A DNA stretch of 64,000 nt from Phormidium tenue FACHB-1052 (GTDB taxonomy: Bacteria > Cyanobacteriota > Cyanobacteriia > Phormidesmidales > Phormidesmidaceae): contig NZ_JACJQN010000003.1 in the NCBI RefSeq assembly GCF_014696675.1, positions 186,001 through 250,000 of the forward strand, written 5' to 3'. The number at the start of each line of letters is the position of its first letter. Positions within the stretch are counted from its first letter, which is position 1. A program made the position numbers and the translations under genes. A model generated the notes under the pieces. That model was not told the origin of the DNA, ran no database searches, and saw only the letters and a program-made list of their open reading frames with translations. Shown here one piece after another: positions 1 through 64,000 of this stretch.

Positions 1-108
1 AGGGGGCCATGCCGCAGCTAAAGGTTTTGCCGGTTCATTCCTCAATTCAGCAACGCCCCTACTTCTTGTGGCAAACGTCCGAAACCCGCGATCGCACTGC
101 CCCACTGG
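1..108. other. left edge, no gene recognised
   Basis: This stretch lies beyond the stop codon of the GUN4-WD40 gene. I see no plausible coding region and no strong hairpin. It contains one HIP1 octamer near its end. It may be intergenic, or hold the end of something outside the window. Confidence 0.5.
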
Positions 109-2028
109 CTATTGCACAATGCCCCGGTAGGGATACCAGAGCTGCACCCGCTGACCCTGGGCCATCAAAAACTGACCATTGGGGCTGAACTGAAACTGGC
201 CCACGTCGTGGAGCTGCGAGAGCGGCTGCCCGTTCGCCACCGACCACAGGGTCATGCCCTGGCTGGGGATGGGCTCACTTTGCACCAGGGGCAGCAGCAG
301 GGTGCTGGTGGCCAGGGTTAGCCCATCGAGGCTAAAGGCCACTTCGCCTAGGTTGGTCGGCTGAATGGGGTGCCCCGCGCTTTGGTTAAGCGTGAGGGTA
401 TGAACCGTTTCGTAGGTTTGTCGGTTCCACAGGCGAGCCGTTTTGCCGTCGCTGGTGGCCAGACGCTGGGAGTCGGGGCTAAAGGCCAGGTGCCGCACGG
501 TCTCGGTGTGCCCGGTGAGGGTAAGCTGGCGTGCGCCAGTGGTGGCGTTCCAGAGCTTGACGCTGTTGTCGCGATCGCCCGTAGCCAAGGTTTGCCCATC
601 GGAGCTAAAGGCCAGGGGTAGAGGCGGGATACCACGGCCAGCTCGGTTGACCAGGGTTCGCACCAGTTGCCCCGTGGTGGCATCCCAGAGCTGGAGGGTG
701 TTTTGGTCAGTGGCGATGGCCAACCGCTGACCGTTGGGGCTAAACCGCAGGGTATGCACCATGCCATCGGCGGCATTCATCGGCATCGTCCGCAATAGCT
801 GCCCGGTTTGTAGGTTCCACAGTTTTAGGGTTTGGTCGGCGCTGGCGCTGGCCAGCGTGGTGCCGTCAGGGCTGATGGCGATCGTCCGCACCGCATACCG
901 ATGCCCTTGAAACGTGCGAATCTGCTCACCCGTCGTCGCCGACCACAGCCGCACCACACCGTAGGACATGCCCGCCGCGACAAACTGACTGTCGGGGGTA
1001 AACGCCACGGCATTGGCCACATCCCCCACGATGCGAGTGGCTTGGCTGGCAGGTTCCTGGGGCGGATTCCCTTGGGCAGACGCCTCTAGGGCTGGCCCCC
1101 GATGCAGAGTGATAATGCGATTGCCGCGCTCAGCGTTCCACAGGGCCAGGGCGCTTTCGCCCCGGATGCACGATCGCTCGTAGCTGTAGCTGCCGATGGC
1201 AATGGTTGCCCCGTTGGGGCTAATGGCCGAAGACGTGGTGTAGATCGGGCATAGGGAGTCGGGGTAGAGGGATTTTAGATCGATGCTGCTCGCCAACTGG
1301 GGTTGGTGCCAGGAGCCGATCTCCGGAGCGGGTAGATCTAGCGCTGTGCTGACCCAATTAAACAGCAGCGGCAGATACTGGTTGAACCGTTCGCCCTGGA
1401 GGTACATGGCGTCGATGGTGCAGCTGCCACAGCTCTCGCCCGAAAAAAGTTTGGCGATTTGCTCCCAGCTCACCCCGGCCCAGGGCAGGTGGCCCACTGG
1501 GGCATCCAGGGATGGGTTGATTTCTGACTCGGTCAGCCATTCTCCAGCAATCAAGGTGGGGTCTGCCATGCCGGGAGGGCGCGTCCAGCCGACGCGATCG
1601 CCAAAGGCCTTGGCCGCCACCGCCGAATCTACCGGGTTCGCGGCTCTCACCTCAGCCCAAATTTGCTGCTGCACGCTAAAGCCAAACCGACCGTCGCTGG
1701 CCTCAACCCAGAGCCGATCGAGGGTTTGCAGCACCTCCGGGGGAATGTTGGTCGCCAGCGGCGTACCGAGAATCGCGCCACCGGGATGAATCCAGGGATC
1801 TAGAATCCGGCGGGTTTCGGCATCGGCGGCCGCCCAGTCTTGGGCGGCTAGGTGCGATCGCAGCGCCCCCACATCTACCGCTTGGGCCTGGGCCCAGTTG
1901 GTTTGCTGAGCCGTCGGGTCGATCTGAGCTTGAAGGGAATTCACCGGCCAGCCCAACGTCATCGCCAGCACCAGGCCCAGGCCCAGATAGGCCAACCGTT
2001 TGAGTCGCTTCATGTTGCTGCGCATCAT
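109..2028 (-). CDS. exported GUN4-WD40 repeat fusion protein
   Basis: 639 residues. A basic N-terminus followed by a hydrophobic stretch (about 8-34) looks like a signal peptide ending near SLQA-Q. Residues about 54-185 match the GUN4 fold: an LRSHLAAQDW...ADAET helix, then LQTLDRLWVEASDGRFGFSVQ, FGDRVGW and LDAPVGHLP. GUN4 proteins bind porphyrins and stimulate Mg-chelatase, but GUN4 domains also occur fused to unrelated modules. From about 260 to the end there are about seven WD40 units of the form FSPDGxxLA...LWxxxTGxxxRTL, expected to form a beta-propeller. The start ATG overlaps the stop of the upstream lipoprotein gene as ATGATG (ATGA overlap), so the two are probably co-transcribed and translationally coupled. 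Domain calls are by eye; export and porphyrin binding are inferences. Confidence 0.88.
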   Translation of the reverse strand: MMRSNMKRLKRLAYLGLGLVLAMTLGWPVNSLQAQIDPTAQQTNWAQAQAVDVGALRSHLAAQDWAAADAETRRILDPWIHPGGAILGTPLATNIPPEVLQTLDRLWVEASDGRFGFSVQQQIWAEVRAANPVDSAVAAKAFGDRVGWTRPPGMADPTLIAGEWLTESEINPSLDAPVGHLPWAGVSWEQIAKLFSGESCGSCTIDAMYLQGERFNQYLPLLFNWVSTALDLPAPEIGSWHQPQLASSIDLKSLYPDSLCPIYTTSSAISPNGATIAIGSYSYERSCIRGESALALWNAERGNRIITLHRGPALEASAQGNPPQEPASQATRIVGDVANAVAFTPDSQFVAAGMSYGVVRLWSATTGEQIRTFQGHRYAVRTIAISPDGTTLASASADQTLKLWNLQTGQLLRTMPMNAADGMVHTLRFSPNGQRLAIATDQNTLQLWDATTGQLVRTLVNRAGRGIPPLPLAFSSDGQTLATGDRDNSVKLWNATTGARQLTLTGHTETVRHLAFSPDSQRLATSDGKTARLWNRQTYETVHTLTLNQSAGHPIQPTNLGEVAFSLDGLTLATSTLLLPLVQSEPIPSQGMTLWSVANGQPLSQLHDVGQFQFSPNGQFLMAQGQRVQLWYPYRGIVQ

Positions 2029-2672
2029 AGTCTTAGCCCCTGAATGATGGTGTCGAGATGGGGTTCAAAGGTTTCTACCGCTGTCTCGTCTGAGAACGAG
2101 CCGCTGGGGTCGCCGCTAATCACCCCGGTGACAAACACGTGGAGCATGGTGCCGTCGGTGGTCACATAGCCAATGCCCCGATCAAACAACGCCCCGTTAG
2201 GGTGAGTCATGGTGTAGCCGTAGCGGAGTCCGGGTAGGGTGCCCACGGAGATGGCTACCGGCGTTTCCCCCACAAACTTGAGGGCCGGGTCAGCCACCTG
2301 CCGGTCTTGTTCGATGGTGCGGTAGTGGTTGCTCACCCAGGCCTGAAGAAACTCAAGTTCTGACCCTTCGGGCAGCGGTAAGCCGCCCTGCACAGGGATC
2401 TCACTGAGGGGATGGCTAAAACGTTCTACCGTGCCAATCAGTTCACCGTTGGCCTCGACACACAGCAGCACTGTGTTGACGCAGGGCTCAACCTGCCAGT
2501 TTGGGGGAGCAGAGATCGGCCCCAAAATGTCGGCCCAGTTGGATGGGGTTGACTCGCCCTGAGACGTGGGTGTCTCCGGCGGAGCGGTCGGGGGCGTTGC
2601 GGAACAGGCTAGTAGAACTGTGGTGAGTAAACTGATGCCGACTAGAGCCGACAAGCGAAGCGGGGTTTTCAT
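2025..2672 (-). CDS. putative lipoprotein, unknown function
   Basis: 215 residues. The N-terminus has a type II signal peptide with lipobox LLAC and lipidation Cys23, followed by a Pro/Thr-rich linker, so the mature protein should be membrane-anchored on the outer face of a membrane. The rest is a soluble domain I do not recognise, with one Cys pair at about 63 and 70. Its stop codon overlaps the start of the GUN4-WD40 gene by four bases, so the two are likely an operon in which the lipoprotein is made first. Function unknown; a partner role with the WD40 protein is inference from the overlap alone. Confidence 0.75.
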   Translation of the reverse strand: MKTPLRLSALVGISLLTTVLLACSATPPTAPPETPTSQGESTPSNWADILGPISAPPNWQVEPCVNTVLLCVEANGELIGTVERFSHPLSEIPVQGGLPLPEGSELEFLQAWVSNHYRTIEQDRQVADPALKFVGETPVAISVGTLPGLRYGYTMTHPNGALFDRGIGYVTTDGTMLHVFVTGVISGDPSGSFSDETAVETFEPHLDTIIQGLRL

Positions 2673-2761
2673 AGGTGATCGGGAGAGGAGGACGTTGCGC
2701 CATCGGGCGAGGGCAGAGGCAACGTCGGGGGCAGGATAGTGAACATGGGGCCGGGCGATCG

Positions 2762-2781
2762 CCTGCGGCTTAAGCCGCAGG
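2762..2781. repeat. perfect 20-bp palindrome
   Basis: CCTGCGGCTT followed by its exact reverse complement, in the gap between the metallophosphatase and lipoprotein genes, just after a HIP1-like GCGATCGC. No T-tract follows on either strand, so it is not a standard terminator. It could be an operator upstream of the lipoprotein operon or a small dispersed repeat. Confidence 0.6.
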
Positions 2782-2943
2782 GTCGCTCCAGTTCCTTCAG
2801 CCGCCAGCGAGATAATTCCGCATGGCAGGCCAGGGATTCTTCCAGTTCAGCTCCTATTTTCTCCAGAGGTTGAAGGGTTTTAAGGGCAGTTACCAGAACT
2901 GAAACGCGATGCTGAAACTGCCCTGGTCGCCAAGATCTGGCCC

Positions 2944-3894
2944 TTAGCCGATCGCCAAAGTTATCGATCGCCCATCCGGCGCAAAAGCCCCCTGGGTTCC
3001 AGTCCTGGCGATCGAAACTTCGTCGTAGACGGCATTGTCTGTATCGATGGCTTTGACCTCAATGCGGTCGGCATAGACGCTAAAGGTGGTAAACCCAAGC
3101 TGCGAGCTGGCGTGGGCCGTCCAGTCAGAGCGATCTACCGAGCGCAGCTTAGCGCCATTGCCAGAGGTGATATAGGTGGTGCCGTCGATCGGCTCGGTTC
3201 TTTCATAGTTGTGGTCGTGACCGTTGATATAGAGCTGCACGCCATGTTCGGCAAGCAGGGGCGAGAGATCGTCAATTAGTTTCTGCTGAGAACCGTGGTG
3301 GCCTGACGAGTAGACGGGATGGTGGGCAAACACAATTTTCCAGGGAGCCTGCGATCGCCGCAGCTCGGTCTCAAACCAGTCGAGCTGGTCGCGCCAAGGC
3401 GATTTGTTATCGCTGTCGATGGCCTGGGTTGTATCGAGGGCAAAAAACTGCACAGACTGCTGAGTAAAGGTGTAGTAGCGCCCGGCCATGTTGTAGCCCC
3501 GATAGCGGAGCTGATCTTCTCCGTTGTTGGTGCGGATGTCGTGGTTGCCTAAGACAGCATAAAACTTGATGTTTTGGCGCAGCAGTTCAGCGTAGGGCTG
3601 CTCAAAAACCCGCTCAACCTTCTCAATTTCTCCGTCCTCATAGATGTTGTCCCCGGTGAGCAACACGAGGGGAGCCGCCGCCATCCGCTGCCGCCGCACC
3701 ATCGCCTGGGCTACGGCATGCTGTTCTCGCTCGCCAGTTCCCACATCCCCCGCTGCCATAAAGTTAAGCAGCGCATCATTTCCCGCCGCAGTTCTCGTCA
3801 AATAGCTGTCGGCAAAGGTTTGGGGCCAATAACGCCGCCCTACCGCTGCCGCAAAACCACCGAGGCCCAAGGCCAATAGTGCTCGACGTTTCAA
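2944..3894 (-). CDS. secreted metallophosphoesterase (purple acid phosphatase-like)
   Basis: 316 residues with an intact two-metal calcineurin-type core: GDVG (Asp50), GDN (Asp82), GNHD (116-119), AHHP (His191/192) and GHDH (225-228). This order is diagnostic for metallophosphoesterases; the GHDHNYER ending is typical of the purple acid phosphatase/tartrate-resistant branch. The N-terminus MKRRALLALGLGGFAAAVG is a signal sequence and may be Tat-type because of the Arg pair. A role in releasing phosphate from organic phosphoesters outside the cytoplasm is likely; the substrate is unknown. It is followed downstream by about 270 bp without a gene. Confidence 0.85.
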   Translation of the reverse strand: MKRRALLALGLGGFAAAVGRRYWPQTFADSYLTRTAAGNDALLNFMAAGDVGTGEREQHAVAQAMVRRQRMAAAPLVLLTGDNIYEDGEIEKVERVFEQPYAELLRQNIKFYAVLGNHDIRTNNGEDQLRYRGYNMAGRYYTFTQQSVQFFALDTTQAIDSDNKSPWRDQLDWFETELRRSQAPWKIVFAHHPVYSSGHHGSQQKLIDDLSPLLAEHGVQLYINGHDHNYERTEPIDGTTYITSGNGAKLRSVDRSDWTAHASSQLGFTTFSVYADRIEVKAIDTDNAVYDEVSIARTGTQGAFAPDGRSITLAIG

Positions 3895-4071
3895 GGGTAC
3901 CAGCTCCGCTAACGCTAGGGGGTTTGCGCATCTATGCTCTGGCGAGAGATGGTATTAGTCAATCCGCAGGGCCTAGATTTCTTCGATTCTTTATGCGCCC
4001 CTTTATGAACCCAGCCAGGGCCAACGGCGCTGGCCCCTGCTAGACGGCCCTGGTTGGCAAGAGCGTTACCG

Positions 4072-4614
4072 CTATGATCTGCCCCGAATGGCGGGGGCGA
4101 TCGCCAGAGTCTCGGCCCCATATAGCATGGCCGCAATATCGCCATCCGTCCAAACGTGGGGAGATTGGCAGTGGTGGGCCACAAGCAATCCCCAGAGATC
4201 GTCACCCACCAGCACCGGCACGACGAGGTTGGCCTGCACCCGCAGCTCGCGCAGAAAATTGCGGTGACAGTCGGCTATCGGCTCGGTCTCAATATCGGCG
4301 ATCGCCCGAATTCGCCCAGCTAAATACAGCGCCGCATATTCGTCGGTAAAACATTCATCTGGCCCAGTAGAACCAAAGATCGAAAACTGCGGATCGCTGA
4401 GGGCTTCAAAGGTGACTCGCCCTTGCCAGGGGCGATAGAAGTAATACAACAGCACTCGGTCAGCGCCCAGTTTTTCTTGCAGATCGCGGGTGGTATCGAC
4501 GATCTGCGTGTCTTTCTCCAGGGTAGTCAAGAGGTGCGTAATGATCCGCTGAAGACCGTCATCGGCTCGCCAGTCCGAGTCGGGATGGGGCTGCTTAGAA
4601 GAGGGCTGTTGCAC
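4072..4614 (-). CDS. single GAF-domain protein with bilin-type Cys-His motif
   Basis: 180 residues, essentially one GAF domain of the phytochrome/cyanobacteriochrome class: DLQEKLGADRVLLYYF, DECF..Y...Y..GRIRAIADIE, DCHRNFLRELRVQANLVVPV and LWGLLVAHHC, ending near VWTDGD. Cys116-His117 occupies the place of the canonical bilin-attachment Cys-His of cyanobacteriochromes. There is no kinase, cyclase or methyl-accepting output domain, and no response-regulator gene next to it. It could be a stand-alone photosensor or a GAF domain that binds another ligand. Family assignment is solid; chromophore binding is inference. Confidence 0.8.
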   Translation of the reverse strand: MQQPSSKQPHPDSDWRADDGLQRIITHLLTTLEKDTQIVDTTRDLQEKLGADRVLLYYFYRPWQGRVTFEALSDPQFSIFGSTGPDECFTDEYAALYLAGRIRAIADIETEPIADCHRNFLRELRVQANLVVPVLVGDDLWGLLVAHHCQSPHVWTDGDIAAMLYGAETLAIAPAIRGRS

Positions 4615-4676
4615 AGATAGATTCGGTGTAGCTACTGGAGAATGGGATGCTTACAATTTTAACAAGATTCCAGGGT

Positions 4677-4701
4677 GGTCTGATTGCTTCGCAATCAGAC
4701 C
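4677..4701. repeat. 11-bp perfect hairpin
   Basis: Arms GGTCTGATTGC and GCAATCAGACC flank a TTC loop. No U-tract follows on either strand. A second inverted pair, GTGGTTCTG (4715-4723) and CAGAACCAC (4746-4754), lies just beyond. The pair fills the gap upstream of the GAF gene and looks like small repeat elements rather than a terminator. Confidence 0.55.
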
Positions 4702-4912
4702 GGTGTAGGAACCAGTGGTTCTGAGCCAGGTGGGAGAAGTTGGCCCAGAACCACATCATTTCTAGGGCCACCCTTCGCCCAGCGCTGAAAAGCGATGATC
4801 TTGCGATCGCTGTTGAGAGGATAAACCTAGGTAAACTGCCCCCAGAGCCCTCAGGTATCGCCGAGTGGATTTCGCCCTGAGGTTATTGGCTCGGTTGTCG
4901 TGGTAAGAGCAG

Positions 4913-5278
4913 ATGCCACTGGTTCCGACCTCGGTACAGAAATTCACCAACAATCAGGCTGCCCTTGAGTGTAGTGGTGGCAATATCGTAGACCTGCTCA
5001 ATGATTTGGAGAGCAACTGCCCTGGCATTAAAGCCCGACTCTGCGACGACTCTGGTGAGCTGCGCCGCTTTGTCAATTTCTATGTCAACAGCGAAGATAT
5101 TCGCTTTCTCGATGGCAAAGAGACTGCCCTCAACGATGGAGATAGATATCAAAGCTTTTGTCCAGCGATTTGCCTTGTACCTAGCAGCACAATCCTTGTT
5201 CAAAAAAGCTCAACTGTTCTATCTACTGAAGAGAGAGCTAGGGTGAGGGCCGCAAATTTTCAAGCGATTTGCTATTAG
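4913..5278 (+). pseudogene. decayed MoaD/ThiS-family ubiquitin-like protein
   Basis: The first 77 residues match the cyanobacterial MoaD/ThiS family (QKFTNNQAALEC, LESNCPGIKARLCD, RRFVNFYVNSEDIRFL, LNDGD). Intact members continue with about ten more residues ending in Gly-Gly, the site of adenylation and sulfur loading. Here the frame is lost at about 5144: the sequence runs into an unrelated tail to 5278, while neighbouring frames still hint at the old ending. The N-terminus also lacks a few residues, with an in-frame stop just upstream. Without the diglycine the protein could not act as a sulfur carrier, so I read it as a pseudogene. Confidence 0.65.
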
Positions 5279-5375
5279 TTTAGCTGAGCCAAGGATGACC
5301 GTTCGAAGTTGCATGAAGACGACCGCTCTAAGCTGAGTCTCGACCGTTGAGAACTGGCCATTAAGGGCAGCAAAG

Positions 5376-5410
5376 AGCACGGGGAAGTTAAGTACTTCCC
5401 CGTGCTTTTA
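5376..5410 (+). terminator. strong hairpin plus T-tract
   Basis: A 13-bp perfect stem (AGCACGGGGAAGT and its complement) with a 5-nt loop, followed by TTTT on the + strand. It sits between the decayed MoaD-like gene and the convergent pilin gene. It suits a rho-independent terminator for + strand transcripts and may also stop pilin transcripts from the other side. Confidence 0.75.
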
Positions 5411-5464
5411 ACCAGCATACTGGTCAATGGATTGACCTAAGCAGCGGCAATTGTGAGCGCTAGC

Positions 5465-6019
5465 TTAAATCTTCTTGGAGTTAGCAGGACAAGTTGGGTC
5501 AGTAGTTGCAACAGTACCTGTGTTGTAACCGCCACCAGGGGCAGCAAGTGCAGCGGCAGCAGCAGTATTAGCTTCACACAGAATCGCTACGCTAGTTGCG
5601 TCTTGGGTAACTCCGCCTACCGTCTGTTGCTTGAGCTGAACAGTGCCCTGATAAGACTTGACGCCGACATCGTTGCTAGTGCCGTTTGTATAGGTGCCAG
5701 CAGTAGTGACACCAGATGCTACGGCATAGTCGTAATACTGGGTGTCTTCAACAATGCCGATGCCCAGGTTGCCAATGGTATTTGCAAAAGTGGGATTTTC
5801 TAAGCGGTAGGCTTGTTGTGCGCGGTTAACAGAACCCACATAGGTTTTAGCTTCAGACTGACGAGCTTTGTTAGCCTGGTTGAGGAAAGAGGGCAGCGCA
5901 ATAGCAGCCAGAATACCGATGATGATAATAACCACCAGCAGTTCAATTAGGGTGAAGCCGCCTTCTTCTTTTTTGGTGATGAAGTGCTTCAGTAGGTTGG
6001 CTTTAAGAGATGCTTTCAT
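5465..6019 (-). CDS. pilA: type IV pilin-like protein (PilA family)
   Basis: 184 residues with a class III prepilin signal: a basic leader of 21 residues ending Gly-Gly, then FTLIELLVVIIIIGILAAIALP. Cleavage is expected between Gly21 and Phe22, with the conserved Glu5 of the mature protein at residue 26. The hydrophobic helix is followed by the usual NQANKARQSEAKTYVGSVNRAQQAY segment and a variable Ala/Thr/Gly-rich tail with two Cys residues that could form the C-terminal disulfide loop. It is likely a pilus or pseudopilus subunit for motility or DNA uptake. An AGGAGA ribosome site precedes the ATG. No other pil gene is adjacent. Confidence 0.92.
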   Translation of the reverse strand: MKASLKANLLKHFITKKEEGGFTLIELLVVIIIIGILAAIALPSFLNQANKARQSEAKTYVGSVNRAQQAYRLENPTFANTIGNLGIGIVEDTQYYDYAVASGVTTAGTYTNGTSNDVGVKSYQGTVQLKQQTVGGVTQDATSVAILCEANTAAAAALAAPGGGYNTGTVATTDPTCPANSKKI

Positions 6020-6424
6020 GTGTGTATGTCTCCTTGGGTTAGGCGGCGGTAGAGGTGTTATTTGCGCCTAGGTCTAACTTACCCACGTGCCTCGACCGAG
6101 CGATCACACCCAATCAAAAAAGTTTTTCGACAATGGCAAGCAGCAGCACTCCAGAAGTGGGTGGAGTAGGGCCAGCAAGCCATAAGGGCTACAGCAAACG
6201 GGCATTTCCCCCAGCCCCACTCCTTAAAAGCAGTTGCTATGGGTTGTTGCGAAGATATGTCTTGGGCTGGGGGAGATGCCAATAAGTTATAGAGCTACTG
6301 GGGGAATAAGGACGCTGGACTAAATCGCATAAATGCGATCGCAGCCACAGTGGGTAGACTTATTCTAGAACCACCCCAAAACCTGAAACCCGCTCTACAG
6401 TTTCTTTACCCTTGCGACCCCGCC
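6020..6424. other. divergent promoter region of the pilin gene
   Basis: About 400 bp between the divergent pilin gene and the hypothetical gene at 6425. It contains an 11-bp inverted pair, TCCCCCAGCCC (6207-6217) and GGGCTGGGGGA (6264-6274), with a 46-nt spacer, and a HIP1 octamer near 6338. No gene is recognised. Both promoters should lie here but I cannot place them. Confidence 0.5.
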
Positions 6425-7234
6425 ATGCCGCTCTCTTCAAGCCAACGCCAACCGCCCTTGCGCTGGGCCAAACAACTGGCAATTTGGGGCCTACCCGTTG
6501 CCCTGCTACTGGCCTTGGTGCCCCTACAGCAGCAGCGTCTGGCTAACCTAAAAGACAGCAGCATCACCGATCAAAGTCTTGACCAGCAAGACCAATCGAC
6601 GGCTGCGACCCTGGCGTTGGCGCAGAAAATGCCCACCTTTGGGTTCGACAATCTGGTAGCTGACTGGTTTTTCCTGCGGTTTTTGCAGTACTTTGGCGAT
6701 GATGAGGCTCGGGCTATAACAGGGTATAAGCTCAGTCCTGAGTTTTTTCGGGTAATTATTCCCAATGATCCATACTTCCGACTGTACTATGTTTTCTTGT
6801 CGGGTAGCACAAGCAATTTTGCCGCCATGCCAAATGATAGTGTTGCTATCATTACTCAGGGCTTAGAGCGGTTTACCCCTGAATTTCCTAACGATGGCTT
6901 TTATATCTGGCGCTACCGTGGGGTAGACGAATTACTCTATCTGGGCGACGGTGAAGCTGCTCAAAAGTCTTATCAAGCTTCGGCAGACTGGGCGAGGCAA
7001 TCATCCCATCCCGATGCACCGTTTATTGCAGAAAATTCTCAACGCACCGCCGATTTTTTAGCCAATAATCCCCTTAGCAAACAGGCCCAGGTCAATGCCT
7101 GGGCCAGTGTCTTGGCCAATGCCTTTGATGATGCGACTCGCCAAAAAGCCATCGATCGCATCGAAGCCCTCGGTGGCAGCGTCATAATTAGCGAGACCGG
7201 CGAGATGAGGCTTCTATTTCCACCCGACGATTAG
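6425..7234 (+). CDS. membrane-anchored hypothetical protein
   Basis: About 269 residues if translation begins at the ATG at 6425, chosen because it puts a short polar segment before the single transmembrane helix (LAIWGLPVALLLALVPL); an earlier in-frame ATG at 6350 would add 25 residues. The remainder is soluble and helical, with a conserved-looking NLVADWFFLRFLQYFGDDEAR block and a segment resembling degenerate tetratricopeptide helices around AAQKSYQASADWAR. It resembles conserved cyanobacterial proteins of unknown function. It is divergent from the pilin gene, which may or may not be meaningful. Confidence 0.75.
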   Translation: MPLSSSQRQPPLRWAKQLAIWGLPVALLLALVPLQQQRLANLKDSSITDQSLDQQDQSTAATLALAQKMPTFGFDNLVADWFFLRFLQYFGDDEARAITGYKLSPEFFRVIIPNDPYFRLYYVFLSGSTSNFAAMPNDSVAIITQGLERFTPEFPNDGFYIWRYRGVDELLYLGDGEAAQKSYQASADWARQSSHPDAPFIAENSQRTADFLANNPLSKQAQVNAWASVLANAFDDATRQKAIDRIEALGGSVIISETGEMRLLFPPDD

Positions 7235-7244
7235 GCCGAGGCGC

Positions 7245-7715
7245 TCACTCAGGTAGATAGTCTAACGATAAGATTTGCTGGACTGTGTAAGGGCAACTGG
7301 TGGGCAGTTCATCGTAGGTTAGCGGAGTCTCTCGCACCACCAAATCAAGCCCCGACTGAAAGCCGACGGCAATGGCCTCTGACAGGTAGGGCTTGAGGCT
7401 GGGACTCTCTGCCAAGAGGTTAATGATTTCTCGCCGCTGTTCCCGCAGAGTAGCAACCCAACTCTTCGAACGCCGCTCAGACTGAAATTCCCACTTCAGT
7501 AGATGGCTTAGCAAAATCCCCAGTCGATTTCTTAGCTCTTGGCGTTGCTGCCGACCCAACGACTCGATTTCCTCTACTAAATTTGTAATGTCTAGGGCAG
7601 ACCACTGCTGAGTTTGAAGCAGATGAGACTGTGCTAGCGTCCAAGCGTAGAAGTCAGCCTCGTAGAGAGGCTGGGGCTGAGCCAAGTTTTTGGCAGATTG
7701 ATTCTCTGCAACCAC
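7245..7715 (-). CDS. DUF29 family protein
   Basis: 156 residues matching DUF29, a family expanded in cyanobacteria: YEADFYAWTLAQSHLLQTQQW near the start, NLVEEIESLGRQQRQELRNRLGILLSHLLKW in the middle, and the W..TLREQRREI and LPTSCPYTVQQIL elements at the end. The length is normal. The function of DUF29 is unknown; members are often numerous in one genome. It is convergent with the hypothetical gene that ends at 7234, ten bases away. Confidence 0.88.
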   Translation of the reverse strand: MVAENQSAKNLAQPQPLYEADFYAWTLAQSHLLQTQQWSALDITNLVEEIESLGRQQRQELRNRLGILLSHLLKWEFQSERRSKSWVATLREQRREIINLLAESPSLKPYLSEAIAVGFQSGLDLVVRETPLTYDELPTSCPYTVQQILSLDYLPE

Positions 7716-7790
7716 TGTGATGCCCCAGCAAATGATTTAAACCTAGGATAGCCCAAGGTCACTGGCCAAGAGCTAGAGCCAAGGTAGAAC

Positions 7791-8315
7791 TTACAACTGG
7801 CCGCAGTCGGCAATTACCACGGGTTCAGAGGTTTGGCCGCTGCGGCTGCCGACCTGCTCTATGGTGCTGACCACATCCATGCCCTCGACCACGCTGCCAA
7901 AGACCACGTGCTTGCCGTCAAGCCAGGGGGTGGCCACGGTGGTTAAGAAGAACTGTGATCCGTTAGTGTTGGGGCCAGCATTGGCCATGCTCAGGAGCCC
8001 AGGGGTGGTGTGCTTGAGAGTAAAGTTTTCGTCGGCAAACTTCATGCCGTAGATCGATTCGCCGCCGGTGCCATTGCCACGGGTAAAATCGCCGCCCTGA
8101 CACATGAATTCAGGAATGACGCGGTGAAAGCTAGAGCCTTTGAAGTGCAACGGCACGCCGGAGGTGCCCATGCCTTTTTCGCCGGTGCACAGGGCGCGGA
8201 AGTTTTCGGCGGTTTTGGGGGTGACATCGGCCCGCAGTTCCATGACGATGCGGCCTGCGGGAGTACCGCCAATGGTGATGTCAAAAAATACTCTGGGGTT
8301 GGTTGCTTCAGTCAT
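7791..8315 (-). CDS. cyclophilin-type peptidyl-prolyl isomerase
   Basis: 174 residues covering a complete cyclophilin domain: [23 protein letters not shown] with the catalytic Arg, [19 protein letters not shown], and [19 protein letters not shown]. It has no signal peptide and should be cytoplasmic. The motifs are unusually close to eukaryotic cyclophilin A, including the [14 protein letters not shown] loop, and unlike the shorter E. coli PpiB. It catalyses cis-trans isomerisation of proline peptide bonds; specific clients are unknown. Confidence 0.93.
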
Positions 8316-8543
8316 AGGTAGTTCTTAAAGGGGCAGGGTTAACCTTTGCCATTAACCCACAGTTTGGGCCAGGTGAATACCTGCTTGCAATGGCAGTGCA
8401 GGATGCTGTTTCACTATAACGATGAAACTCTTTGCTGGGTCAGCAACAGAGCCTGCCGTACCCTTATTGGCAACATTCTACCCACGGTCTACAAGCGTGA
8501 TGGCGATCGCCTGCATCGCTGAACTGGGGCTGGAGATCAGGTG

Positions 8544-8909
8544 CTAGGGGCGACCCCACTCTAAATGCCGAATGGCAGGTTCGCCATCAATATTCTCAAC
8601 AATGACTGTGACGGCCTCTGAGTAACTGTCGCCTGCGATCGCTACGTAGGCCCAGCCCAAATCCGTCGGATGCTGCTCGGGCAACTGCCACTGCTCCATC
8701 GTGACGATCAGCTCCACATCGGTGGGTGACCCGTCGCCATACTCAACCATGGCCTCGTAGATTTCGCGCAGACTAGATGGGGTTAAGCCTGACCGCAACT
8801 CCGCTGACAACAAAGTATGCGCTTGATCAAAATCACCGGCAACTAAAGCATTGGCAAACCGCACTGCCAGCTTTGCGTAGGTGGCTTCACGGTTACATTC
8901 CATCGCCAT
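8544..8909 (-). CDS. small hypothetical protein, possible NTF2-like fold
   Basis: 121 residues. The helical start (YAKLAVRFANALVAGDFDQAHTLLS) followed by short strands resembles NTF2-like/DUF3887 proteins, in which such a pattern forms a cone-shaped fold, but I cannot confirm it. It has no signal peptide. It is separated from the cyclophilin gene by about 230 bp with no recognisable gene. Confidence 0.6.
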   Translation of the reverse strand: MAMECNREATYAKLAVRFANALVAGDFDQAHTLLSAELRSGLTPSSLREIYEAMVEYGDGSPTDVELIVTMEQWQLPEQHPTDLGWAYVAIAGDSYSEAVTVIVENIDGEPAIRHLEWGRP

Positions 8910-9065
8910 ACCTTGATTTTTAGAAATGTCCTTAGATTCACCAAAAACTATTTAGCTCTAATATTTCTAGCCACGAATCTTAGCCAACTCAAGTCTGTTA
9001 TTTAGCAAATCAGAAAGGGCATTCTACTTTCAGGCTAAAAATCAGATCAGTCGAGAATTACAGTT

Positions 9066-9374
9066 ATGCAGAAATACTTGTTAGTCGCTTTGATCGCTGT
9101 ATTCCTTCCGAGTCAGGCCTTGGCTGGCATATCATGCCGAGGCGATCATCGACGAGGGGCATCGGCTTATTTTTCTTCTCCAGTTGGAAGAGTCTCCTTA
9201 AACTCGCAAGATCTAGACTTGGCCCGTGGCAACTACACCTTGGACAAAATTTGCAAAGACAGCGGAAATGTTGCACTGCTGTACATGAGACAAGATGATA
9301 CAAGGGATTTTTACTATCTTGTATTAACTTCAGAGGTAATGAACTTTATTAATAGCTTGCCTGAAGAGCGTTAA
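9066..9374 (+). CDS. small secreted hypothetical protein
   Basis: 102 residues with a good signal peptide (MQKYLLVALIAVFLPSQALA-G) and two Cys in the mature part that could pair. Not recognised. Its base composition is lower in GC than that of its neighbours, which is a weak hint of recent acquisition. It is convergent with the large proline-catabolism gene. Confidence 0.6.
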   Translation: MQKYLLVALIAVFLPSQALAGISCRGDHRRGASAYFSSPVGRVSLNSQDLDLARGNYTLDKICKDSGNVALLYMRQDDTRDFYYLVLTSEVMNFINSLPEER

Positions 9375-9462
9375 GCATAGTAGGTACAGAGCAAATCTGT
9401 TCTTCCATGGTACGACAGTTATTATTTCCTGTTAAACGTTTTAAATTCTGCTATTCGTAATG

Positions 9463-9504
9463 GCGTCAGGATCCAGCGCTTTGAGAAACGCTGAATCCTG
9501 ACGC
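9463..9504. terminator. long hairpin between convergent genes
   Basis: A 16-bp stem with one mismatch (GCGTCAGGAT.CAGCG against its complement) and a 10-nt loop, placed between the ends of two convergent genes. Neither side has a clear U-tract, so it may act as a transcript end or stabiliser rather than a classical terminator. Confidence 0.5.
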
Positions 9505-9509
9505 TGAAA

Positions 9510-12500
9510 TCAATCTACTCCTTCGATTGGGGCAAAGCCCTGGCGTTGGACGTTTTCACTGACATGGCGAGGCTCTAGGAATTGCAGCAGGTAGTCTGGG
9601 CCACCGGCTTTTGATCCCACCCCGGACATCTTGAAGCCGCCGAAAGGCTGGCGCGAGACGATCGCTCCCGTAATTCCCCGATTGATGTAGAGGTTGCCGA
9701 CAGCAAACTCGTTCTGCACCCGCTCGATGTGGGAAGGGGTGCGCGAGTAGAGGCCGCCGGTTAACCCGTAGTCGGTGTCGTTGGCGATGCGGAGGGCGTC
9801 GTCAAAGTCGTTGGCTTTGATCACCGCTAGCACCGGGCCAAAAATTTCTTCTTGGGCAATGACCGCATCGGGCTTCACATTGGTAAACACCGTGGGGCCA
9901 ACAAAGTAGCCGTCAGCGGGCGTCGGCATCTCTAAAGCCAGAGTCGCTTCGGCTTTGCCTTTCTCGATGTACTCCTTGATTTTGGCCTGGGCGTTGGCGT
10001 CGATGACGGGGCCGACTTTGGTGCTGGGTTTCACCGCTTCGCCTACGTTGAGGGAGCAGGTAGCTTCCACCAGACGATGGACAAAGGTGTCATACACCGA
10101 GGCGACGACGATCGCGCGGGAGCAGGCTGAGCACTTCTGGCCGCTGTAACCAAAGGCGGAGTAGACCACACCCTGCACCGCCTGATCGAGATCGGCGCTC
10201 TCGTCGATGATGATGCCGTTTTTGCCGCCCATTTCAGCGATCACGCGCTTTAGGTGGCGCTGACCGGGTCGCCACTGGGCTGCATCGGCGTAGATGCGGC
10301 AGCCCACCTCGCGGGAGCCGGTAAAGGCAATCATGTGGACATCGGGGTGATTGACTAAGTGAGCGCCCACGGTGGAACCGCGCGCTGGCAGGTATTGGAA
10401 CACGCCGGGGGGCATGCCCGCTTCGATTAGAATTTCGGCGATTTTGGCCGCGATCACGGCGGAGTTTTCGGCGGGTTTGAGGATGGTGCAATTGCCGGTG
10501 ACCAGGGCAGCGACGGTCATGCCAGTGGCGATCGCCAGCGGGAAATTCCACGGCGAGATCACGACCGCAATGCCGCGCGGGAAGTAGCGATAGCGGTTGG
10601 TTTCGCCGGGGTAATCGTAGGCGTAGCCAGCGTCCAGTCGCTCCATTTCGTCGGCGTAGTAGCGGCAGAAATCGATCGCCTCAGAGACTTCGGGGTCAGC
10701 TTGACCCAGGGGTTTGCCGACTTCGTACACCATCCAGGCATTTAGCTCGTGGCGGCGCTCTTCCATCAGGTCAGCGGCGCGGCGGAGGATGGCCCCCCGC
10801 TCCTTGGCGGTCGTGGCGGCCCAGGCGGGGAAGGCGGCTTTGGCGGCGGCGATCGCCGCATCGGCCTGTTCTTGACTGGCCAACCCTAGCTTGCCCACCA
10901 GTTCTGCTGGTTTCGAGGGGTTGACCGAATCCGCCGTAGCTTCGGTATCGACCGCTGCGCCGTTGATGATGGGGTTGTAGCGCTGGCCGAGCTGGGCGTG
11001 GACGGTCTTGAGGGCTTCGGTGGCTTGGGAGCGCTTGGTGGCGATCGCGAAGTCGAGGTCGGGGGCGTTGGGGTAGGGGGTAGGGGGTAGGGGGTGGAGG
11101 GTGCTGCCGGGGGCGTCTTCTGGAGCAAACTCGGGTGCCGCTAGCAGGGTTTCTACGGGCACGTCTTCCTGGTTTTGCCGCAGGAAGGAGCTGTTGGCGG
11201 TGTTCTCTAGCAGGCGGCGGATCAGGTACGACATCCCTGGAATCAGCTCGCCAAAGGGGGAATAGACCCGCACGCGGTAGCCTTTGTCAGCTAGGGTCTT
11301 GGCCAGCTTGTCGGCCATGCCGTAGAGCACCTGTAGCTCAATGTTGCGGCGGGGAATGTTGAGTTCTTCGGCGATCGCCATGGCGTGGGCCTGCGACCTG
11401 ACGTTATGGCTGCCAATGGCGGCATAGAGATAGTGATGGTTCTCCAGCAGTAGCCGGGTCATGCGTTCGTAGTTGGCGTCGGTAGAGACTTTTTGGCTGT
11501 AGACCGGGCTGCGCCAGCCGTTTTGCCGGGCGGTGATGGTTTCTTGATCCCAGTACGCGCCTTTTACGAGGCGCACGGTGACGGGGGTGCCGCGATTTTT
11601 GGCCCAAATCACCAGATCTTTAAGGTCGTTGTAGCTGTCCTGGAGGTAGGCCTGGAGGGTAACGCCCAGGTCGTCGCGCTGGCGAAATTCAGCCTCCATG
11701 AGAATGTCTTTGAGAATGGCCAGGGTGAGCGCCTTGTAACGGTACTGCTCCATATCGAAGTGGACGGCGACGCCGAGTTCATGGGCGCGGCGCAGCAGGG
11801 TGCGAATGTGCTCGCTCACTTTGGCGCGGCTGCCCTCGGCATCGAGCGGGTCAAACTGAGAGTAGAAAGCGGTGAGCTTAACGGAAACCTGGACTTTAGA
11901 CAGTTCTTTGCCGTCCGCCAGATCGATCGCATCTACCGTCTTCCAGTTTTTCGCCGCCGAGGAAAGCTGCTCCATCAAATCCAGGTAGCGCTGCAAGTAG
12001 GCCTGGGCTTCCTCCTCGGTGATCACCGCTTCGCCGAGCAAGTCCATGGTGAAGGTGAGTTTGTCCTTGCGCATACGCTCGATCGCCTTGATCGCCTTTT
12101 CGATGGTTTCGCCCGAAATGTAGCGATAGGCCAGGGTTTCCACCGCTGGGGCAACGGTGGTGGCGGCGAGCTGACCAGGCACCGAATCAGGATTGGTGAA
12201 GTTCAGCAGTCCCTTCAGCGCGTTAGGCAGTTCTACCTCTTCCGCCGATAGGTACTCTTGCAGATGGCGGGCGATCTCAGGCTTGCTGCGTAGGGCGGGC
12301 AGGGCATCGATGAAGCGAAACAGCTGCACCTTCAGCCCGGGGTTGCCCATGGCGAAGTCCATGATTTTGTCGTCCCAGCGCATTTGGTCGCGCATTTGGG
12401 CGAAGAGGTTTTTCTTCTCGCGGGTGGCACCGAGCAGGGCCGTGGCGATCGCGAGGGTCTTGGCCTCGTAGTGCAGTGAGTCGGTTTGAGGCTTAATTGC

Positions 12501-12512
12501 TGGGGCTACCAC
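9510..12512 (-). CDS. pruA: bifunctional proline dehydrogenase / P5C dehydrogenase
   Basis: 1000 residues. The N-terminal half (about 100-460) is a flavin-dependent proline dehydrogenase barrel (SVKLTAFYSQFDPLD, HFDMEQYRYK, VRLVKGAYWD, IGSHNVRSQAHA, YSPFGELIPGMSYLIRRLLENT). The C-terminal half (about 530-990) is an aldehyde dehydrogenase with SPWNFPLAI, FTGSREVG, EMGGKN and catalytic Cys near 794 in GQKCSACSR. Together they oxidise proline to glutamate via P5C. The start is GTG preceded by AAGGAG. The linker between the halves contains a short Pro-rich stretch coded by a simple-sequence repeat. It lacks the DNA-binding domain of E. coli PutA. Confidence 0.95.
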   Translation of the reverse strand: MVAPAIKPQTDSLHYEAKTLAIATALLGATREKKNLFAQMRDQMRWDDKIMDFAMGNPGLKVQLFRFIDALPALRSKPEIARHLQEYLSAEEVELPNALKGLLNFTNPDSVPGQLAATTVAPAVETLAYRYISGETIEKAIKAIERMRKDKLTFTMDLLGEAVITEEEAQAYLQRYLDLMEQLSSAAKNWKTVDAIDLADGKELSKVQVSVKLTAFYSQFDPLDAEGSRAKVSEHIRTLLRRAHELGVAVHFDMEQYRYKALTLAILKDILMEAEFRQRDDLGVTLQAYLQDSYNDLKDLVIWAKNRGTPVTVRLVKGAYWDQETITARQNGWRSPVYSQKVSTDANYERMTRLLLENHHYLYAAIGSHNVRSQAHAMAIAEELNIPRRNIELQVLYGMADKLAKTLADKGYRVRVYSPFGELIPGMSYLIRRLLENTANSSFLRQNQEDVPVETLLAAPEFAPEDAPGSTLHPLPPTPYPNAPDLDFAIATKRSQATEALKTVHAQLGQRYNPIINGAAVDTEATADSVNPSKPAELVGKLGLASQEQADAAIAAAKAAFPAWAATTAKERGAILRRAADLMEERRHELNAWMVYEVGKPLGQADPEVSEAIDFCRYYADEMERLDAGYAYDYPGETNRYRYFPRGIAVVISPWNFPLAIATGMTVAALVTGNCTILKPAENSAVIAAKIAEILIEAGMPPGVFQYLPARGSTVGAHLVNHPDVHMIAFTGSREVGCRIYADAAQWRPGQRHLKRVIAEMGGKNGIIIDESADLDQAVQGVVYSAFGYSGQKCSACSRAIVVASVYDTFVHRLVEATCSLNVGEAVKPSTKVGPVIDANAQAKIKEYIEKGKAEATLALEMPTPADGYFVGPTVFTNVKPDAVIAQEEIFGPVLAVIKANDFDDALRIANDTDYGLTGGLYSRTPSHIERVQNEFAVGNLYINRGITGAIVSRQPFGGFKMSGVGSKAGGPDYLLQFLEPRHVSENVQRQGFAPIEGVD
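11070..11096. repeat. GGGGTAG tandem repeat inside pruA
   Basis: Nearly four tandem copies of GGGGTAG on the + strand, read on the coding strand as PLPPTPYP. The same CCCTAC/TACTCCC type of simple repeat occurs between genes at 25887-25916 and near 46262. Here it lies in-frame in the interdomain linker of the proline enzyme, where extra residues should be tolerated. Confidence 0.75.
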
Positions 12513-12753
12513 GGTGTTTGTCTCCTTATTCCCTTACTCCATCTTGAGCGAAAAAAGCCGGGTTAAGGGGCTGTGTCAAGATTCTATGGGAGAGCAAGTC
12601 GCCAAGTTGCTCAACAACCCGGCCTACCTTCTGGGCGCAACCGTCCTGCCTGACTCTGTGCTGAATATGAACTTGATCTGGTAACCAACCGTCCATTCCG
12701 GCAAAATAAAAGTTCGGCAGTAGTTACACCGCTGTAGATAGTTGTCTTGACCC

Positions 12754-13284
12754 ATGACCGAAGACCCCCGCGATCGCGCCAAAACCCAGTATGCCTACGG
12801 CCAAGCCGCCTTTGAGCGGGGCAGCTACCGCGAGGCCGTAGAGTTCTTTGAGGAGGCCGTTCGGCTCGCCAAGGCCACTACACCCCTGGGGGGCGAAGTT
12901 CAAACCTGGCTGGTGAATGCCTATAGTGCGGTGGGGCGGCAGAACGATGCGATCGCCCTGTGCCAGGCTCTGGCTCGCCACCCCGATCTAGAGACCCGCA
13001 AGCAGGGCAAGAACTTGCTCTACATTCTGCAAGCGCCTCAGCTTCAGCGCCCGACCAACTGGATGACCGAAATTCCGGCTCTAGACAATCTATCTAGCGA
13101 TGGCTCTCAGAGTTCAGGCGGTTCGGGTTATGCAACAGCGGCAAAGGCGGCACCGCGATCGCGTTCTAAGCCTGAACCCCCTCCCCTCGACCCCAGCCAG
13201 ATCAATACCAAAGACAACGGATTTTTGTGGGCTGCGCTGGTGGGGGTGGCCCTAGTGTTGGGCGGGCTGCTCTGGCTGAGCTAG
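12754..13284 (+). CDS. TPR protein with C-terminal membrane anchor
   Basis: 176 residues. The N-terminal half has two tetratricopeptide-like units (TQYAYGQAAFERGSYREAVEFFEEAVRL; TWLVNAYSAVGRQNDAIALCQAL). A Ser/Gly/Pro-rich linker follows, and the protein ends in one hydrophobic helix (FLWAALVGVALVLGGLLWLS), so it is a likely tail-anchored membrane protein with cytoplasmic TPRs that could serve as a protein-binding scaffold. It resembles conserved cyanobacterial proteins of unknown role. It is divergent from the proline enzyme, with about 240 bp between. Confidence 0.8.
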   Translation: MTEDPRDRAKTQYAYGQAAFERGSYREAVEFFEEAVRLAKATTPLGGEVQTWLVNAYSAVGRQNDAIALCQALARHPDLETRKQGKNLLYILQAPQLQRPTNWMTEIPALDNLSSDGSQSSGGSGYATAAKAAPRSRSKPEPPPLDPSQINTKDNGFLWAALVGVALVLGGLLWLS

Positions 13285-13390
13285 AATTTGGCGGCTTTTA
13301 ACGTCTTAGATATTCCCCAGCTAGAACATTGCTTTCGGGGGGATCCGACCCGTATGATTTAGTGCTGCTGTTTAGAGCACTATTCAAGCC

Positions 13391-14341
13391 ATGGTGAGCA
13401 TTCGTCGTTCGTGGATTGCAGGGGTATCGAGCCTGCTGTTGCTGCTGCCTCTGGGAGCCTGCGCGCCCTCCGAAACAGGACAAGAGGCCGCTGGGGAAAG
13501 CGGTGCAGCGACGGAGCAGAGCACCCTTCCCCTGACTGCCGGGGCCATTCCTGACCAGGATCCTGAGGTGCTTCAGCGCCTTTACACCAAGCTGGCCGAC
13601 TACCTAGAGGCCGAACTGGGCGTTCCCGTCGAATATAAGCCCGTGACTGACTATGCTGCTGCCGTTACGGCTTTCAAGGTGGGTGACTTAGATTTGGTCT
13701 GGTTCGGCGGATTGACTGGGGTGCAGGCGCGGTTGCAGGTGCCGGGGGCTGAGGCGATCGCCCAGCGCGACATTGATGAACAGTTCCACAGCGTTTTCAT
13801 TGCCAACACCGCCACCGGCCTCAAGGAATTCTCAGACATTCAGGAACTCACCCAGATCAAGGGCCGCACCTTTACCTTTGGCAGCGAGTCTTCCACTTCA
13901 GGACGGCTGATGCCCCAGCACTTTATGGAAGAGGCGGGCCTCGACACTGCCCAAGATTTCAAAGGAGAAGTGGGCTTTTCGGGCAACCACGACACCACCA
14001 TCAAACTGGTGGAAGCGGGCACCTACGAAGTGGGAGCCCTCAACGAGCAGGTCTGGCTCGATCGCGTCGCTGAAGGGGCCGTTGACACCACCAAAGTCGC
14101 GGTGATCTGGCGCACCCCGCCCTACTTCGATTACCACTGGGTGATTAGCCCCGAGGTTGACGAACGCTACGGTGACGGTTTCGCTGACAAGGTGCAGGCC
14201 GCTCTGATGGCCCTTGACCCCGCCGTGCCTGAGCAAAAAGAAATTCTTGACCTGTTTGGGGCCGAGCGCTTTATTGCCACCGACAACGACAACTACGCCG
14301 AGATCGAAGCGGTGGGCCGCAAGATCGGCAAGATTCAGTAG
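13391..14341 (+). CDS. PhnD-family ABC transporter substrate-binding lipoprotein
   Basis: 316 residues. It has a lipoprotein signal with lipobox LGAC (Cys24), then the phosphate/phosphite/phosphonate-binding fold: AIPDQDPEVLQRLYTKLADYLE, VEYKPVTDYAAAVTAFKVGDLDLVWFGGLTGVQAR, TFTFGSESSTSGRLMP, GNHDTTIKLVEAG. It captures an oxyanion outside the membrane for an ABC importer. The ligand cannot be read from sequence; this clade includes phosphite/phosphonate binders and proteins annotated as putative selenate binders. The stop codon overlaps the GTG start of the ATPase gene by one base. No permease gene follows. Confidence 0.87.
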   Translation: MVSIRRSWIAGVSSLLLLLPLGACAPSETGQEAAGESGAATEQSTLPLTAGAIPDQDPEVLQRLYTKLADYLEAELGVPVEYKPVTDYAAAVTAFKVGDLDLVWFGGLTGVQARLQVPGAEAIAQRDIDEQFHSVFIANTATGLKEFSDIQELTQIKGRTFTFGSESSTSGRLMPQHFMEEAGLDTAQDFKGEVGFSGNHDTTIKLVEAGTYEVGALNEQVWLDRVAEGAVDTTKVAVIWRTPPYFDYHWVISPEVDERYGDGFADKVQAALMALDPAVPEQKEILDLFGAERFIATDNDNYAEIEAVGRKIGKIQ

Positions 14342-15096
14342 TGCCTGCGGGGATGGTGGGGCCAATCTTTCAGCTAGAGGGGGTGAGCTGCCGGTTTGGG
14401 GCGGTGGCGGCCCTGACCGATTGCAGTCTGAGCATACTTCCTGGCGAACGCGTGGCGCTCATCGGCCCCAGCGGCGCGGGCAAAAGCACGCTGCTGAGCC
14501 TGCTCAACGGCAGCCAGGCTCCCACCAGCGGGCGAGTCGTGATTCTGGGGCAGGAGGTCAATCGCCTCAGCCCCAAAAAGCGGCGGCGGATTCAGCGGCT
14601 GGTGGGCACTGTCTACCAGCAGCACCACCTGGTGGGCAACCTGGCCGTGGTTCACAACGTCAATGCCGGGCATTTAGGGCGCTGGTCGTTGCCGAGGGCG
14701 CTGTGGTCGCTGGTGTGGCCCCAGCAGGTGCAGACTGCGGCCCAGGCGCTGGCTCAGGTGGGCATTGCCGACAAGCTCTACGCCCGCACCGATCGCCTCT
14801 CGGGCGGCCAGCAGCAGCGGGTGGCCCTGGCGCGGGTGCTGGTGCAAGACCCGGCGGCAATTCTGGCAGATGAGCCGATTTCGAGCGTAGATCCTGAGCG
14901 ATCGCGGGTGATGATGGATTTGCTGCGTCAGCTCAGCGAAACCACTGGCAAAACCCTGATGATCAGCCTGCACGAGGTAGAGTTTGCGGTGAAATACTGC
15001 GATCGCATCATTGGCCTACGCCACGGTCAGATTCTCTTCGATACCCCAGCCAACCAGGTCAGTGATGGAATGATGGCTAGCCTTTACCAACTTTAG
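14341..15096 (+). CDS. PhnC-type ABC transporter ATPase
   Basis: 251 residues with Walker A GPSGAGKST (42-50), a Q-loop around VYQQHH, signature LSGGQQQR, Walker B AAILADEP and switch His in ISLHE. It is closest in style to PhnC ATPases of phosphonate/phosphite importers. The start is taken as GTG at 14341, overlapping the binding-protein gene; an ATG at 14353 is the alternative. It should power the same importer. The expected PhnE-like permease is missing from the next position. Confidence 0.87.
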   Translation: MPAGMVGPIFQLEGVSCRFGAVAALTDCSLSILPGERVALIGPSGAGKSTLLSLLNGSQAPTSGRVVILGQEVNRLSPKKRRRIQRLVGTVYQQHHLVGNLAVVHNVNAGHLGRWSLPRALWSLVWPQQVQTAAQALAQVGIADKLYARTDRLSGGQQQRVALARVLVQDPAAILADEPISSVDPERSRVMMDLLRQLSETTGKTLMISLHEVEFAVKYCDRIIGLRHGQILFDTPANQVSDGMMASLYQL

Positions 15097-15204
15097 AGCG
15101 GGTTTGAAGTGAACTTTGCCAGATAAAAGTCTTGAAAGAGCAACAGACAGGCAATTTTGTATTGAGGAATATAGGCAAAGGGTCAATTTCCAGGGTTAAG
15201 TAGT

Positions 15205-15236
15205 GGCTGCTACAAAAACCGATTCCTGTAGCAGCC
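15205..15236. repeat. 10-bp hairpin
   Basis: GGCTGCTACA and its exact complement flank a 12-nt loop, 16 bp before the start of the nuclease-like gene. No T-tract follows, so it is more likely a leader structure or small repeat than a terminator for the transporter genes. Confidence 0.45.
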
Positions 15237-15252
15237 TGTCTACTGACCCTAA

Positions 15253-15990
15253 ATGAAAATCGCCACCTGGAACCTTGAGCGCGCGCTCCCTGATTCGGGG
15301 CGGGCTGAACGCCAGCAACAATGGCTCAGCCGCATCGCCGCTGATATTTGGATTTTGACCGAAACTCACCTGGGCATTGCCCCAGGGGCAGATTACTACT
15401 CTGTGGCCAGCGGCTTGCCCGATCGCCCCGGGGCCGACGGCGAGCGCTGGGTGCAAATCTGGGTCAAGGCCGGGACACTAACTCCATTAGAAACCTCTGA
15501 CGAAGCCCGCACCGCCGCTGCCCTACTGACGCTACCCGACGGCCAGCAATGGGTGCTGTACGGCACAGTGCTGCCATGGTTAGGAAGTAGCTGGCGAACA
15601 CAGTCGGCCTCCAAAGGTCAAGCCTTTGCCGCTGCCTTAGCCGTACAGCAAGCCGACTGGCAAAAGCTGCGGACGATCTACCCAATGGCAGCTTTACTGG
15701 TCGCCGGTGACTTTAACCAAGATCTGAACACTCTGCACTACTATGGGTCGCGCCAAAACAAACAAACCCTGCGACAGGCCTTGGCCGATGTGGGGCTAGA
15801 CTGCCTCACCGCTGGAGAAAATGACCCCGTGCATCAGCTAATCTGCGGGCAGCACTCCAACATCGACCATATCTGTCTATCCCAAAATCTACCAGGGCAG
15901 TTCCAAAGTTCCTTTGCCTGGCCGCCCCGCCTGGAGGACTTACGCGGTCTATCCGATCATTTTGGCGTCGGCATAGACATTCACGTCTAG
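15253..15990 (+). CDS. endonuclease/exonuclease/phosphatase (EEP) family protein
   Basis: 245 residues with the EEP fold's metal-site motifs in order: ATWNLE at the start, TETHLG, GDFNQDL, SNIDHICLS and LSDHFGVGI. This superfamily cleaves phosphodiester or phosphomonoester bonds in DNA, lipids or nucleotides. The set of motifs appears catalytically complete, but the substrate is not predictable. No signal peptide. It is convergent with surE, three bases apart. Confidence 0.82.
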   Translation: MKIATWNLERALPDSGRAERQQQWLSRIAADIWILTETHLGIAPGADYYSVASGLPDRPGADGERWVQIWVKAGTLTPLETSDEARTAAALLTLPDGQQWVLYGTVLPWLGSSWRTQSASKGQAFAAALAVQQADWQKLRTIYPMAALLVAGDFNQDLNTLHYYGSRQNKQTLRQALADVGLDCLTAGENDPVHQLICGQHSNIDHICLSQNLPGQFQSSFAWPPRLEDLRGLSDHFGVGIDIHV

Positions 15991-15993
15991 GCG

Positions 15994-16677
15994 CTACCAC
16001 AGGCAAATTTTGGTTACGGCAATGTTGCCGCCAAAACAGACAGCCACGTCCGAGTCGGGATCGTGGCAGCGATCGCCATACTTGCCCATATAGTAAAACT
16101 GGCCCTGGTCAACCTTAAACTCGGTAGGCAGGGGTTGGGTACAGAGGGTGCAAAAGACAACCTCAGGCTCGGCATCCCCCGGCTGCAAGTGAGGCAAATT
16201 CACGTTCCAAAAGCAGCCCGGCGACAGCGGCTCGGCCATCAGCACATCGAGCACCTGGGCGGTCAGACGGGTCGCCAAGTCCCAATCCACCAGGCGACGA
16301 TTTTCAATGTAGTGGGAAATTGCCACCCCCGGCACCCGTAGCAGCGCCGCCTCCCGCACGGCAGCCACGGTGCCCGACAGGTGAATATCGGCCCCCATGT
16401 TGCCCCCAGCATTAATGCCCGAGAGCACCCAGGTGGCCTTGGGGCACAGGTGGCTGAGGGCAACGCGGGTGCAGTCGGCGGGGGTGCCGCCAATGGCAAA
16501 GGCTCGATCGCTGCGCTGATCGATGGCGATCGCGCCGCCCCGGTTCATCTGGTGGCTACAGCCCGAGAGGTGCTGGTCAGGGGCCACCACCCAGGTTGGA
16601 TAGTTGGCCAGGGCATTGCGTAAGGCCTGAATGCCCGGTGCATCGATGCCGTCGTCGTTGGTGAGCACAAAGGTCAT
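15994..16677 (-). CDS. surE: 5'/3'-nucleotidase SurE
   Basis: 227 residues with the SurE signature: LTNDDGIDAPGI at the N-terminus (metal-binding Asp pair), VVAPDQHLSGCSH, GTPADC, VLSGINAGGNMG and SGTVAAVREA. SurE dephosphorylates nucleoside monophosphates and is a stress and stationary-phase housekeeping enzyme in many bacteria. The length is near normal. It lies downstream of hemB on the same strand but a terminator separates them. Confidence 0.94.
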   Translation of the reverse strand: MTFVLTNDDGIDAPGIQALRNALANYPTWVVAPDQHLSGCSHQMNRGGAIAIDQRSDRAFAIGGTPADCTRVALSHLCPKATWVLSGINAGGNMGADIHLSGTVAAVREAALLRVPGVAISHYIENRRLVDWDLATRLTAQVLDVLMAEPLSPGCFWNVNLPHLQPGDAEPEVVFCTLCTQPLPTEFKVDQGQFYYMGKYGDRCHDPDSDVAVCFGGNIAVTKICLW

Positions 16678-16703
16678 GGGTGCAGTAGCAGAAATTTTCT
16701 GCC

Positions 16704-16746
16704 AAAAAACTAGAGCGTAGCCCTGACATCATAGGACTACGCTCTA
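16704..16746 (-). terminator. rho-independent terminator after hemB
   Basis: On the minus strand a 10-bp stem, extended by three more pairs after a mismatch (arms at 16711-16720 and 16737-16746), is followed by G and six T residues (16709-16704). It should end the hemB transcript before surE. Confidence 0.85.
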
Positions 16747-16810
16747 AGATTTTCTAACCGGTGGCGGAACCTAACTGAACAGACCTGTTTGACAGGCGTT
16801 TTCCCATAGC

Positions 16811-16831
16811 GGTGGGCAGTGCCCACCCTAC
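16811..16831. repeat. dispersed palindromic repeat, copy 1
   Basis: GGTGGGCA-G-TGCCCACC followed by CTAC. An identical 21-bp core occurs at 37292, 53880 and 62775. This copy is in the gap downstream of hemB, just beyond its stop codon. Confidence 0.85.
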
Positions 16832-16847
16832 CGCCTAGGGCAGAGGC

Positions 16848-17828
16848 TTAACCCAGCCAGCGGGCAACGTCTTTGGCGTGGTAGGTCAAAATCAGGTCTG
16901 CGCCGGAACGTTTGAAGCTGGTCATGGTTTCCATCACCACTTTTTGCTCGTCGATCCAGCCGTTGAGGGCGGCGGCTTTCACCATGGCGTATTCGCCCGA
17001 CACGTTGTAGGCGGCTACCGGCAGGTTGGTAGCCTGCTTCACCCGCCAGATGATATCCATGTAGGCCAGGGCGGGCTTCACCATCAGCATGTCGGCCCCT
17101 TCGGCAATGTCTAGCTCGATTTCTTTGAGGGCTTCGGTGCCGTTGGCCGGATCCATCTGGTAGGTGCGGCGATCGCCAAACTGAGGCGCACTCTCCGCCG
17201 CATCGCGAAATGGCCCGTAGTAGGCCGAAGCGTATTTCGCCGCATAGGAAAGAATCGGCATGTCTTCAAAGCCGCTCTCATCAAGCCCAGCGCGAATCGC
17301 TTGCACAAACCCATCCATCATCCCCGAGGGGGCGATGATGTCGGCCCCGGCGTTGGCCTGGGCCACGGCGGTCTTCTTCAGCAGTTCTAGGGTGGGGTCG
17401 TTGAGCACCCGACCGCTGAGGTCGCCCACCTCTAGGTAGCCGCAGTGACCGTGGGAGGTGTACTCACACAGGCAGGTATCGACAATCACCATCAGGTCGG
17501 GCACCGCCTCTTTAACAGCGGTGGTGGCTTTCTGCACAATGCCGCAGTCGTGCCAGGCCCCGGTAGCGTCGGTATCTTTGTCGTCGGGAATGCCAAACAG
17601 AATGATGGCGGGAATGCCCAGGTCGTAGACTTCCTTGGCTTCTTCTACGATCTTGTCGATGGAGAGCTGGTAGACCCCCGGCATTGAGGAGACTTCCTTG
17701 GCCACCTGGCTGCCCGGCACCGCAAACAGGGGATAGATCAGATCAGCCTGGGTCACCAGGGTTTCTTGCACCATGCGGCGAAGTTGCGGGTGCTGGCGCA
17801 GACGGCGAGGGCGATGGGTCGGAAACAT
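16848..17828 (-). CDS. hemB: porphobilinogen synthase (ALA dehydratase)
   Basis: 326 residues, normal for the family. Condenses two 5-aminolevulinate to porphobilinogen, the first common step to chlorophyll, haem and bilins. It has the Cys-rich metal site [14 protein letters not shown] (Cys119, 121, 129), which predicts a zinc-type active site rather than the Asp-rich Mg type of plants, plus the two active-site lysines in SYAAKYAS (Lys198) and MVKPALAY (Lys251). A palindrome lies 40 bp upstream of the start. Confidence 0.97.
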
Positions 17829-18221
17829 AGCCTGTGATGTGATGAGGACTTGTCTAAAAAACTAAAAAATGAAGCTTCATTAAACTAAAGCTTTATTTAG
17901 GGCCTAAAACAAGCGCTTGGTAACGTTCCGTAACTAAGTTCAGGCCGGGCTAGGGTTTGCCAGTGAGCAGGAAAAGCGGAGGAGCAGAAGTGGCTAGGGT
18001 TCGCTGGCGCTGGGCTAGCTTCGAATTCTAGACCGGCTTAGACGGGGGAGGTGAACAGACAAAGGCGATCGCCCCCAGCCCAAAACCCTCCCGTACGAAA
18101 TGCTTCAGCCCATCGCCTACCCAAACTGAGAGGATTTTTTAAGCCACGTTGCAAAATCCCCACGGCGGTATGCTATGTTTATAAGCCGTGTCCGGTAAAC
18201 AACTGAACACGCCCCGCAAGG
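17829..18221. other. hemB promoter region and tRNA leader
   Basis: About 390 bp without a gene, upstream of both hemB (leftward) and tRNA-Lys (rightward). It holds a perfect 14-bp palindrome, AATGAAGCTTCATT (17868-17881), next to an A-rich run about 40 bp upstream of hemB, which could be an operator. Nothing else recognised. Confidence 0.5.
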
Positions 18222-18293
18222 GGGTCGCTAGCTCAGCGGTAGAGCACTCGGCTTTTAACCGATTGGTCCTGGGTTCGAATCCCAGGCGACCCA
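18222..18293 (+). tRNA. tRNA-Lys(UUU)
   Basis: 72 nt folding as a full cloverleaf: acceptor GGGTCGC/GCGACCC with discriminator A, D stem GCTC/GAGC, anticodon loop CTTTTAA giving anticodon UUU (Lys), T stem CTGGG with loop TTCGAAT. One terminal pair of the anticodon stem is mismatched. CCA is not encoded, as is usual in cyanobacteria. No attachment-site duplication or integrase is seen next to it. Confidence 0.97.
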
Positions 18294-18541
18294 TTTTAAT
18301 AAACTGGCCTTTGTCTGCCTTCCGGTAGCAAAGTTCACGGTTCCTGCCCCGCAGTGTTTTATGATGGGGTCAAACAGCAGGGCAAACACATCCCGGCTGG
18401 GTGGGGAGTCCTTTTAAGCTTGACTTTAGCTTGTCCAAACATTTCGTTATATATCCATCGATCTATTCTAAGATTGATGAGTAAGGCTACCTACTGAAAC
18501 GTCTGAAGGCCTAACGGCGAGAACACACTAGGAGGATTTTT

Positions 18542-19621
18542 ATGGCGCTTGTCTCACTGAGGCTACTGCTGGATCACGCGGCTGAGAACGGCTACGGCAT
18601 TCCGGCCTACAACGTAAACAACCTGGAGCAAATCCTGGCGATCATGAAGGCAGCGGATGACACCGACAGCCCCGTGATTTTGCAGGCCTCTCGCGGTGCT
18701 CGCTCCTACGCTGGCGAAAACTTCCTGCGTCACCTGGTGCTCGCCGCCGTTGAAACCTACCCCCACATTCCCGTGGTCATGCACCAAGACCACGGCAACT
18801 CCCCCGCCACCTGCTACTCGGCGCTGCGCAACGGCTTCACCAGCGTCATGATGGATGGCTCTTTGGAAGCTGACGCCAAAACCCCCGCCAGCTTTGAGTA
18901 CAACGCCGCTGTTACCGGCGAAGTGGTGAAAGTTGCCCACTCCATCGGTTGCAGTGTGGAAGGCGAGCTGGGCTGCCTCGGCTCCCTCGAAACCGGCGCG
19001 GGCGAAGCGGAAGACGGCCACGGCTTTGAGGGAACCCTCAGCCACGACCAACTGCTCACCGACCCCGATGAAGCGGTGCAGTTTGTCGAAGCCACCCAGG
19101 TAGATGCTCTGGCCGTTGCGATCGGCACCAGCCACGGCGCTTACAAGTTTACCCGCAAGCCCACCGGCGAAATTCTGGCCATCAGCCGCATCGAAGAAAT
19201 TCACCGCCGCCTGCCCAACACCCACCTGGTCATGCACGGGTCATCTTCTGTACCCCAGAAGTGGCTCGATATGATCAACGAGTACGGCGGGAATATTCCT
19301 GAGACCTACGGCGTGCCCATCGAAGAAATTCAAAAGGGCATTAAGAGCGGTGTGCGCAAGGTGAATATTGACACCGACAACCGTCTGGCCATCACCGCCG
19401 CCATCCGCGAAGCCGCCTTCAAGGATCCCGCCAACTTTGATCCTCGCCACTTCATGAAGCCCTCAATGAAGTATATGACCGAGGTCTGTGCTGAGCGCTA
19501 CGACGCCTTTGGCACCGCCGGTCAAGCCAGCAAGATCAAGCAAGAGCCCGTGGAAGTTTACGCCGTTAAGTACGCCAAGGGCGAGCTTGACGCTAAGGTT
19601 TCCACCACCGCTGCGGTCTAG
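18542..19621 (+). CDS. fba: class II fructose-bisphosphate aldolase
   Basis: 359 residues. Reversibly joins dihydroxyacetone phosphate with glyceraldehyde-3-phosphate (and erythrose-4-phosphate) in the Calvin cycle and glycolysis. Metal and catalytic residues are visible: HQDHGN (Asp83, His84), [23 protein letters not shown] and NIDTDNRLA. The length and sequence style fit the Calvin-cycle subtype. A consensus AGGAGG (18530-18535) sits six bases before the ATG, consistent with high expression. It follows tRNA-Lys by 248 bp and is closed by a strong terminator. Confidence 0.97.
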
Positions 19622-19672
19622 TTATAAGCCATGTCAGTTCTGTGAAAGGGGCTGACATTACCTGAACCAACC

Positions 19673-19707
19673 CAGGGCTTCTTCGTTTGAGGGAGCCCTG
19701 TTTTTTT
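19673..19707 (+). terminator. rho-independent terminator of fba
   Basis: CAGGGCT and AGCCCTG arms with a 14-nt loop are followed directly by seven T residues, about 50 bp past the fba stop codon. Confidence 0.85.
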
Positions 19708-19842
19708 AAGATTGTTTTGCTGTTCTGGCGCTGATACAGCCAGTAAAGTCTGGGTTAGAACAGCCCAAAATACAAAAATTCAAGCCTGTCGGGCGTTTTT
19801 GATTTTTCGCTCTTCTATTTTCGTTCTTTCGCTGCATCTCCC

Positions 19843-20721
19843 ATGCCCCCCACTACTCCCCGAGAAATTTTGGCGGCGCTGCTGCCCTACCTCAAAACCG
19901 CTGGAGCCTACGCCCAGCAGGTTCAGGCCCAAATTGCGGCTCAGCCCGACAAAGATGGCAAAGGCGACAACTTTTTTGCCTCGGCCCTCAGCGATGCGGA
20001 TCTATCGATTCAAACCATGATGGAGGTGGTGCTGCTGGGGCTGTTTCCCTCGGTGCGATTCTATGGCGAAGAGCATGAGCAGACCTACAACACCAAGTAC
20101 TTTCGCGCTATCGATCTGGGGCCAGCGGGCGACTACCTGATTACCCTCGACCCCATCGACGGCACTCAGTTTTATCTGGATGGCCACTCGAACTATCAAA
20201 TTATTTTGGCCATTCTCAATGCCGATGAGTACGAGGGTGCGATCGCCATTACCCCCAGCCAAGACCTCTACTACTACACCCTGCGGGGAGAGGGCACGTT
20301 TATGGGGAGTTTGGCTCAGTCCCTCGACGACTGCACCCAAATCAAGGTACAAAACCCCACGCTAGCGATTTGTTTGGGTTGGCAAATGGGCGATCTGGTG
20401 CCCTATTTGAGCGATCGCTACCACGTCTACCACACTAAAACTGATTACTCCAAAGAGACCCAAATTCCCAACTTTAACGGTCTGCTCAGCGGTGACTTGG
20501 CCGGGGCCGTGCTGGCCAAAGGGCAGTTTATTGACGGAGCAGTGCTGGCCTTCATGGCCCAGGAAATGGGCTACATTGTCACCACATTCACCGGCAATCC
20601 ACCGCCGCCGCTGCACACCTGTAGCAACTATCTGCGCCCCGGAATGGTGATTGGCAGCTCTAAAGCCGTGCACAGCGATCTGCTGGCCGCTGTCACCGCC
20701 GCCAGGGTCGTTGGATCCTAA
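19843..20721 (+). CDS. inositol monophosphatase-family phosphatase
   Basis: 292 residues with the Mg2+-binding motifs of the family: GEEHEQ (Glu pair), LDPIDGTQFYLDG (Asp-Pro-Ile-Asp-Gly-Thr) and, near the C-terminus, FIDGAVLAFMAQEMGYIVT in place of the usual WD..A. It is probably a lithium-sensitive phosphatase acting on a small phosphorylated substrate such as inositol phosphate or PAP. The divergence around the last motif makes the substrate uncertain. It lies downstream of fba behind its terminator and is convergent with the giant membrane protein. Confidence 0.8.
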   Translation: MPPTTPREILAALLPYLKTAGAYAQQVQAQIAAQPDKDGKGDNFFASALSDADLSIQTMMEVVLLGLFPSVRFYGEEHEQTYNTKYFRAIDLGPAGDYLITLDPIDGTQFYLDGHSNYQIILAILNADEYEGAIAITPSQDLYYYTLRGEGTFMGSLAQSLDDCTQIKVQNPTLAICLGWQMGDLVPYLSDRYHVYHTKTDYSKETQIPNFNGLLSGDLAGAVLAKGQFIDGAVLAFMAQEMGYIVTTFTGNPPPPLHTCSNYLRPGMVIGSSKAVHSDLLAAVTAARVVGS

Positions 20722-20746
20722 AAATTTAGCTGATTAAAACAGAAAG

Positions 20747-20809
20747 TTTTGAGTTCTCAGTTTTGAGTTTTGAATTGCTTGGTCAACTTAAAATTCAAAA
20801 TTCAAAACT
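20747..20809. repeat. AT-rich AGTTTTGAATTTTG-type repeat, copy 1
   Basis: Direct copies of AGTTTTGAGTTTTGAATT (20759-20776) are followed by a near-perfect inverted copy (20792-20809), forming an 18-bp stem with one mismatch. Relatives lie at 46204-46255, 53793-53985 and 60771-60788. It fills the gap between two convergent genes, where it could act as a two-way transcript end. Confidence 0.75.
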
Positions 20810-20815
20810 TCCCTC

Positions 20816-23800
20816 TTACTGCCATGCATCTAAATCTTGCCCCCAGTTCTGGGTGAGCTGGAGCCACTGACCACGCCGACGCTCCACATCAGCGGCGATC
20901 CAGATCAGGGCAACGCCGACTAAAATGCCGACCACCCACTTGATGAACGGGAAAGCCGCATTGAGCACCACTAATTGGTTGAGGGCGTTGAGGGCAAAAA
21001 CAACTGTGCCCACGTAGAGCAGAGCGCGAATGCGTAGCAGGAGCCCGGCGGCGATCGCCCCCAAGGCCATGGCCCCCACCGGCAGCCCTGCCCAGCGTTC
21101 GGTTAGCAGCGCTGTAAGCAAAATCAGTGCCAGGGCAATCAGCCGCAGCCAGTGGCGTTGTTCTTTCCCCTCAGAGCGCTTCAGTGCTGGATCGACCTGG
21201 GCGATGTAGAGCAGAGCCAGACCCAGGGGCAACACCCAGGCAAGGCTATCGTCGATGGCGCGATTCTCAAGCCAGACCCAAATCGCCCAGGTCGCGCAGA
21301 ATACCGAGAGGTAAGACACGCGAATTTTGCCGCTGTGCCAGGCCAGCCAGCCGTAGAACCCGGTCAGCACCCACAGGGTCGGGATATGGTCAAACCCTCC
21401 TGTGAGCAGGGCAATCAGCAGCGGGACGACGACGGCCATCACTCGCCAGGGACGCTGGGGCCAGCCCCAGGTAGCCCAGGGTAACCAATAGACGGGCACC
21501 GCCACGGCGCAGGCCACCGCGCCCCACCAGTTGTCGAGGAATCCTAGCGTTGGGAACAGCGATCGCCCCAGGGCAAACCAGCCGACAAGTTCTACGAGTC
21601 CGGCGTAAACCCAGGCTTGCTGTACTTCACCAGAGATCCCCAACCGTCCCTGGCTGAGGGCGTAGAACACCAGGGCGGTGGCGATCGCCATCCCTAGCCA
21701 GCCCAAAGTAGCCTCGGCAAACCCAAAGCCAACGCCGCCGCCCAGCATCAGTAAACCGCCAATGAACCAGTGGAGGTGAGCCGCCCAAACCAGCTCCACT
21801 TGGGGGATTCTCAGGGTGCGATCGAGCTGCCCTGCCACCAGGCGATAAACCGTCATGATCAGCGCCGCGACTCCTGCCAGCACCAGCAGAGCATCTGCCG
21901 CCTCGCCGCCAGAGCCTTGCAGCATCTGATAGATCACCAGCTCATACCACCCCACCGACAGCAGCCCCAGGGCCAGCCACCGAGCCAGGGCCGTTTGGGA
22001 ACGTCGCCCCACCTCTAGCACCAGCAGGGCCGCGACGACGACGAGCCAGCCTGTCCAGGCTGTGGCCGTGTAGGCCCGTAGAGCCAGCGCCAGTCCGGCA
22101 TAGAGCAGCGTCAGGGTTTGTAGGGAAGGAGCCAGGGCTGGGCGAGAGCGGCCCACAATTGCAGATAGAACCAGGGCGATCGCCCCTAGCCCCAAAGTTG
22201 GCACCGCCAAAGCAACCACCGTGGGATAGCGCTCTACCATGCTCCCGGCTATCAGCAGTTCTATTCCCCAACCTGCCAGATAAATAGTGGAAGGCCGCAC
22301 GGCTCCCCAGTAGCGGAGGAGCAGAACCGCTAAGAATGCAGCCAGGACAGCCACGATCAAAGGGCGAGGTTCTCGCCAGCCGAGGTAGTAGAGAGAGACC
22401 GCAACGGTTGAAAGGGTCAGTAAGCCAATGGCCAGGATGTGGCTCCAGCGATCGCATGCCACCCGATACAAACCAGATAGCGAAGGCGTTTCAGCATCTT
22501 GGGGCATGGGCAGCGATCGCCAGGCAATCCACAGCACCGCCATTAGCCCCACCGTGACCAGACCCCAGTCGGCCAGATGGCGCGGAAAGCCAGTTACCCA
22601 ATCCGCCAGGCTGCTATAGACCCAGCCCAAGGCAAAGCCCACCGCCAAAAACGCCACCCCTGGCCATCGATAGACCGTGCTATTCACTGCCGTTAAGGCC
22701 GTCGCCGAGCCCAAACCCACCAGCCGAGTCCAGGGCAGCCCCAGGGTAAAGGGTAAGGCAATACCTGTGGTCAACACGCTGGCGCGGTGGCGACCGATCA
22801 GCAGCAACACCAGCGGTATCACCAGCCCCACCCAGCTTGTGGTGGCGCGCCAGCCGCTGTCGAGCAGATCGGCCCACAGTAGCGCGTAGCTCAGGGCAGA
22901 TAGCCCCACCCCGTAGAGCCAGGCCGTGCGGCCCCAGAGGGCGTGCAGAAATTTGCTCAGCACCAGCGCCACCGTGGTCAGGGCTACCATGACCAAAACC
23001 CAGCGGTCTAAGGGTAAATTTGGCCAGCGATCGCCGATGGCAACCACAATGCTCCCCAGAGCCAGGCCGTAGGTAACGACAATGCGCCACTGAGCCGGAG
23101 CAGCCCGCCGCAGCGTTACCACCAGCGCCGTGATCGTAGAGGCGATCAAATTCACCACCAGTACCGGGCTGCTGGACAAGCTGATCAGCGTCAATAGAAC
23201 GTTGCTACCCAGGGCAATACTGTCGCTAAAGCGGCTCAGTTTTAGCTGATCCCGCCGCCGATACCAGTCGGCCAAGGCCACCATACCCACCACATAGGGA
23301 AATAGCGAAATTCCCCACAGCGGCCAGGTGCCCATCGCAAAGTCATCCCACCGAGCCAGGGGAGCCAGCATGGTCTGCCGCAGCGACAGAGGCAGCATCT
23401 CCCAGCCAACGAAGCCGAGCTGGACGGCAATGCCATAGGCAATCAGCAAATCTCGCCGCTTGCCCAGCTTGGCCAACGCCTGAATACGGAGCGCCAGACC
23501 GAGCAGCCCGATGCCAAACGCCTGAATCAGCCAGTCGGCGATCGCCAGCGACCAACCCCACCACAGCAGCCCCCGCCCCAGGGCAATTCCGCCGCGAAAG
23601 GGGTGGTTTGCGGCGGTCTCTGGTTGTGAATTAGGCGCTGACGTAGGCTCGGCCTCGGGTTTGGGCACCAGCCGTCGCTGGCCCAGCCACACCAGAGTGG
23701 CTCCATAGAGGCCAAAGGCCAGGCCAAACTGCCCCACCTGAATCGACTCCCCTAGGGTCAGCCCGCGCGCCAGCAAAAGACCGAGGGCAGCGGTAATCAC

Positions 23801-24787
23801 TACCGTGGGCCAGCGCAGTCCAGGCGTGGCGGGCCGTTGCCGCTGGTCGTAAATAGTAGCAGCAGCAGTTCCCAATACCCCAGCATAGACTGCCAGCAGC
23901 GGCCCGCCAGCAAGGCTCCAGCCGGTGTGAAGATAGGCTAAGCCCAGGGCGTTGGCCTGCTCTAAAGGGGTGCTGTTTTGCTGACGCAGCACTTGTAGGG
24001 CTGTGAAGGTAAGCAGAATGGCGGCGATCGCCCCCACCAGCACACCGCCCCCGCGCCACACCCCCAGCCCATCCAGCGCCCAAAAATTTAGCGGCACCAG
24101 CAGCAAGGTAATCATTTGCAGGGTTTTAGCCGTTAGCTGCAAATTGGGGTTCTGGCGGCACCACAGCCCCGCCGCCCAAAACACCAGGGTATAGGCCAGC
24201 AGCACCATATACTGTCCCGCCGCGTTAAACCTGGCCCACTGGGTTGCCGCCAGCACCGCCGACGACAGCACGACTAAAAATACCCCCAGCCCCAGCAGCC
24301 ACACCACGCTCAGCTCGCTCATCAAGCGGCCCAGCCAAGGGTTTGTCAGAGCGGGGCGTTGAGCCGTGGCCCGATTCTGGCGCTGATTAGATGGGCGAGT
24401 GTTGGTGGTAGAACGGGGCGCTTCGCGAAGCGATCCCTGCGGGAATCGCTGTCGCCGAGGGCGAGCAGCCGGTTCAGCCGGGACAAAATTCGTAATCGGC
24501 GCGTCTCCCGCGGGGACAGCCTCCGTGGAGGGCGTCTCTCCCGCCGCCAGGGCACCTTCAGGTTCTAGAAAAGGATTGACCGCATCAACCAAGTTCAATT
24601 CTGCCGTGGCTGCGGTTGCCGCCTGGGGCAGCCAGTCACACCTGAGGCTGGTCTGCCCCAGGTCACGCACCTGCTGGTCGGTGATCAGACCGAGCCGCAG
24701 CCAGGTCTCCAGCCCTTCCAACAGCCCCGGCTGGTCGGGCGACAGGTCTAGCTGTACTCGAATCGTGGGGTCGCGATCGTCAGCCAT
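20816..24787 (-). CDS. very large polytopic membrane protein, unknown function
   Basis: 1323 residues. The first about 150 residues are soluble: a short helical domain (DLSPDQPGLLEGLETWLRLG) and an Arg/Pro/Ala-rich linker. The rest consists of dozens of hydrophobic helices separated by short, often Trp- and Arg-rich loops, and no catalytic motif is evident. The pattern recalls cyanobacterial giant integral proteins related to DUF2157, but I cannot confirm that family. The linker is coded by a cluster of GC-rich palindromic repeats. It is not part of an obvious operon. Confidence 0.8.
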   Translation of the reverse strand: MADDRDPTIRVQLDLSPDQPGLLEGLETWLRLGLITDQQVRDLGQTSLRCDWLPQAATAATAELNLVDAVNPFLEPEGALAAGETPSTEAVPAGDAPITNFVPAEPAARPRRQRFPQGSLREAPRSTTNTRPSNQRQNRATAQRPALTNPWLGRLMSELSVVWLLGLGVFLVVLSSAVLAATQWARFNAAGQYMVLLAYTLVFWAAGLWCRQNPNLQLTAKTLQMITLLLVPLNFWALDGLGVWRGGGVLVGAIAAILLTFTALQVLRQQNSTPLEQANALGLAYLHTGWSLAGGPLLAVYAGVLGTAAATIYDQRQRPATPGLRWPTVVITAALGLLLARGLTLGESIQVGQFGLAFGLYGATLVWLGQRRLVPKPEAEPTSAPNSQPETAANHPFRGGIALGRGLLWWGWSLAIADWLIQAFGIGLLGLALRIQALAKLGKRRDLLIAYGIAVQLGFVGWEMLPLSLRQTMLAPLARWDDFAMGTWPLWGISLFPYVVGMVALADWYRRRDQLKLSRFSDSIALGSNVLLTLISLSSSPVLVVNLIASTITALVVTLRRAAPAQWRIVVTYGLALGSIVVAIGDRWPNLPLDRWVLVMVALTTVALVLSKFLHALWGRTAWLYGVGLSALSYALLWADLLDSGWRATTSWVGLVIPLVLLLIGRHRASVLTTGIALPFTLGLPWTRLVGLGSATALTAVNSTVYRWPGVAFLAVGFALGWVYSSLADWVTGFPRHLADWGLVTVGLMAVLWIAWRSLPMPQDAETPSLSGLYRVACDRWSHILAIGLLTLSTVAVSLYYLGWREPRPLIVAVLAAFLAVLLLRYWGAVRPSTIYLAGWGIELLIAGSMVERYPTVVALAVPTLGLGAIALVLSAIVGRSRPALAPSLQTLTLLYAGLALALRAYTATAWTGWLVVVAALLVLEVGRRSQTALARWLALGLLSVGWYELVIYQMLQGSGGEAADALLVLAGVAALIMTVYRLVAGQLDRTLRIPQVELVWAAHLHWFIGGLLMLGGGVGFGFAEATLGWLGMAIATALVFYALSQGRLGISGEVQQAWVYAGLVELVGWFALGRSLFPTLGFLDNWWGAVACAVAVPVYWLPWATWGWPQRPWRVMAVVVPLLIALLTGGFDHIPTLWVLTGFYGWLAWHSGKIRVSYLSVFCATWAIWVWLENRAIDDSLAWVLPLGLALLYIAQVDPALKRSEGKEQRHWLRLIALALILLTALLTERWAGLPVGAMALGAIAAGLLLRIRALLYVGTVVFALNALNQLVVLNAAFPFIKWVVGILVGVALIWIAADVERRRGQWLQLTQNWGQDLDAWQ
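24419..24550. repeat. cluster of GC-rich palindromic repeats inside a gene
   Basis: Four overlapping or adjacent hairpins: CGCTTCGCGAAGCG (24419-24432), GCGATCCC-TGC-GGGAATCGC (24430-24449), GTCTCCCGCGGGGAC (about 24502-24516) and CCTCCGTGGAGG (about 24520-24531). Such CTTCGCGAAG / CCCTGCGGGA elements are typical intergenic small repeats in filamentous cyanobacteria. Here they lie in-frame in the N-terminal linker of the giant membrane protein and code for its Pro/Arg/Ala-rich sequence. Confidence 0.8.
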
Positions 24788-24875
24788 GCTCTGCCTTGGG
24801 GGGACGGTTTTAGAATTATGGAGGTTACCACAGCCAGTAGATTCTCTAGCCTGAGATTCTTAACCTGCGCGAGGT

Positions 24876-25841
24876 CTACTTCATATCGGCATAAAGTCGT
24901 CCGTGCTTGCCCAGAGTTGTGGCCAGTGTGTAAACCGTATAAAACCAGCCCAGCCCAAAAAATAGCCCTCGGCTGAGAATCTTCAGCGGATGGCCGCTTT
25001 TATTGCAGGGGGGGTGCCCCAGCACGTGACAGTCAAACAGACGACCGTAGAGCCGCAGGTTTTGCCCGAGGGTGAGATTTTTCAACGCCAGCAAAAAGTG
25101 GTTGTGGTAGAAGTTCATCTGGTAGCTGAGCGATCGCGTCGCAATGTCGTGACAGCCGCCCGTCTCTTCGCCCAAATGCACCAGGTGGGCCTCCGGGTTG
25201 TACCAAATGATGTAACCGGTGGAGCGAATGTGGAGGCAAAAATCAGATTCTTCCCGCACGGCACTGCCGTAGAAGCGTTCGTCAAACCGCAGCCTGTGCT
25301 TGTCGAACAGCTCCCGCCGAAACGACATGTTGCACCCCCGCGCCGTCAGCACCTGCTGGGGCTGGGTAGTATGCACCAGGTCGATGTGGTACCAAGCAAT
25401 CCCTGGATCCATCGCCTGAGGAGGCAGGTAGTCGATTTCTAGATTCGTTTGCTCCGCCAGCTTCATGCGGTCAAACACGCGCCCCGCCACGGCCCCAACC
25501 TCGGGCTGCTCCAGAAAGGTACGGGCGTGGGCATAGAGATAGCCCGGAGGCAGCACCACATCGTCATCAATGAAGAGAACCAGATCGGAATGCGATCGCT
25601 CTATACCCCAATTTCGCGCCGCCGGTAAACTCGCCCAAGGCACCGAATACCAGGTAATATCCCCCGCATTCTGCCAAGCCTGGAGCTGCTGCTGAATTTC
25701 CGGCTGGTGGGTCTGAGTCTGGTCTATCACCACGACTTCGTAAGCCGGATAATCTTGAGCCAGCACGCTGCGCAGCGTCTCGCACAGCACAGCCTCCCGC
25801 TGATAGGTCGGAATGATCACGACAATGGTGGGCCAATCCAT
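24876..25841 (-). CDS. family 2 glycosyltransferase
   Basis: 321 residues with a GT-A fold start (VVIIPTYQREAVLCETLRSVLAQDYPAYEVVVIDQ), the metal-binding DDDV motif (LVLFIDDDVVLPPGY) and a later RGCNMSFRRELF...FDERFYGSAVREESDFCLHIR block in which the ED-type acidic pair binds the acceptor. It transfers a sugar from a nucleotide donor, probably to a polysaccharide or lipid. The C-terminus has a hydrophobic stretch (GLFFGLGWFYTVYTLATTL) that may associate with membrane. No other glycan genes are adjacent. Confidence 0.9.
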   Translation of the reverse strand: MDWPTIVVIIPTYQREAVLCETLRSVLAQDYPAYEVVVIDQTQTHQPEIQQQLQAWQNAGDITWYSVPWASLPAARNWGIERSHSDLVLFIDDDVVLPPGYLYAHARTFLEQPEVGAVAGRVFDRMKLAEQTNLEIDYLPPQAMDPGIAWYHIDLVHTTQPQQVLTARGCNMSFRRELFDKHRLRFDERFYGSAVREESDFCLHIRSTGYIIWYNPEAHLVHLGEETGGCHDIATRSLSYQMNFYHNHFLLALKNLTLGQNLRLYGRLFDCHVLGHPPCNKSGHPLKILSRGLFFGLGWFYTVYTLATTLGKHGRLYADMK

Positions 25842-25886
25842 AGCAACCGGGGATGTAGGGCTCAGACCAGTATTCCCACCGATCCG

Positions 25887-25916
25887 CTACTCCCCACTCC
25901 CTACTCCCTACTCCTC
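25887..25916. repeat. CTACTCCC simple repeat
   Basis: Imperfect tandem CTACTCCC/CACTCCC units fill the 73-bp gap between the glycosyltransferase start and the nadK stop. Related sequence is near 46262-46288 and, on the other strand, inside pruA at 11070. Confidence 0.7.
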
Positions 25917-26832
25917 ACGGCAACTCCACCGACGTGGGCTTCGCAATATGCGGCAGCCCCCAGCCCAGCTTTTCGCGCAGTACGGTAAAGAATTCCGGCG
26001 GTTTCAGCCGAATGAACCGCGCCGGGTAAGGGGCGCGGCAGGTGCTCACCTCATCTTTGGTCATCACATAGCAGCCCGCGTTGCCGTCCACAATCAGCAC
26101 CAGGGGGTCGGGGTTGGCCGAGCGAATGATTACCTGTTCGCGATCGGGAAACACCAGCCCTCGGGATGCCAGGGAGTGCGGGCAAATGGGGATGAGCTGA
26201 GTCACCGACACCCCAGGGGCGATCACTGGCCCCCCCGCCGAGAGCGAATAGGCCGTAGACCCCGTGGGCGTCGACACAATAATGCCGTCAGCCGCAATGT
26301 CTACCGGGGAGTGGCAGCCGATCGCCACTTCAAAGTGACACATGCTGGTCAGAGGCTCGCGGTGCAGCACCATCTCGTTGAGACAGAGGGCTTCCCATAC
26401 CAGGCTCGACTCGTGGAAAAGGCGCACCGCTAGCATGCCCCGCTCCTCGACTTCGTAGTCGCCCGCTAGTACCTGATCCATAGCCTGGGGCAGCTGATTC
26501 AAATAAGCCTCGGTCAAAAAGCCCATGTGGCCCGTATTGACCGTCAGCAGGGGCACCCCGATGGGGGCAAGTTGGCGACAGGCCGATAGCACCGTGCCAT
26601 CGCCCCCCAGCACCACCGCAAAACTCATGTCGGCGTCGAAATTGGGCGGCACCAGACTGTCGAGCGGAGTGTGGCAGACAGGGCGTTCGGGCTGCGAGTA
26701 GCCCAAAATGCCACCCATGCCGGTGGCCAGGCTGACGGTGTAGCCTCGACGGGTCAGTTTTTCATCCCATTCGAGAGCGGCCTGGCAGGCCACAGGCTTA
26801 ACGTCGTTGTAGATAATGCCAACCTTGGGCAC
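25915..26832 (-). CDS. nadK: NAD kinase
   Basis: 305 residues. Phosphorylates NAD+ to NADP+, the pool used by photosynthetic electron transport and by the G6PDH encoded downstream in this window. It contains GGDGT (76-80), [16 protein letters not shown] and [15 protein letters not shown], the complete ATP/NAD site set. The length is normal. Cyanobacteria often carry two NAD kinases; which paralogue this is cannot be told here. Confidence 0.96.
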
Positions 26833-27136
26833 AGGCAGGGTCCAACCTTACAATCGGGGAAATCAGGTAAACAAAACGTGCCCTACACCCGCTAAGATGC
26901 CGAACACGCTGGGGATCACAATTTAGCTTCTCCCTAGGCTACCGTTTTTTCGTCTAGGGTAAAACAGCCCGGCACCGAATTGCCCGACAACCTTACGCTT
27001 TTAGGGTGCTGAGTCGTATCGTTGCCCACAACATCGGGGTAGACCACGGCCTACGCTACGGTTATCTTACCTGTGGGGGTTTTGCCCAGCCCTGACCCCG
27101 CTCACCATTGTTTTGTATCGCTTTGCTTTTGCCGCC
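26833..27136. other. intergenic region between nadK and DUF3146 gene
   Basis: About 300 bp containing the divergent start regions of nadK and the DUF3146 gene. There is a weak 6-bp inverted pair CCCTAG/CTAGGG around 26932-26958 and no other structure. No gene recognised. Confidence 0.4.
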
Positions 27137-27397
27137 GTGACCCGTCGCCCCTCTGAAACCACTGCCTACGTTCGCATTACCCACCAGTCATGGACCCAGG
27201 GCCGCATCGAAGGCGAAGTGCGGGCTAGCACCTATGAGTGGCAATTTCAGTGGCGCTTTCGCCAGGGCAACCTGCGGGTAGAGCCATCCCTGGGGCGAGC
27301 ACTGATCTGCGAACCCCTCAGCCGCTTTCTAGAACGCTTTGACTACCAGCTCGAACCCGGCGGTGACTATTCGTTTACCATCCGGGCCAAGCTATAG
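27137..27397 (+). CDS. DUF3146 family protein
   Basis: About 86 residues if the GTG at 27137 is used; a TTG at 27113 would add eight. The sequence (ETTAYVRITHQSWTQGRIEGEVRASTYEWQFQWRF...EPSLGRALICEPLSRFLERF.YQLEPGGDYSFTIRA) matches the small cyanobacterial DUF3146 family throughout. Function unknown. It is convergent with the YqgF-like gene, about 20 bp away. Confidence 0.87.
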   Translation: MTRRPSETTAYVRITHQSWTQGRIEGEVRASTYEWQFQWRFRQGNLRVEPSLGRALICEPLSRFLERFDYQLEPGGDYSFTIRAKL

Positions 27398-27417
27398 GTC
27401 AAGAGATAGATCGCGGC

Positions 27418-27819
27418 CTACTCACCGGTTAGACGGTTCAAATAGCGCTCGATCAGCAAAATGGCCACGATGTCGTCGATGGGGCGAGAAATTTTGCGCA
27501 GTGATTGGGGAATAATCCCGGCTAGTCCCGACGGGGGATACATCTGCCAGTAGCGATCGCGCGCCTCCAGCGTGGTGTATCGCTCATCCACCAGCATGAT
27601 CCGGGGCGGGTCAGGGAGCTGACTGAGGGTGTCTTTCCAGTTCCTTGATGCGGTCTGGTCGCCCAGCACAATGGTCGAAATCGGAAATCGCTGGCGCAGG
27701 GTAGCAATCTCATTGATGACCGCATCAGCGGCCACCACCTGTTGATAGCACAGCAGTCGGTCTAGCCCCATGACGGCCAAGCCGCATTTTTGCCGTCCGG
27801 GGTCAAAGCCTAAAATCAT
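27418..27819 (-). CDS. YqgF/RuvX-like RNase H-fold nuclease
   Basis: About 133 residues if begun at the ATG coding MILGFDPGRQKCGLAVM; the frame stays open upstream to 27966 but that part is Pro-rich low complexity. It has the RNase H-like core of the family: DPGR..CGLAV, DERYTTLEARDRYW and RPIDDIVAILLIERYL, which supply the acidic metal ligands. Family members process the 5' end of pre-16S rRNA and were earlier called Holliday junction resolvase-like. It is divergent from smc. Confidence 0.83.
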   Translation of the reverse strand: MILGFDPGRQKCGLAVMGLDRLLCYQQVVAADAVINEIATLRQRFPISTIVLGDQTASRNWKDTLSQLPDPPRIMLVDERYTTLEARDRYWQMYPPSGLAGIIPQSLRKISRPIDDIVAILLIERYLNRLTGE

Positions 27820-28145
27820 CGGCTGAGACAGAGGGGGTGGGGTAGGCTGGCTCACGGGGGCTGGGGGTAGATTTTCCCCTTCATTGTGCCATCCTGGATT
27901 AGATTTCTCGAGACGGTGCAGTTCTTGCTGTAAACCCAAAAATTCGAGGCGGCTTGCCCCGTTCAAAGCGGCTTGCCCAAAATGTGGACAACTTCTTCGC
28001 TATCTAGCGTACAAATCCTTTGCTTTGCACTAAACTTAGGCGGCATCAGCCTAGCTAGGAGGTTGGATCCTAGCTGCTTAAGTTGGGTTAGCCAAAATTC
28101 CTGTCCTATAGTACACTTGTTTCAAGCCTGAGGTAACGCTGGCCA
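27820..28145. other. divergent region between yqgF-like gene and smc
   Basis: About 325 bp. The left half could code a Pro-rich extension of the YqgF-like protein, which I think is not translated. The right half should hold the smc promoter, but no clear -35/-10 pair is placed. No hairpin of note. Confidence 0.4.
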
Positions 28146-31100
28146 GTGCACATCAAGCGTGTCGAGCTGTCTCACTTTAAATCGTTTGGGGGTACAACCC
28201 AGGTTCCACTGTTGCCTGGGTTTACTGTCATATCTGGGCCTAACGGCTCAGGTAAATCGAATATCTTAGACGCGCTGCTGTTTGGCTTGGGGTTGGCCAG
28301 CTCTAAGGGCATGCGGGCCGATCGCCTGCCCGACCTGGTAAACCAAAACCAGATGAGCCGCCGCGCCACCTCCGAAGCCAGCGTCACGGTCACCTTTGAC
28401 CTCAGCGATGTGGCTGCCGACCTGATGATCGACAGTGACGGGGAGGCTAAGTCTCAGGGGAATAATGCCAATGGAAATGGGGCGTCGGCAAAAGCTCCCT
28501 TGCAGGGAATCGCCAGCACCAACGGCCACAGCGGCAACTCTCCCACCCTCAAAGTCTCTGAGTCAGACACCGCCAAGGTGGTCACGCTACCTACAGGCCG
28601 CGAGTGGAGCGTGACCCGGCGACTGCGGGTCACTAGCCAGGGCACCTACACCTCTAATTACTACATCAACGGCGAGCCCTGCACCCTCAACCAGCTCCAC
28701 GAGCAGCTGCAGCGGTTCCACGTCTATCCCGAGGGCTACAACGTGGTGCTCCAGGGGGATGTCACCAGCATTATTTCGATGAACTCCCGCGAGCGCCGAG
28801 AGATTATCGACGAGCTAGCCGGGGTCGCCGCCTTCGATCGCAAAATTGACCAGGCCCGAGGCAAGCTAGAGGCCGTGCGCGACCACGAAGAGCGCTTTCG
28901 CATTGTCGAGCGCGAGCTGCAAGCTCAGCTAGAGCGCCTGGCCCAAGACCGGCAGAAGGCTGAAAAGTACCAGCGCCTCAAGGAAACCTTTCAGACCAAG
29001 AGTCAGTGGGAGGCGGTGCTGCTGTGGCAGAGCCAGCAGCGGGCGATCGCCGCCCTGCGCCAAACCCTAGAGCAGGGCGAGGCCAAATCTACCCAGCTCG
29101 CCGAGGCAATCGCCCAGGGTCAGGGGGCGATCGCCTCCCTCGAAGCCGAACTCGCCACCCTCAATGCCCACATTCGGGCCATGGGTGAAGACGAGCACCT
29201 AGCGCTGCAATCTCAGGTGGCCACCCACGAGGCCGAGCTGCGCCAGCTCCAGCGCCAAGAGCAAGAAAACCGCAACGCCACCAACCAGGGTGCCACCCTG
29301 CGCCGCGACACCGAGATCGCTCGCCAACAACAGCAGCGCGATCGGGAGCAGGTGGGGCAATCCATTGAGTCGCTGACCACAGGAGAGCTAGTTGCCCTGA
29401 CCGACGCCAAAAACCAGGTGCAGCAGGCCCTCGAAGAACGCCGCCAGGCAACCTTGGCGATCGCCTCTGAATCCCAGGCCAGCATTCAGCAGCAGACCCA
29501 GCTCCGCCAGGCGATCGAAACCCTGCGGGGCGAGATCGAACCCCAGCGGGCCGAGCAGATTCGCCTACAGGAACGCCTGCGCCAGCTCGAACAACAGATC
29601 GAGACGCTGACCGAGCAGCGCCGCACCCTGGGGACTGCGCCAGCGGCGGCTGAAGCCGATGCCGGGTTCGCCCAGCGCTTAGCGGCAGCAGAAAAAGAGA
29701 TCCAGGCGATCGCCGCCAAAATCGCCGCTGCCGAGGCCGAACTCTCCGTCCAGCGCGACACCCAAACCCGCCTGCTCAAAGAACAGCGCGACAAACAGCG
29801 CGAACTCGACAAGCTCGAAGCCCAAACCCAGGCTTTGCAAGAAAGCCAGGGCACCCACGCCACCAAACTGCTGCTCGACAGCGGCCTAGCGGGCATCAGC
29901 GGGCTAGTAGCTCAGTTGGGCAAGGTAGACCCCAAATATCAGCTCGCCCTAGAAATCGCCGCCGGGGCCCGCCTCGGCTACCTCGTAGTCGAGAACGACC
30001 AGGTGGCCGCCAAAGGCATCGAGTTTCTCAAGCAGCGCCGGGCCGGACGGGCCACCTTCTTGCCCCTCAACAAAATTCGCGCCCCCCGCTTCACCCCCGT
30101 CCCCGACTGGAAGCGCCCCGACGGCTTCCTCGACTACGCCGTCAACCTAATCGACTGCGACCCTCGCTATCGCGATATTTTTGGCTACACCTTTGGCAGC
30201 ACCGTGGTGTTCGACAGCCTCACCTCGGCGCGGCAGTACCTCGGCGACTACCGCATCGTCACATTGGAAGGGGAAATTCTCGAAACCAGCGGGGCGATGA
30301 CCGGGGGCAACGTGTCGTCACGCTCGGGCAGCCTACACTTTGGCACCGTAGAACCGGCAGAATCGACCGAGGCCCAGGCCCTGCGCCAGCGGCTGGGGGA
30401 TATTGAGGTGATGCTAGAACGCTGCGATCGCGACCTCAAGACCCTATCCGAAACCCTACAAACTTTCACCCAAAGCTTAATTGCCCAACGCCAGCAATAC
30501 CGCGAACTCCAGCTAGCGAACGAACAGCAGCAGACCCAGCAGCAGCAGCAGGCTCAGCAGCAGGCCCAGCTCGAAGCCCAGCTCAGTCAGCACCAGCAAG
30601 AACTGACCAGCACCCAGGCCCGCCTGCAAGAACTCGCAGCCTCCCTGCCCGTCCAAGAAGCCGAAATCGCTCGCCAGCAGCAGGCCCTAAGCGAGCTAGA
30701 GCAGTCTGTGGCCCACAGCGAGTGGCAGACGGCCCAGGCGGCGGTGGGGCAGCTAGAGAGTCAGTTGAGCGATCGCCAGCAGGCCCTCCAAGCCGCCGAG
30801 CGGCGGTTACAAGAGCTGCACAACCAGCGCCAGCAGCTTGAGCTGGCCCTGACCCAGGCCCAGCAGACCCTCACCACCCAGGCCCAGCAGCAGGCAGAGC
30901 GCGACCAGCAGCTCACCCAACTCCAGCAGCAGCAAGCGGCGCTAAAGGGTGAAATTGCCCAACTGCGCCAGCAGATGGCCGTCCTCGACCAAACCCTGGC
31001 CGCCGAAAAAGCCGTCCGTGACGAGCTAGAGGGACGGCTGCACGCCCGACGTACCCAGACCCAGCAGCAGGAGTGGGAGCGCCAAAAGCTGCTCGAAACC

Positions 31101-31862
31101 CAGCAGGAACGCCGTCAGCAGCTCGCAGAAGCCCAAGAATTACTAGCAACTCAAGCAGCGGAGCTGCCCGACCCCCTGCCCGAGATTCCCGCCGAAACGG
31201 ATTTGGAGGAGTTGCGCAAAGAGCTGCGATCGCTCCAGCGCCGCATGGAAGCCATGGAGCCGGTCAACATGCTGGCCCTCGAAGAATATAACCGCACCGA
31301 AGAGCGCCTGACTGAGCTAACCCACAAGCTCACCACTCTTGAAGAAGAGCGCACCGAGCTGCTGCTGCGCATTGAGACCTTCACCACCCTGCGCCGCCAA
31401 GCCTTTACCGAAGCCTACGACGCCGTCAACCTCAACTTCCAGTCGATCTTTGCCGAACTCTCCGATGGCGACGGCCATCTCCAGCTCGAAGACCCCGAAG
31501 ACCCCTTCAACGGTGGACTCAACCTCGTCGCCCACCCTAAGGGCAAGCCTGTGCGCCGCCTGGCCTCCATGTCCGGGGGCGAAAAATCCCTCACCGCGCT
31601 GAGCTTCATCTTTGCCCTCCAGCGCTACCGCCCCTCCCCCTTCTACGCCTTTGACGAGGTTGACATGTTCCTCGACGGGGCCAACGTAGAGCGCCTCTCG
31701 CGCATGATCAAGCACCAGACCGAGCAGGCCCAGTTCATCGTGGTCAGCCTGCGTCGCCCGATGATTGAAGCCGCCCAGCGCACCATCGGCGTCACCCAGG
31801 CCCGTGGAGCCTACACCCAGGTGCTCGGCATCGATCTGGAGACCCAAAGCGCGACGCTATAG
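28146..31862 (+). CDS. smc: chromosome segregation SMC ATPase
   Basis: 1238 residues. Walker A GPNGSGKSN (31-39); two long Gln/Glu/Arg-rich coiled coils; a hinge domain around 570-700 (SGLAGISGLVAQLGKVDPKYQLALEIAAGARLGYLVVE...TSGAMTGGNVSSRSGS); and the C-terminal head with signature SMSGGEKSLTALSFIFALQ and Walker B PFYAFDEVDMFLD. It compacts and segregates the chromosome as a dimer with ScpA/ScpB. The N-terminal head carries an extra Asn/Gly/Ser-rich loop at about 100-140. The start is GTG. The second coiled coil is unusually Gln-rich (runs of CAG codons near 30520-30570). Confidence 0.97.
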   Translation: MHIKRVELSHFKSFGGTTQVPLLPGFTVISGPNGSGKSNILDALLFGLGLASSKGMRADRLPDLVNQNQMSRRATSEASVTVTFDLSDVAADLMIDSDGEAKSQGNNANGNGASAKAPLQGIASTNGHSGNSPTLKVSESDTAKVVTLPTGREWSVTRRLRVTSQGTYTSNYYINGEPCTLNQLHEQLQRFHVYPEGYNVVLQGDVTSIISMNSRERREIIDELAGVAAFDRKIDQARGKLEAVRDHEERFRIVERELQAQLERLAQDRQKAEKYQRLKETFQTKSQWEAVLLWQSQQRAIAALRQTLEQGEAKSTQLAEAIAQGQGAIASLEAELATLNAHIRAMGEDEHLALQSQVATHEAELRQLQRQEQENRNATNQGATLRRDTEIARQQQQRDREQVGQSIESLTTGELVALTDAKNQVQQALEERRQATLAIASESQASIQQQTQLRQAIETLRGEIEPQRAEQIRLQERLRQLEQQIETLTEQRRTLGTAPAAAEADAGFAQRLAAAEKEIQAIAAKIAAAEAELSVQRDTQTRLLKEQRDKQRELDKLEAQTQALQESQGTHATKLLLDSGLAGISGLVAQLGKVDPKYQLALEIAAGARLGYLVVENDQVAAKGIEFLKQRRAGRATFLPLNKIRAPRFTPVPDWKRPDGFLDYAVNLIDCDPRYRDIFGYTFGSTVVFDSLTSARQYLGDYRIVTLEGEILETSGAMTGGNVSSRSGSLHFGTVEPAESTEAQALRQRLGDIEVMLERCDRDLKTLSETLQTFTQSLIAQRQQYRELQLANEQQQTQQQQQAQQQAQLEAQLSQHQQELTSTQARLQELAASLPVQEAEIARQQQALSELEQSVAHSEWQTAQAAVGQLESQLSDRQQALQAAERRLQELHNQRQQLELALTQAQQTLTTQAQQQAERDQQLTQLQQQQAALKGEIAQLRQQMAVLDQTLAAEKAVRDELEGRLHARRTQTQQQEWERQKLLETQQERRQQLAEAQELLATQAAELPDPLPEIPAETDLEELRKELRSLQRRMEAMEPVNMLALEEYNRTEERLTELTHKLTTLEEERTELLLRIETFTTLRRQAFTEAYDAVNLNFQSIFAELSDGDGHLQLEDPEDPFNGGLNLVAHPKGKPVRRLASMSGGEKSLTALSFIFALQRYRPSPFYAFDEVDMFLDGANVERLSRMIKHQTEQAQFIVVSLRRPMIEAAQRTIGVTQARGAYTQVLGIDLETQSATL

Positions 31863-32145
31863 TCTCTGACCAAGGTAGATACAACCTGTTGTAAAAGACA
31901 TGTCGGGTTCAAGGCCTGCTCTCATTCGCCTTATATCTTAAGAACCAGGACGGTAGACCGATCTCCCCCTGGTGATAAAGACCGAGATTTAGTTCAGGTC
32001 GCCGTGCCACCATTGGTCAATAACTCGAAAAATCGCCAGGGTCATAAACCCGCCTCGCACAAGGTCGAGTGATGAATGGTCAGCACTAGATTTCAGTATC
32101 CTTAAGGTAGGGCCAAATAAACCAACACCCTAGGGATATTGCCAA

Positions 32146-32640
32146 ATGAATCGTCGTGGGTTGATTGCCAGACTGATGGCCGTGGGGATGATGGTTGCGA
32201 TCGCCCTGCTCGGTGCCCCCGTTGCCCAGGCCCAGGCGGCAACAGAGATCACGGTGTACCGCAGCCCCACCTGTAACTGCTGCGGCCATTGGGTTGAGCA
32301 CATGCAAGCCGCCGGATTCGATGTGCGGGATGTAGTCACAGACGACATGGATGCCATCAAGGATCAGTACGGTGTGCCCGAGGCGCTGGCCTCCTGTCAT
32401 ACGGCCATAGTCGAGGGCTACGTCATTGAGGGCCATGTGCCCGCGTCGGATGTGCAGCGGTTGCTGAGTGAGCGCCCCGCTATTCTAGGCATTGCCGCGC
32501 CGGGCATGCCAGTGGGCTCGCCGGGAATGGAAACGGGCGATGGCCCCTCTGGGCCGGTCTCTGACCATCGCGTTGACCCCTACACCGTGGTCTCCTTCAC
32601 CCAGTCTGGTGAAACCGCTACCTTTGCCGAACACCTGTGA
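32146..32640 (+). CDS. DUF411 periplasmic metal-binding protein
   Basis: 164 residues. It has a signal peptide (hydrophobic core MAVGMMVAIALLGAPVAQAQA), then the DUF411 domain: ITVYRSPTCNCCGHWVEHMQAAGFDV, with a CxCC thiolate motif at the position of thioredoxin's active site, SCHTAIVEGYVIEGHVPA, and GIAAPGMPVGSPGME with Met residues suited to copper. DUF411 proteins are linked to copper handling; that role here is by family. The 2OG-oxygenase-like gene follows 43 bp later on the same strand and may be co-transcribed. Confidence 0.87.
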   Translation: MNRRGLIARLMAVGMMVAIALLGAPVAQAQAATEITVYRSPTCNCCGHWVEHMQAAGFDVRDVVTDDMDAIKDQYGVPEALASCHTAIVEGYVIEGHVPASDVQRLLSERPAILGIAAPGMPVGSPGMETGDGPSGPVSDHRVDPYTVVSFTQSGETATFAEHL

Positions 32641-32683
32641 GCATCGCCACCTAATCCGGCCTAGATCACGCCGATCTCACGCT

Positions 32684-33292
32684 ATGCCCTACTATCGCTG
32701 CCAACCCGAGGCTTTCGCTGCTGCCTACCTGCACAACCTGCGGGGGGCAATTCAGTCGTGCCGCTACTTTGCCACCAACAACCTCAACCGCGATTTTGTC
32801 GCCACCAAAGGCTTTTCTGTCGTGTTCAAAGCAGAGGGCCGAGCCGAGGTCGATCGCCAGTTTCCCTTTTTTAAGCCCTACCTCGACCAGGCGCTGCTGC
32901 CCAACTGCAACGCCTTTTATCTAAACCCGCTGATGTTGAAACAGGGGTCGCGGGTTGACCCCCACATCGATCGCTCTCTCAGGTCGTACTGCAAAACCAT
33001 TGAACCCCCTGAGCAGGTCAGCGTGCTCTACGTGCAGGTGCCCGACGACCTGGCCAGCGGCGAACTGGTATTGCAGCGGGGGCGGCAGCGGGTGGCGCAG
33101 ATTCGGCCCCAAGCCGGTCTGCTGCTGCACTTTCAAGGCGATCTGACCCACTCGGTCAACGCCATGGCCAGCGCAGGCAGCCGCCTCAGCCTAGTGTGCG
33201 AACAGTACTGCCTCGATGCCGATGCTCTGTGGAATATCCCTGAGTTTTTGATCGAATCTAGAGCCGCCACCCCCGCTAAAACCCGGCGGTAG
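32684..33292 (+). CDS. 2-oxoglutarate/Fe(II) oxygenase-like protein
   Basis: About 202 residues from the ATG coding MPYYRCQPEAF; a longer upstream frame overlaps the DUF411 gene and is unlikely. It has the double-stranded beta-helix iron facial triad: PHIDRS (His-x-Asp), a distal His in LTHSVNAM, and a following Arg in SRLSLVCEQY that would hold 2-oxoglutarate. The substrate is unknown. Its position after DUF411 hints at one transcript but not at a shared task. Confidence 0.78.
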   Translation: MPYYRCQPEAFAAAYLHNLRGAIQSCRYFATNNLNRDFVATKGFSVVFKAEGRAEVDRQFPFFKPYLDQALLPNCNAFYLNPLMLKQGSRVDPHIDRSLRSYCKTIEPPEQVSVLYVQVPDDLASGELVLQRGRQRVAQIRPQAGLLLHFQGDLTHSVNAMASAGSRLSLVCEQYCLDADALWNIPEFLIESRAATPAKTRR

Positions 33293-33607
33293 GGCAATTG
33301 CAGCACTTATAGGTACAAATTTAGTATCTTTAATCAGAGGTCTTAAAAGACGCTTGAAAAGCGACTTGCTGTAGTTTTGGGCATCTACCGATCCTCCTGC
33401 CCCTCTCAAAAGGGACTTTTACCTCCCTTTTAAGAAGGGAATTGAAGTGGGAGCTTCACTTTTGATACCAGAAATAGAGCTTTTCAAAAGTCTTCTCAAA
33501 CCTCTGCCTCAGGCAGTGAAGTGTCTGCTGAAGGGATCTAAAACGCCATCATTCGAGCGCGTTAAACACTTCCTTTTTTCATTCTTTACTCTTCATTCTT
33601 TAGCTGT
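33293..33607. other. AT-rich intergenic region with short inverted repeats
   Basis: 315 bp with lower GC than its surroundings and no gene. It contains CTTTTAAGAAGGG-type short inverted repeats around 33417-33440 and GAAGTG..CTTCAC around 33444-33457. It may be a decayed mobile or repeat remnant; nothing recognisable. Confidence 0.4.
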
Positions 33608-33859
33608 ATGAGTTTAATTCAAGAAATCTTTCTCGAAACCGACTGGGAAGAGGTTGAGCAAGCCCAGGCCGCCTGCGACCTGCGGGCCGCCCAGCTCAAA
33701 GCGGAGGGCCATAACTGCACCTGTACCACGCTCTACCGCATTACCGATGGGCGGCGGGTGTTTTTGCTGGAGGCCCAGCACCCCGATTCGCTAGAGCCAG
33801 AGAACAAGCCCTCGCGGCGCAGGCTTCCCGCCCGGCGATCGGCCCCCCAAAGAGGATGA
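33608..33859 (+). CDS. small conserved hypothetical protein
   Basis: 83 residues. The first 60 look like a genuine compact protein (IFLETDWEEVEQAQAACDLRAAQLKAEG then TLYRITDGRRVFLLEA). The last 20 are Arg/Pro/Ser-rich and coded by GC-rich repeat-like DNA, suggesting that repeat sequence replaced the original end. Unknown function. Confidence 0.55.
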   Translation: MSLIQEIFLETDWEEVEQAQAACDLRAAQLKAEGHNCTCTTLYRITDGRRVFLLEAQHPDSLEPENKPSRRRLPARRSAPQRG

Positions 33860-33862
33860 GCC

Positions 33863-33881
33863 GGGGGCGCGCGTGCGCCCC
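33863..33881. repeat. GC-rich hairpin between convergent genes
   Basis: GGGGCGC-GCGT-GCGCCCC followed by TACG resembles the GGGGCGCA..TGCGCCCCTACG small repeats seen in cyanobacteria. It sits at the junction of the small hypothetical gene and the convergent flavoprotein gene. Confidence 0.55.
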
Positions 33882-35497
33882 TACGAGGGGGATTGGCCCT
33901 TAACCAAACTCAGGGCGACGGCCTCTGCCACCCGAATGCCGTCGATACCGGCGGATAAAATGCCCCCGGCATAGCCAGCCCCCTCACCAGCGGGGTATAG
34001 CCCAGCGGTATTGAGGCTTTGAAACTGCTCGTTGCGCTTGATGCGAATGGGCGATGAGGTGCGGGTCTCGATACCGGTGAGCACGGCGTCAGCCATGGCA
34101 AAGCCGTGGATTTTGTGGTCGAAGGCCGGGATGGCTTCGCGGATAGCGGCGATCGCATACTCTGGCAGGCTCTCGCTCAAGTCCCCCAGCTTCACCCCCG
34201 GCTTGTAGGAGGGCTGCACCGCGCCAAACGCGGTCGAGGGACGGTTGGCCAAAAAATCTCCCACGAGCTGGCCGGGGGCTTCGTAGGTGCCGCCGCCTAG
34301 CTCAAAGGCAAACTCTTCCAGGCGGCGCTGGAGTGCGATGCCCGCCAGCGGCCCCTCGGGATAGTCGACCTCGGGGGTGATGCCCACGACGATCGCACTG
34401 TTGGCGTTCGACTCATCCCGCGCGTACTCGCTCATGCCGTTGGTCACCAGGCGACCCGGCTCTGAGGCGGCAGCGACCACCTTGCCGCCAGGGCACATGC
34501 AAAAGCTGTAGACCGATCGCCCGTTTTCGCAGTGGTGCACCAGCTTGTAGTCGGCGGAGCCGAGGCGGGGGTGCCCGGCCTGGTCGCCCAATCGGCACTG
34601 GTCGATGAGTGACTGAGGGTGCTCAATGCGAAAGCCGATGGAAAAGGGCTTTACCTCGATATAGACGCCGCGATCGTGAAGCATATGAAAGGTGTCGCGG
34701 GCACTGTGGCCCACGGCCAACACCACGTGGTCGCTGGACAAATAGTCACCGTTGTCGAGCCGCACGCCGCGCACCTGACCCTGGTCAATGTCAATGTCGG
34801 TCACGCGGGTTTGAAACCGAATTTCGCCGCCGAGAGACTCGATCATGGCGCGCATGTTCTGCACGATTTTGACCAGGCGGTAGGTGCCGATGTGGGGCTT
34901 GTTGATGTAGAGAATTTCAGGAGAAGCCCCGGCATTCACCAGCTCGGTGAGCACTTTGCGGCCATAGTGGTGGGGGTCGCTCACCTGGCTGTAGAGCTTG
35001 CCATCGGAGAACGTGCCCGCGCCGCCTTCGCCAAACTGGGCGTTTGACTCGGGGTTGAGGGTCTTTTTGAGCCAAAAGCCAAAGGTGTCAACGCTGCGAT
35101 CGCGCACCGACTTACCCCGTTCGAGAATAATCGGTCGAAACCCCATCTGCGCCAGCATCAGCCCCGCAAACATGCCGCATGGCCCCATGCCAATCACAAT
35201 GGGGCGATTCTGAAATCCTTCGGGAGCGTGGGCCACTGGGCGGTAGGTCAGATCGGGGGTCACGGTGACCGTGGCGTCTTTCTTAAACCGCTTGAGCAGC
35301 GCCTTTTCCTGGGGCGTTTCCACATCGACGATGTAGACCAGGGCGATGTTGCCCTTCTTGCGGGCATCGTAGCTGCGTTTGAAGATGGTGAAGCGGCTCA
35401 GGTCTGCCGCTGCCAGGTGCAGCTTTTTGAGAATGGCCTCCTCTAGGGCGGCTTCGGGGTGGTCGAGGGGCAGTTTGATTTGACTGAGGCGTAGCAT
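33881..35497 (-). CDS. FAD-dependent dehydrogenase (COG2509-like)
   Basis: About 538 residues from the ATG coding MLRLSQIKLPLDH; an upstream ATG would add 13. An N-terminal alpha/beta domain (LSRFTIFKRSYDARKKGNIALVYIVDVET) precedes a Rossmann nucleotide site (IVIGMGPCGMFAGLMLAQMGFRPIILERG), then FGEGGAGTFSDGKLYS, a second dinucleotide-type GHSARDTF and a C-terminal FAD element (AGLYPAGEGAGYAGGILSAGIDGIRVAEA). This is the family of uncharacterised FAD-dependent dehydrogenases. The substrate is unknown. It marks the left boundary of the accessory stretch that follows. Confidence 0.88.
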   Translation of the reverse strand: MLRLSQIKLPLDHPEAALEEAILKKLHLAAADLSRFTIFKRSYDARKKGNIALVYIVDVETPQEKALLKRFKKDATVTVTPDLTYRPVAHAPEGFQNRPIVIGMGPCGMFAGLMLAQMGFRPIILERGKSVRDRSVDTFGFWLKKTLNPESNAQFGEGGAGTFSDGKLYSQVSDPHHYGRKVLTELVNAGASPEILYINKPHIGTYRLVKIVQNMRAMIESLGGEIRFQTRVTDIDIDQGQVRGVRLDNGDYLSSDHVVLAVGHSARDTFHMLHDRGVYIEVKPFSIGFRIEHPQSLIDQCRLGDQAGHPRLGSADYKLVHHCENGRSVYSFCMCPGGKVVAAASEPGRLVTNGMSEYARDESNANSAIVVGITPEVDYPEGPLAGIALQRRLEEFAFELGGGTYEAPGQLVGDFLANRPSTAFGAVQPSYKPGVKLGDLSESLPEYAIAAIREAIPAFDHKIHGFAMADAVLTGIETRTSSPIRIKRNEQFQSLNTAGLYPAGEGAGYAGGILSAGIDGIRVAEAVALSLVKGQSPS

Positions 35498-35733
35498 ACA
35501 AGAACAGGGGAATGGACGCGATAGGGCCGTCTTCACTCACGACAGGCTGCGGGATGTTTGCGCTACCGGGTTGTTGGCTCATAACCCCATCTTATGACTT
35601 GCTCCACCTAAATAATCAAGCGGGCCGCGATTCTGTCATCTATCTATTTGTGACAAAATGCGGCATTTTTTTCCATTGTCCCATTGGTAGTTCGATTGCC
35701 GTAACCGTCACGCCAGCCTTTTTTGGAGGTGGC

Positions 35734-36135
35734 TTATTCTGCCCAGTTTTCTAAAGACAAGTTAGTGATGCGTGAAAACTCTCGCACATTATTGCTTACA
35801 AGAGTAATTTCAAGGCTCAAGGCATGGGCAGCAATCAGCATGTCCATTGAGCCAATGACAAGTCCCCTACGTTCCAGATCGCTTCTAATCGAGCCATAAA
35901 GGGCAGCAGCAGCTTGATCAAACTCAACAATTTCTAACGGAATTAGAAATTGCATCAAAGCATTGCGGTTTTTCTCTTGCTGTTGGCTCTTGCAAGCACC
36001 ATACTCTAGCTCTGCTACGGTGATAGAAGAAATGCAAATATCTGATAGAGCAAGGTTTTTGAATCGCGCCAAAACTTTAGGAGGCTTTTGCTTAATCAGA
36101 TAAATACAAATGTTGGTATCAAGCAGATATTGCAT
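35734..36135 (-). CDS. vapC: VapC-like PIN-domain toxin
   Basis: 133 residues. PIN-domain ribonuclease acidic residues are in place: Asp6 in LLDTNICIYL, Glu42 in VAELEYG, Asp98 in GSMDMLIAAHA, with TLVSNNVREF at the end. VapC toxins cut tRNA or rRNA when freed from their antitoxin. It is intact and begins on the base directly after the antitoxin stop codon, the usual VapB-VapC order. No terminator was identified. Confidence 0.92.
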   Translation of the reverse strand: MQYLLDTNICIYLIKQKPPKVLARFKNLALSDICISSITVAELEYGACKSQQQEKNRNALMQFLIPLEIVEFDQAAAALYGSIRSDLERRGLVIGSMDMLIAAHALSLEITLVSNNVREFSRITNLSLENWAE

Positions 36136-36363
36136 CTAGAAAGCCTCACGAATGTCGAGGGGAGGCTGATCTCTGGTGGTCATGAAGTCGTCAGAGAATT
36201 GCTCTAAGCTCTCAAAGAGGGATTGCCAGGGATTGTCTTTAGCGATTAGAACGATCGCACTCCCAATTTTTTTAATGTAGACCTCAGTACCTGTCATCTG
36301 AAAGGTTTCAGGCAATATCACAATTTGATGAGTGCCATCGGTGCTAATTTGGGCGGTGTTCAT
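36136..36363 (-). CDS. vapB: VapB-like antitoxin
   Basis: About 75 residues from the ATG coding MNTAQISTDG; a longer frame starting at 36420 is less likely. It has an AbrB/SpoVT-type swapped-hairpin N-terminus (TDGTHQIVILPETFQMTGTEVYIKKIGSAIVLI) that binds DNA, and an acidic, unstructured C-terminal tail (DNPWQSLFESLEQFSDDFM) that neutralises the toxin. The stop TAG abuts the toxin ATG. It should repress its own operon. Confidence 0.88.
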   Translation of the reverse strand: MNTAQISTDGTHQIVILPETFQMTGTEVYIKKIGSAIVLIAKDNPWQSLFESLEQFSDDFMTTRDQPPLDIREAF

Positions 36364-36596
36364 GGGTGTAGATTCTCTAGGTGGGTTGATGTTCAATGTC
36401 TTTGGCTGCGAATGAGCCAACTCCTTGGAGGCTTAGGTGAGCAGCAGGGGGAGGAATAGCTGGATTGGGAGTTAAGCGCTTGTTGGAGGGGATTAGCGGC
36501 CACCTTCACTGTAAATATAACTAAAGGAACAGACTAATCTAGCGGCTTGAGCCAAGATCGACAGTAACGTTAGGTAGCCTTACCAACGCCAGCGGC

Positions 36597-37168
36597 ATGC
36601 CCCAGCCCAGCCATCACCGCCTGTTTCAAGACAAGACCCTCACCCAAGCGCTCAAGGGGTTTTTGTTTCCCGCCGACATTGGCGATCGCCACCAAAAGCT
36701 CTTGCAGTGGGTGCAAGCCCTAGAGAGCGGCACTCTGGATGTGGTGAAAGAAACCTCGCTCCACGGCGACTTTCTCAAAGATGTGTTTCAAGATGCCCTG
36801 GGCTACCGCTCGGTGATTGGCGGCGCAGGCCACCCGCGACATGCTCCACTGGTTTCACATCGAGCACGGCATCGACAAAGCAGGCAACAAACTCAGCGAC
36901 TTTGCCAGCCTCTCCCTCGACGACTTTTTCAAGAAATCAAAAAACGCCGCTCCAAGGGTCAGGCAACCTTGGCCCCAAAGACCTCAAAACCCTCACCGAA
37001 GCCTACGGCGACTATGCCCTGCCCATTCAGCAGCGCCGCCGCGACGGCCTAGTGCTAGAGCACCGCATCTCTGAGCTAGTCAACCAAGCCTACGGCCTCA
37101 CCCCCGAAGAAATCGACCTCATGTGGAAAACCGCCCCACCAAGAATGCCCTTTAGCCGCCCTAAATAG
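36597..37168 (+). pseudogene. remnant of a type IIG restriction-methyltransferase (Eco57I-like)
   Basis: Pieces of one protein lie in different frames. The first (36597 to about 36830) reads TLTQALKGFLFPADIGDRHQKLL...SLHGDFLKDVFQDALGYRSVIGG, the N-terminal domain of such enzymes. A junction and frame change follow, then ATRDMLHWFHIEHGIDKAGNKLSDFASLSLDDFF, then in another frame GNLGPKDLKTLTEAYGDYALPIQQRRRDGLVLEHRISELVNQAYGLTPEEI, the extreme C-terminus. The large central methyltransferase and recognition parts (normally hundreds of residues) are absent. This is an internally deleted, frameshifted pseudogene. Confidence 0.8.
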
Positions 37169-37182
37169 GGGACTTTCGCCAA

Positions 37183-37243
37183 GGGGACGGGTGCCTTTGC
37201 TAATTACCAAAGATCTGGTGTTCAGCCCAAGGCACCCGTCCCC
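37183..37243. repeat. 15-bp perfect inverted repeat, 31-nt spacer
   Basis: GGGGACGGGTGCCTT (37183-37197) and its exact complement (37229-37243) lie just downstream of the restriction-modification remnant. The size suggests a miniature mobile element or repeat. No T-tract follows. Confidence 0.7.
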
Positions 37244-37291
37244 TGACCGAGGAGCCGTCCGTAGAGATGACTGTTTACGATAAAGGTAAAT

Positions 37292-37312
37292 GGTGGGCAG
37301 TGCCCACCCTAC
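37292..37312. repeat. dispersed palindromic repeat, copy 2
   Basis: Same 21-bp core as at 16811, 53880 and 62775 (GGTGGGCAGTGCCCACC plus CTAC). It lies 20 bp before the frameshifted antitoxin-like gene. Confidence 0.85.
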
Positions 37313-37334
37313 TGTTTTAGGTAGGTGACTCAAA

Positions 37335-37573
37335 ATGAATGCTCACAAAATTGAGGCTGTGGTTGCCGAAAACGGTATGTCATACTCAGGGACTTGCTCT
37401 TTCAAACAGGAGATACCGTCGAAGTCATTGTTCTAAAGCAACATTCTGACTCTCAGCAAGCGCTGTCTGCTCATGATCCCATTGCGGCAGATCAAGACTA
37501 TCTACGCGGTATAAAAGCCCAAATGAGCGAGTGGGTATCCGCCGAAGATGAGGCGGCCTACTATGACCTCTAG
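37335..37573 (+). pseudogene. frameshifted antitoxin-like gene
   Basis: The start frame reads MNAHKIEAVVAENGM and then ends at a premature stop. Moving one base restores a sensible protein to the TAG at 37573: LRDLLFQTGDTVEVIVLKQ...DPIAADQDYLRGIKAQMSEWVSAEDEAAYYDL. Together these make an AbrB-like/type II antitoxin of about 79 residues with an acidic tail. The 239-nt length (240 minus one) points to a single-base deletion near 37376-37384. No toxin gene follows; a hairpin and the next gene on the other strand do. An orphaned, inactivated antitoxin is the simplest reading. Confidence 0.72.
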
Positions 37574-37591
37574 ATAGTTTGGTAATGCAAA

Positions 37592-37624
37592 ATCCCCTCG
37601 GTAGATTGAGCCTACCGAGGGGAT
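37592..37624 (-). terminator. 13-bp hairpin, probable terminator
   Basis: ATCCCCTCGGTAG and its exact complement around a 7-nt loop. On the minus strand it is followed by TTT and lies 26 bp past the stop of the gene at 37650, so it probably ends that transcript. It may also stop + strand reading from the antitoxin scar. Confidence 0.7.
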
Positions 37625-37649
37625 GCTGGGAGTTCATGAGATAAGCAGA

Positions 37650-38006
37650 TCAAGCCACGATGTCTACCTTGCGGGTGGGGCGCTTGCGATCGCTCTTGCG
37701 AATGCCGCCCGCCATTTCATACTCATAGCTATCTTTGCCATACTTAGCTGCCACCGCAATCAGCATGCGCTCTGACAGCACTCTCATTTCTTTTTCAGTG
37801 TCGCGCACTACGCTAAGGGCGCGGTCTACAAACGATAGCGATTCATTATAGGTAGCTAGCTGCGATTGCAGCTTATCTAGCTCTAGCTGATAGTTGTCTA
37901 GGGTCAGCCCATCGCCCAAATTTAGGCTGGCACTAATTGATTTGAGCGCAGCGGCGCGGCGAACGCCCTTTTCGAGCACGGGTGAACTTCTTTTTTGTCG
38001 AGGCAT
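37650..38006 (-). CDS. conserved cyanobacterial hypothetical protein, coiled coil
   Basis: About 118 residues from the ATG coding MPRQKRSSPV. A basic start, an ASLNLGDGLTLDNYQLELDKLQSQLATYNESLSFVDRALSVV helical/coiled-coil centre, and a conserved end MLIAVAAKYGKDSYEYEMAGGIRKSDRKRPTRK rich in Lys/Arg. I recognise this as a type of small cyanobacterial protein but know no function. An upstream minus-strand frame ends on its ATG (TAATG overlap) and reads through the 21-bp repeat zone. Confidence 0.75.
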   Translation of the reverse strand: MPRQKRSSPVLEKGVRRAAALKSISASLNLGDGLTLDNYQLELDKLQSQLATYNESLSFVDRALSVVRDTEKEMRVLSERMLIAVAAKYGKDSYEYEMAGGIRKSDRKRPTRKVDIVA

Positions 38007-38189
38007 TAGATGCACCTCTGTAGGGTTGACCCTTTCAAGATGGCACAGGGGCCAATGCCCTGAAACTGATGGTTTTGCGGGAGCTGAGATGTGCTTACAA
38101 GCGCGAAGGGTTCAGTAAATTTGCCGTCATTGGTCAGCGCGAGGCCGTTGATAGAGAGCATAAAGGCGCTGCTTTTATGCAAAATGAGG

Positions 38190-38399
38190 GCGTTGATTGA
38201 AAATAGGTGGATGAATTCAACGAATAGCCGGATGAATTCGATTAACAGGAACGCATTTATAATAAACACTTGCATTTTTATTTAGATCACGAAAGTGATA
38301 CTTATGAATGGGACGGTGAATTCAACCAACACCGCCGCGAATTCAATCAATAGGGCGATGAATTCAATTAACATCGGCCTGTTAGTCCAAAACACCTCC
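38190..38399. repeat. two clusters of degenerate 21-bp tandem repeats
   Basis: Cluster one: four units at 38190-38273, including ATGAATTCAACGAATAGCCGG and its neighbour from 38232. Cluster two: four units from 38316 to 38399 (starts 38316, 38337, 38358, 38379). The core ATGAATTCAAT.AA.A carries GAATTC in five units. The + strand reads as a heptad NSTNRxM; the minus strand reads as LIEFIxL. There are no unique spacers, so this is not CRISPR. GC is clearly lower than in flanking genes. Confidence 0.75.
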
Positions 38400-38471
38400 A
38401 TTTTTGCGGCGATCGCTAAGGTCATCCCCATGGACAAGTTCCCTACATCGACCAAAGTCAGAAACCTATGA
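38304..38471 (+). CDS. possible small protein made of NSTNRAM heptads
   Basis: A 55-residue frame beginning MNGTVNSTNTAANSINRAMNS that runs through the second repeat cluster and on to KVRNL. Another + strand frame (38091-38285) ends with matching NSTNSRMNSINR units. The minus strand is also open here and would give hydrophobic repeats. It is not clear which, if any, is translated. Confidence 0.25.
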   Translation: MNGTVNSTNTAANSINRAMNSINIGLLVQNTSIFAAIAKVIPMDKFPTSTKVRNL

Positions 38472-38650
38472 TGGATCTGCAAGGCAGCGAAGGTCGTTGG
38501 CATCAGGGTTTGAAACACCTTTTGCACCTAACGGGTGATGCCAGAGCGTCTGCGGTAGCTGCGATCGCCCGTCAGGAATACCTTACTTGGCTGATGTAGC
38601 TGTGGGTACAGATTACGTTTCGCGCTGTGCTGCCCAAGGAGTCAATAACG

Positions 38651-39154
38651 ATGACGATAAAGTTTTGCTGGGCGCTGTTGGGGGGCCTACCGCTAAGTAT
38701 TTTGAGCAGCCTGGGCACAGCCGCCTTGGCCAGCACAATCGATCTGAGCGTGCTGCCCCTGTTGAGTGGCTCCCAGACCCGCTGCCCTGCTGGGCTCATG
38801 GCCCACGAAACTCCCCAACCCTACGTTGAGGGCGGCTTTTCCATCGATGGCATGGTCAAACTGCGCGACATTGCCACCAACATTCGACTGTCTCAGTCTG
38901 ATCAATTTAGCGCCACCTGGGTGGGCACCCTCAAGTCCGAATACCGCAATTGCCAGGCATCGGGCGGCATGATCCGCATTGATGGTGCGGCCCACGAGGC
39001 TAACTCCTACATCCGCATTCAGATGATCAATGGCCAGGTCAAGGCCACCCTCGACATGACAGGAATGCGCGATGCCAACGGGTTCACCGCCGTCATTCTG
39101 TTTAAGGGCTTGCGGGATGGCAATCCTCGCTGGACATGGGGCGGCAGCGATTAG
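38651..39154 (+). CDS. secreted hypothetical protein
   Basis: 167 residues from the ATG coding MTIKFCWALL. It has a signal peptide ending near TAALA-S, and a mature part with two Cys (TRCPAG; YRNCQASG) and mostly beta-type sequence (SYIRIQMINGQVKATLDM). Not recognised. The end overlaps the convergent CheB gene by four bases. Confidence 0.6.
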   Translation: MTIKFCWALLGGLPLSILSSLGTAALASTIDLSVLPLLSGSQTRCPAGLMAHETPQPYVEGGFSIDGMVKLRDIATNIRLSQSDQFSATWVGTLKSEYRNCQASGGMIRIDGAAHEANSYIRIQMINGQVKATLDMTGMRDANGFTAVILFKGLRDGNPRWTWGGSD

Positions 39155-40188
39155 TCAACGTCCTGTTGATCGTGAGTGTCGTTGTCTTTGTGGGTGTCTT
39201 CATAGGTAGCTTTTAACATGGCGCGAATCCGATCGATATGAACTTGAGAGTCTTGAACCCGCTGTAAGACTGAAGAAGAAGCATTGCCTTGACTCTGGCC
39301 CATGGTGGCAATCAAATTCTGGCGCTCCTCAAACATCCGTAGGGCAACCCACAGCGTCTCTTCGATCTTGGCTGTTTGCTGAGCAAGCAGCACTGCCGAG
39401 GTAAAGGCATGGCCTGTATGACAGCGATACCTTAAAAAATCTCCTTCCGTTATTTGCCAAAGTACCCCGCCACAGTCGGGGCAGTTGAAGGGCACCTGCT
39501 TGCCGAGCGCCTCAACTGAGGGCAAATCGCTCAAAACGCGTTGGGCAATTTCCGCCTCGATCACAATGTCTTTTGGCGGCTGCTTGCGACTGGGTAATTT
39601 TCTCCGCACTAGATCCGACAGCAGCATTCCCATTTTGGCGATGGGCAAGCAATAATCAGCTCCCACATTGGCTATGACCGACCGAGGCATGTCTGGATAG
39701 GCCGCATCCACCGGATCTTGGACGATGCAAACGCCGCCGCATCGTTTGATGGCCATCATGCCACTGGTGCCATCATCCAGGTATCCGGTCAAAATGATGC
39801 CAATGACGCGATTGCCATAGGCCACCGCTGCGGAGCGAAATAGGGGATCAATGGCTGGTCGATAACGATTTTCGCGAGCGCCTTTGGTAACCAGAACTTT
39901 GCCTTTTTCAAGCAAAATATGTTGATCGGGGGGTGCCAAATAAACATGCCCGATTTGGAAAGATTGCTCGTCGTGGGCCTGTTCGCAGGTTAGCCCACCA
40001 CTCGCATTTAAGGCGGCAACCAGCACGTCTCCAGTGGTTTCTGCACCCATGTGGTTAACAATGAAAATGGAAGCCGGAAAATCTTTGGGAAACTGCCCGA
40101 TCAGCTGCGTCAAGGCCTGCATTCCTCCAACAGACGCGCCAACCACAATGATCATTGGATCTTTGCTTTGATTCATTGTCACTTTCAT
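39151..40188 (-). CDS. CheB-type methylesterase without receiver domain
   Basis: 345 residues. The N-terminal 200 form a CheB catalytic domain with the Ser-His-Asp set: VVGASVGGMQAL (Ser), FIVNHMG (His) and LTGYLDDGTSGM (Asp). It lacks the phosphoacceptor domain of classical CheB. The C-terminus holds a zinc ribbon-like CPDCGG...YRCHTGHAF followed by a helical segment, an arrangement common in stand-alone CheB proteins. It probably removes methyl groups from a receptor-like partner; no che genes are adjacent, so the partner is unknown. Confidence 0.87.
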   Translation of the reverse strand: MKVTMNQSKDPMIIVVGASVGGMQALTQLIGQFPKDFPASIFIVNHMGAETTGDVLVAALNASGGLTCEQAHDEQSFQIGHVYLAPPDQHILLEKGKVLVTKGARENRYRPAIDPLFRSAAVAYGNRVIGIILTGYLDDGTSGMMAIKRCGGVCIVQDPVDAAYPDMPRSVIANVGADYCLPIAKMGMLLSDLVRRKLPSRKQPPKDIVIEAEIAQRVLSDLPSVEALGKQVPFNCPDCGGVLWQITEGDFLRYRCHTGHAFTSAVLLAQQTAKIEETLWVALRMFEERQNLIATMGQSQGNASSSVLQRVQDSQVHIDRIRAMLKATYEDTHKDNDTHDQQDVD

Positions 40189-40332
40189 AGCCTTAGGTTT
40201 GGCGCATCTTCTGCTTTACCAACTTAAATGGCTCAAGGCTAAGTCAGGAAAAGATCTACCGCAGGTTGCACTTAGCTCCTGCATCTAGACCCTAGAGTAA
40301 AAGGGCGGTTTATGCCTTGGCCTTGACAACCT

Positions 40333-41580
40333 GTGGATATTTACATTCTCGATCTGCTGGTGATTGGCTTACTGCTGCTGACGGTCACCCTGGGGTCGGG
40401 CTGGATTGGCCGGTTGCCCCTCTCCTACGCGCTGATCTATATGGTTGTGGGGATTGTGCTGAGTCCCTACGGCTTTAACCTGATACGAGCGCGCCCCGAC
40501 ACCGTCTTTTTAGAGCGGTTGACCGAGATGGTGGTGTTGATTTCTCTGTTTAGCTGCGGCCTCAAGATGAATCGTCCGCTCAAGCGCTGGGCGTGGAATT
40601 CGACGATTCGGCTGATTGGCTTTTTGATGCCGATGTCGATCTTTGCGATCGCCGCCATTGGCCACTTTTTTCTCAAGCTAGAGTGGGGCGTCGGCATTTT
40701 GCTGGGGGCAATCTTGGCCCCTACTGACCCGGTTTTGGCCTCTGAGGTGCAGCTCAACAACCCCCAAGACCAGGACGAACTGCGCTTTGGGCTCACCTCT
40801 GAAGGCGGCCTCAACGATGCGCTGGCCTTTCCCTTTGTTTACTTTGGGCTGCACTGGTTAGAAGACGACAACTGGCAGAACTGGTTTGGTCGCTGGGTGG
40901 CCGTCGATCTGGTTTGGGCGATCGCCGCTGGGCTGCTGGTGGGCATTGGGGTGGCTAAGGGGGTCTGCTGGCTAGAGCAGCACTTTGCCAAACGGCTGGC
41001 CGTCGATGAGCTGATGGAAGATTTTGTCGGCCTCAGCACCATCCTAATCGCCTACTCAGTGGCCGAGATCGTTCGCGGCTACGGCTTTTTGGCCGTCTTT
41101 GTCGCTGGTGTGGTGATGTATAACCAGTGCCTGAGCGATGAGCGATCGGCCTCTCGCCTCAACTTTATGGAACGGCTGGAGAAACTGACCGAAATTGGCA
41201 CAATTTTGCTGTTGGGGTCGCTGCTGCGAGTCGAGCCGATTCTGAAGTTTGCGGTGCCGGGCCTGCTAATCGCGGGCTCACTGCTGTTTGTGATTCGCCC
41301 CCTGGGAGCCTGGGTGAGCACCATGGGTTCTCCAGTACACCCGGCCACGCGCTGGCTATTCGGCTGGTTTGGCATTCGCGGTGTGGGTTCGCTGTACTAT
41401 CTCGCCTATGCGCTGAGTCAGGGTTTACAGGACGAAGCGGGCGAGCTGATTGCCTGGGTGACAATCATTACCGTCGCTATCTCGGTAACGCTGCATGGCG
41501 TCACCTCGACGCCGCTGATGCGGTGGTACGAGCACTACATTGGCGGTCGCAACCCGATCGAGAAAGAGCTGCCCGACTAG
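40333..41580 (+). CDS. cation/proton antiporter (CPA1/NhaP-like)
   Basis: 415 residues with about 11-12 membrane helices. Transport motifs of the family are present: GAILAPTDPVLAS, TSEGGLNDALAFPFVY (ion-binding Asp) and WFGIRGVGSLYYLAYAL. It exchanges Na+ or K+ for H+ across the membrane, for salt and pH balance. A GTG start at 40333 is assumed, without a clear ribosome site. There is no C-terminal regulatory domain. Confidence 0.88.
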   Translation: MDIYILDLLVIGLLLLTVTLGSGWIGRLPLSYALIYMVVGIVLSPYGFNLIRARPDTVFLERLTEMVVLISLFSCGLKMNRPLKRWAWNSTIRLIGFLMPMSIFAIAAIGHFFLKLEWGVGILLGAILAPTDPVLASEVQLNNPQDQDELRFGLTSEGGLNDALAFPFVYFGLHWLEDDNWQNWFGRWVAVDLVWAIAAGLLVGIGVAKGVCWLEQHFAKRLAVDELMEDFVGLSTILIAYSVAEIVRGYGFLAVFVAGVVMYNQCLSDERSASRLNFMERLEKLTEIGTILLLGSLLRVEPILKFAVPGLLIAGSLLFVIRPLGAWVSTMGSPVHPATRWLFGWFGIRGVGSLYYLAYALSQGLQDEAGELIAWVTIITVAISVTLHGVTSTPLMRWYEHYIGGRNPIEKELPD

Positions 41581-41672
41581 ATCCCAGCTCTTGAGATAGC
41601 GCCGGATGCAGCGGGGGGATGGCTCGGCATGAATCTGTCGTTGCGATCGCTGAACAGCGCTTAGGACAGTCA

Positions 41673-41876
41673 CTAGGGCAGTTTTTGCAGATCTTGCTGA
41701 AGCTGCTCCGCCCGCTGCTCCACTGTCTCAGCAGCCTGGTTGGCCTGCTCAATCTGTTCAGTGGGAAGAGCGGTCTCGCCAGTCTCGGCGGGCTTGTTTT
41801 GGTGAGCCATGAGTGCCCCCACAATCCCCAGCCCAACGAATAACCCAACTAAAGAAAGTCCACGCATGATATGCAA
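41673..41876 (-). CDS. small membrane protein with coiled-coil tail
   Basis: 67 residues, or 64 if the second ATG (41867) is used. One N-terminal membrane helix (GLSLVGLFVGLGIVGALMA) and a soluble Gln/Glu-rich helix (IEQANQAAETVEQRAEQLQQDLQ). Unknown function; it resembles small membrane-anchored helical proteins common in cyanobacteria. Confidence 0.5.
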   Translation of the reverse strand: MHIMRGLSLVGLFVGLGIVGALMAHQNKPAETGETALPTEQIEQANQAAETVEQRAEQLQQDLQKLP

Positions 41877-41991
41877 AAATCCCTAAAAGGCCGTTGCGAT
41901 CGCTCAGTTCAATACCTTTAAGGTACCCAGCGCGTCTCACGGTTGCGGCAGAGTTTTAGCGTTGCCGCCCCTGTGCCTGTAAAATTTTGCC

Positions 41992-42585
41992 ATGACAACC
42001 TTTGTAGCCCTCGATTTTGAAACCGCCGATCGCTACCGCGACAGCGCCTGCGCTATTGGCCTAGTGCGGGTCGAGCAAGGCCAGGTGGTCGATAAAGTTC
42101 ACTATCTGATTCGCCCCCCTCGACGGGTGTTTGAGTTCACCCACATCCACGGCATTACCTGGCGGCAGGTGGCCAATGAGCCCGATTTTGCCGGGCTGTG
42201 GCCCGACATCGCGGCGATATTGACGGGGGCCGACTTTTTTGTGGCCCACAACGCGTCTTTCGATCGCAGCGTGCTCCACGCCTGCTGCCAGACCTACGGC
42301 ATTTTGCCCCCAGTACCCGACTTTGTCTGTACGGTGAAGCTGGCTCGTCAGGCCTGGAACCTTCGCCCCACCAAGCTGCCCAACGTGTGCGACTACCTAG
42401 GCATTCCCCTCAACCATCACGATGCCCTGTCGGATGCGGAAGCCTGCGCAAAAATTGCGATGCTGATTCCAACCCAGCTTGTGGCCTCAGCGTCTGGCGC
42501 TAGCGCGGGCCAGTCCCAAACACCGAGGCCAACCGACTTGGGAAGATTGCCCGTACGTAAGCGATCGCAGGGACGGACGCCTTAG
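41992..42585 (+). CDS. DnaQ-like 3'-5' exonuclease
   Basis: 197 residues with a DEDDh fold: FVALDFETAD (Asp-x-Glu), FVAHNASFDRSVL (Asp) and HHDALSDAEACAKI (His, Asp). It digests DNA or RNA from the 3' end. As a free-standing protein rather than part of polymerase III it may act in repair or RNA turnover. The C-terminal 35 residues are low-complexity. Confidence 0.88.
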   Translation: MTTFVALDFETADRYRDSACAIGLVRVEQGQVVDKVHYLIRPPRRVFEFTHIHGITWRQVANEPDFAGLWPDIAAILTGADFFVAHNASFDRSVLHACCQTYGILPPVPDFVCTVKLARQAWNLRPTKLPNVCDYLGIPLNHHDALSDAEACAKIAMLIPTQLVASASGASAGQSQTPRPTDLGRLPVRKRSQGRTP

Positions 42586-42635
42586 CAAAGCAGTCGGTCT
42601 CCCCTGCAAGCTAACCCCCAGCAAAACCGCCTATG

Positions 42636-43379
42636 CTATCTCCCCCCAGGGAATTTCTCTACATAGGCCTGCATCTGTAGGGCGATCTTCCCTGGCTGAA
42701 CATCCAGACTTTGCAGTTGGAGCGTCATGCCGCTGAGGGTGAAATTGTGCAGGTCGAGCAGGTCTTTGGCCGCCGCCAGCAGCCCCTGGGTGAGGGGTTC
42801 TGAAGTGTTTTCAGGCTCGACTTGCACATCGTTTAGCACCACCTCATGGCCCTGGGGCCCCAGGGCCGGGGTAGCGCGAAAGGCCACCTGCTGCCGCTCG
42901 CCGGTTTCATCGAGCACCACGCTGGCGGCGATCGCCACCTGACCATTCCCCGGCAGAGAGAAGTCAATTTGCTCAGCACTGACCTGCACCGGACGGCCAT
43001 CTAGGGTGACCTCCAAAGACTTCAGTTTCTGCTGAATATAGTCAGAATTGCAGGCCCGCTCAATATCAACTTCGGTCAGCTCAACCGCAGCGCTGGCGTT
43101 GGTAGGACGCGTCAGCTTAATATTGCCCAGGGCCGCCTTGAGGGGGTCGATGGCGATGCCGTCGGTTTTGACCGAAAGCTGCTCGGTACGCAGATCATTT
43201 TTGATCACCAGACCCCGCCCCAGAATTTCGGCTGACTCTAGCTCTCCCTGCATCAGGGCGATCGGGTTAGTGCGAATCTCGGCATCTAGGTGGTCGGCGG
43301 CATCGAGCTGGGTAGATAGCCCTACCTCAAATGCTTTGCTCAGGGCCTGCTCTCCCAGATCTGAATTGCCTTTAGCCAT
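42636..43379 (-). CDS. DUF2993 family protein
   Basis: 247 residues from the ATG coding MAKGNSDLG. It matches DUF2993, found in cyanobacteria and actinobacteria: ALSKAFEVGLSTQLDAADHLDAEIRTNPIALMQGELESAEILGRGLVIKNDLRTEQLSVKTDGIAIDPLKA and the terminal LQLQSLDVQPGKIALQMQAYVEKFP. The fold is likely lipid-binding-like (TULIP/YdgA style), but this is an inference. No signal peptide. Confidence 0.8.
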   Translation of the reverse strand: MAKGNSDLGEQALSKAFEVGLSTQLDAADHLDAEIRTNPIALMQGELESAEILGRGLVIKNDLRTEQLSVKTDGIAIDPLKAALGNIKLTRPTNASAAVELTEVDIERACNSDYIQQKLKSLEVTLDGRPVQVSAEQIDFSLPGNGQVAIAASVVLDETGERQQVAFRATPALGPQGHEVVLNDVQVEPENTSEPLTQGLLAAAKDLLDLHNFTLSGMTLQLQSLDVQPGKIALQMQAYVEKFPGGR

Positions 43380-43526
43380 CGTAGGTGTCCTTCCATAGGG
43401 GTGAAGGCATAGTCTAGACGGCATTCCAGGCGTTTACGCTCTGTCGAGATGCGGGTCTTGGGGCCAGCAATAGTCTGCCAAGGGAGGATAAATAGCGGGT
43501 CTGCCGCAGCGCCCTAGGTAGGCGGG

Positions 43527-44267
43527 CTAATGGCCTCTAAAAAAATTGGTTTCTAAAAACACCTTTGACAAATGGTTTAAAAACTCCCCCTCGTAGGGTC
43601 TCGTTTTTTTGATTAAAAAGAAAATTGAGAAGGCCAAGCTGGGCAGGGCATTGGCTAAAGGACGAGCTAGAGGCTTGGGAAATGGATAAAACTGCGACCC
43701 ATAGAAACCTGCCAGTTGGGTCAAGTCTCCCGCTACTTCTCGATAAAAGAGGAGCGTGTCGTGTTTAGAAAAAGATCTCACATGGGCCGAAAGCATCTTG
43801 CTACAGGTGGGATGTACCCCAAATAGACCCAAGAGCCGATTGTGCAGAGCCAAAACGTTGGGCACCCCCAGATAAAAATAGCCGCCCACCTTCAACACCC
43901 TAAAAATTTCGTGGTTGATCCAGTAAATTTCTTTGGTGTGCTCTAGCACCTGGTTGGCAATGACCAAATCGACTGACTCTGAAGCGATGGGCAGCGGCTC
44001 AGCTTCAATGTTGACGGAAATGGGTTTGATGCCCGAGGCGGCTAGCGCGGCGGCCTGCCAATCGCCATAGTCAACCCCGACGCACTGGGCCTGGGGATGC
44101 TGGGCCAAGACCACCTGCAAATCTTGCCCTCCCCCGCAGCCAATGTCGAGGCAGGTATCGATCGCGAGGGTGGGCACCACCTGGGCCAAGATGTGTCGGC
44201 CATAGGTTTCGCTGTGGTCAACGGTGGTGAGGCGGCTGGTGGTGCCCGGCGTGACCTGTCTAAACAT
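43527..44267 (-). CDS. class I SAM-dependent methyltransferase
   Basis: 246 residues with the SAM-binding Rossmann motifs: LDIGCGGGQDL (motif I), CVGVDYGDWQ (acidic residue binding ribose), and ANQVLEHTKEIYWINHEIFRVLKVGGYFYLGVPN (motifs IV-VI). The tail SIFFLIKKTRP is hydrophobic. The substrate is unknown; this style is common in glycan and lipid pathways. Confidence 0.84.
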   Translation of the reverse strand: MFRQVTPGTTSRLTTVDHSETYGRHILAQVVPTLAIDTCLDIGCGGGQDLQVVLAQHPQAQCVGVDYGDWQAAALAASGIKPISVNIEAEPLPIASESVDLVIANQVLEHTKEIYWINHEIFRVLKVGGYFYLGVPNVLALHNRLLGLFGVHPTCSKMLSAHVRSFSKHDTLLFYREVAGDLTQLAGFYGSQFYPFPKPLARPLANALPSLAFSIFFLIKKTRPYEGEFLNHLSKVFLETNFFRGH

Positions 44268-44306
44268 AACTACCCTCGTTTACGCAGTTGGCAGGCAGGA
44301 GGGCGT

Positions 44307-44948
44307 CTAAATCACACCCTTTGAGCTGGGGATGAGGTGCGATCGGCGGGGGTCTACCTCGGTGGCCATGCGCATGGCGCGGGCAAAGGCCTTGAAGGTG
44401 GCTTCAATAATATGGTGCGAGTTGATGCCGTCGAGCTGGCGAATGTGCAGGGTCATTTGGCTGTGGTTGACCACGGCGACAAAAAACTCGCGCACTAGCT
44501 GGGTGTCGTAGGTGCCCACCCGCTGGGTCGGAATCTCCAGCCCGTAGCTGAGGTGGGGCCGACCTGAGAAATCTAGCGCCACCTGCACCAGCGATTCGTC
44601 CAGCGGCGCGACGAAATGGCCAAAGCGGGTAATGCCCTTGCGATCGCCCAAGGCCTGGTGCAGCGCCATCCCCAGGGTGATGCCCACATCCTCGTTGGTG
44701 TGGTGGTCGTCGATCTCAATGTCGCCCGTGGCCCGTACTTCTAAATCAATCAACCCGTGGGACGAAATCTGGTGCAGCATGTGGTCGAGAAAGGGAATGC
44801 CCGTCTTGGCCTCACACTGCCCGGTGCCGTCCAAATTGAGGCTCACCTGCACGTCGGTTTCCCCGGTGGCGCGGCTCACGCTGGCGCTGCGGCTGGGGTA
44901 GGCCAAACCAGGGGCAGGAGCAGAAATTGGACGGTCTTGGGTTTGCAT
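44307..44948 (-). CDS. hisB: imidazoleglycerol-phosphate dehydratase
   Basis: 213 residues, sixth step of histidine synthesis. The metal-binding His clusters are present: [24 protein letters not shown], and [16 protein letters not shown]. It is a single-function HisB without the phosphatase domain found in enterobacteria, as usual in cyanobacteria. Not in a his operon here; aroB lies immediately upstream on the same strand. Confidence 0.97.
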
Positions 44949-45045
44949 GGCGGGTTGCTGACGGGTAATGTCTCATTTTACCGAAGTCTGTATCCACCAA
45001 CCGGCTGTGACCGTCGAGACAGAGACGCAATTTATCCCAGCAATA

Positions 45046-46149
45046 CTAGTTTTCTAGAACCGCCACAATTTGCTCATGGGTAATGTCGCCTGTCACCTTG
45101 GCCGCGCCCAAGCCATCCGGCATGACAAAGCGCACCTGGCCATCCTCCACTTTTTTGTCGCCCTGCAGCAGCGAGAGAATGTCTTTGGCGGCTAGGTGGG
45201 CCGGAATTTGGGTGGGTAGCCCCGCTTTCTCAATTAGTTTTAGCTGCCGCGTTTCCTCAGCGGCAGTCCAGTAGTCGAGGGCGGTGGCGATCTTGCCCAC
45301 CGCTACCATGCCGATCGCCACCGCTTCCCCATGGTTGACACCCCGGTAGTTCATCAGACTTTCGACCGCGTGGCCAATGGTGTGCCCATAGTTGAGAATC
45401 GCCCGCAGCCCGGCTTCCCGCTCATCCTGAGACACCACATCGGCCTTGGCCTGGCACGATCGCGTCAGAATGGTGTGCAGCAGCTCGTCCCCTACGTAGC
45501 GATACTGGTCGAGGCGCGGCGCGGCTTCCAGGGTTTCAAACAGGTCTCTATCCCAGATCACACCGTACTTAATCACCTCTGCCATCCCCGCCCGAAACTC
45601 GCGCACGGGCAGGGTTTTGAGCACTGTGGGGTCGATCATCACCAAACGCGGCTGGTGGAATGCCCCAATCAAGTTTTTGCCGCGAGGATGGTTGACGCCG
45701 GTCTTGCCCCCGATCGAGGCATCGACCATGGCCAGCAGCGAGGTGGGCACCTGCACCACGTTCACCCCCCGCAGCCAGGTGGCGGCGGCAAAGCCCGTCA
45801 TATCGCCCACCACACCGCCCCCCAGGGCCACCATCGCCGACTTGCGCTCTAGGTGAAAGTCGAGGGCCGCGTCGTAAATTTTTTGTAGCGAGCCAGGGGT
45901 TTTGTAGCGTTCCCCAGCGGGTAGCAGACAGGTTTCGACGGCGTAGTCCGCCTGGATGAGTGAGGCTAGGGCGCGATCGCCATACCGCTTAAAAATTGCC
46001 GGATTTGACACCAGCAATAGCTTTTGCCCCGGCTTCACCAGGGGCGACTCACCGCCCTTCAACCAGGTGCCCAGATGGTCGATGCCGTCAGTGGCCACCA
46101 CCACATCGTAGGGGTTGCTCGGCAGCGGCACAGGGATAACGGATTTCAT
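45046..46149 (-). CDS. aroB: 3-dehydroquinate synthase
   Basis: 367 residues, second step of the shikimate pathway. It contains [20 protein letters not shown] (NAD site), [31 protein letters not shown], and [11 protein letters not shown] with the zinc His residues. The length is normal. It lies upstream of hisB, with about 100 bp between. No aro cluster. Confidence 0.97.
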
Positions 46150-46203
46150 AGGGATAGCTAGGGACGGAGGTGTTCTAAAACTTTAGCGTGTAGGGGAGGG
46201 AAG

Positions 46204-46255
46204 TTCTGAGTGCTCAGTTTTGAATTGTGAGTTGTCAATTCAAAACTCAAAACTC
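46204..46255. repeat. AT-rich AGTTTTGAATT repeat, copy 2
   Basis: Contains a perfect 12-bp stem, AGTTTTGAATTG (46216-46227) with CAATTCAAAACT (46236-46247) and an 8-nt loop, followed by CACTCCC simple sequence. It lies upstream of petL. Confidence 0.75.
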
Positions 46256-46342
46256 CATAACCCACTCCCAGACTCCCCACTCCCCCCACACGCTCCCGCC
46301 GTGGTTCAATATAGAGTCGTAACCGTTGTGGAGAGAGAAATT

Positions 46343-46438
46343 ATGGGTGGTGTAGTTGCCTACGTGCTGTTTTTGTCGGTCATGGTGGGTACGGCTATTG
46401 GACTGTACCTGGGTCTCCGGCTCGTGAAGCTGATTTAG
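46343..46438 (+). CDS. petL: cytochrome b6f complex subunit VI (PetL)
   Basis: 31 residues, almost one membrane helix: MGGVVAYVLFLSVMVG then TAIGLYLGLRLVKLI. Length, spacing and the ending R/KxxKLI match PetL, one of the small helices on the rim of cytochrome b6f that stabilises the complex. A GGAGAGAG ribosome site lies just before the ATG. A longer frame from 46220 is open but would cross the repeat and is not expected. The last 44 bases overlap the convergent O-antigen-ligase-like gene. Confidence 0.82.
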   Translation: MGGVVAYVLFLSVMVGTAIGLYLGLRLVKLI

Positions 46439-47693
46439 CGGTCAATGTTAGGTACGCCATGGCCTGAATGCAGCCCAGCAGCAGCCAGCCCAAGATATTG
46501 ATGCGGCCATCGTAAAAGGCCAGATCAAAGATGGCAAAGGCTGCGGTGCCGCCAAAGCCAGTGAGGTAGCCCGCCAGCAGGGCCATGGCGTCAGGGGGAA
46601 GCGAAACTGTCGCCAGGGCAAAGGTGCCCTGCCCCAAGATCCACCCCACTATGCCTGTAAACCCCAGGGCAACCGGAATACCGGCCTCGGCGGCGAGCAT
46701 CAGCCACAGGTTGTGGGCGTGGGGTAAAAAGTCGTCAGCTACCGGAAAGTCAGCCGGGTCGTAGAGCTGCTTAAAGGTGCCCAGCCCCGTGCCGAACCAG
46801 GGGTGGTGCGGAATCATATCAAGGGCTAAGCGCCAGACGCTAAAGCGTAGCGAGACAGTGGCAAAGGCCTCGGGCAGGGTGCGGCCCCCCACGCCCCAGA
46901 TCAGGGCGCTGGCAGTGAGCAGCGCGATCGCCCCCAGCCCAGCCCAAAAAATATAGCGATAGGGCCGCAGCAGCCCCCCAAACAGCAGCAGTTGAACGCC
47001 CGCAATCAGCAGCCCATTGCGCGAGCCCGAGCAGTAAATGCCCACCAGCACTAGGGCCGTGGCAGCGCAAATCCAAACGCTTTTCGCCCGCAGTTCAGGG
47101 CGGTTGAGGTAGTAGGCGCAGAGCCCCAGCCCCAGCCCAAACACAATCACCATGTAGTTAGCCAGGGCGTTGGGGTGGCCAAACATGGCGCTGGCCCGAT
47201 AGCCATAGTTGGTCTGCTCATAGAGCCAGGCCAGCCCAGGATGACTGCCCCAGCGCGCCAGACCGCCGGGCGATCGCAGGTAAAACTCCGCGAGCGCCGT
47301 CAGGTTGACGGGCACCGTCGCCCCCAGTAGCGCCACAGCCCAGTTGTGCAGCGTCGCCCAGGGCTGGCGAAACTGGGGCACAGCAATGGCGATCGCCCCG
47401 TAGAGCACAAAAAACGGCACAAAATTCAGCGCCTGCAGGGCTGACTCCCCTGGGTTTTGGGAAAGCGCTACGCTGACCCCAAGGCCTAGGGCCAGCCAGA
47501 GCCAGCCCTGGGTGTAGAGCAATCGCCCAATCGCCCGCCAGCCCTGGAACAGATTGACCAGCAAAAACCAGACCAACCCCGCGATCGCCCCATAGACGAT
47601 GTAGGGCAACGCCACCAAGCTGCCCAAAACCAACCGTTCTTGGGCTATGCTACCGGCCTCAGCCCCTTTTAACCTAGTAGGCTCCATCGCCAA
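46395..47693 (-). CDS. O-antigen ligase/polymerase-like membrane protein
   Basis: 432 residues with about 12 membrane helices. The segment MFGHPNALANYMVIVFGLGLGL followed by YCSGSRNGLLIAG, and the periplasmic-loop HNLWLMLAAEAGIP, are typical of the Wzy/WaaL superfamily that joins polysaccharide repeat units or attaches them to a lipid. The start overlaps the sugar-transferase stop by up to 20 bp, so it is likely in one operon with it. Its 3' end overlaps petL on the other strand. Confidence 0.85.
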   Translation of the reverse strand: MAMEPTRLKGAEAGSIAQERLVLGSLVALPYIVYGAIAGLVWFLLVNLFQGWRAIGRLLYTQGWLWLALGLGVSVALSQNPGESALQALNFVPFFVLYGAIAIAVPQFRQPWATLHNWAVALLGATVPVNLTALAEFYLRSPGGLARWGSHPGLAWLYEQTNYGYRASAMFGHPNALANYMVIVFGLGLGLCAYYLNRPELRAKSVWICAATALVLVGIYCSGSRNGLLIAGVQLLLFGGLLRPYRYIFWAGLGAIALLTASALIWGVGGRTLPEAFATVSLRFSVWRLALDMIPHHPWFGTGLGTFKQLYDPADFPVADDFLPHAHNLWLMLAAEAGIPVALGFTGIVGWILGQGTFALATVSLPPDAMALLAGYLTGFGGTAAFAIFDLAFYDGRINILGWLLLGCIQAMAYLTLTAKSASRAGDPGTVQ

Positions 47694-49131
47694 TTACAAC
47701 CACCCACACTGTTCTCAGCAGAATATAGACATCTAACCAGACCGACCAGTTTCTCACGTAGTAGGCATCCAGGTTGACCCGCTCCTCGTAGGACACATTG
47801 TTGCGCCCCGACACCTGCCATAGCCCCGTCAGGCCCGGCAGCACCTTCGTGTAAAGGCTGTACTTGTCGGCATAGCGAACAATTTCCTCCGTCACGATCG
47901 GGCGCGGGCCAACCAGGCTCATCTCACCCCGGAGCACATTCCATAGCTGGGGCAGCTCATCGAGGCTGGTGCGGCGCAAAAACCGGCCCACGCGGGTAAT
48001 GCGTGGGTCGTAGCGCAGCTTGTGGTCACGCTCCCACTGCTCTCGCAGTTCAGGGTTTTCGTCTAGGTAGCGATCGAGCACCTGCGCAGCGTGGGGCACC
48101 ATCGAGCGAAACTTCCACGCAGTGAAGGGCGCGCTATTTTGCCCCAGGCGAGGCTGTCCGTAGAAAAGCGGCCCCCGCGAATCGAGCTTGACCAAGACCG
48201 CAATCACCACCAGCACTGGCAGCAAACACAGGCCGATAATCAGGGTCAAGACCAAATCCAGCAGGGTTTTGATCAGGCGCGGCCCCGGCAGCAGCAGCTG
48301 TTGACGAATTTCTAGGCCCAAAATGCCGCCCAGGTCTTTTGAGCTAACCCACAGGCTGGCCACCCCAAACAGGTCAGGAATCATCAACAGATGGGGAAAG
48401 GTGCGACCATACAGCTCCAGCACCCGCAGCAGCTTTTCTCGCTGCACCCCAGGCATGGCCACAATGGCGTAGTGAATATCGTGGCGGAGAGCCAGGTGGG
48501 GCGCGGCTGACAGAGGCCCGACAATGGGCACGCCGCACAAACTGCCCTCATGCGCCCGGCTGTCATCCAGCACGGCTACGGGTTTGAGGCCAAACTCAGG
48601 CTGATTTTTCAGAGTTTGAATCACCAGCTCGCCGGTGCGCCCACCCCCCAAAATGAGCACTTGGTAGCCCCACCAGGGGTAGCGAGCAAACCACTGCTTC
48701 ACCATCAGCCGCCCGGTCAGCACCGTCAGCAACGACAGCAGCCAGGCCAGCAAAAACACTCCGCGCGAGTAGGTTTCACTCTCACGGGTAAGAAAGAGCC
48801 CCGCCGCTAGCACCAGATAGGTAAAGGTAGTCGAAAGACAAATACGCCGTAGCTCATCTACCGGGCTGAGACCTACTGCGGGGTAAAGCCCAGCTACCGC
48901 ATAGGCCAACAAAAATACGCCTAATATCGGCCACAGCTGGCCATACAGACTGGGCAGATACTGTCCGCCAAAGGCCAACCGTAAGTGAACCCCAGCACTT
49001 CCAGCCAAGGCTAGGGCCAGCAAATCAGACAGACTGAGGAGGGCAACCATCGGCAAGGAGCGGGTTGACATCCTCAAGGACAACATTACTGGATGAACCG
49101 TACGCTCAAGAGGAAACATAAATTTCCCCAC
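47674..49131 (-). CDS. polyprenyl-phosphate sugar-1-phosphate transferase (WbaP-like)
   Basis: 485 residues. An N-terminal membrane region (four or five helices), a Rossmann-like middle ([35 protein letters not shown]), then the catalytic domain typical of the WbaP/WcaJ family: [78 protein letters not shown]. It starts repeat-unit assembly by placing a sugar phosphate on undecaprenyl phosphate. It sits between GT4 and polymerase genes. Confidence 0.93.
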
Positions 49132-49149
49132 ACTCCTAAAACACCGACA

Positions 49150-50298
49150 CTACTCTAATTCATTGCCCTGCTGAAATTTCAGCCACTTATGGGCCAAATA
49201 GGTCGTCAATTCCTGGCGAAATCTTGCTTCAGAGAAAGTTTCGGCATGGTGACGAATGGCTTCGGCCCCCAACTCGACCCCGTGCTGGGCAAAATGCTGC
49301 ACGGCCTGCACCAGATGATCGACGGTTTGCTGGCTAAACAGTATCCCAGTTTTCCCCGGTCGTACGGTTTCGGCACAGCCGCCCTGACCATAGGCAATCA
49401 CCGGTGCCCCCGCCGCCTGGGCTTCGACCACGGTGATACCAAAGTCCTCCTCTGCCGGAAAAATAAAACCTCGACAACGCGCCATATGATCTGACACCAC
49501 CGCATCTGTGGGGTTCCGCAAAAAGGCGATGTTGGGTTTGGCCGATCGCTGTAGCTCGGCCAGGGCTGGCCCGTCGCCAATCACCACCAGGGGCAGCCCG
49601 AGGCGGTTAAAGGCCGCCACCGTCAGATCGACCCGTTTATAGGGCACACAGCGCGACACCGTGAGATAGAAGTCGTCGCGAGGCTGCTGCCAGCAGAAGC
49701 GATCGACCGCTACGGGTGGGTAGATCACGGTGGCGGGGCGGCGGTAGGTTTTCCAGATGCGGCGGGCGACGTAGCGAGAGTTGGCCACAAAGCAGTCAAC
49801 CCGGTGGGCAGCAGCGAGATCCCACAGGCGCAGGTAGTGCAAAATCAGCCGGGTGAGGGCGCTTTTTGCCCCCCGCGTCAGCCCCGCCTGCTGGAGATAC
49901 TGGTGCTGCAAATCCCAGGCGTAGCGAATGGGGGTGTGCACGTAGCTGACGTGGAGCTGGTGGGGGCGGGTGAGAACCCCCTTGGCCACAGCGTGGTTGC
50001 TAGAGAGCACCAGGTCGTAATCTGAGAGGTCGAACTGCTCCACCGCCAGGGGCATCAGCGGTAAATATTGGCGAAAGTGCCGTCGCGCCCCCGGCAGGTT
50101 TTGCAAAAACGAGGTCTGCACCCGCGTCCCTGGCGGAATCAGCGAGATGGCCTCGGGTTCTAAGAACTGCACCAGGCTGAAGACATCCGCCTGAGGACAC
50201 ACCGCCAGCATTTGCTCAACGACTTTTTCTGACCCAGCCCGGCTGACGAGCCACTCGTGCACGATCGCCACAGCGGCAGGTAAAGTTTCAGAAGTCAT
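49150..50298 (-). CDS. family 4 glycosyltransferase (WbaZ/mannosyltransferase-like)
   Basis: 382 residues. GT-B fold: an N-terminal acceptor part ([39 protein letters not shown]) and a C-terminal donor part ([69 protein letters not shown]) with the EX7E motif. It adds a hexose, often mannose, in polysaccharide repeat-unit synthesis. First of three co-directional genes of the block. Confidence 0.92.
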
Positions 50299-50438
50299 TC
50301 AACGTGGGGGTAAGGGAATTGGTTGGGGGCGATCGCCGCGATTTCTCGCCCTGATTGATCAGGGCAAGCACCGCAGTGCCCCAGGGCCGAACCGCTGGAG
50401 CCAAACAGTACCTGCGGCTGTGCTTCGTCAAGCCTCGA

Positions 50439-50669
50439 TCACAGTCCGGCAGACTTTTCGAGGTTCAGTTCCCCAGCGGCGACCTTGTCGCTGACCAGCC
50501 GTCGCACTAGCTCCAGTTCCTCAAAGGTGACTTTGCCATCGGCCCGCATAGTGGCAGTAATGACGTCGCGCTCGGTCTGGGTGAGCACGCCATCGGCGAT
50601 CGCCTGCTCAATGATCTGCCGCAGGGTGTCTAGCTCCTGTCGTTCTTCTGCGCTGAGTTCTGTGGCCAT
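50439..50669 (-). CDS. small helical protein, TerB-like tail
   Basis: 76 residues, acidic and all-helical: ELDTLRQIIEQAIADGVLTQTERDVITATMRADGKVTFEELELVRRLVSDKVAAGEL. The DGVLTQTERD and ADGKVTFEEL units look like two helix-loop-helix (EF-hand or TerB-like) motifs. Function unknown. A GCCCTGATTGATCAGGGC hairpin (50348-50365) lies 70 bp past its stop and may end the transcript. Confidence 0.65.
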   Translation of the reverse strand: MATELSAEERQELDTLRQIIEQAIADGVLTQTERDVITATMRADGKVTFEELELVRRLVSDKVAAGELNLEKSAGL

Positions 50670-50732
50670 GGGAGTGCTCCTTGAGCAGCAGCTTCACGTT
50701 CCAATCTTATCAGCACCCACCCACCTACTCAC

Positions 50733-51536
50733 CTACTGACAAGTCGCACTCCCCTCAATCCCCGTGTAGTTCAAGCTCACCTGAGACCCGCTGCGGGGGT
50801 TGCCGCCGGAGAGGTCGGTGAGCGCCACCGGGTAGCTGCCACCGGCAGGTGGGCTGGCGCTGCCCTGGTAGAGAGGCTGCCCGGCGTTGCTGCTGCCCTG
50901 GCGGCTGAGGGTGGCATCGAAGGTGTTTCTGGTTTCTAAATTGACGAAGCGCACCAGGTGAAAGCCGTTGGCGTCATAAAAGGCGGTGACGGCCATGCCT
51001 TCCATCGTGCCTTCGCAGGTGTCGCTCTGGCTGGCTCGATCTGACAGGGGGGTGGCCCGCCCTTCGGTATTGATAAAGTCGCCGCGAATCCAGCCCTCGG
51101 CCCCAGACTGGTCAAATTTGACGAAGTACCAGGTGCCGTCGCTGGCCTCGGTCGATCGCAGCAGCATCACGGGGTCGCCCACAACGCCGTAGCCCCGGCT
51201 ATCAGCGCTGGTAGTGGGCTGCGATCGCAGATTGATCTGAGACCCGGGCTGACTGGCGATCAGCTGCGCCGCCTGGGGTGGGTTGACTGCTTGCCCCGTG
51301 CCGCCAACCCCAGGTTCCGGCGGGTTGGGGGTTGGCGTAGTCCCAGTTTCGGGGTCTGTTCCTGGGGCTGGCTCAGTGGGGTCTACCACCGCTGGCTGCT
51401 CCTCGGTTTGTGCCTCGGGATTAGTGGGCATCACTACGGTGGGATCATTGCGCCGTCCGAGGGCGACGGCGATCGCGGCCACCGCGACGAAAACACTACA
51501 GAGCGCCACTGCCATCCATACTTTGGCCTTTGTCAT
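50733..51536 (-). CDS. membrane-anchored SH3-domain protein
   Basis: About 267 residues if begun at the ATG coding MTKAKVWMAV; the longer upstream frame has no signal. It has one N-terminal helix (VWMAVALCSVFVAVAAIAVAL), a Pro/Thr/Glu-rich linker, a bacterial SH3 domain (INLRSQPTTSADSRGYGVVGDPVMLLRS...TWYFVKFDQSGAEGWIRGDFI) and a C-terminal beta domain with two Cys. SH3b proteins often bind cell-wall peptides. Function unknown. Confidence 0.78.
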   Translation of the reverse strand: MTKAKVWMAVALCSVFVAVAAIAVALGRRNDPTVVMPTNPEAQTEEQPAVVDPTEPAPGTDPETGTTPTPNPPEPGVGGTGQAVNPPQAAQLIASQPGSQINLRSQPTTSADSRGYGVVGDPVMLLRSTEASDGTWYFVKFDQSGAEGWIRGDFINTEGRATPLSDRASQSDTCEGTMEGMAVTAFYDANGFHLVRFVNLETRNTFDATLSRQGSSNAGQPLYQGSASPPAGGSYPVALTDLSGGNPRSGSQVSLNYTGIEGSATCQ

Positions 51537-51642
51537 CGCTATGCCCTTCAGGAAACCCAGAGATCTAGCATAGCGTTTGCCCCCAGGGGCTTCTGACTTT
51601 GAAGGTTTAGATTTTAGATTGTCACATCCACTGGCCCCTGAC

Positions 51643-52341
51643 CTACTGCCTGCGTTTGCCATTCACGCCTTGCCCAAATGCGATCACGGCAGACTCCGCT
51701 ATCACGTAGGCCGTCTCCCCCGCCGCCAGCGCAATGTCATAGCCGCCGGTAAACTCCCCGAAAGAAGGCAAGGTGAGACGGTTTTGCCGAGGCTGCCAGT
51801 GAAAGCAGGGCAGACGCAGGCGATCGCCCCCCATCTTCAGCCGAAAGCAGGGATGGATGTGGCCACAGATATTCAGCCGAGTGGAGTCGACATCGGGCTC
51901 ATGGCTGAAAAGAACGCCCCCGACCTCCACCGCCTCCACAAAGCACTCCACCGAGAGTTGGGTCAGAGTGTCTTGCAGGGGGCGATCGTGATTCCCCAAG
52001 ATTAGGTGGGCGCTGACTTGAGTTTGGTGCAAGAACCTCAGCCAGGCGTCGATTACCTCATCGGCCATGCCCTCGCGCCCGTGAAACAGGTCGCCCAAGA
52101 TCCATAGCGCCTCCGGCTGATATTGGGCGCACAGTTCTTCCAGCCGTCGGAGCGTGCCTTGGTTGACCTGGCTAGACACCGGCAGCCCATGGTGCTGAAA
52201 GGTCTCCGCCTTACCCAGGTGGACATCCGACACCAGCAGCAGCTTCAGCGGCTCCACAAAAACCGCCCGCTCGGGCAGCAGCCGCAGCTGAATCTGGCCC
52301 ACAGTCAAAGACTCTGTAGCGATAAGGGGCAGCGCCATCAA
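51643..52341 (-). CDS. pdeM: PdeM-like metallophosphoesterase
   Basis: 232 residues. It contains LLVSDVHLGKAETFQHHG, LGDLFHGREG, LGNHDR, SHEP and NICGHIHPCFRL, the metal ligands of the calcineurin-like fold in the form found in PdeM, the so-called ligase-associated DNA-damage endonuclease/phosphoesterase. Relatives are usually encoded beside DNA ligase, Lhr-like helicase and an exonuclease; none is here. Confidence 0.82.
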   Translation of the reverse strand: MMALPLIATESLTVGQIQLRLLPERAVFVEPLKLLLVSDVHLGKAETFQHHGLPVSSQVNQGTLRRLEELCAQYQPEALWILGDLFHGREGMADEVIDAWLRFLHQTQVSAHLILGNHDRPLQDTLTQLSVECFVEAVEVGGVLFSHEPDVDSTRLNICGHIHPCFRLKMGGDRLRLPCFHWQPRQNRLTLPSFGEFTGGYDIALAAGETAYVIAESAVIAFGQGVNGKRRQ

Positions 52342-52433
52342 CCACTCAATTCAACCCAATGGATGTCACTGTAAAGGATTTAGCCCCCCTTGGCGCGATT
52401 GTCTGGGCTGCAATCCATTGATTCTGCCAACCC

Positions 52434-53768
52434 TTATCTGGCCAGCAGGGTCATGATCTTCGCCACCATGGCCAGACTCTCCTCGTAGAGCACATCCTCG
52501 CCCCAGCGCTGGAGCTGCTGCCCCAGCATAAAGTCGGCTTTCTGATCAGAGAGAGCCGTAACCTGCTCTACCTGACAGGCTTGGGCACCGCCCCCGGCTT
52601 CCATTCGCATGCAGCCCGTGGTCTCAGAGCACAGAATCGTGCAGCAGTTAGCATTTCTGTCGGTGGAGGCCAGCCGTAGCCCGGTCAAGTCGCCCACCAC
52701 TTCCCCCGAGTCCGCCACCGGAATGCCCGCCAGCTCGGCCTCAATGTCTAGGCCGTTGGTACCTTTAAAGTAAATTTTCTTGATGTTGTAGATGCCACCT
52801 TCTTCAACATAATTAATCGGCTGCCAGCCCAGTCGGCTAGCAAACCAGCCGAGATACAGCAGCGCTTGAGCCGCGTTGCCCTGCTCATAGTCAATGCTGA
52901 TGCGGTCTACATCCACCAGCGACTCACGCCGCTCAGGGGGATCAAAGGCGGCGGCAGTCAGCTCCTGCCAAGGAGCCAAGCGGTGCCAGTTGAGGTCAGC
53001 AATATAGGTATCTGTTTCGATCAGCTCCTGCATTTTTTGCAGCTCGGCCTCAGCATCGCTAAAATAGCTCGAATCAACAATGATGCAGTTGCTGGACTTG
53101 GCCAAGTTTTGAAAGATTAGCTGCTCAGGGCTGGGGGTAGCCTTCCACCACACAAACTTGGGCAACTCCGGCAAAATCAGCGAGGCAATCAGGTCGCTGA
53201 CGCGCCCCAGGGCCGCTTTGGTGCCCCGCAGGTTGATGTACTCACAGCACACCAGATTGCCGGTTCCTTTTTTTTGCACCGGGCAGTACACCGAAACCTG
53301 GGCCGTGACCCCCGTATCTTCCCCAAACGTGGGGCAAAGGCTAATAATGCGGCAGGGGTTGTGGGCCGAAATTGACTCGCTGAGGCTGAACCCCCGCTGG
53401 TCGAGGTTGGAGTACTGCTTTTGGGCCTCGGAAAGCTGGGCATACTCCTGCCGCAGGCGAGCCAGGGTAGGAGGGTCAACCCGGCCCGTCACCCGCAGAT
53501 CGTAGGCCATCTGAGCTTGGCGAATGGCCTCGCGGGTCTGGCTGCCGTGGCTGCTATCAATGAAACCAGTGTAAAAGCCCAGGGCCGCCAAGATCTGCTG
53601 TACCTCTTCGGGCTCGTAGATCACCATGGTGAAGGTGGTGGCCCGAGTCGCCATGGGCGCGGTCATGCCTGAATCTTGCTGACGCCAAATACTGTGCAGC
53701 TCTGACTCGATCTCATCCAGGGAAATATCCTTGGGCTTTTGTAGGGCAACGATGGGAGTCGTAGTCAT
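52434..53768 (-). CDS. opcA: glucose-6-phosphate dehydrogenase assembly protein OpcA
   Basis: 444 residues. OpcA binds G6PDH and activates it, in a redox-sensitive way through thioredoxin. An N-terminal segment (VQQILAALGFYTGFIDSSHGSQTREAIRQAQMAYDLRVTGRVDPPTLARL) resembles a peptidoglycan-binding-like helical fold. The body has conserved OpcA sequence (HNPCRIISLCP, VCCEYINLRGTKAALGRVSDLIASLILPELPKFVWWKATPS, ADLNWHRLAPWQELTAAAFDPPE) and several Cys. It lies downstream of zwf, 220 bp away, separated by repeats. Confidence 0.95.
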   Translation of the reverse strand: MTTTPIVALQKPKDISLDEIESELHSIWRQQDSGMTAPMATRATTFTMVIYEPEEVQQILAALGFYTGFIDSSHGSQTREAIRQAQMAYDLRVTGRVDPPTLARLRQEYAQLSEAQKQYSNLDQRGFSLSESISAHNPCRIISLCPTFGEDTGVTAQVSVYCPVQKKGTGNLVCCEYINLRGTKAALGRVSDLIASLILPELPKFVWWKATPSPEQLIFQNLAKSSNCIIVDSSYFSDAEAELQKMQELIETDTYIADLNWHRLAPWQELTAAAFDPPERRESLVDVDRISIDYEQGNAAQALLYLGWFASRLGWQPINYVEEGGIYNIKKIYFKGTNGLDIEAELAGIPVADSGEVVGDLTGLRLASTDRNANCCTILCSETTGCMRMEAGGGAQACQVEQVTALSDQKADFMLGQQLQRWGEDVLYEESLAMVAKIMTLLAR

Positions 53769-53792
53769 AGGAAGGTTGGGGGTAAAGGGGAA

Positions 53793-53985
53793 TTGGGAGT
53801 TTTTAGTTTTGAGTGCTTAGTTTTTAGTTTTGAGTTGGGGAATTGGGGCTTAGGCGACTGGTGGAAAACTCTATCTAATGGTGGGCAGTGCCCACCCTAC
53901 GGTGGCGACAGTCGCCGGATAAAGCGGGAATTTTATTTTCTAAGAATCTCCTTAACTCAAAACTCAAAACTTAAAATTCAAAACT
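53793..53985. repeat. AT-rich repeat cluster between zwf and opcA
   Basis: Copies of AGTTTTGAGTxxTTAGTTTTTAGTTTTGAGTT at the left end and inverted copies AACTCAAAACTCAAAACTTAAAATTCAAAACT at the right end surround one copy of the GGTGGGCA palindrome. The ends could pair as a long hairpin. It may uncouple zwf and opcA expression. Confidence 0.75.
53880..53900. repeat. dispersed palindromic repeat, copy 3
   Basis: Same 21-bp core as at 16811, 37292 and 62775. It lies between zwf and opcA inside the AT-rich repeat cluster. Confidence 0.85.
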
Positions 53986-53988
53986 GGG

Positions 53989-55518
<1,530 letters not shown>

Positions 55519-55866
55519 AAGCGTGGGGAGTAGACGTTAGTAATGACGCGCTGACAGGGCTGGTACTGGCTGAATTGGCGATCGCAGCAGCCACCGACAA
55601 ATAACAGAAATAGAAATCTATATTGACAGCAGATTTTACAAATCTGGTGAGACTATAGACGGTCTTAATTAACCCCTCGGGAAAGGTATTAAATAAGACG
55701 AATTGGCGGTTCAGGCCGTAGCCCTGGCTACCGGTTTAGCTTTACCCAATCAGTTTAAACGGGGTTTAACGGGACGGAGCGATTCTGATCTAGAGAGGCA
55801 TTCCCTCGGGACACTTCACGAACGCCAACGCCCCAGGTGAGCTATCAACCCGCCCCTTACCCAGCT
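55519..55866. other. zwf leader region
   Basis: About 350 bp between fbp and zwf. It contains a hairpin CAGATTT-TAC-AAATCTG (55630-55646) and an NtcA-like site (55718-55731) about 200 bp upstream of zwf. No gene. Its length suggests zwf has its own promoter in addition to read-through from fbp. Confidence 0.5.
55688..55731 (-). promoter_or_regulatory. candidate NtcA-type promoter of zwf
   Basis: GTA-N8-TAC (55718-55731) matches the NtcA-box consensus. On the minus strand, 24 bases further on, TTTAAT (55693-55688) fits a -10 element with five of six matches to TATAAT. This is the geometry of NtcA-activated promoters, about 170 bp before the zwf ATG. The box has only six fixed bases, so chance is possible. 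Confidence 0.4.
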
Positions 55867-56922
55867 CTAATTGGCCAACAGAGTGCTCTGGCGGCGGCTG
55901 TGGTCTTGAATGAAGGACTCCACTAAGGCCACATCGTCTTTGCTGCCCACCACAAAGGGCGTGCGCTGGTGAATCTTGCCGGGCACCACGCCCATAATGT
56001 CTTCGGTGCCAGTGCTGGCGCGCCCGCCCGCCTGCTCAATCAAAAAGGCTAGGGGTGCGGTTTCGTAGAGCAGTCGCAGCTTGCCCTCGGGCTTTTTAGT
56101 GGTGCCAGGGTAGAGAAACACGCCTCCTTGGGTGAGGATACGGTGGAAGTCGGCCACCAGCGCCCCGGTGTAGCGGGCCGAGTAGCCGTCGTGGCGGTGC
56201 ACGTAGCGGGTAAAGTCGCGAATGGCTTCTTCCCACTGCCAAAAGTTGCCCTCGTTGACGCTGTAGGTAGGGCCGTGGGCCGGCACCTGAATGTTTTCGG
56301 TGGCCAAAATAAACTCGCCCAGGCTGGGGTCGAGCACAAAGGCATGCACCCCCTTACCGATGGAGTACACCAAAACGGTGCTGGGGCCGTAGAGAATGTA
56401 GCCTGCCGCCAACTGCTGGTGGCCGTCTTGCAGCAGATCGGCCCCTGTGTGGTCGAGGTCATCGCCCTGCTGACGGCGAATCGAAAAAATAGAACCGACA
56501 TTGAGGTTGATATCGACGTTAGATGACCCATCAATGGGGTCGTAGAGCAGGGTGTAGCGGCCAATCGGGCAGTTTTCGGGGATGTAGTAGGGCTTGTCCA
56601 TCTCTTCGGAGGCCAGGCGGCAGACCAGGCCGCTCTGCTTGAAGACCGAGATAAACACGTCGTTGGCGTAGATATCCATCTTTTTGACGGCTTCGCCCTG
56701 GACGTTGGTGTCGCCGGTAAAGCCCAGGGCCGACTCCATCAGCCCGGCGCGGCTCAGGTGGCGGGCAATCAGCTTGCCCGCCAGGGCAATGCGGTTCATC
56801 AGGGCGCTGAGATCTTGGGCCTCAGGGCCAAAGCTGTGGAGCTGTTCGAGGACGTGGCGGGCGAGGGTGGTGCAGTCGCGATCGAGGGCAAAGGCAGCGG
56901 CGGCGGGTTGATAGTCGGCCAT
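55867..56922 (-). CDS. fbp: class I fructose-1,6-bisphosphatase
   Basis: About 351 residues from the ATG coding [11 protein letters not shown], which fits the family; a longer frame starts at 57051. Removes the 1-phosphate from fructose-1,6-bisphosphate, a gluconeogenic step that also supports carbon fixation. It contains the metal-site motif [29 protein letters not shown], and the [22 protein letters not shown] substrate loop. First gene of fbp-zwf-opcA, the usual cyanobacterial order. It lacks a neighbouring transaldolase gene. Confidence 0.97.
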
Positions 56923-57183
56923 CGTAGGATTCCTTTCTGTGGGGTAGGGCTGTGGCGTATAGCGAGGGCGACAATCCCCTGGTGTTGTGTCTACAGGCTG
57001 TCTCCATGGTAAGAAGGCAGACTGCGATCGATGACCAACCTTTAGAGACACTTTAGAAATGAGGCATAAATGGAAACAACACTGAGCACCAGAGCTGGCC
57101 TCAGAGCCATTACTATTTCAGGGTTGGCAACAGCGCGATCGGGCAAATCTGCGCTTGCTAGAAGTGCAATGGTTCTGGCCTTA

Positions 57184-58107
57184 TCAGTAAGGTGATGAGC
57201 TGGGTTCTATCCGAGAGGACAGTTCAGCCTGACCTAACCAGCCTAGCACTAGGGGATTGACTAGCTCAGGGGCTTCATCCTGAGGGCAGTGGCCCACGCC
57301 CGGCAGTTCTTCCATTGCCTGAACTGTCGCGTAGTTCGCCAGGCTCCGGCCCATGGCCACCGGCTCCCAGGGGTCGTCTTGGCCCCAGATAATCCACACC
57401 GGGCACTGCACTAGGGGCAACAGGTCTTCGGGCAGGGGACCTTGGGAGTAGCGCACAAAGGCCAAAAACACGTCGGCAGCCCCCACCGTGAGGGCCGGGT
57501 TGAGAATGGCCTCGACCAGTTCGTCGGTGATGGCTTCGGGGCGGCGGTAGGCCTGACCGAGCAGATTGCGAATCACCTTGCGCTGGGCAATGCGGGAGAA
57601 AAAGAATCGCCCAATCTGGGGATAGCTCAGAATACTTTGCACAATAGGCGTGCTGAAGCGCTGGTGCCAGGGAATTTCGGCTCGCCGCCGCTCGTGCAGC
57701 AGGCGGATAGAGCAGTTGAGCATGACTACGCCCTTGACCCACTCAGACCCATCGACAGCAGCCTGGAGCGCCACGATGCAGCCGATGGAGTTGGCCACCA
57801 AGTAGGCGGGCTGACCAATCACCTCGCGGCAAAAGTCTACAATTTGCTGGCCCCAGGTCTCGAAGGTGTAGGGCAGGGGTTGATTGGGAGTGGGTTTGTC
57901 GGAGAGGCCAAAACCGATTAAGTCGATCGCATGGGCCTGAAAACTTTCGCCGTAGGCAGGCAGATTTTTGCGCCAGTGATCGCTCGACGCCCCAAACCCG
58001 TGAATGCACAGCACCGGGGCACCCGTTTCACCAATGTGCTGGTAGCGAATGGAAAACCCCTGCCATTGCCAGGTTTTAACGTCGGGAATAGCCAAGGCGG
58101 TGGTCAC
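57184..58107 (-). CDS. alpha/beta-fold hydrolase
   Basis: About 307 residues with a GTG start at 58107 (the longer frame would overlap the next gene). Catalytic triad: Ser in LVANSIGCIVALQA (nucleophile elbow, with Asn before Ser), Asp in IIWGQDDPWEP, and His in LPGVGHCPQDEAP. The oxyanion hole region is VLCIHGFGASSDHWRKN. It hydrolyses an ester, amide or C-C bond; the substrate is unknown. Such proteins close to photosynthetic housekeeping genes are common in cyanobacteria. Confidence 0.87.
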   Translation of the reverse strand: MTTALAIPDVKTWQWQGFSIRYQHIGETGAPVLCIHGFGASSDHWRKNLPAYGESFQAHAIDLIGFGLSDKPTPNQPLPYTFETWGQQIVDFCREVIGQPAYLVANSIGCIVALQAAVDGSEWVKGVVMLNCSIRLLHERRRAEIPWHQRFSTPIVQSILSYPQIGRFFFSRIAQRKVIRNLLGQAYRRPEAITDELVEAILNPALTVGAADVFLAFVRYSQGPLPEDLLPLVQCPVWIIWGQDDPWEPVAMGRSLANYATVQAMEELPGVGHCPQDEAPELVNPLVLGWLGQAELSSRIEPSSSPY

Positions 58108-58181
58108 AGCGGTAGCTCTCGAAGACGTCAGTCTGCTTAATACTCCTTCACAATAACGGAAAGGGTGGGGTTCAGCTAGGA

Positions 58182-58415
58182 CTAGGAGCGGGCGGACTCG
58201 TTGATAACGGCGATCGCCCACAGACAGCCCAGCAGCACGAGCGATCGCGCCAACACCTGTTCGAGAAAGAACACAATGGCCGCAGCTACGAAGGGCAAGT
58301 CGAGCACCAGGGCAATGACGTAGGCGATGGTGCAGCCCGCTAGCCCAAACAAGAAATACTTGATCAGGCTAAAGGTGAGGCTGAGCACGTGATGGGGACG
58401 GCGGGGGCGTTGCAT
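58182..58415 (-). CDS. small membrane protein
   Basis: About 77 residues from the ATG coding MQRPRRPHHVLSL. Two membrane helices (YFLFGLAGCTIAYVIALVLDLPF; AAIVFFLEQVLARSLVLLGCLWAIAVI) with a basic start. Unknown function. It precedes the hydrolase on the same strand and may be co-transcribed with it. Confidence 0.55.
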   Translation of the reverse strand: MQRPRRPHHVLSLTFSLIKYFLFGLAGCTIAYVIALVLDLPFVAAAIVFFLEQVLARSLVLLGCLWAIAVINESARS

Positions 58416-58668
58416 GGTAGTGTCCTCTAAGCTAAGGGCATGGCGATCGCTAGCACAGTTATTAACCAATGGTTGTGATCATTAAGTGTGTTTTGGGGTC
58501 ACGATGTGACGGGATCGAGAAGTGGATCGGTGAAAGCGGCATCGAATAACTGGCGCAGCCGACACAGCCCCAGGCGCAGCAGGTGATTTGAGATGACTGG
58601 GCCAATGCTTAAAATGGGTAGAGATTAGCTCGACCCCAGTGGCAGTTAGCCAGGTGGATAACTTTTCT

Positions 58669-59037
58669 ATGCCTTCTATGCCTCCATTGACCGACGATAC
58701 GCTGTGGGCCATTCTCAACGACGAGCTAGATGACGACACCGTGAACCGTCTGGTGTGGTGCAGCCTGAGCTACCAAGAAATTTCTGACGGCTGGGATAGC
58801 TCGGCGGTGGAGCCAGCTTGGGCTGAGAAATATCCAGAGCCGCCAAACTTTATCGAGAGCCGTCCGGCAACGGTGCAGCTGACCCGGTCGATTCCGCCAG
58901 AGTACAAGCAGCTGCTCAAGGAAGAATTGGGGTTTAAGGGGTATAGCATCGACCAGCTAATTCCTCGATTGACGCGGCGAGCGACAATGGTGAGCTGGCT
59001 GCTGAGCCAGCGCAAGCAGTCAATGGGTGGTGACTAA
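58669..59037 (+). CDS. conserved-looking hypothetical protein
   Basis: About 122 residues, starting at one of three close ATGs (58639 in a longer frame, 58669, 58678). Mostly helical: TLWAILNDELDDDTVNRLVWCSLSYQEISDGWD...PPEYKQLLKEELGFKGYSIDQLIPRLTRRATMVSWLLSQRKQS. No signal or membrane segment and no motif that I recognise. Confidence 0.6.
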   Translation: MPSMPPLTDDTLWAILNDELDDDTVNRLVWCSLSYQEISDGWDSSAVEPAWAEKYPEPPNFIESRPATVQLTRSIPPEYKQLLKEELGFKGYSIDQLIPRLTRRATMVSWLLSQRKQSMGGD

Positions 59038-59116
59038 GCGCAAAACCATTTGTTTTTTTGGCAGGCTACGCCAACCGATGAGATCTTCAAGCAAGTTAGC
59101 AGCGACCCAAAATTAG

Positions 59117-59142
59117 AAAAGGATGCGGGTTAACCCGCATCC
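59117..59142 (-). terminator. perfect palindrome plus T-tract, ssb terminator
   Basis: A 22-bp perfect palindrome (half GGATGCGGGTT, 59121-59142). On the minus strand it is followed by TTTTCTAATTTT, which fits a rho-independent terminator for the ssb transcript about 120 bp past its stop. The same hairpin lies about 80 bp past the stop of the + strand gene ending at 59037. Confidence 0.7.
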
Positions 59143-59260
59143 TCGCTCTCAACCCACGGCGCTCTCTCCGTGGATCTTGGTTCTGCTAGGGACATTGGCG
59201 AAGGCAATCTGTGGCGTGGGGATTGCCGCTTGGCCAAGGGCTAGCAGAATAACTCAATAG

Positions 59261-59638
59261 TTAAAACTCGCTTTCTGGTTTAGGTTCTTCAACTTTGGGA
59301 GAAGAATCCAGAAAGATATCGGTGGCTTTGAGCTGAAGCCCGGCCCGCGCCTGGGAGTCAGTTTTGCTGACGTAGGGGGAGGCATCGATCGCACCGCTAG
59401 CGATAATCAGCGAGCCCTTTTTAACGTGGGTGAGCTTGCGCCAGGCGGGGGAACCTTCCCACACGCTGATATCGACGGTAAAGCTGTCGTTGTCTTTGCG
59501 GCTGGGAATGCGATCGACGTAGATGGTCATTTCGGCTACCTGGGCGCTGCCGCCGGTTTTGCGCTCAATGTGGCGCACCTGAGGGTCGGCGGCGACATTG
59601 CCGGATAGGGTGCACAGATTTAATCCGCGACTGGACAT
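59261..59638 (-). CDS. ssb: single-stranded DNA-binding protein
   Basis: 125 residues. OB-fold sequence of the SSB family: LNLCTLSGNVAADPQVRHIE...AEMTIYVDRIPSR, FTVDISVWEGSPAWRKLTHVKKGSLIIASGAIDASPYVSK. The tail is short and acidic (KVEEPKPESEF) in place of the longer glycine-rich tail of E. coli SSB. It is among the shorter cyanobacterial SSB proteins and may be a second paralogue. Confidence 0.88.
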   Translation of the reverse strand: MSSRGLNLCTLSGNVAADPQVRHIERKTGGSAQVAEMTIYVDRIPSRKDNDSFTVDISVWEGSPAWRKLTHVKKGSLIIASGAIDASPYVSKTDSQARAGLQLKATDIFLDSSPKVEEPKPESEF

Positions 59639-59863
59639 AGCTGGGGTCTCCTTGGGTTAGATGCACCAGACCCCGCCCGACGCGACAGATGTCTGTGGTT
59701 TTAATATGCACAAGCTAAATTCATAATTTGCTATGGATTTTTACGTAACTTTTTAGACTACTGGCTACGTATATTTAGCCGCGTAGGGAAATGGGGATTG
59801 TAAAGTTGGCTTCGGCCATGGCCCGGCTTAGCGATATGCTAAGCCTGAAGGAATTACAGTGCT

Positions 59864-60766
59864 ATGACCACCCAATCGGTAAACCCAGCTAACCGCAAAC
59901 TCTGGCTAGCGGCGATAAAGCCCCCTATGTATAGTGTTGCCATCATGCCGATGGTGGTGGGCAGCGCGATCGCCTACGCTGAAACCGGCCAATTTGACGG
60001 CGGTATTTTTGCGCTATTTTTGCTGGCGGCGGTGCTTATTTTGGCCTGGGAAAACCTCAGTAATGATGTGTTTGACTCGGAGACCGGCATTGATGTTAAC
60101 AAAGCGCATTCTGTCGTTAACCTAACGCGCAACCGGAGATTGGTTTTTGCCTTAGCGAATCTGTGTTTGGGGCTAGGCATCGCCGGGATTGTGGCGATCG
60201 CCCTGGTTCAGCAAGACCCCACCGTGCTGGCGATCGTTCTGATTTGCTGCGGGCTGGGCTATATGTACCAGGGGCCGCCCTTTCGCCTGGGCTACCAAGG
60301 GCTGGGGGAGGTGCTGTGCTTTTTTAGCTTTGGCCCCCTGGCCATGGGGGCGGCCTACTATAGCCAGACTCAGAGCTGGTCGTGGGGCAGCCAAATAGCG
60401 GGGGTGATGGTGGGGTTGACCACGACCCTAGTGCTGTTTTGCTCCCACTTTCACCAGGTGGAGGATGATATTGCGGCGGGCAAGCGATCGCCCATTGTGC
60501 GTCTGGGCACAAAGCGAGGGGCGCTGCTAGTGCCCTGGGTCTGTGGCATTGTGTTTGCGATCGCCGCCCTGGCCCTGGTTCTAGGTATTTTTCCAGTCTG
60601 GACGGCGCTGGTGTTTTTGAGCCTGCTCTCGGCCTGGCGGCTCAGTCGCCACGTCACCCGCTACCACGACCAACCCCAACGGGTCTTCAACGCCAAGTTT
60701 TTTGCCATTGGCTTTCACTTTTGGAGCGGGGTGCTGCTGAGCCTGGGGTTTTGGCTGAGCGCTTAG
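59864..60766 (+). CDS. menA: 2-carboxy-1,4-naphthoquinone phytyltransferase
   Basis: 300 residues, about eight to nine membrane helices. UbiA-family prenyltransferase with both Asp motifs: NDVFDSETGID (67-77) and QVEDDIAAGKRS. In cyanobacteria it attaches a phytyl chain to the naphthoquinone head of phylloquinone (vitamin K1), the A1 electron carrier of photosystem I. It leads the men gene run menA-menC-menE, with 33 bp to menC. Confidence 0.94.
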   Translation: MTTQSVNPANRKLWLAAIKPPMYSVAIMPMVVGSAIAYAETGQFDGGIFALFLLAAVLILAWENLSNDVFDSETGIDVNKAHSVVNLTRNRRLVFALANLCLGLGIAGIVAIALVQQDPTVLAIVLICCGLGYMYQGPPFRLGYQGLGEVLCFFSFGPLAMGAAYYSQTQSWSWGSQIAGVMVGLTTTLVLFCSHFHQVEDDIAAGKRSPIVRLGTKRGALLVPWVCGIVFAIAALALVLGIFPVWTALVFLSLLSAWRLSRHVTRYHDQPQRVFNAKFFAIGFHFWSGVLLSLGFWLSA

Positions 60767-60770
60767 CCAG

Positions 60771-60788
60771 GTTTTGAGTTTTGAATTG
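60771..60788. repeat. AT-rich AGTTTTGAATT repeat, copy 4
   Basis: A short piece, GTTTTGAGTTTTGAATTG, fills the 33-bp gap between menA and menC. Same family as copies at 20747, 46204 and 53793. Confidence 0.65.
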
Positions 60789-60799
60789 ACAGCCAGACA

Positions 60800-61792
60800 A
60801 TGGGTATTGAGTTAGCAATTCGTCTCTACCGACGACGGTTTGCCCAGCCGTTGCACACGGCCCACGGCCCCTGGGTATGGCGAGAGGGCCTGCTGCTGCG
60901 CCTGAGGGATAGCCTGGGACAAGTAGGTTACGGCGAGGTGGCCCCGATTCCTTGGTTTGGCAGCGAATCGATGGCCGAGGCGCTGGCGTTTTGCCAAGCT
61001 CAGGGGGATGAGTGGCGCTGCGGGGAAATTCCCGCTGCTCTCCCAGCTACTCAGTTTGGGCTGGAATCTGCCCAGGCCGATTTGGCGGGGCAGATCGCTA
61101 GGCAAAAACCAGCGATTCCTACGGATAGCTTGGCCAACGCCGCTATCTGCGGCCTCCTGCCCGCTGGCGAAACGGCGTTATCAGTTGCCCCCCAGCGCTT
61201 AGCCCAAGGCCATCAAACGTTGAAGTGGAAGATTGGCGTGGCTTCAATCGCTGACGAAATCCGCTGGCTCGATCAGTTGATGGTCAACCTGCCCATGAAT
61301 ACTCGGCTGCGGCTGGATGCCAATGGTGGGCTGAATCTGGCCCAGGCTGAGCAATGGCTGGTGGCCTGCGATCGCATCAACACCAATTCTCAACTGGCCA
61401 CAGTTGAACACCTGGAGCAGCCGCTGCCGCCCGATCAGCTAGCGGCCATGACAGCACTGGGGGAGCGCTATCAAACCGCGATCGCCCTAGATGAATCGGT
61501 TGCTACGGTGGCTCAGCTAGAGAAATGTTGGCAACAGGGCTGGCGAGGGGTGTTTGTGGTCAAGCCGGCGATCGCGGGTTCGCCCCAGCAGCTAGAAGCC
61601 TTCTGCCAACGGCATCGCCCCCGCCTCGTCTTTTCCTCTGCCTTTGAAACCGCGATCGGGCGACGGGCCGCATTGGCGATCGCCGCCCGTTGCTCTCCCG
61701 CCCCAGAACCAGCCCTAGGCTTTGGCACCCAGGGCTGGTTTGCCGACGATTGGGATACCCTCACCCCCGCCGAACTATGGGACAGACTTTAA
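60800..61792 (+). CDS. menC: o-succinylbenzoate synthase
   Basis: 330 residues, enolase superfamily. Catalytic Lys in LKWKIG, metal ligands in LRLDANGG (Asp), VEHLEQPL (Glu) and IALDES (Asp), and the second Lys in VFVVKPAIAG. Makes o-succinylbenzoate by dehydration, step four of the phylloquinone ring pathway. It overlaps menE by 16 bases, so translation is coupled. Confidence 0.95.
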   Translation: MGIELAIRLYRRRFAQPLHTAHGPWVWREGLLLRLRDSLGQVGYGEVAPIPWFGSESMAEALAFCQAQGDEWRCGEIPAALPATQFGLESAQADLAGQIARQKPAIPTDSLANAAICGLLPAGETALSVAPQRLAQGHQTLKWKIGVASIADEIRWLDQLMVNLPMNTRLRLDANGGLNLAQAEQWLVACDRINTNSQLATVEHLEQPLPPDQLAAMTALGERYQTAIALDESVATVAQLEKCWQQGWRGVFVVKPAIAGSPQQLEAFCQRHRPRLVFSSAFETAIGRRAALAIAARCSPAPEPALGFGTQGWFADDWDTLTPAELWDRL

Positions 61793-63183
61793 GCGCACTG
61801 CTTCAAACTCGCTGGGGCGACGACTGGCTGATCGGCCCCAGCAGCCAGTCGTTTTGGCAGTACCTCAATGAATTCATTCCTGTTTTTGCTGCCTATAGAG
61901 AATTCTGCGGTTCCCACAGCCCCGCAGTTTTGATCGCCGAACCTGAACCGCTTCAGTTTTTGGCGGCCTCTCTAGCCGCCTGGTCAGCAGATTGCACCGT
62001 GGTCTTGGCTAACCCTCGCTGGGGCGAGAACGAGCGCCACCAGGTGCAGACCATGGTCGATCCAGCCTGGGGCAATCCCTTGGTACCGAGAATTTCGGCC
62101 TATGCCTGCCGAGTGCCCGACGGACAGTCAAGGCAGATGCTCATTCCTACGGGCGGTTCGTCGGGACAGATCAAGTTTGTGGCGCATAACTGGGAGACCT
62201 TAATGGTCTCTGTAGAAGGCTTTCGCGCCCACTTTGAGGTCGAGCGCGTTCACGCTTACTGCGTACTGCCGCTGTTTCACGTTAGCGGGCTGATGCAGGC
62301 GTTGCGGGTGCTGTCCACAGGCGGGCAGCTAGCGCTCCAGCCCTACGGCCATCTCAAACGGGAAGAATTCTTGCCCTTACCGCCCGGTGGATTTCTCTCG
62401 CTAGTGCCGACTCAGTTGCAAGAACTGCTGGCTTTAGGCAGTGAGTTTATTTCCTGGCTGCGAAGTTTTCGAGCAGTGTTGTTGGGGGGCGCTCCGGCAG
62501 GGAAGGCGCTGCTCGATCAGTCTCAAACTTTGGGCATTCCCGTTGCCCTTACCTACGGCATGACCGAAACCGCCGCCCAGGTTGCCACCCTGCTGCCAGA
62601 GGAATTTTTGGCGGGGCACCGCAGCAGCGGCAGACCGTTACCCCATGTAAAACTCACTGTTATTAATGATCAGGGGCAACCCCAGCGATCGGGGCAAGCG
62701 GGGCGGGTGGTTATTCAGGCCGAATCCTTGGCTTTAGGATATCGGGGTGCTTCCAGCAAAAAGGGTTCCTGGGTGGTGGGCAGTGCCCACCCTACGGGGT
62801 TCGCTACTGATGATATTGGCTATTTGGATGACGGGGGCTATCTACACATCGTTGGGCGCAGCAGCACCAAGATTATTACCGGCGGCGAGAATGTGTTCCC
62901 TGAGGAGATTGAGGCGGTGCTGTTGGCGACGGGCTGGGTGAACGATGCTTGCGTGGTGGGGCTGCCCTGCGATCGCTGGGGTCAGCAGCTTTGCGCCCTG
63001 GTGATGATGGATTCCTCAATATCGCTAAACGATCTCACTGAACGACTGCGATCGCAGTTAGCCCCCTTCAAACTACCCAAGCAGTGGATTCTCGTTAGCG
63101 CCCTACCTAGAACCGCCCAGGGCAAACTCAGCCGTCCCCAGGCCTTAGCGCTGGCTCAAAAGATTCTGGGCATGGCCTGTTAA
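61777..63183 (+). CDS. menE: o-succinylbenzoate-CoA ligase
   Basis: 468 residues from the ATG coding MGQTLSALLQ, which overlaps the menC stop; a longer frame from 61690 is unlikely. AMP-binding family: P-loop-like LIPTGGSSGQIKFV, GGAPAGKAL, ALTYGMTETAAQV, ATDDIGYLDDGGYLHIVGRSSTKIITGGENVFPEEIE and the catalytic Lys region RTAQGKLSR. Activates o-succinylbenzoate with CoA. A copy of the dispersed GGTGGGCA palindrome (62775-62795) is read in-frame as residues near 333-340 (VVGSAHPT), in a loop just before the conserved TDDIGY motif. Confidence 0.94.
   Translation: MGQTLSALLQTRWGDDWLIGPSSQSFWQYLNEFIPVFAAYREFCGSHSPAVLIAEPEPLQFLAASLAAWSADCTVVLANPRWGENERHQVQTMVDPAWGNPLVPRISAYACRVPDGQSRQMLIPTGGSSGQIKFVAHNWETLMVSVEGFRAHFEVERVHAYCVLPLFHVSGLMQALRVLSTGGQLALQPYGHLKREEFLPLPPGGFLSLVPTQLQELLALGSEFISWLRSFRAVLLGGAPAGKALLDQSQTLGIPVALTYGMTETAAQVATLLPEEFLAGHRSSGRPLPHVKLTVINDQGQPQRSGQAGRVVIQAESLALGYRGASSKKGSWVVGSAHPTGFATDDIGYLDDGGYLHIVGRSSTKIITGGENVFPEEIEAVLLATGWVNDACVVGLPCDRWGQQLCALVMMDSSISLNDLTERLRSQLAPFKLPKQWILVSALPRTAQGKLSRPQALALAQKILGMAC
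62775..62795. repeat. dispersed palindromic repeat, copy 4, inside menE
   Basis: The same 21-bp core as at 16811, 37292 and 53880, here in the menE coding sequence. The reading frame is kept. Confidence 0.88.
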
Positions 63184-63193
63184 GATTCCTGAC

Positions 63194-63649
63194 TCATTTC
63201 ACGGGTTTGATCCAGTTCTGCTGGCGCGCTAGCTCTAGGCTAGCGGCAGCGGCGGCAAATATGAGCAGGCTTTCGGCGATCGCCACCGCAAAGGGCCAGC
63301 CCCGCAGGCTAACCGCTGCCGCCACATTCACCAGGGCCAGTCCCCGCACCAGACTAAAGGCAAGAACGACTCCGGCTTTAAGCTGCGGGTTTGGGTCTTG
63401 GCGCACGGCGTAGCGGTAGGTGATGCCGAAGAGGCCACCGGAGAGGCCCGCAAAAATGGCGCTGACCCAAAAGGTGCTGCCGCTTAGACCGGATGCGATC
63501 GAGGTCAACGCTGCTCCCCAACCGATGGTCGGCACTCGATGCGCCAGCAGTAGACTCCCAGCAGCCATTCCCGCAGCGATCCCCGCTAGCACCGCTGCCT
63601 TCAGCGACTCAATTCGATCTTCATCTGTAAACGGACGCGCGATCGCCAC
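63194..63649 (-). CDS. hypothetical membrane protein
   Basis: 151 residues with about four membrane helices (AAVLAGIAAGMAAGSLLLAHR; STFWVSAIFAGLSGGLFGITYRYAV; AGVVLAFSLVRGLALVNVAAAVS; FAVAIAESLLIFAAAAASLELA). No enzymatic motif. Its start lies 8 bp after the flavin-oxidase stop on the same strand, so it is likely co-transcribed with it. Convergent with menE. Confidence 0.72.
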   Translation of the reverse strand: MAIARPFTDEDRIESLKAAVLAGIAAGMAAGSLLLAHRVPTIGWGAALTSIASGLSGSTFWVSAIFAGLSGGLFGITYRYAVRQDPNPQLKAGVVLAFSLVRGLALVNVAAAVSLRGWPFAVAIAESLLIFAAAAASLELARQQNWIKPVK

Positions 63650-63657
63650 AACAGCCT

Positions 63658-64000
63658 CTATTTCGCCTCAACTCGTTCCAGCCAGCCGCGCATTTTGCCG
63701 GGGTTGAGCAGCCCGTGGGGGTCAACCTCAGCCTTAAAATTCACCTGTACCGCGTCCACCTTTTTCATGCCGCCGTCTTCGAGCAGATAGGTGTGGGGGT
63801 TGGCGATCAGCGCGCCGTGCTCTTCGTGGTAGCGAATAATTTCGGCCAGACGCTCAGGGGTCGAATAGCGCACGATTTGCAGCGCCGCCGGAATCGTGTT
63901 GCCCCCCATGCGCAGGTACTCCAGGTGCATGATCACCTCGTCGCCAAAGTATTCATAGAAGTGGCGCACCCGCTCCAGCTTAGAGTCGTAGGGAAACAGG
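63658..64000 (-). CDS. FAD-linked oxidase, C-terminal part (cut by window edge)
   Basis: The visible 114 codons end the gene; it continues to the right beyond the window with no stop. The sequence (LFPYDSKLERVRHFYEYFGDEVIMHLEYLRMGGNTIPAALQIVRY...EEHGALIANPHTYLLEDGGMKKVDAVQVNFKAEVDPHGLLNPGKM) matches the C-terminal cap of FAD-binding oxidases of the glycolate/lactate oxidase (GlcD) type. The substrate is unknown. No start is visible. Confidence 0.75.
   Translation of the reverse strand, partial: LFPYDSKLERVRHFYEYFGDEVIMHLEYLRMGGNTIPAALQIVRYSTPERLAEIIRYHEEHGALIANPHTYLLEDGGMKKVDAVQVNFKAEVDPHGLLNPGKMRGWLERVEAK

Follow-up and report, generated by a model that had tools for sequence, protein, structure and literature searches.

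The GUN4 fold is known from chlorophyll synthesis, where canonical GUN4 works with the cytoplasmic Mg-chelatase. According to PMC8967248, porphyrin binding draws on two residues, AtPhe191 (SynPhe196) and AtArg211 (SynArg214), whose replacement raises Kd. Excerpts of PMC10156173 define an LxNxLR motif whose Asn211/219 is required for bilin, and they describe a Chlamydomonas N219G mutant in which bilin binding is lost and porphyrin binding is kept; as far as these excerpts go, none of the paralogues in that paper's set keeps the Asn. Fusions of GUN4 to kinases, caspase homologues, TIR and trypsin domains are described in passages of PMC7159879, PMC2853523, PMC2176072 and PMC8195603, and a passage of the first of these suggests that GUN4 senses intracellular tetrapyrrole. 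Our own literature search, conducted mainly by title and outside subscription papers, recognised no exported GUN4 or GUN4-WD40 fusion, which is no proof of absence.

Here we describe a predicted exported GUN4-WD40 protein of Phormidium tenue FACHB-1052, encoded in a window of 64,000 nt (the whole stretch of DNA that was analysed). It shares with canonical GUN4 (PF05419; 1y6i, 7e2r, 4ykb) the GUN4 core and the motifs W..aS.GRFGFSVQ...W and AP.GHLP, but differs in its predicted export, in a CGSC extension and in its WD40 fusion, and it lacks Phe196, Asn211, Arg214 and LxNxLR. The GUN4 paralogues and cyanobacterial signalling fusions (kinases, caspase homologues, TIR) likewise have a GUN4-like core and are mostly without the bilin motif too; unlike the present protein, however, they lack CGSC and carry other partner domains, and just one of 24 such rows passes our signal detector. 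The best reading is that the protein represents a branch of the GUN4 superfamily that has paired cysteines and appears to be extracytoplasmic.

Results

A GUN4-like domain fused to a WD40 propeller

The coding sequence (639 aa; 109..2028, minus strand) was assigned from its reading frame, Pfam matches and relatives. Pfam places a GUN4-like domain at residues 49-185 (1474..1884, minus; PF05419, 79 bits against a curated gathering cut-off of 29.2, E 5e-22) and WD40 repeats in 5 stretches (PF00400, 143.1 bits against a cut-off of 27, E 1e-42). Both matches lie above the Pfam cut-offs and bear out, on the minus strand, the GUN4 and WD40 fusion that had been proposed by an earlier, sequence-only reading, which had named a profile search as a check. 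The PDB chains matched by residues 1-239 in phmmer include the GUN4 entries 7e2r (E 3.9e-12), 4ykb and 1y6i. The signature on which the fusion had been proposed (LDRLWVEASDGRFGFSVQ, FGDRVGW) does mark a GUN4-like core, but this core is common to other GUN4-like paralogues and does not consist of the porphyrin contacts. Compared with five relatives, the gene is under purifying selection across both GUN4 and WD40 (Ka/Ks 0.10-0.22). Six GUN4 matches above cut-off are found in this genome (5.82 Mb; the window is on contig 23), one canonical (221 bits) and five divergent, the GUN4-WD40 protein being among the five.

The propeller occupies residues 244-632 (133..1299, minus; PF00400). Its AlphaFold2 model (m899ecffb88a4) has strands for eight blades by our own strand count, and in Foldseek the designed eight-bladed Tako8 chains match at a TM (by target) of 0.79-0.82, against 0.68-0.70 for designed seven-bladed chains. 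The 10-residue mean pLDDT of the propeller model is 90-96 for most of 341-540, and lower at both ends, at 311-330 and at 551-590. Taken together, the PF00400 score, the model and the Foldseek matches indicate a closed WD40 propeller fold. The propeller anticipated from the letters thus stands, but its "about seven" blades give way to a predicted eight. Scattered blade and loop residues are invariant across the eleven compared proteins, even in L071 and L028; this pattern is compatible with a specific partner, without showing one.

The CGSC extension marks one clade

In this protein and its relatives, the domain core is followed by GHLPWAGVS...CGSC(T/S)xDA(M/L)...RF...LP.L, and then by WD40 or the protein end. 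The branch-specific extension, defined by alignment and a phylum profile search, covers residues 186-232 (1333..1473, minus) and aligns at the LxNxLR segment of canonical GUN4. Its CGSC motif (residues 200-203; 1420..1431, minus) is present in all 41 rows above 120 bits, L034 included. When the extension and the marker columns were removed, the GUN4 core alone still grouped the 40 CGSC rows as one clade against 24 other rows (support 95/91, in a tree without L067 and L082); with the extension kept, support was 96/86. Both trees carry long-branch warnings (L081, L080, L003, L079 and others). In the tree with the extension one non-CGSC row, L067_4925, falls inside the CGSC clade, and we take it and L067_5732 for pieces of a single broken gene.

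A profile of the extended domain (alignment A1, 9 sequences) gave matches that reach the domain's end in at least 14 of 386 phylum genomes, with the best 8 candidates per genome scored. Scores then fall from 145.7 bits to 114.9 bits for the next matches, which mostly stop short of the extension; because A1 was built from CGSC proteins, this drop is partly by construction and the tree is the better test. Below the 14 genomes, G121:C3 (93.6 bits) also reaches the profile end and has an internal stop. At E 1e-40 the profile matches 28 of the 63 genomes of the order; residues 1-237 are matched in 61 of the 63, mostly through ordinary GUN4-like domains only. Orthologues occur in eleven named loci, with 73-90% identity in the best segment, in Nodosilinea, Leptolyngbya FACHB-60, Tildeniella torsiva, Phormidium FACHB-1136 and relatives. 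A search of cyanobacterial genomes for the same layout, as had been advised from the sequence, finds it in Nodosilinea-like cyanobacteria.

Members of the branch differ in the partners of the GUN4 domain. The layout of the window's protein, a predicted signal peptide (SP) followed by GUN4 and WD40, recurs in L071, from another family. Ankyrin repeats stand between signal and GUN4 in L073-L075 (SP-ankyrin-GUN4) and in L029 (SP-ankyrin-GUN4-WD40); a signal peptide was detected in L029, L073 and L074 and not in L075. The remaining layouts are SP-unknown-GUN4 (L005 of the same genome, L030, L076, L077), SP or lipobox followed by an unknown domain and GUN4 (L032, L033, L078), SP-GUN4-GUN4 (L079) and short forms (L070, L080, L081). 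The domains fused ahead of GUN4 in L031, L032, L033 and L078 match no Pfam family above noise, and their two marginal PDB matches (E 0.002) were taken for chance. The frames of L023 and L069 end soon past GUN4, apparently as disrupted WD40 forms, and for this reason the gene seems dispensable in some genomes.

The same genome encodes a second predicted exported CGSC-type GUN4 protein at G000:C1:320034-320606 (L005, L064), in a 388-aa frame. Searches of Pfam and NCBIfam gave no family for its N-terminal domain, which carries its own two cysteines. At G000:C36:4668-5730 (L003, L006) lie two adjoining GUN4-like genes in which no signal peptide was detected, one of them behind a long N-terminal region.

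Canonical tetrapyrrole contacts are absent

Pocket positions were set through the AP.GHLP anchor in Synechocystis numbering; rows that could not be anchored (4 of 41 CGSC, 4 of 26 other) are uncounted. At positions 196, 198, 209, 211, 213 and 214 the GUN4-WD40 protein has Ile, Pro, Trp, Gly, Ser and Trp, where the canonical GUN4 of the same genome (L001) has F, W, L, N, L and R. The LxNxLR segment accordingly reads WAGVSW, versus LSNQLR in L001. Across the branch, Phe196, Leu209, Asn211, Leu213, Arg214 and LxNxLR are kept in 0 of 37 anchored members: position 196 holds Ile, Leu or Val, position 211 holds Gly in place of Asn, and position 214 holds Trp, Asp, Ser, Gln or Ala. What the branch has instead past GHLP is a W (36/37), a G (37/37) and the CGSC segment. 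Since the contact residues are missing in most of the 22 anchored other GUN4-like rows as well, the predicted exported forms are not alone in having lost them.

The sequence marks of GUN4 proper were thus not found in this protein, which has neither the Phe196/Arg214 contacts nor LxNxLR and carries an export signal predicted from sequence only. Canonical tetrapyrrole binding is, on these residues, not supported. The same holds for the porphyrin-binding module that the sequence-only reading had placed here: its pocket residues are lost at the sequence level, with Phe196, Asn211 and Arg214 absent in 37/37 anchored members. The AlphaFold2 model (12 sequences, mean pLDDT 69.4) is poor at 149-169 and 175-242, where the pocket and CGSC lie, and Foldseek gave no GUN4 entry among the 50 matches listed for it.

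Predicted export and paired cysteines

The N-terminus has a basic n-region and a hydrophobic core, and a Sec signal peptide is predicted at residues 1-34 (1927..2028, minus) with cleavage after residue 34 (LQA↓Q), as judged by a home-made detector and by sequence drift in ten relatives. No lipobox was found in this N-terminus. Whichever of the three candidate Met codons is taken as the start, the detector calls a signal peptide. Because 102 of 2000 shuffles of residues 2-60 pass it as well (about 5%; internal stretches, 0 of 520), this single-sequence call is weak evidence, and the case for export leans on the relatives.

Among these, the detector finds a signal peptide or lipobox ahead of 36 of 40 CGSC-branch domains versus 1 of 24 other GUN4-like rows, a comparison that leaves out L034, both L031 pieces (branch-gene fragments) and L063 (a 40.8-bit match, taken as spurious), and in which 24 of 28 non-CGSC rows remained, including two with truncated 5' ends. 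Only L088 among the 24 gave a positive call, and it did so at an internal Met. No signal was detected in four CGSC rows: L024 lies at a contig end, L069 and L075 have none from an in-frame ATG, and L033, whose N-terminus is hydrophobic, probably failed the detector's charge rule. All 22 orthologues inspected by eye begin with basic residues, followed by a hydrophobic stretch and a site of the AxA type. In ten relatives, signal-peptide identity is 24-35%, versus 54-85% for GUN4. The branch has one lipobox form, L078.

Past the predicted cleavage site, four cysteines are found in 20 of 21 full-length WD40 forms, the exception, L015, having five. The spacing of C200, C203, C260 and C287 is constant within one residue in 14 SP-GUN4-WD40 proteins. 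Cys260, in the first blade (1249..1251, minus), opens the second pair, and Cys287 (1168..1170, minus) is its presumed partner, so that two disulfides are probable among the four conserved residues. In L029, the ankyrin form, the second pair is missing, but two cysteines are present near the N-terminus. Cysteine counts past the predicted cleavage site are even in 30 of 34 type-I members versus 8 of 25 other rows, many of the members being close relatives and not independent, and the 25 rows including fragments. The type-I members with odd counts are L015, L023, L032 and L081. L079 has a second GUN4 domain in an exported protein, yet without CGSC. That this GUN4-WD40 fusion is exported is therefore well supported by prediction, through both the relatives and the paired cysteines, and the apparent signal peptide noticed in the sequence-only reading was recovered by the detector.

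A neighbouring lipoprotein gene

Upstream of the GUN4-WD40 gene, with its stop overlapping the GUN4-WD40 start, lies a lipoprotein gene (215 aa; 2025..2672, minus) with lipobox LLAC, a conserved internal cysteine pair and a PsbP/Mog1-like predicted fold, as assessed by sequence, locus comparison and model. Of 19 loci examined, 16 have the gene in this upstream position. Two of the other three lie at contig ends, and the third, L062, has 3.1 kb of upstream sequence without it. The lipoprotein model (pLDDT 64.7) matches CyanoP 2xb3 at Z 10.3, and PsbP/CyanoP entries in Foldseek at E 7e-5 to 7e-4 (2xb3, E 2.7e-4). CyanoP, LpqN, SciW, DcrB and Mog1 all score Z 9-11; because LpqN, SciW, DcrB and Mog1 match equally, we claim the Mog1/PsbP-like fold group only. 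The likeness to this group is one of predicted fold: unlike CyanoP/PsbP, the lipoprotein matches no Pfam family at E up to 5, and no PsbP chain by sequence profile at E up to 10.

The lipoprotein family occurs in 20 of 373 phylum genomes, 18 of them in one other family. Because 0 of 7 inspected loci there (about 1.5 kb each side) have a GUN4 neighbour, we describe the pairing as lineage-specific and do not call it obligate. A link to photosystem assembly would be speculation, because the fold match is not PsbP-specific and the family also lives without GUN4. Relatives of the lipoprotein with a hydrophobic N-terminus, the same cysteine pair and no GUN4 neighbour in the stretch examined are L099, L100, L101, L102, L103 and L106. 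Homology of the lipoprotein to the domain fused ahead of GUN4 in L031, L032, L033 and L078 was considered and is not supported (hhalign probability 0.6% and 0.3%).

Farther along the window, at 2944-3894 (minus), is a metallophosphoesterase with a twin-arginine-like start, found beside the GUN4-WD40/lipoprotein pair in 4 of 19 loci, the window included. A small GAF-domain protein (4072-4614, minus) and a type IV pilin-like protein (Pilin_GH, N-methylation motif; 5465-6019, minus) were also observed.

Discussion

We consider it slightly more probable than an even chance that this is an extracytoplasmic, disulfide-bonded binding protein built on a repurposed GUN4 fold, with the propeller as its platform and a lipoprotein as its partner. 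The protein would be exported by Sec to the periplasm or thylakoid lumen, and its two probable disulfides would form there. The segment that holds the tetrapyrrole in true GUN4 would have been replaced by the CGSC-containing one, and the repurposed domain would probably not bind bilin or porphyrin in the canonical manner, but bind a protein or another small ligand instead. The eight-bladed propeller would serve as an interaction platform. In the window's lineage, the protein would be made together with the neighbouring PsbP/Mog1-like lipoprotein, and this lipoprotein could anchor the complex on the outer side of a membrane. Periplasm, lumen and medium are not distinguishable from sequence.

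An extracytoplasmic tetrapyrrole binder, as envisaged in the sequence-only reading, is an unlikely alternative to this binding protein, although the GUN4 fold and its conserved core would suit it. Such a binder would use a remodelled pocket to scavenge or sense heme, porphyrin, bilins or the breakdown products of chlorophyll. The conserved W, G and CGSC at the old pocket segment could form a new pocket. Moreover, the Chlamydomonas N219G mutant keeps porphyrin, so the Asn of the bilin motif is not needed for porphyrin (excerpts of PMC10156173), and tetrapyrrole binding of another kind is conceivable for this reason. Phe196 and Arg214 weigh against it: their replacement weakens porphyrin binding (part of PMC8967248), and both are absent throughout the anchored branch. 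Less probable again is a redox-active protein, whose CGSC pair would serve in thiol-disulfide switching or exchange and not as a structural disulfide. Such a site would agree with the CxxC spacing conserved in the branch and with predicted export, but the second pair, C260 and C287, suggests structural disulfides, and no thioredoxin-type family appears among the 25 of 59 Pfam families listed or the 4 NCBIfam families.

A bolder proposal joins several of these elements, and we hold it to be improbable: an extracytoplasmic GUN4 branch with its tetrapyrrole site rebuilt around a CGSC cap would sense or carry pigment-derived ligands under redox gating in the thylakoid lumen or periplasm, its WD40 or ankyrin platform docked on a PsbP-like lipoprotein. 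We give the least credence to an N-terminus that is an uncleaved anchor or no export signal, with a cytoplasmic role like that of kinase-, caspase- and TIR-fused GUN4. Export is a prediction, and the long hydrophobic segment of L070 could be an anchor; however, the recurrence of signal peptides ahead of unrelated partner domains, the lipobox of L078 and the pairing of the cysteines all speak against retention in the cytoplasm. We thus favour the exported, disulfide-bonded binding protein.

A Pfam GUN4 match alone is poor ground for assigning tetrapyrrole binding, and the GUN4-WD40 protein and its lipoprotein form a testable pair. The papers cited here present GUN4 as a tetrapyrrole regulator of Mg-chelatase and as a module of signalling inside the cell. 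The CGSC clade, which recurs ahead of WD40 or behind ankyrin repeats and is consistently predicted to be exported, suggests that the fold has been recruited to a second compartment.
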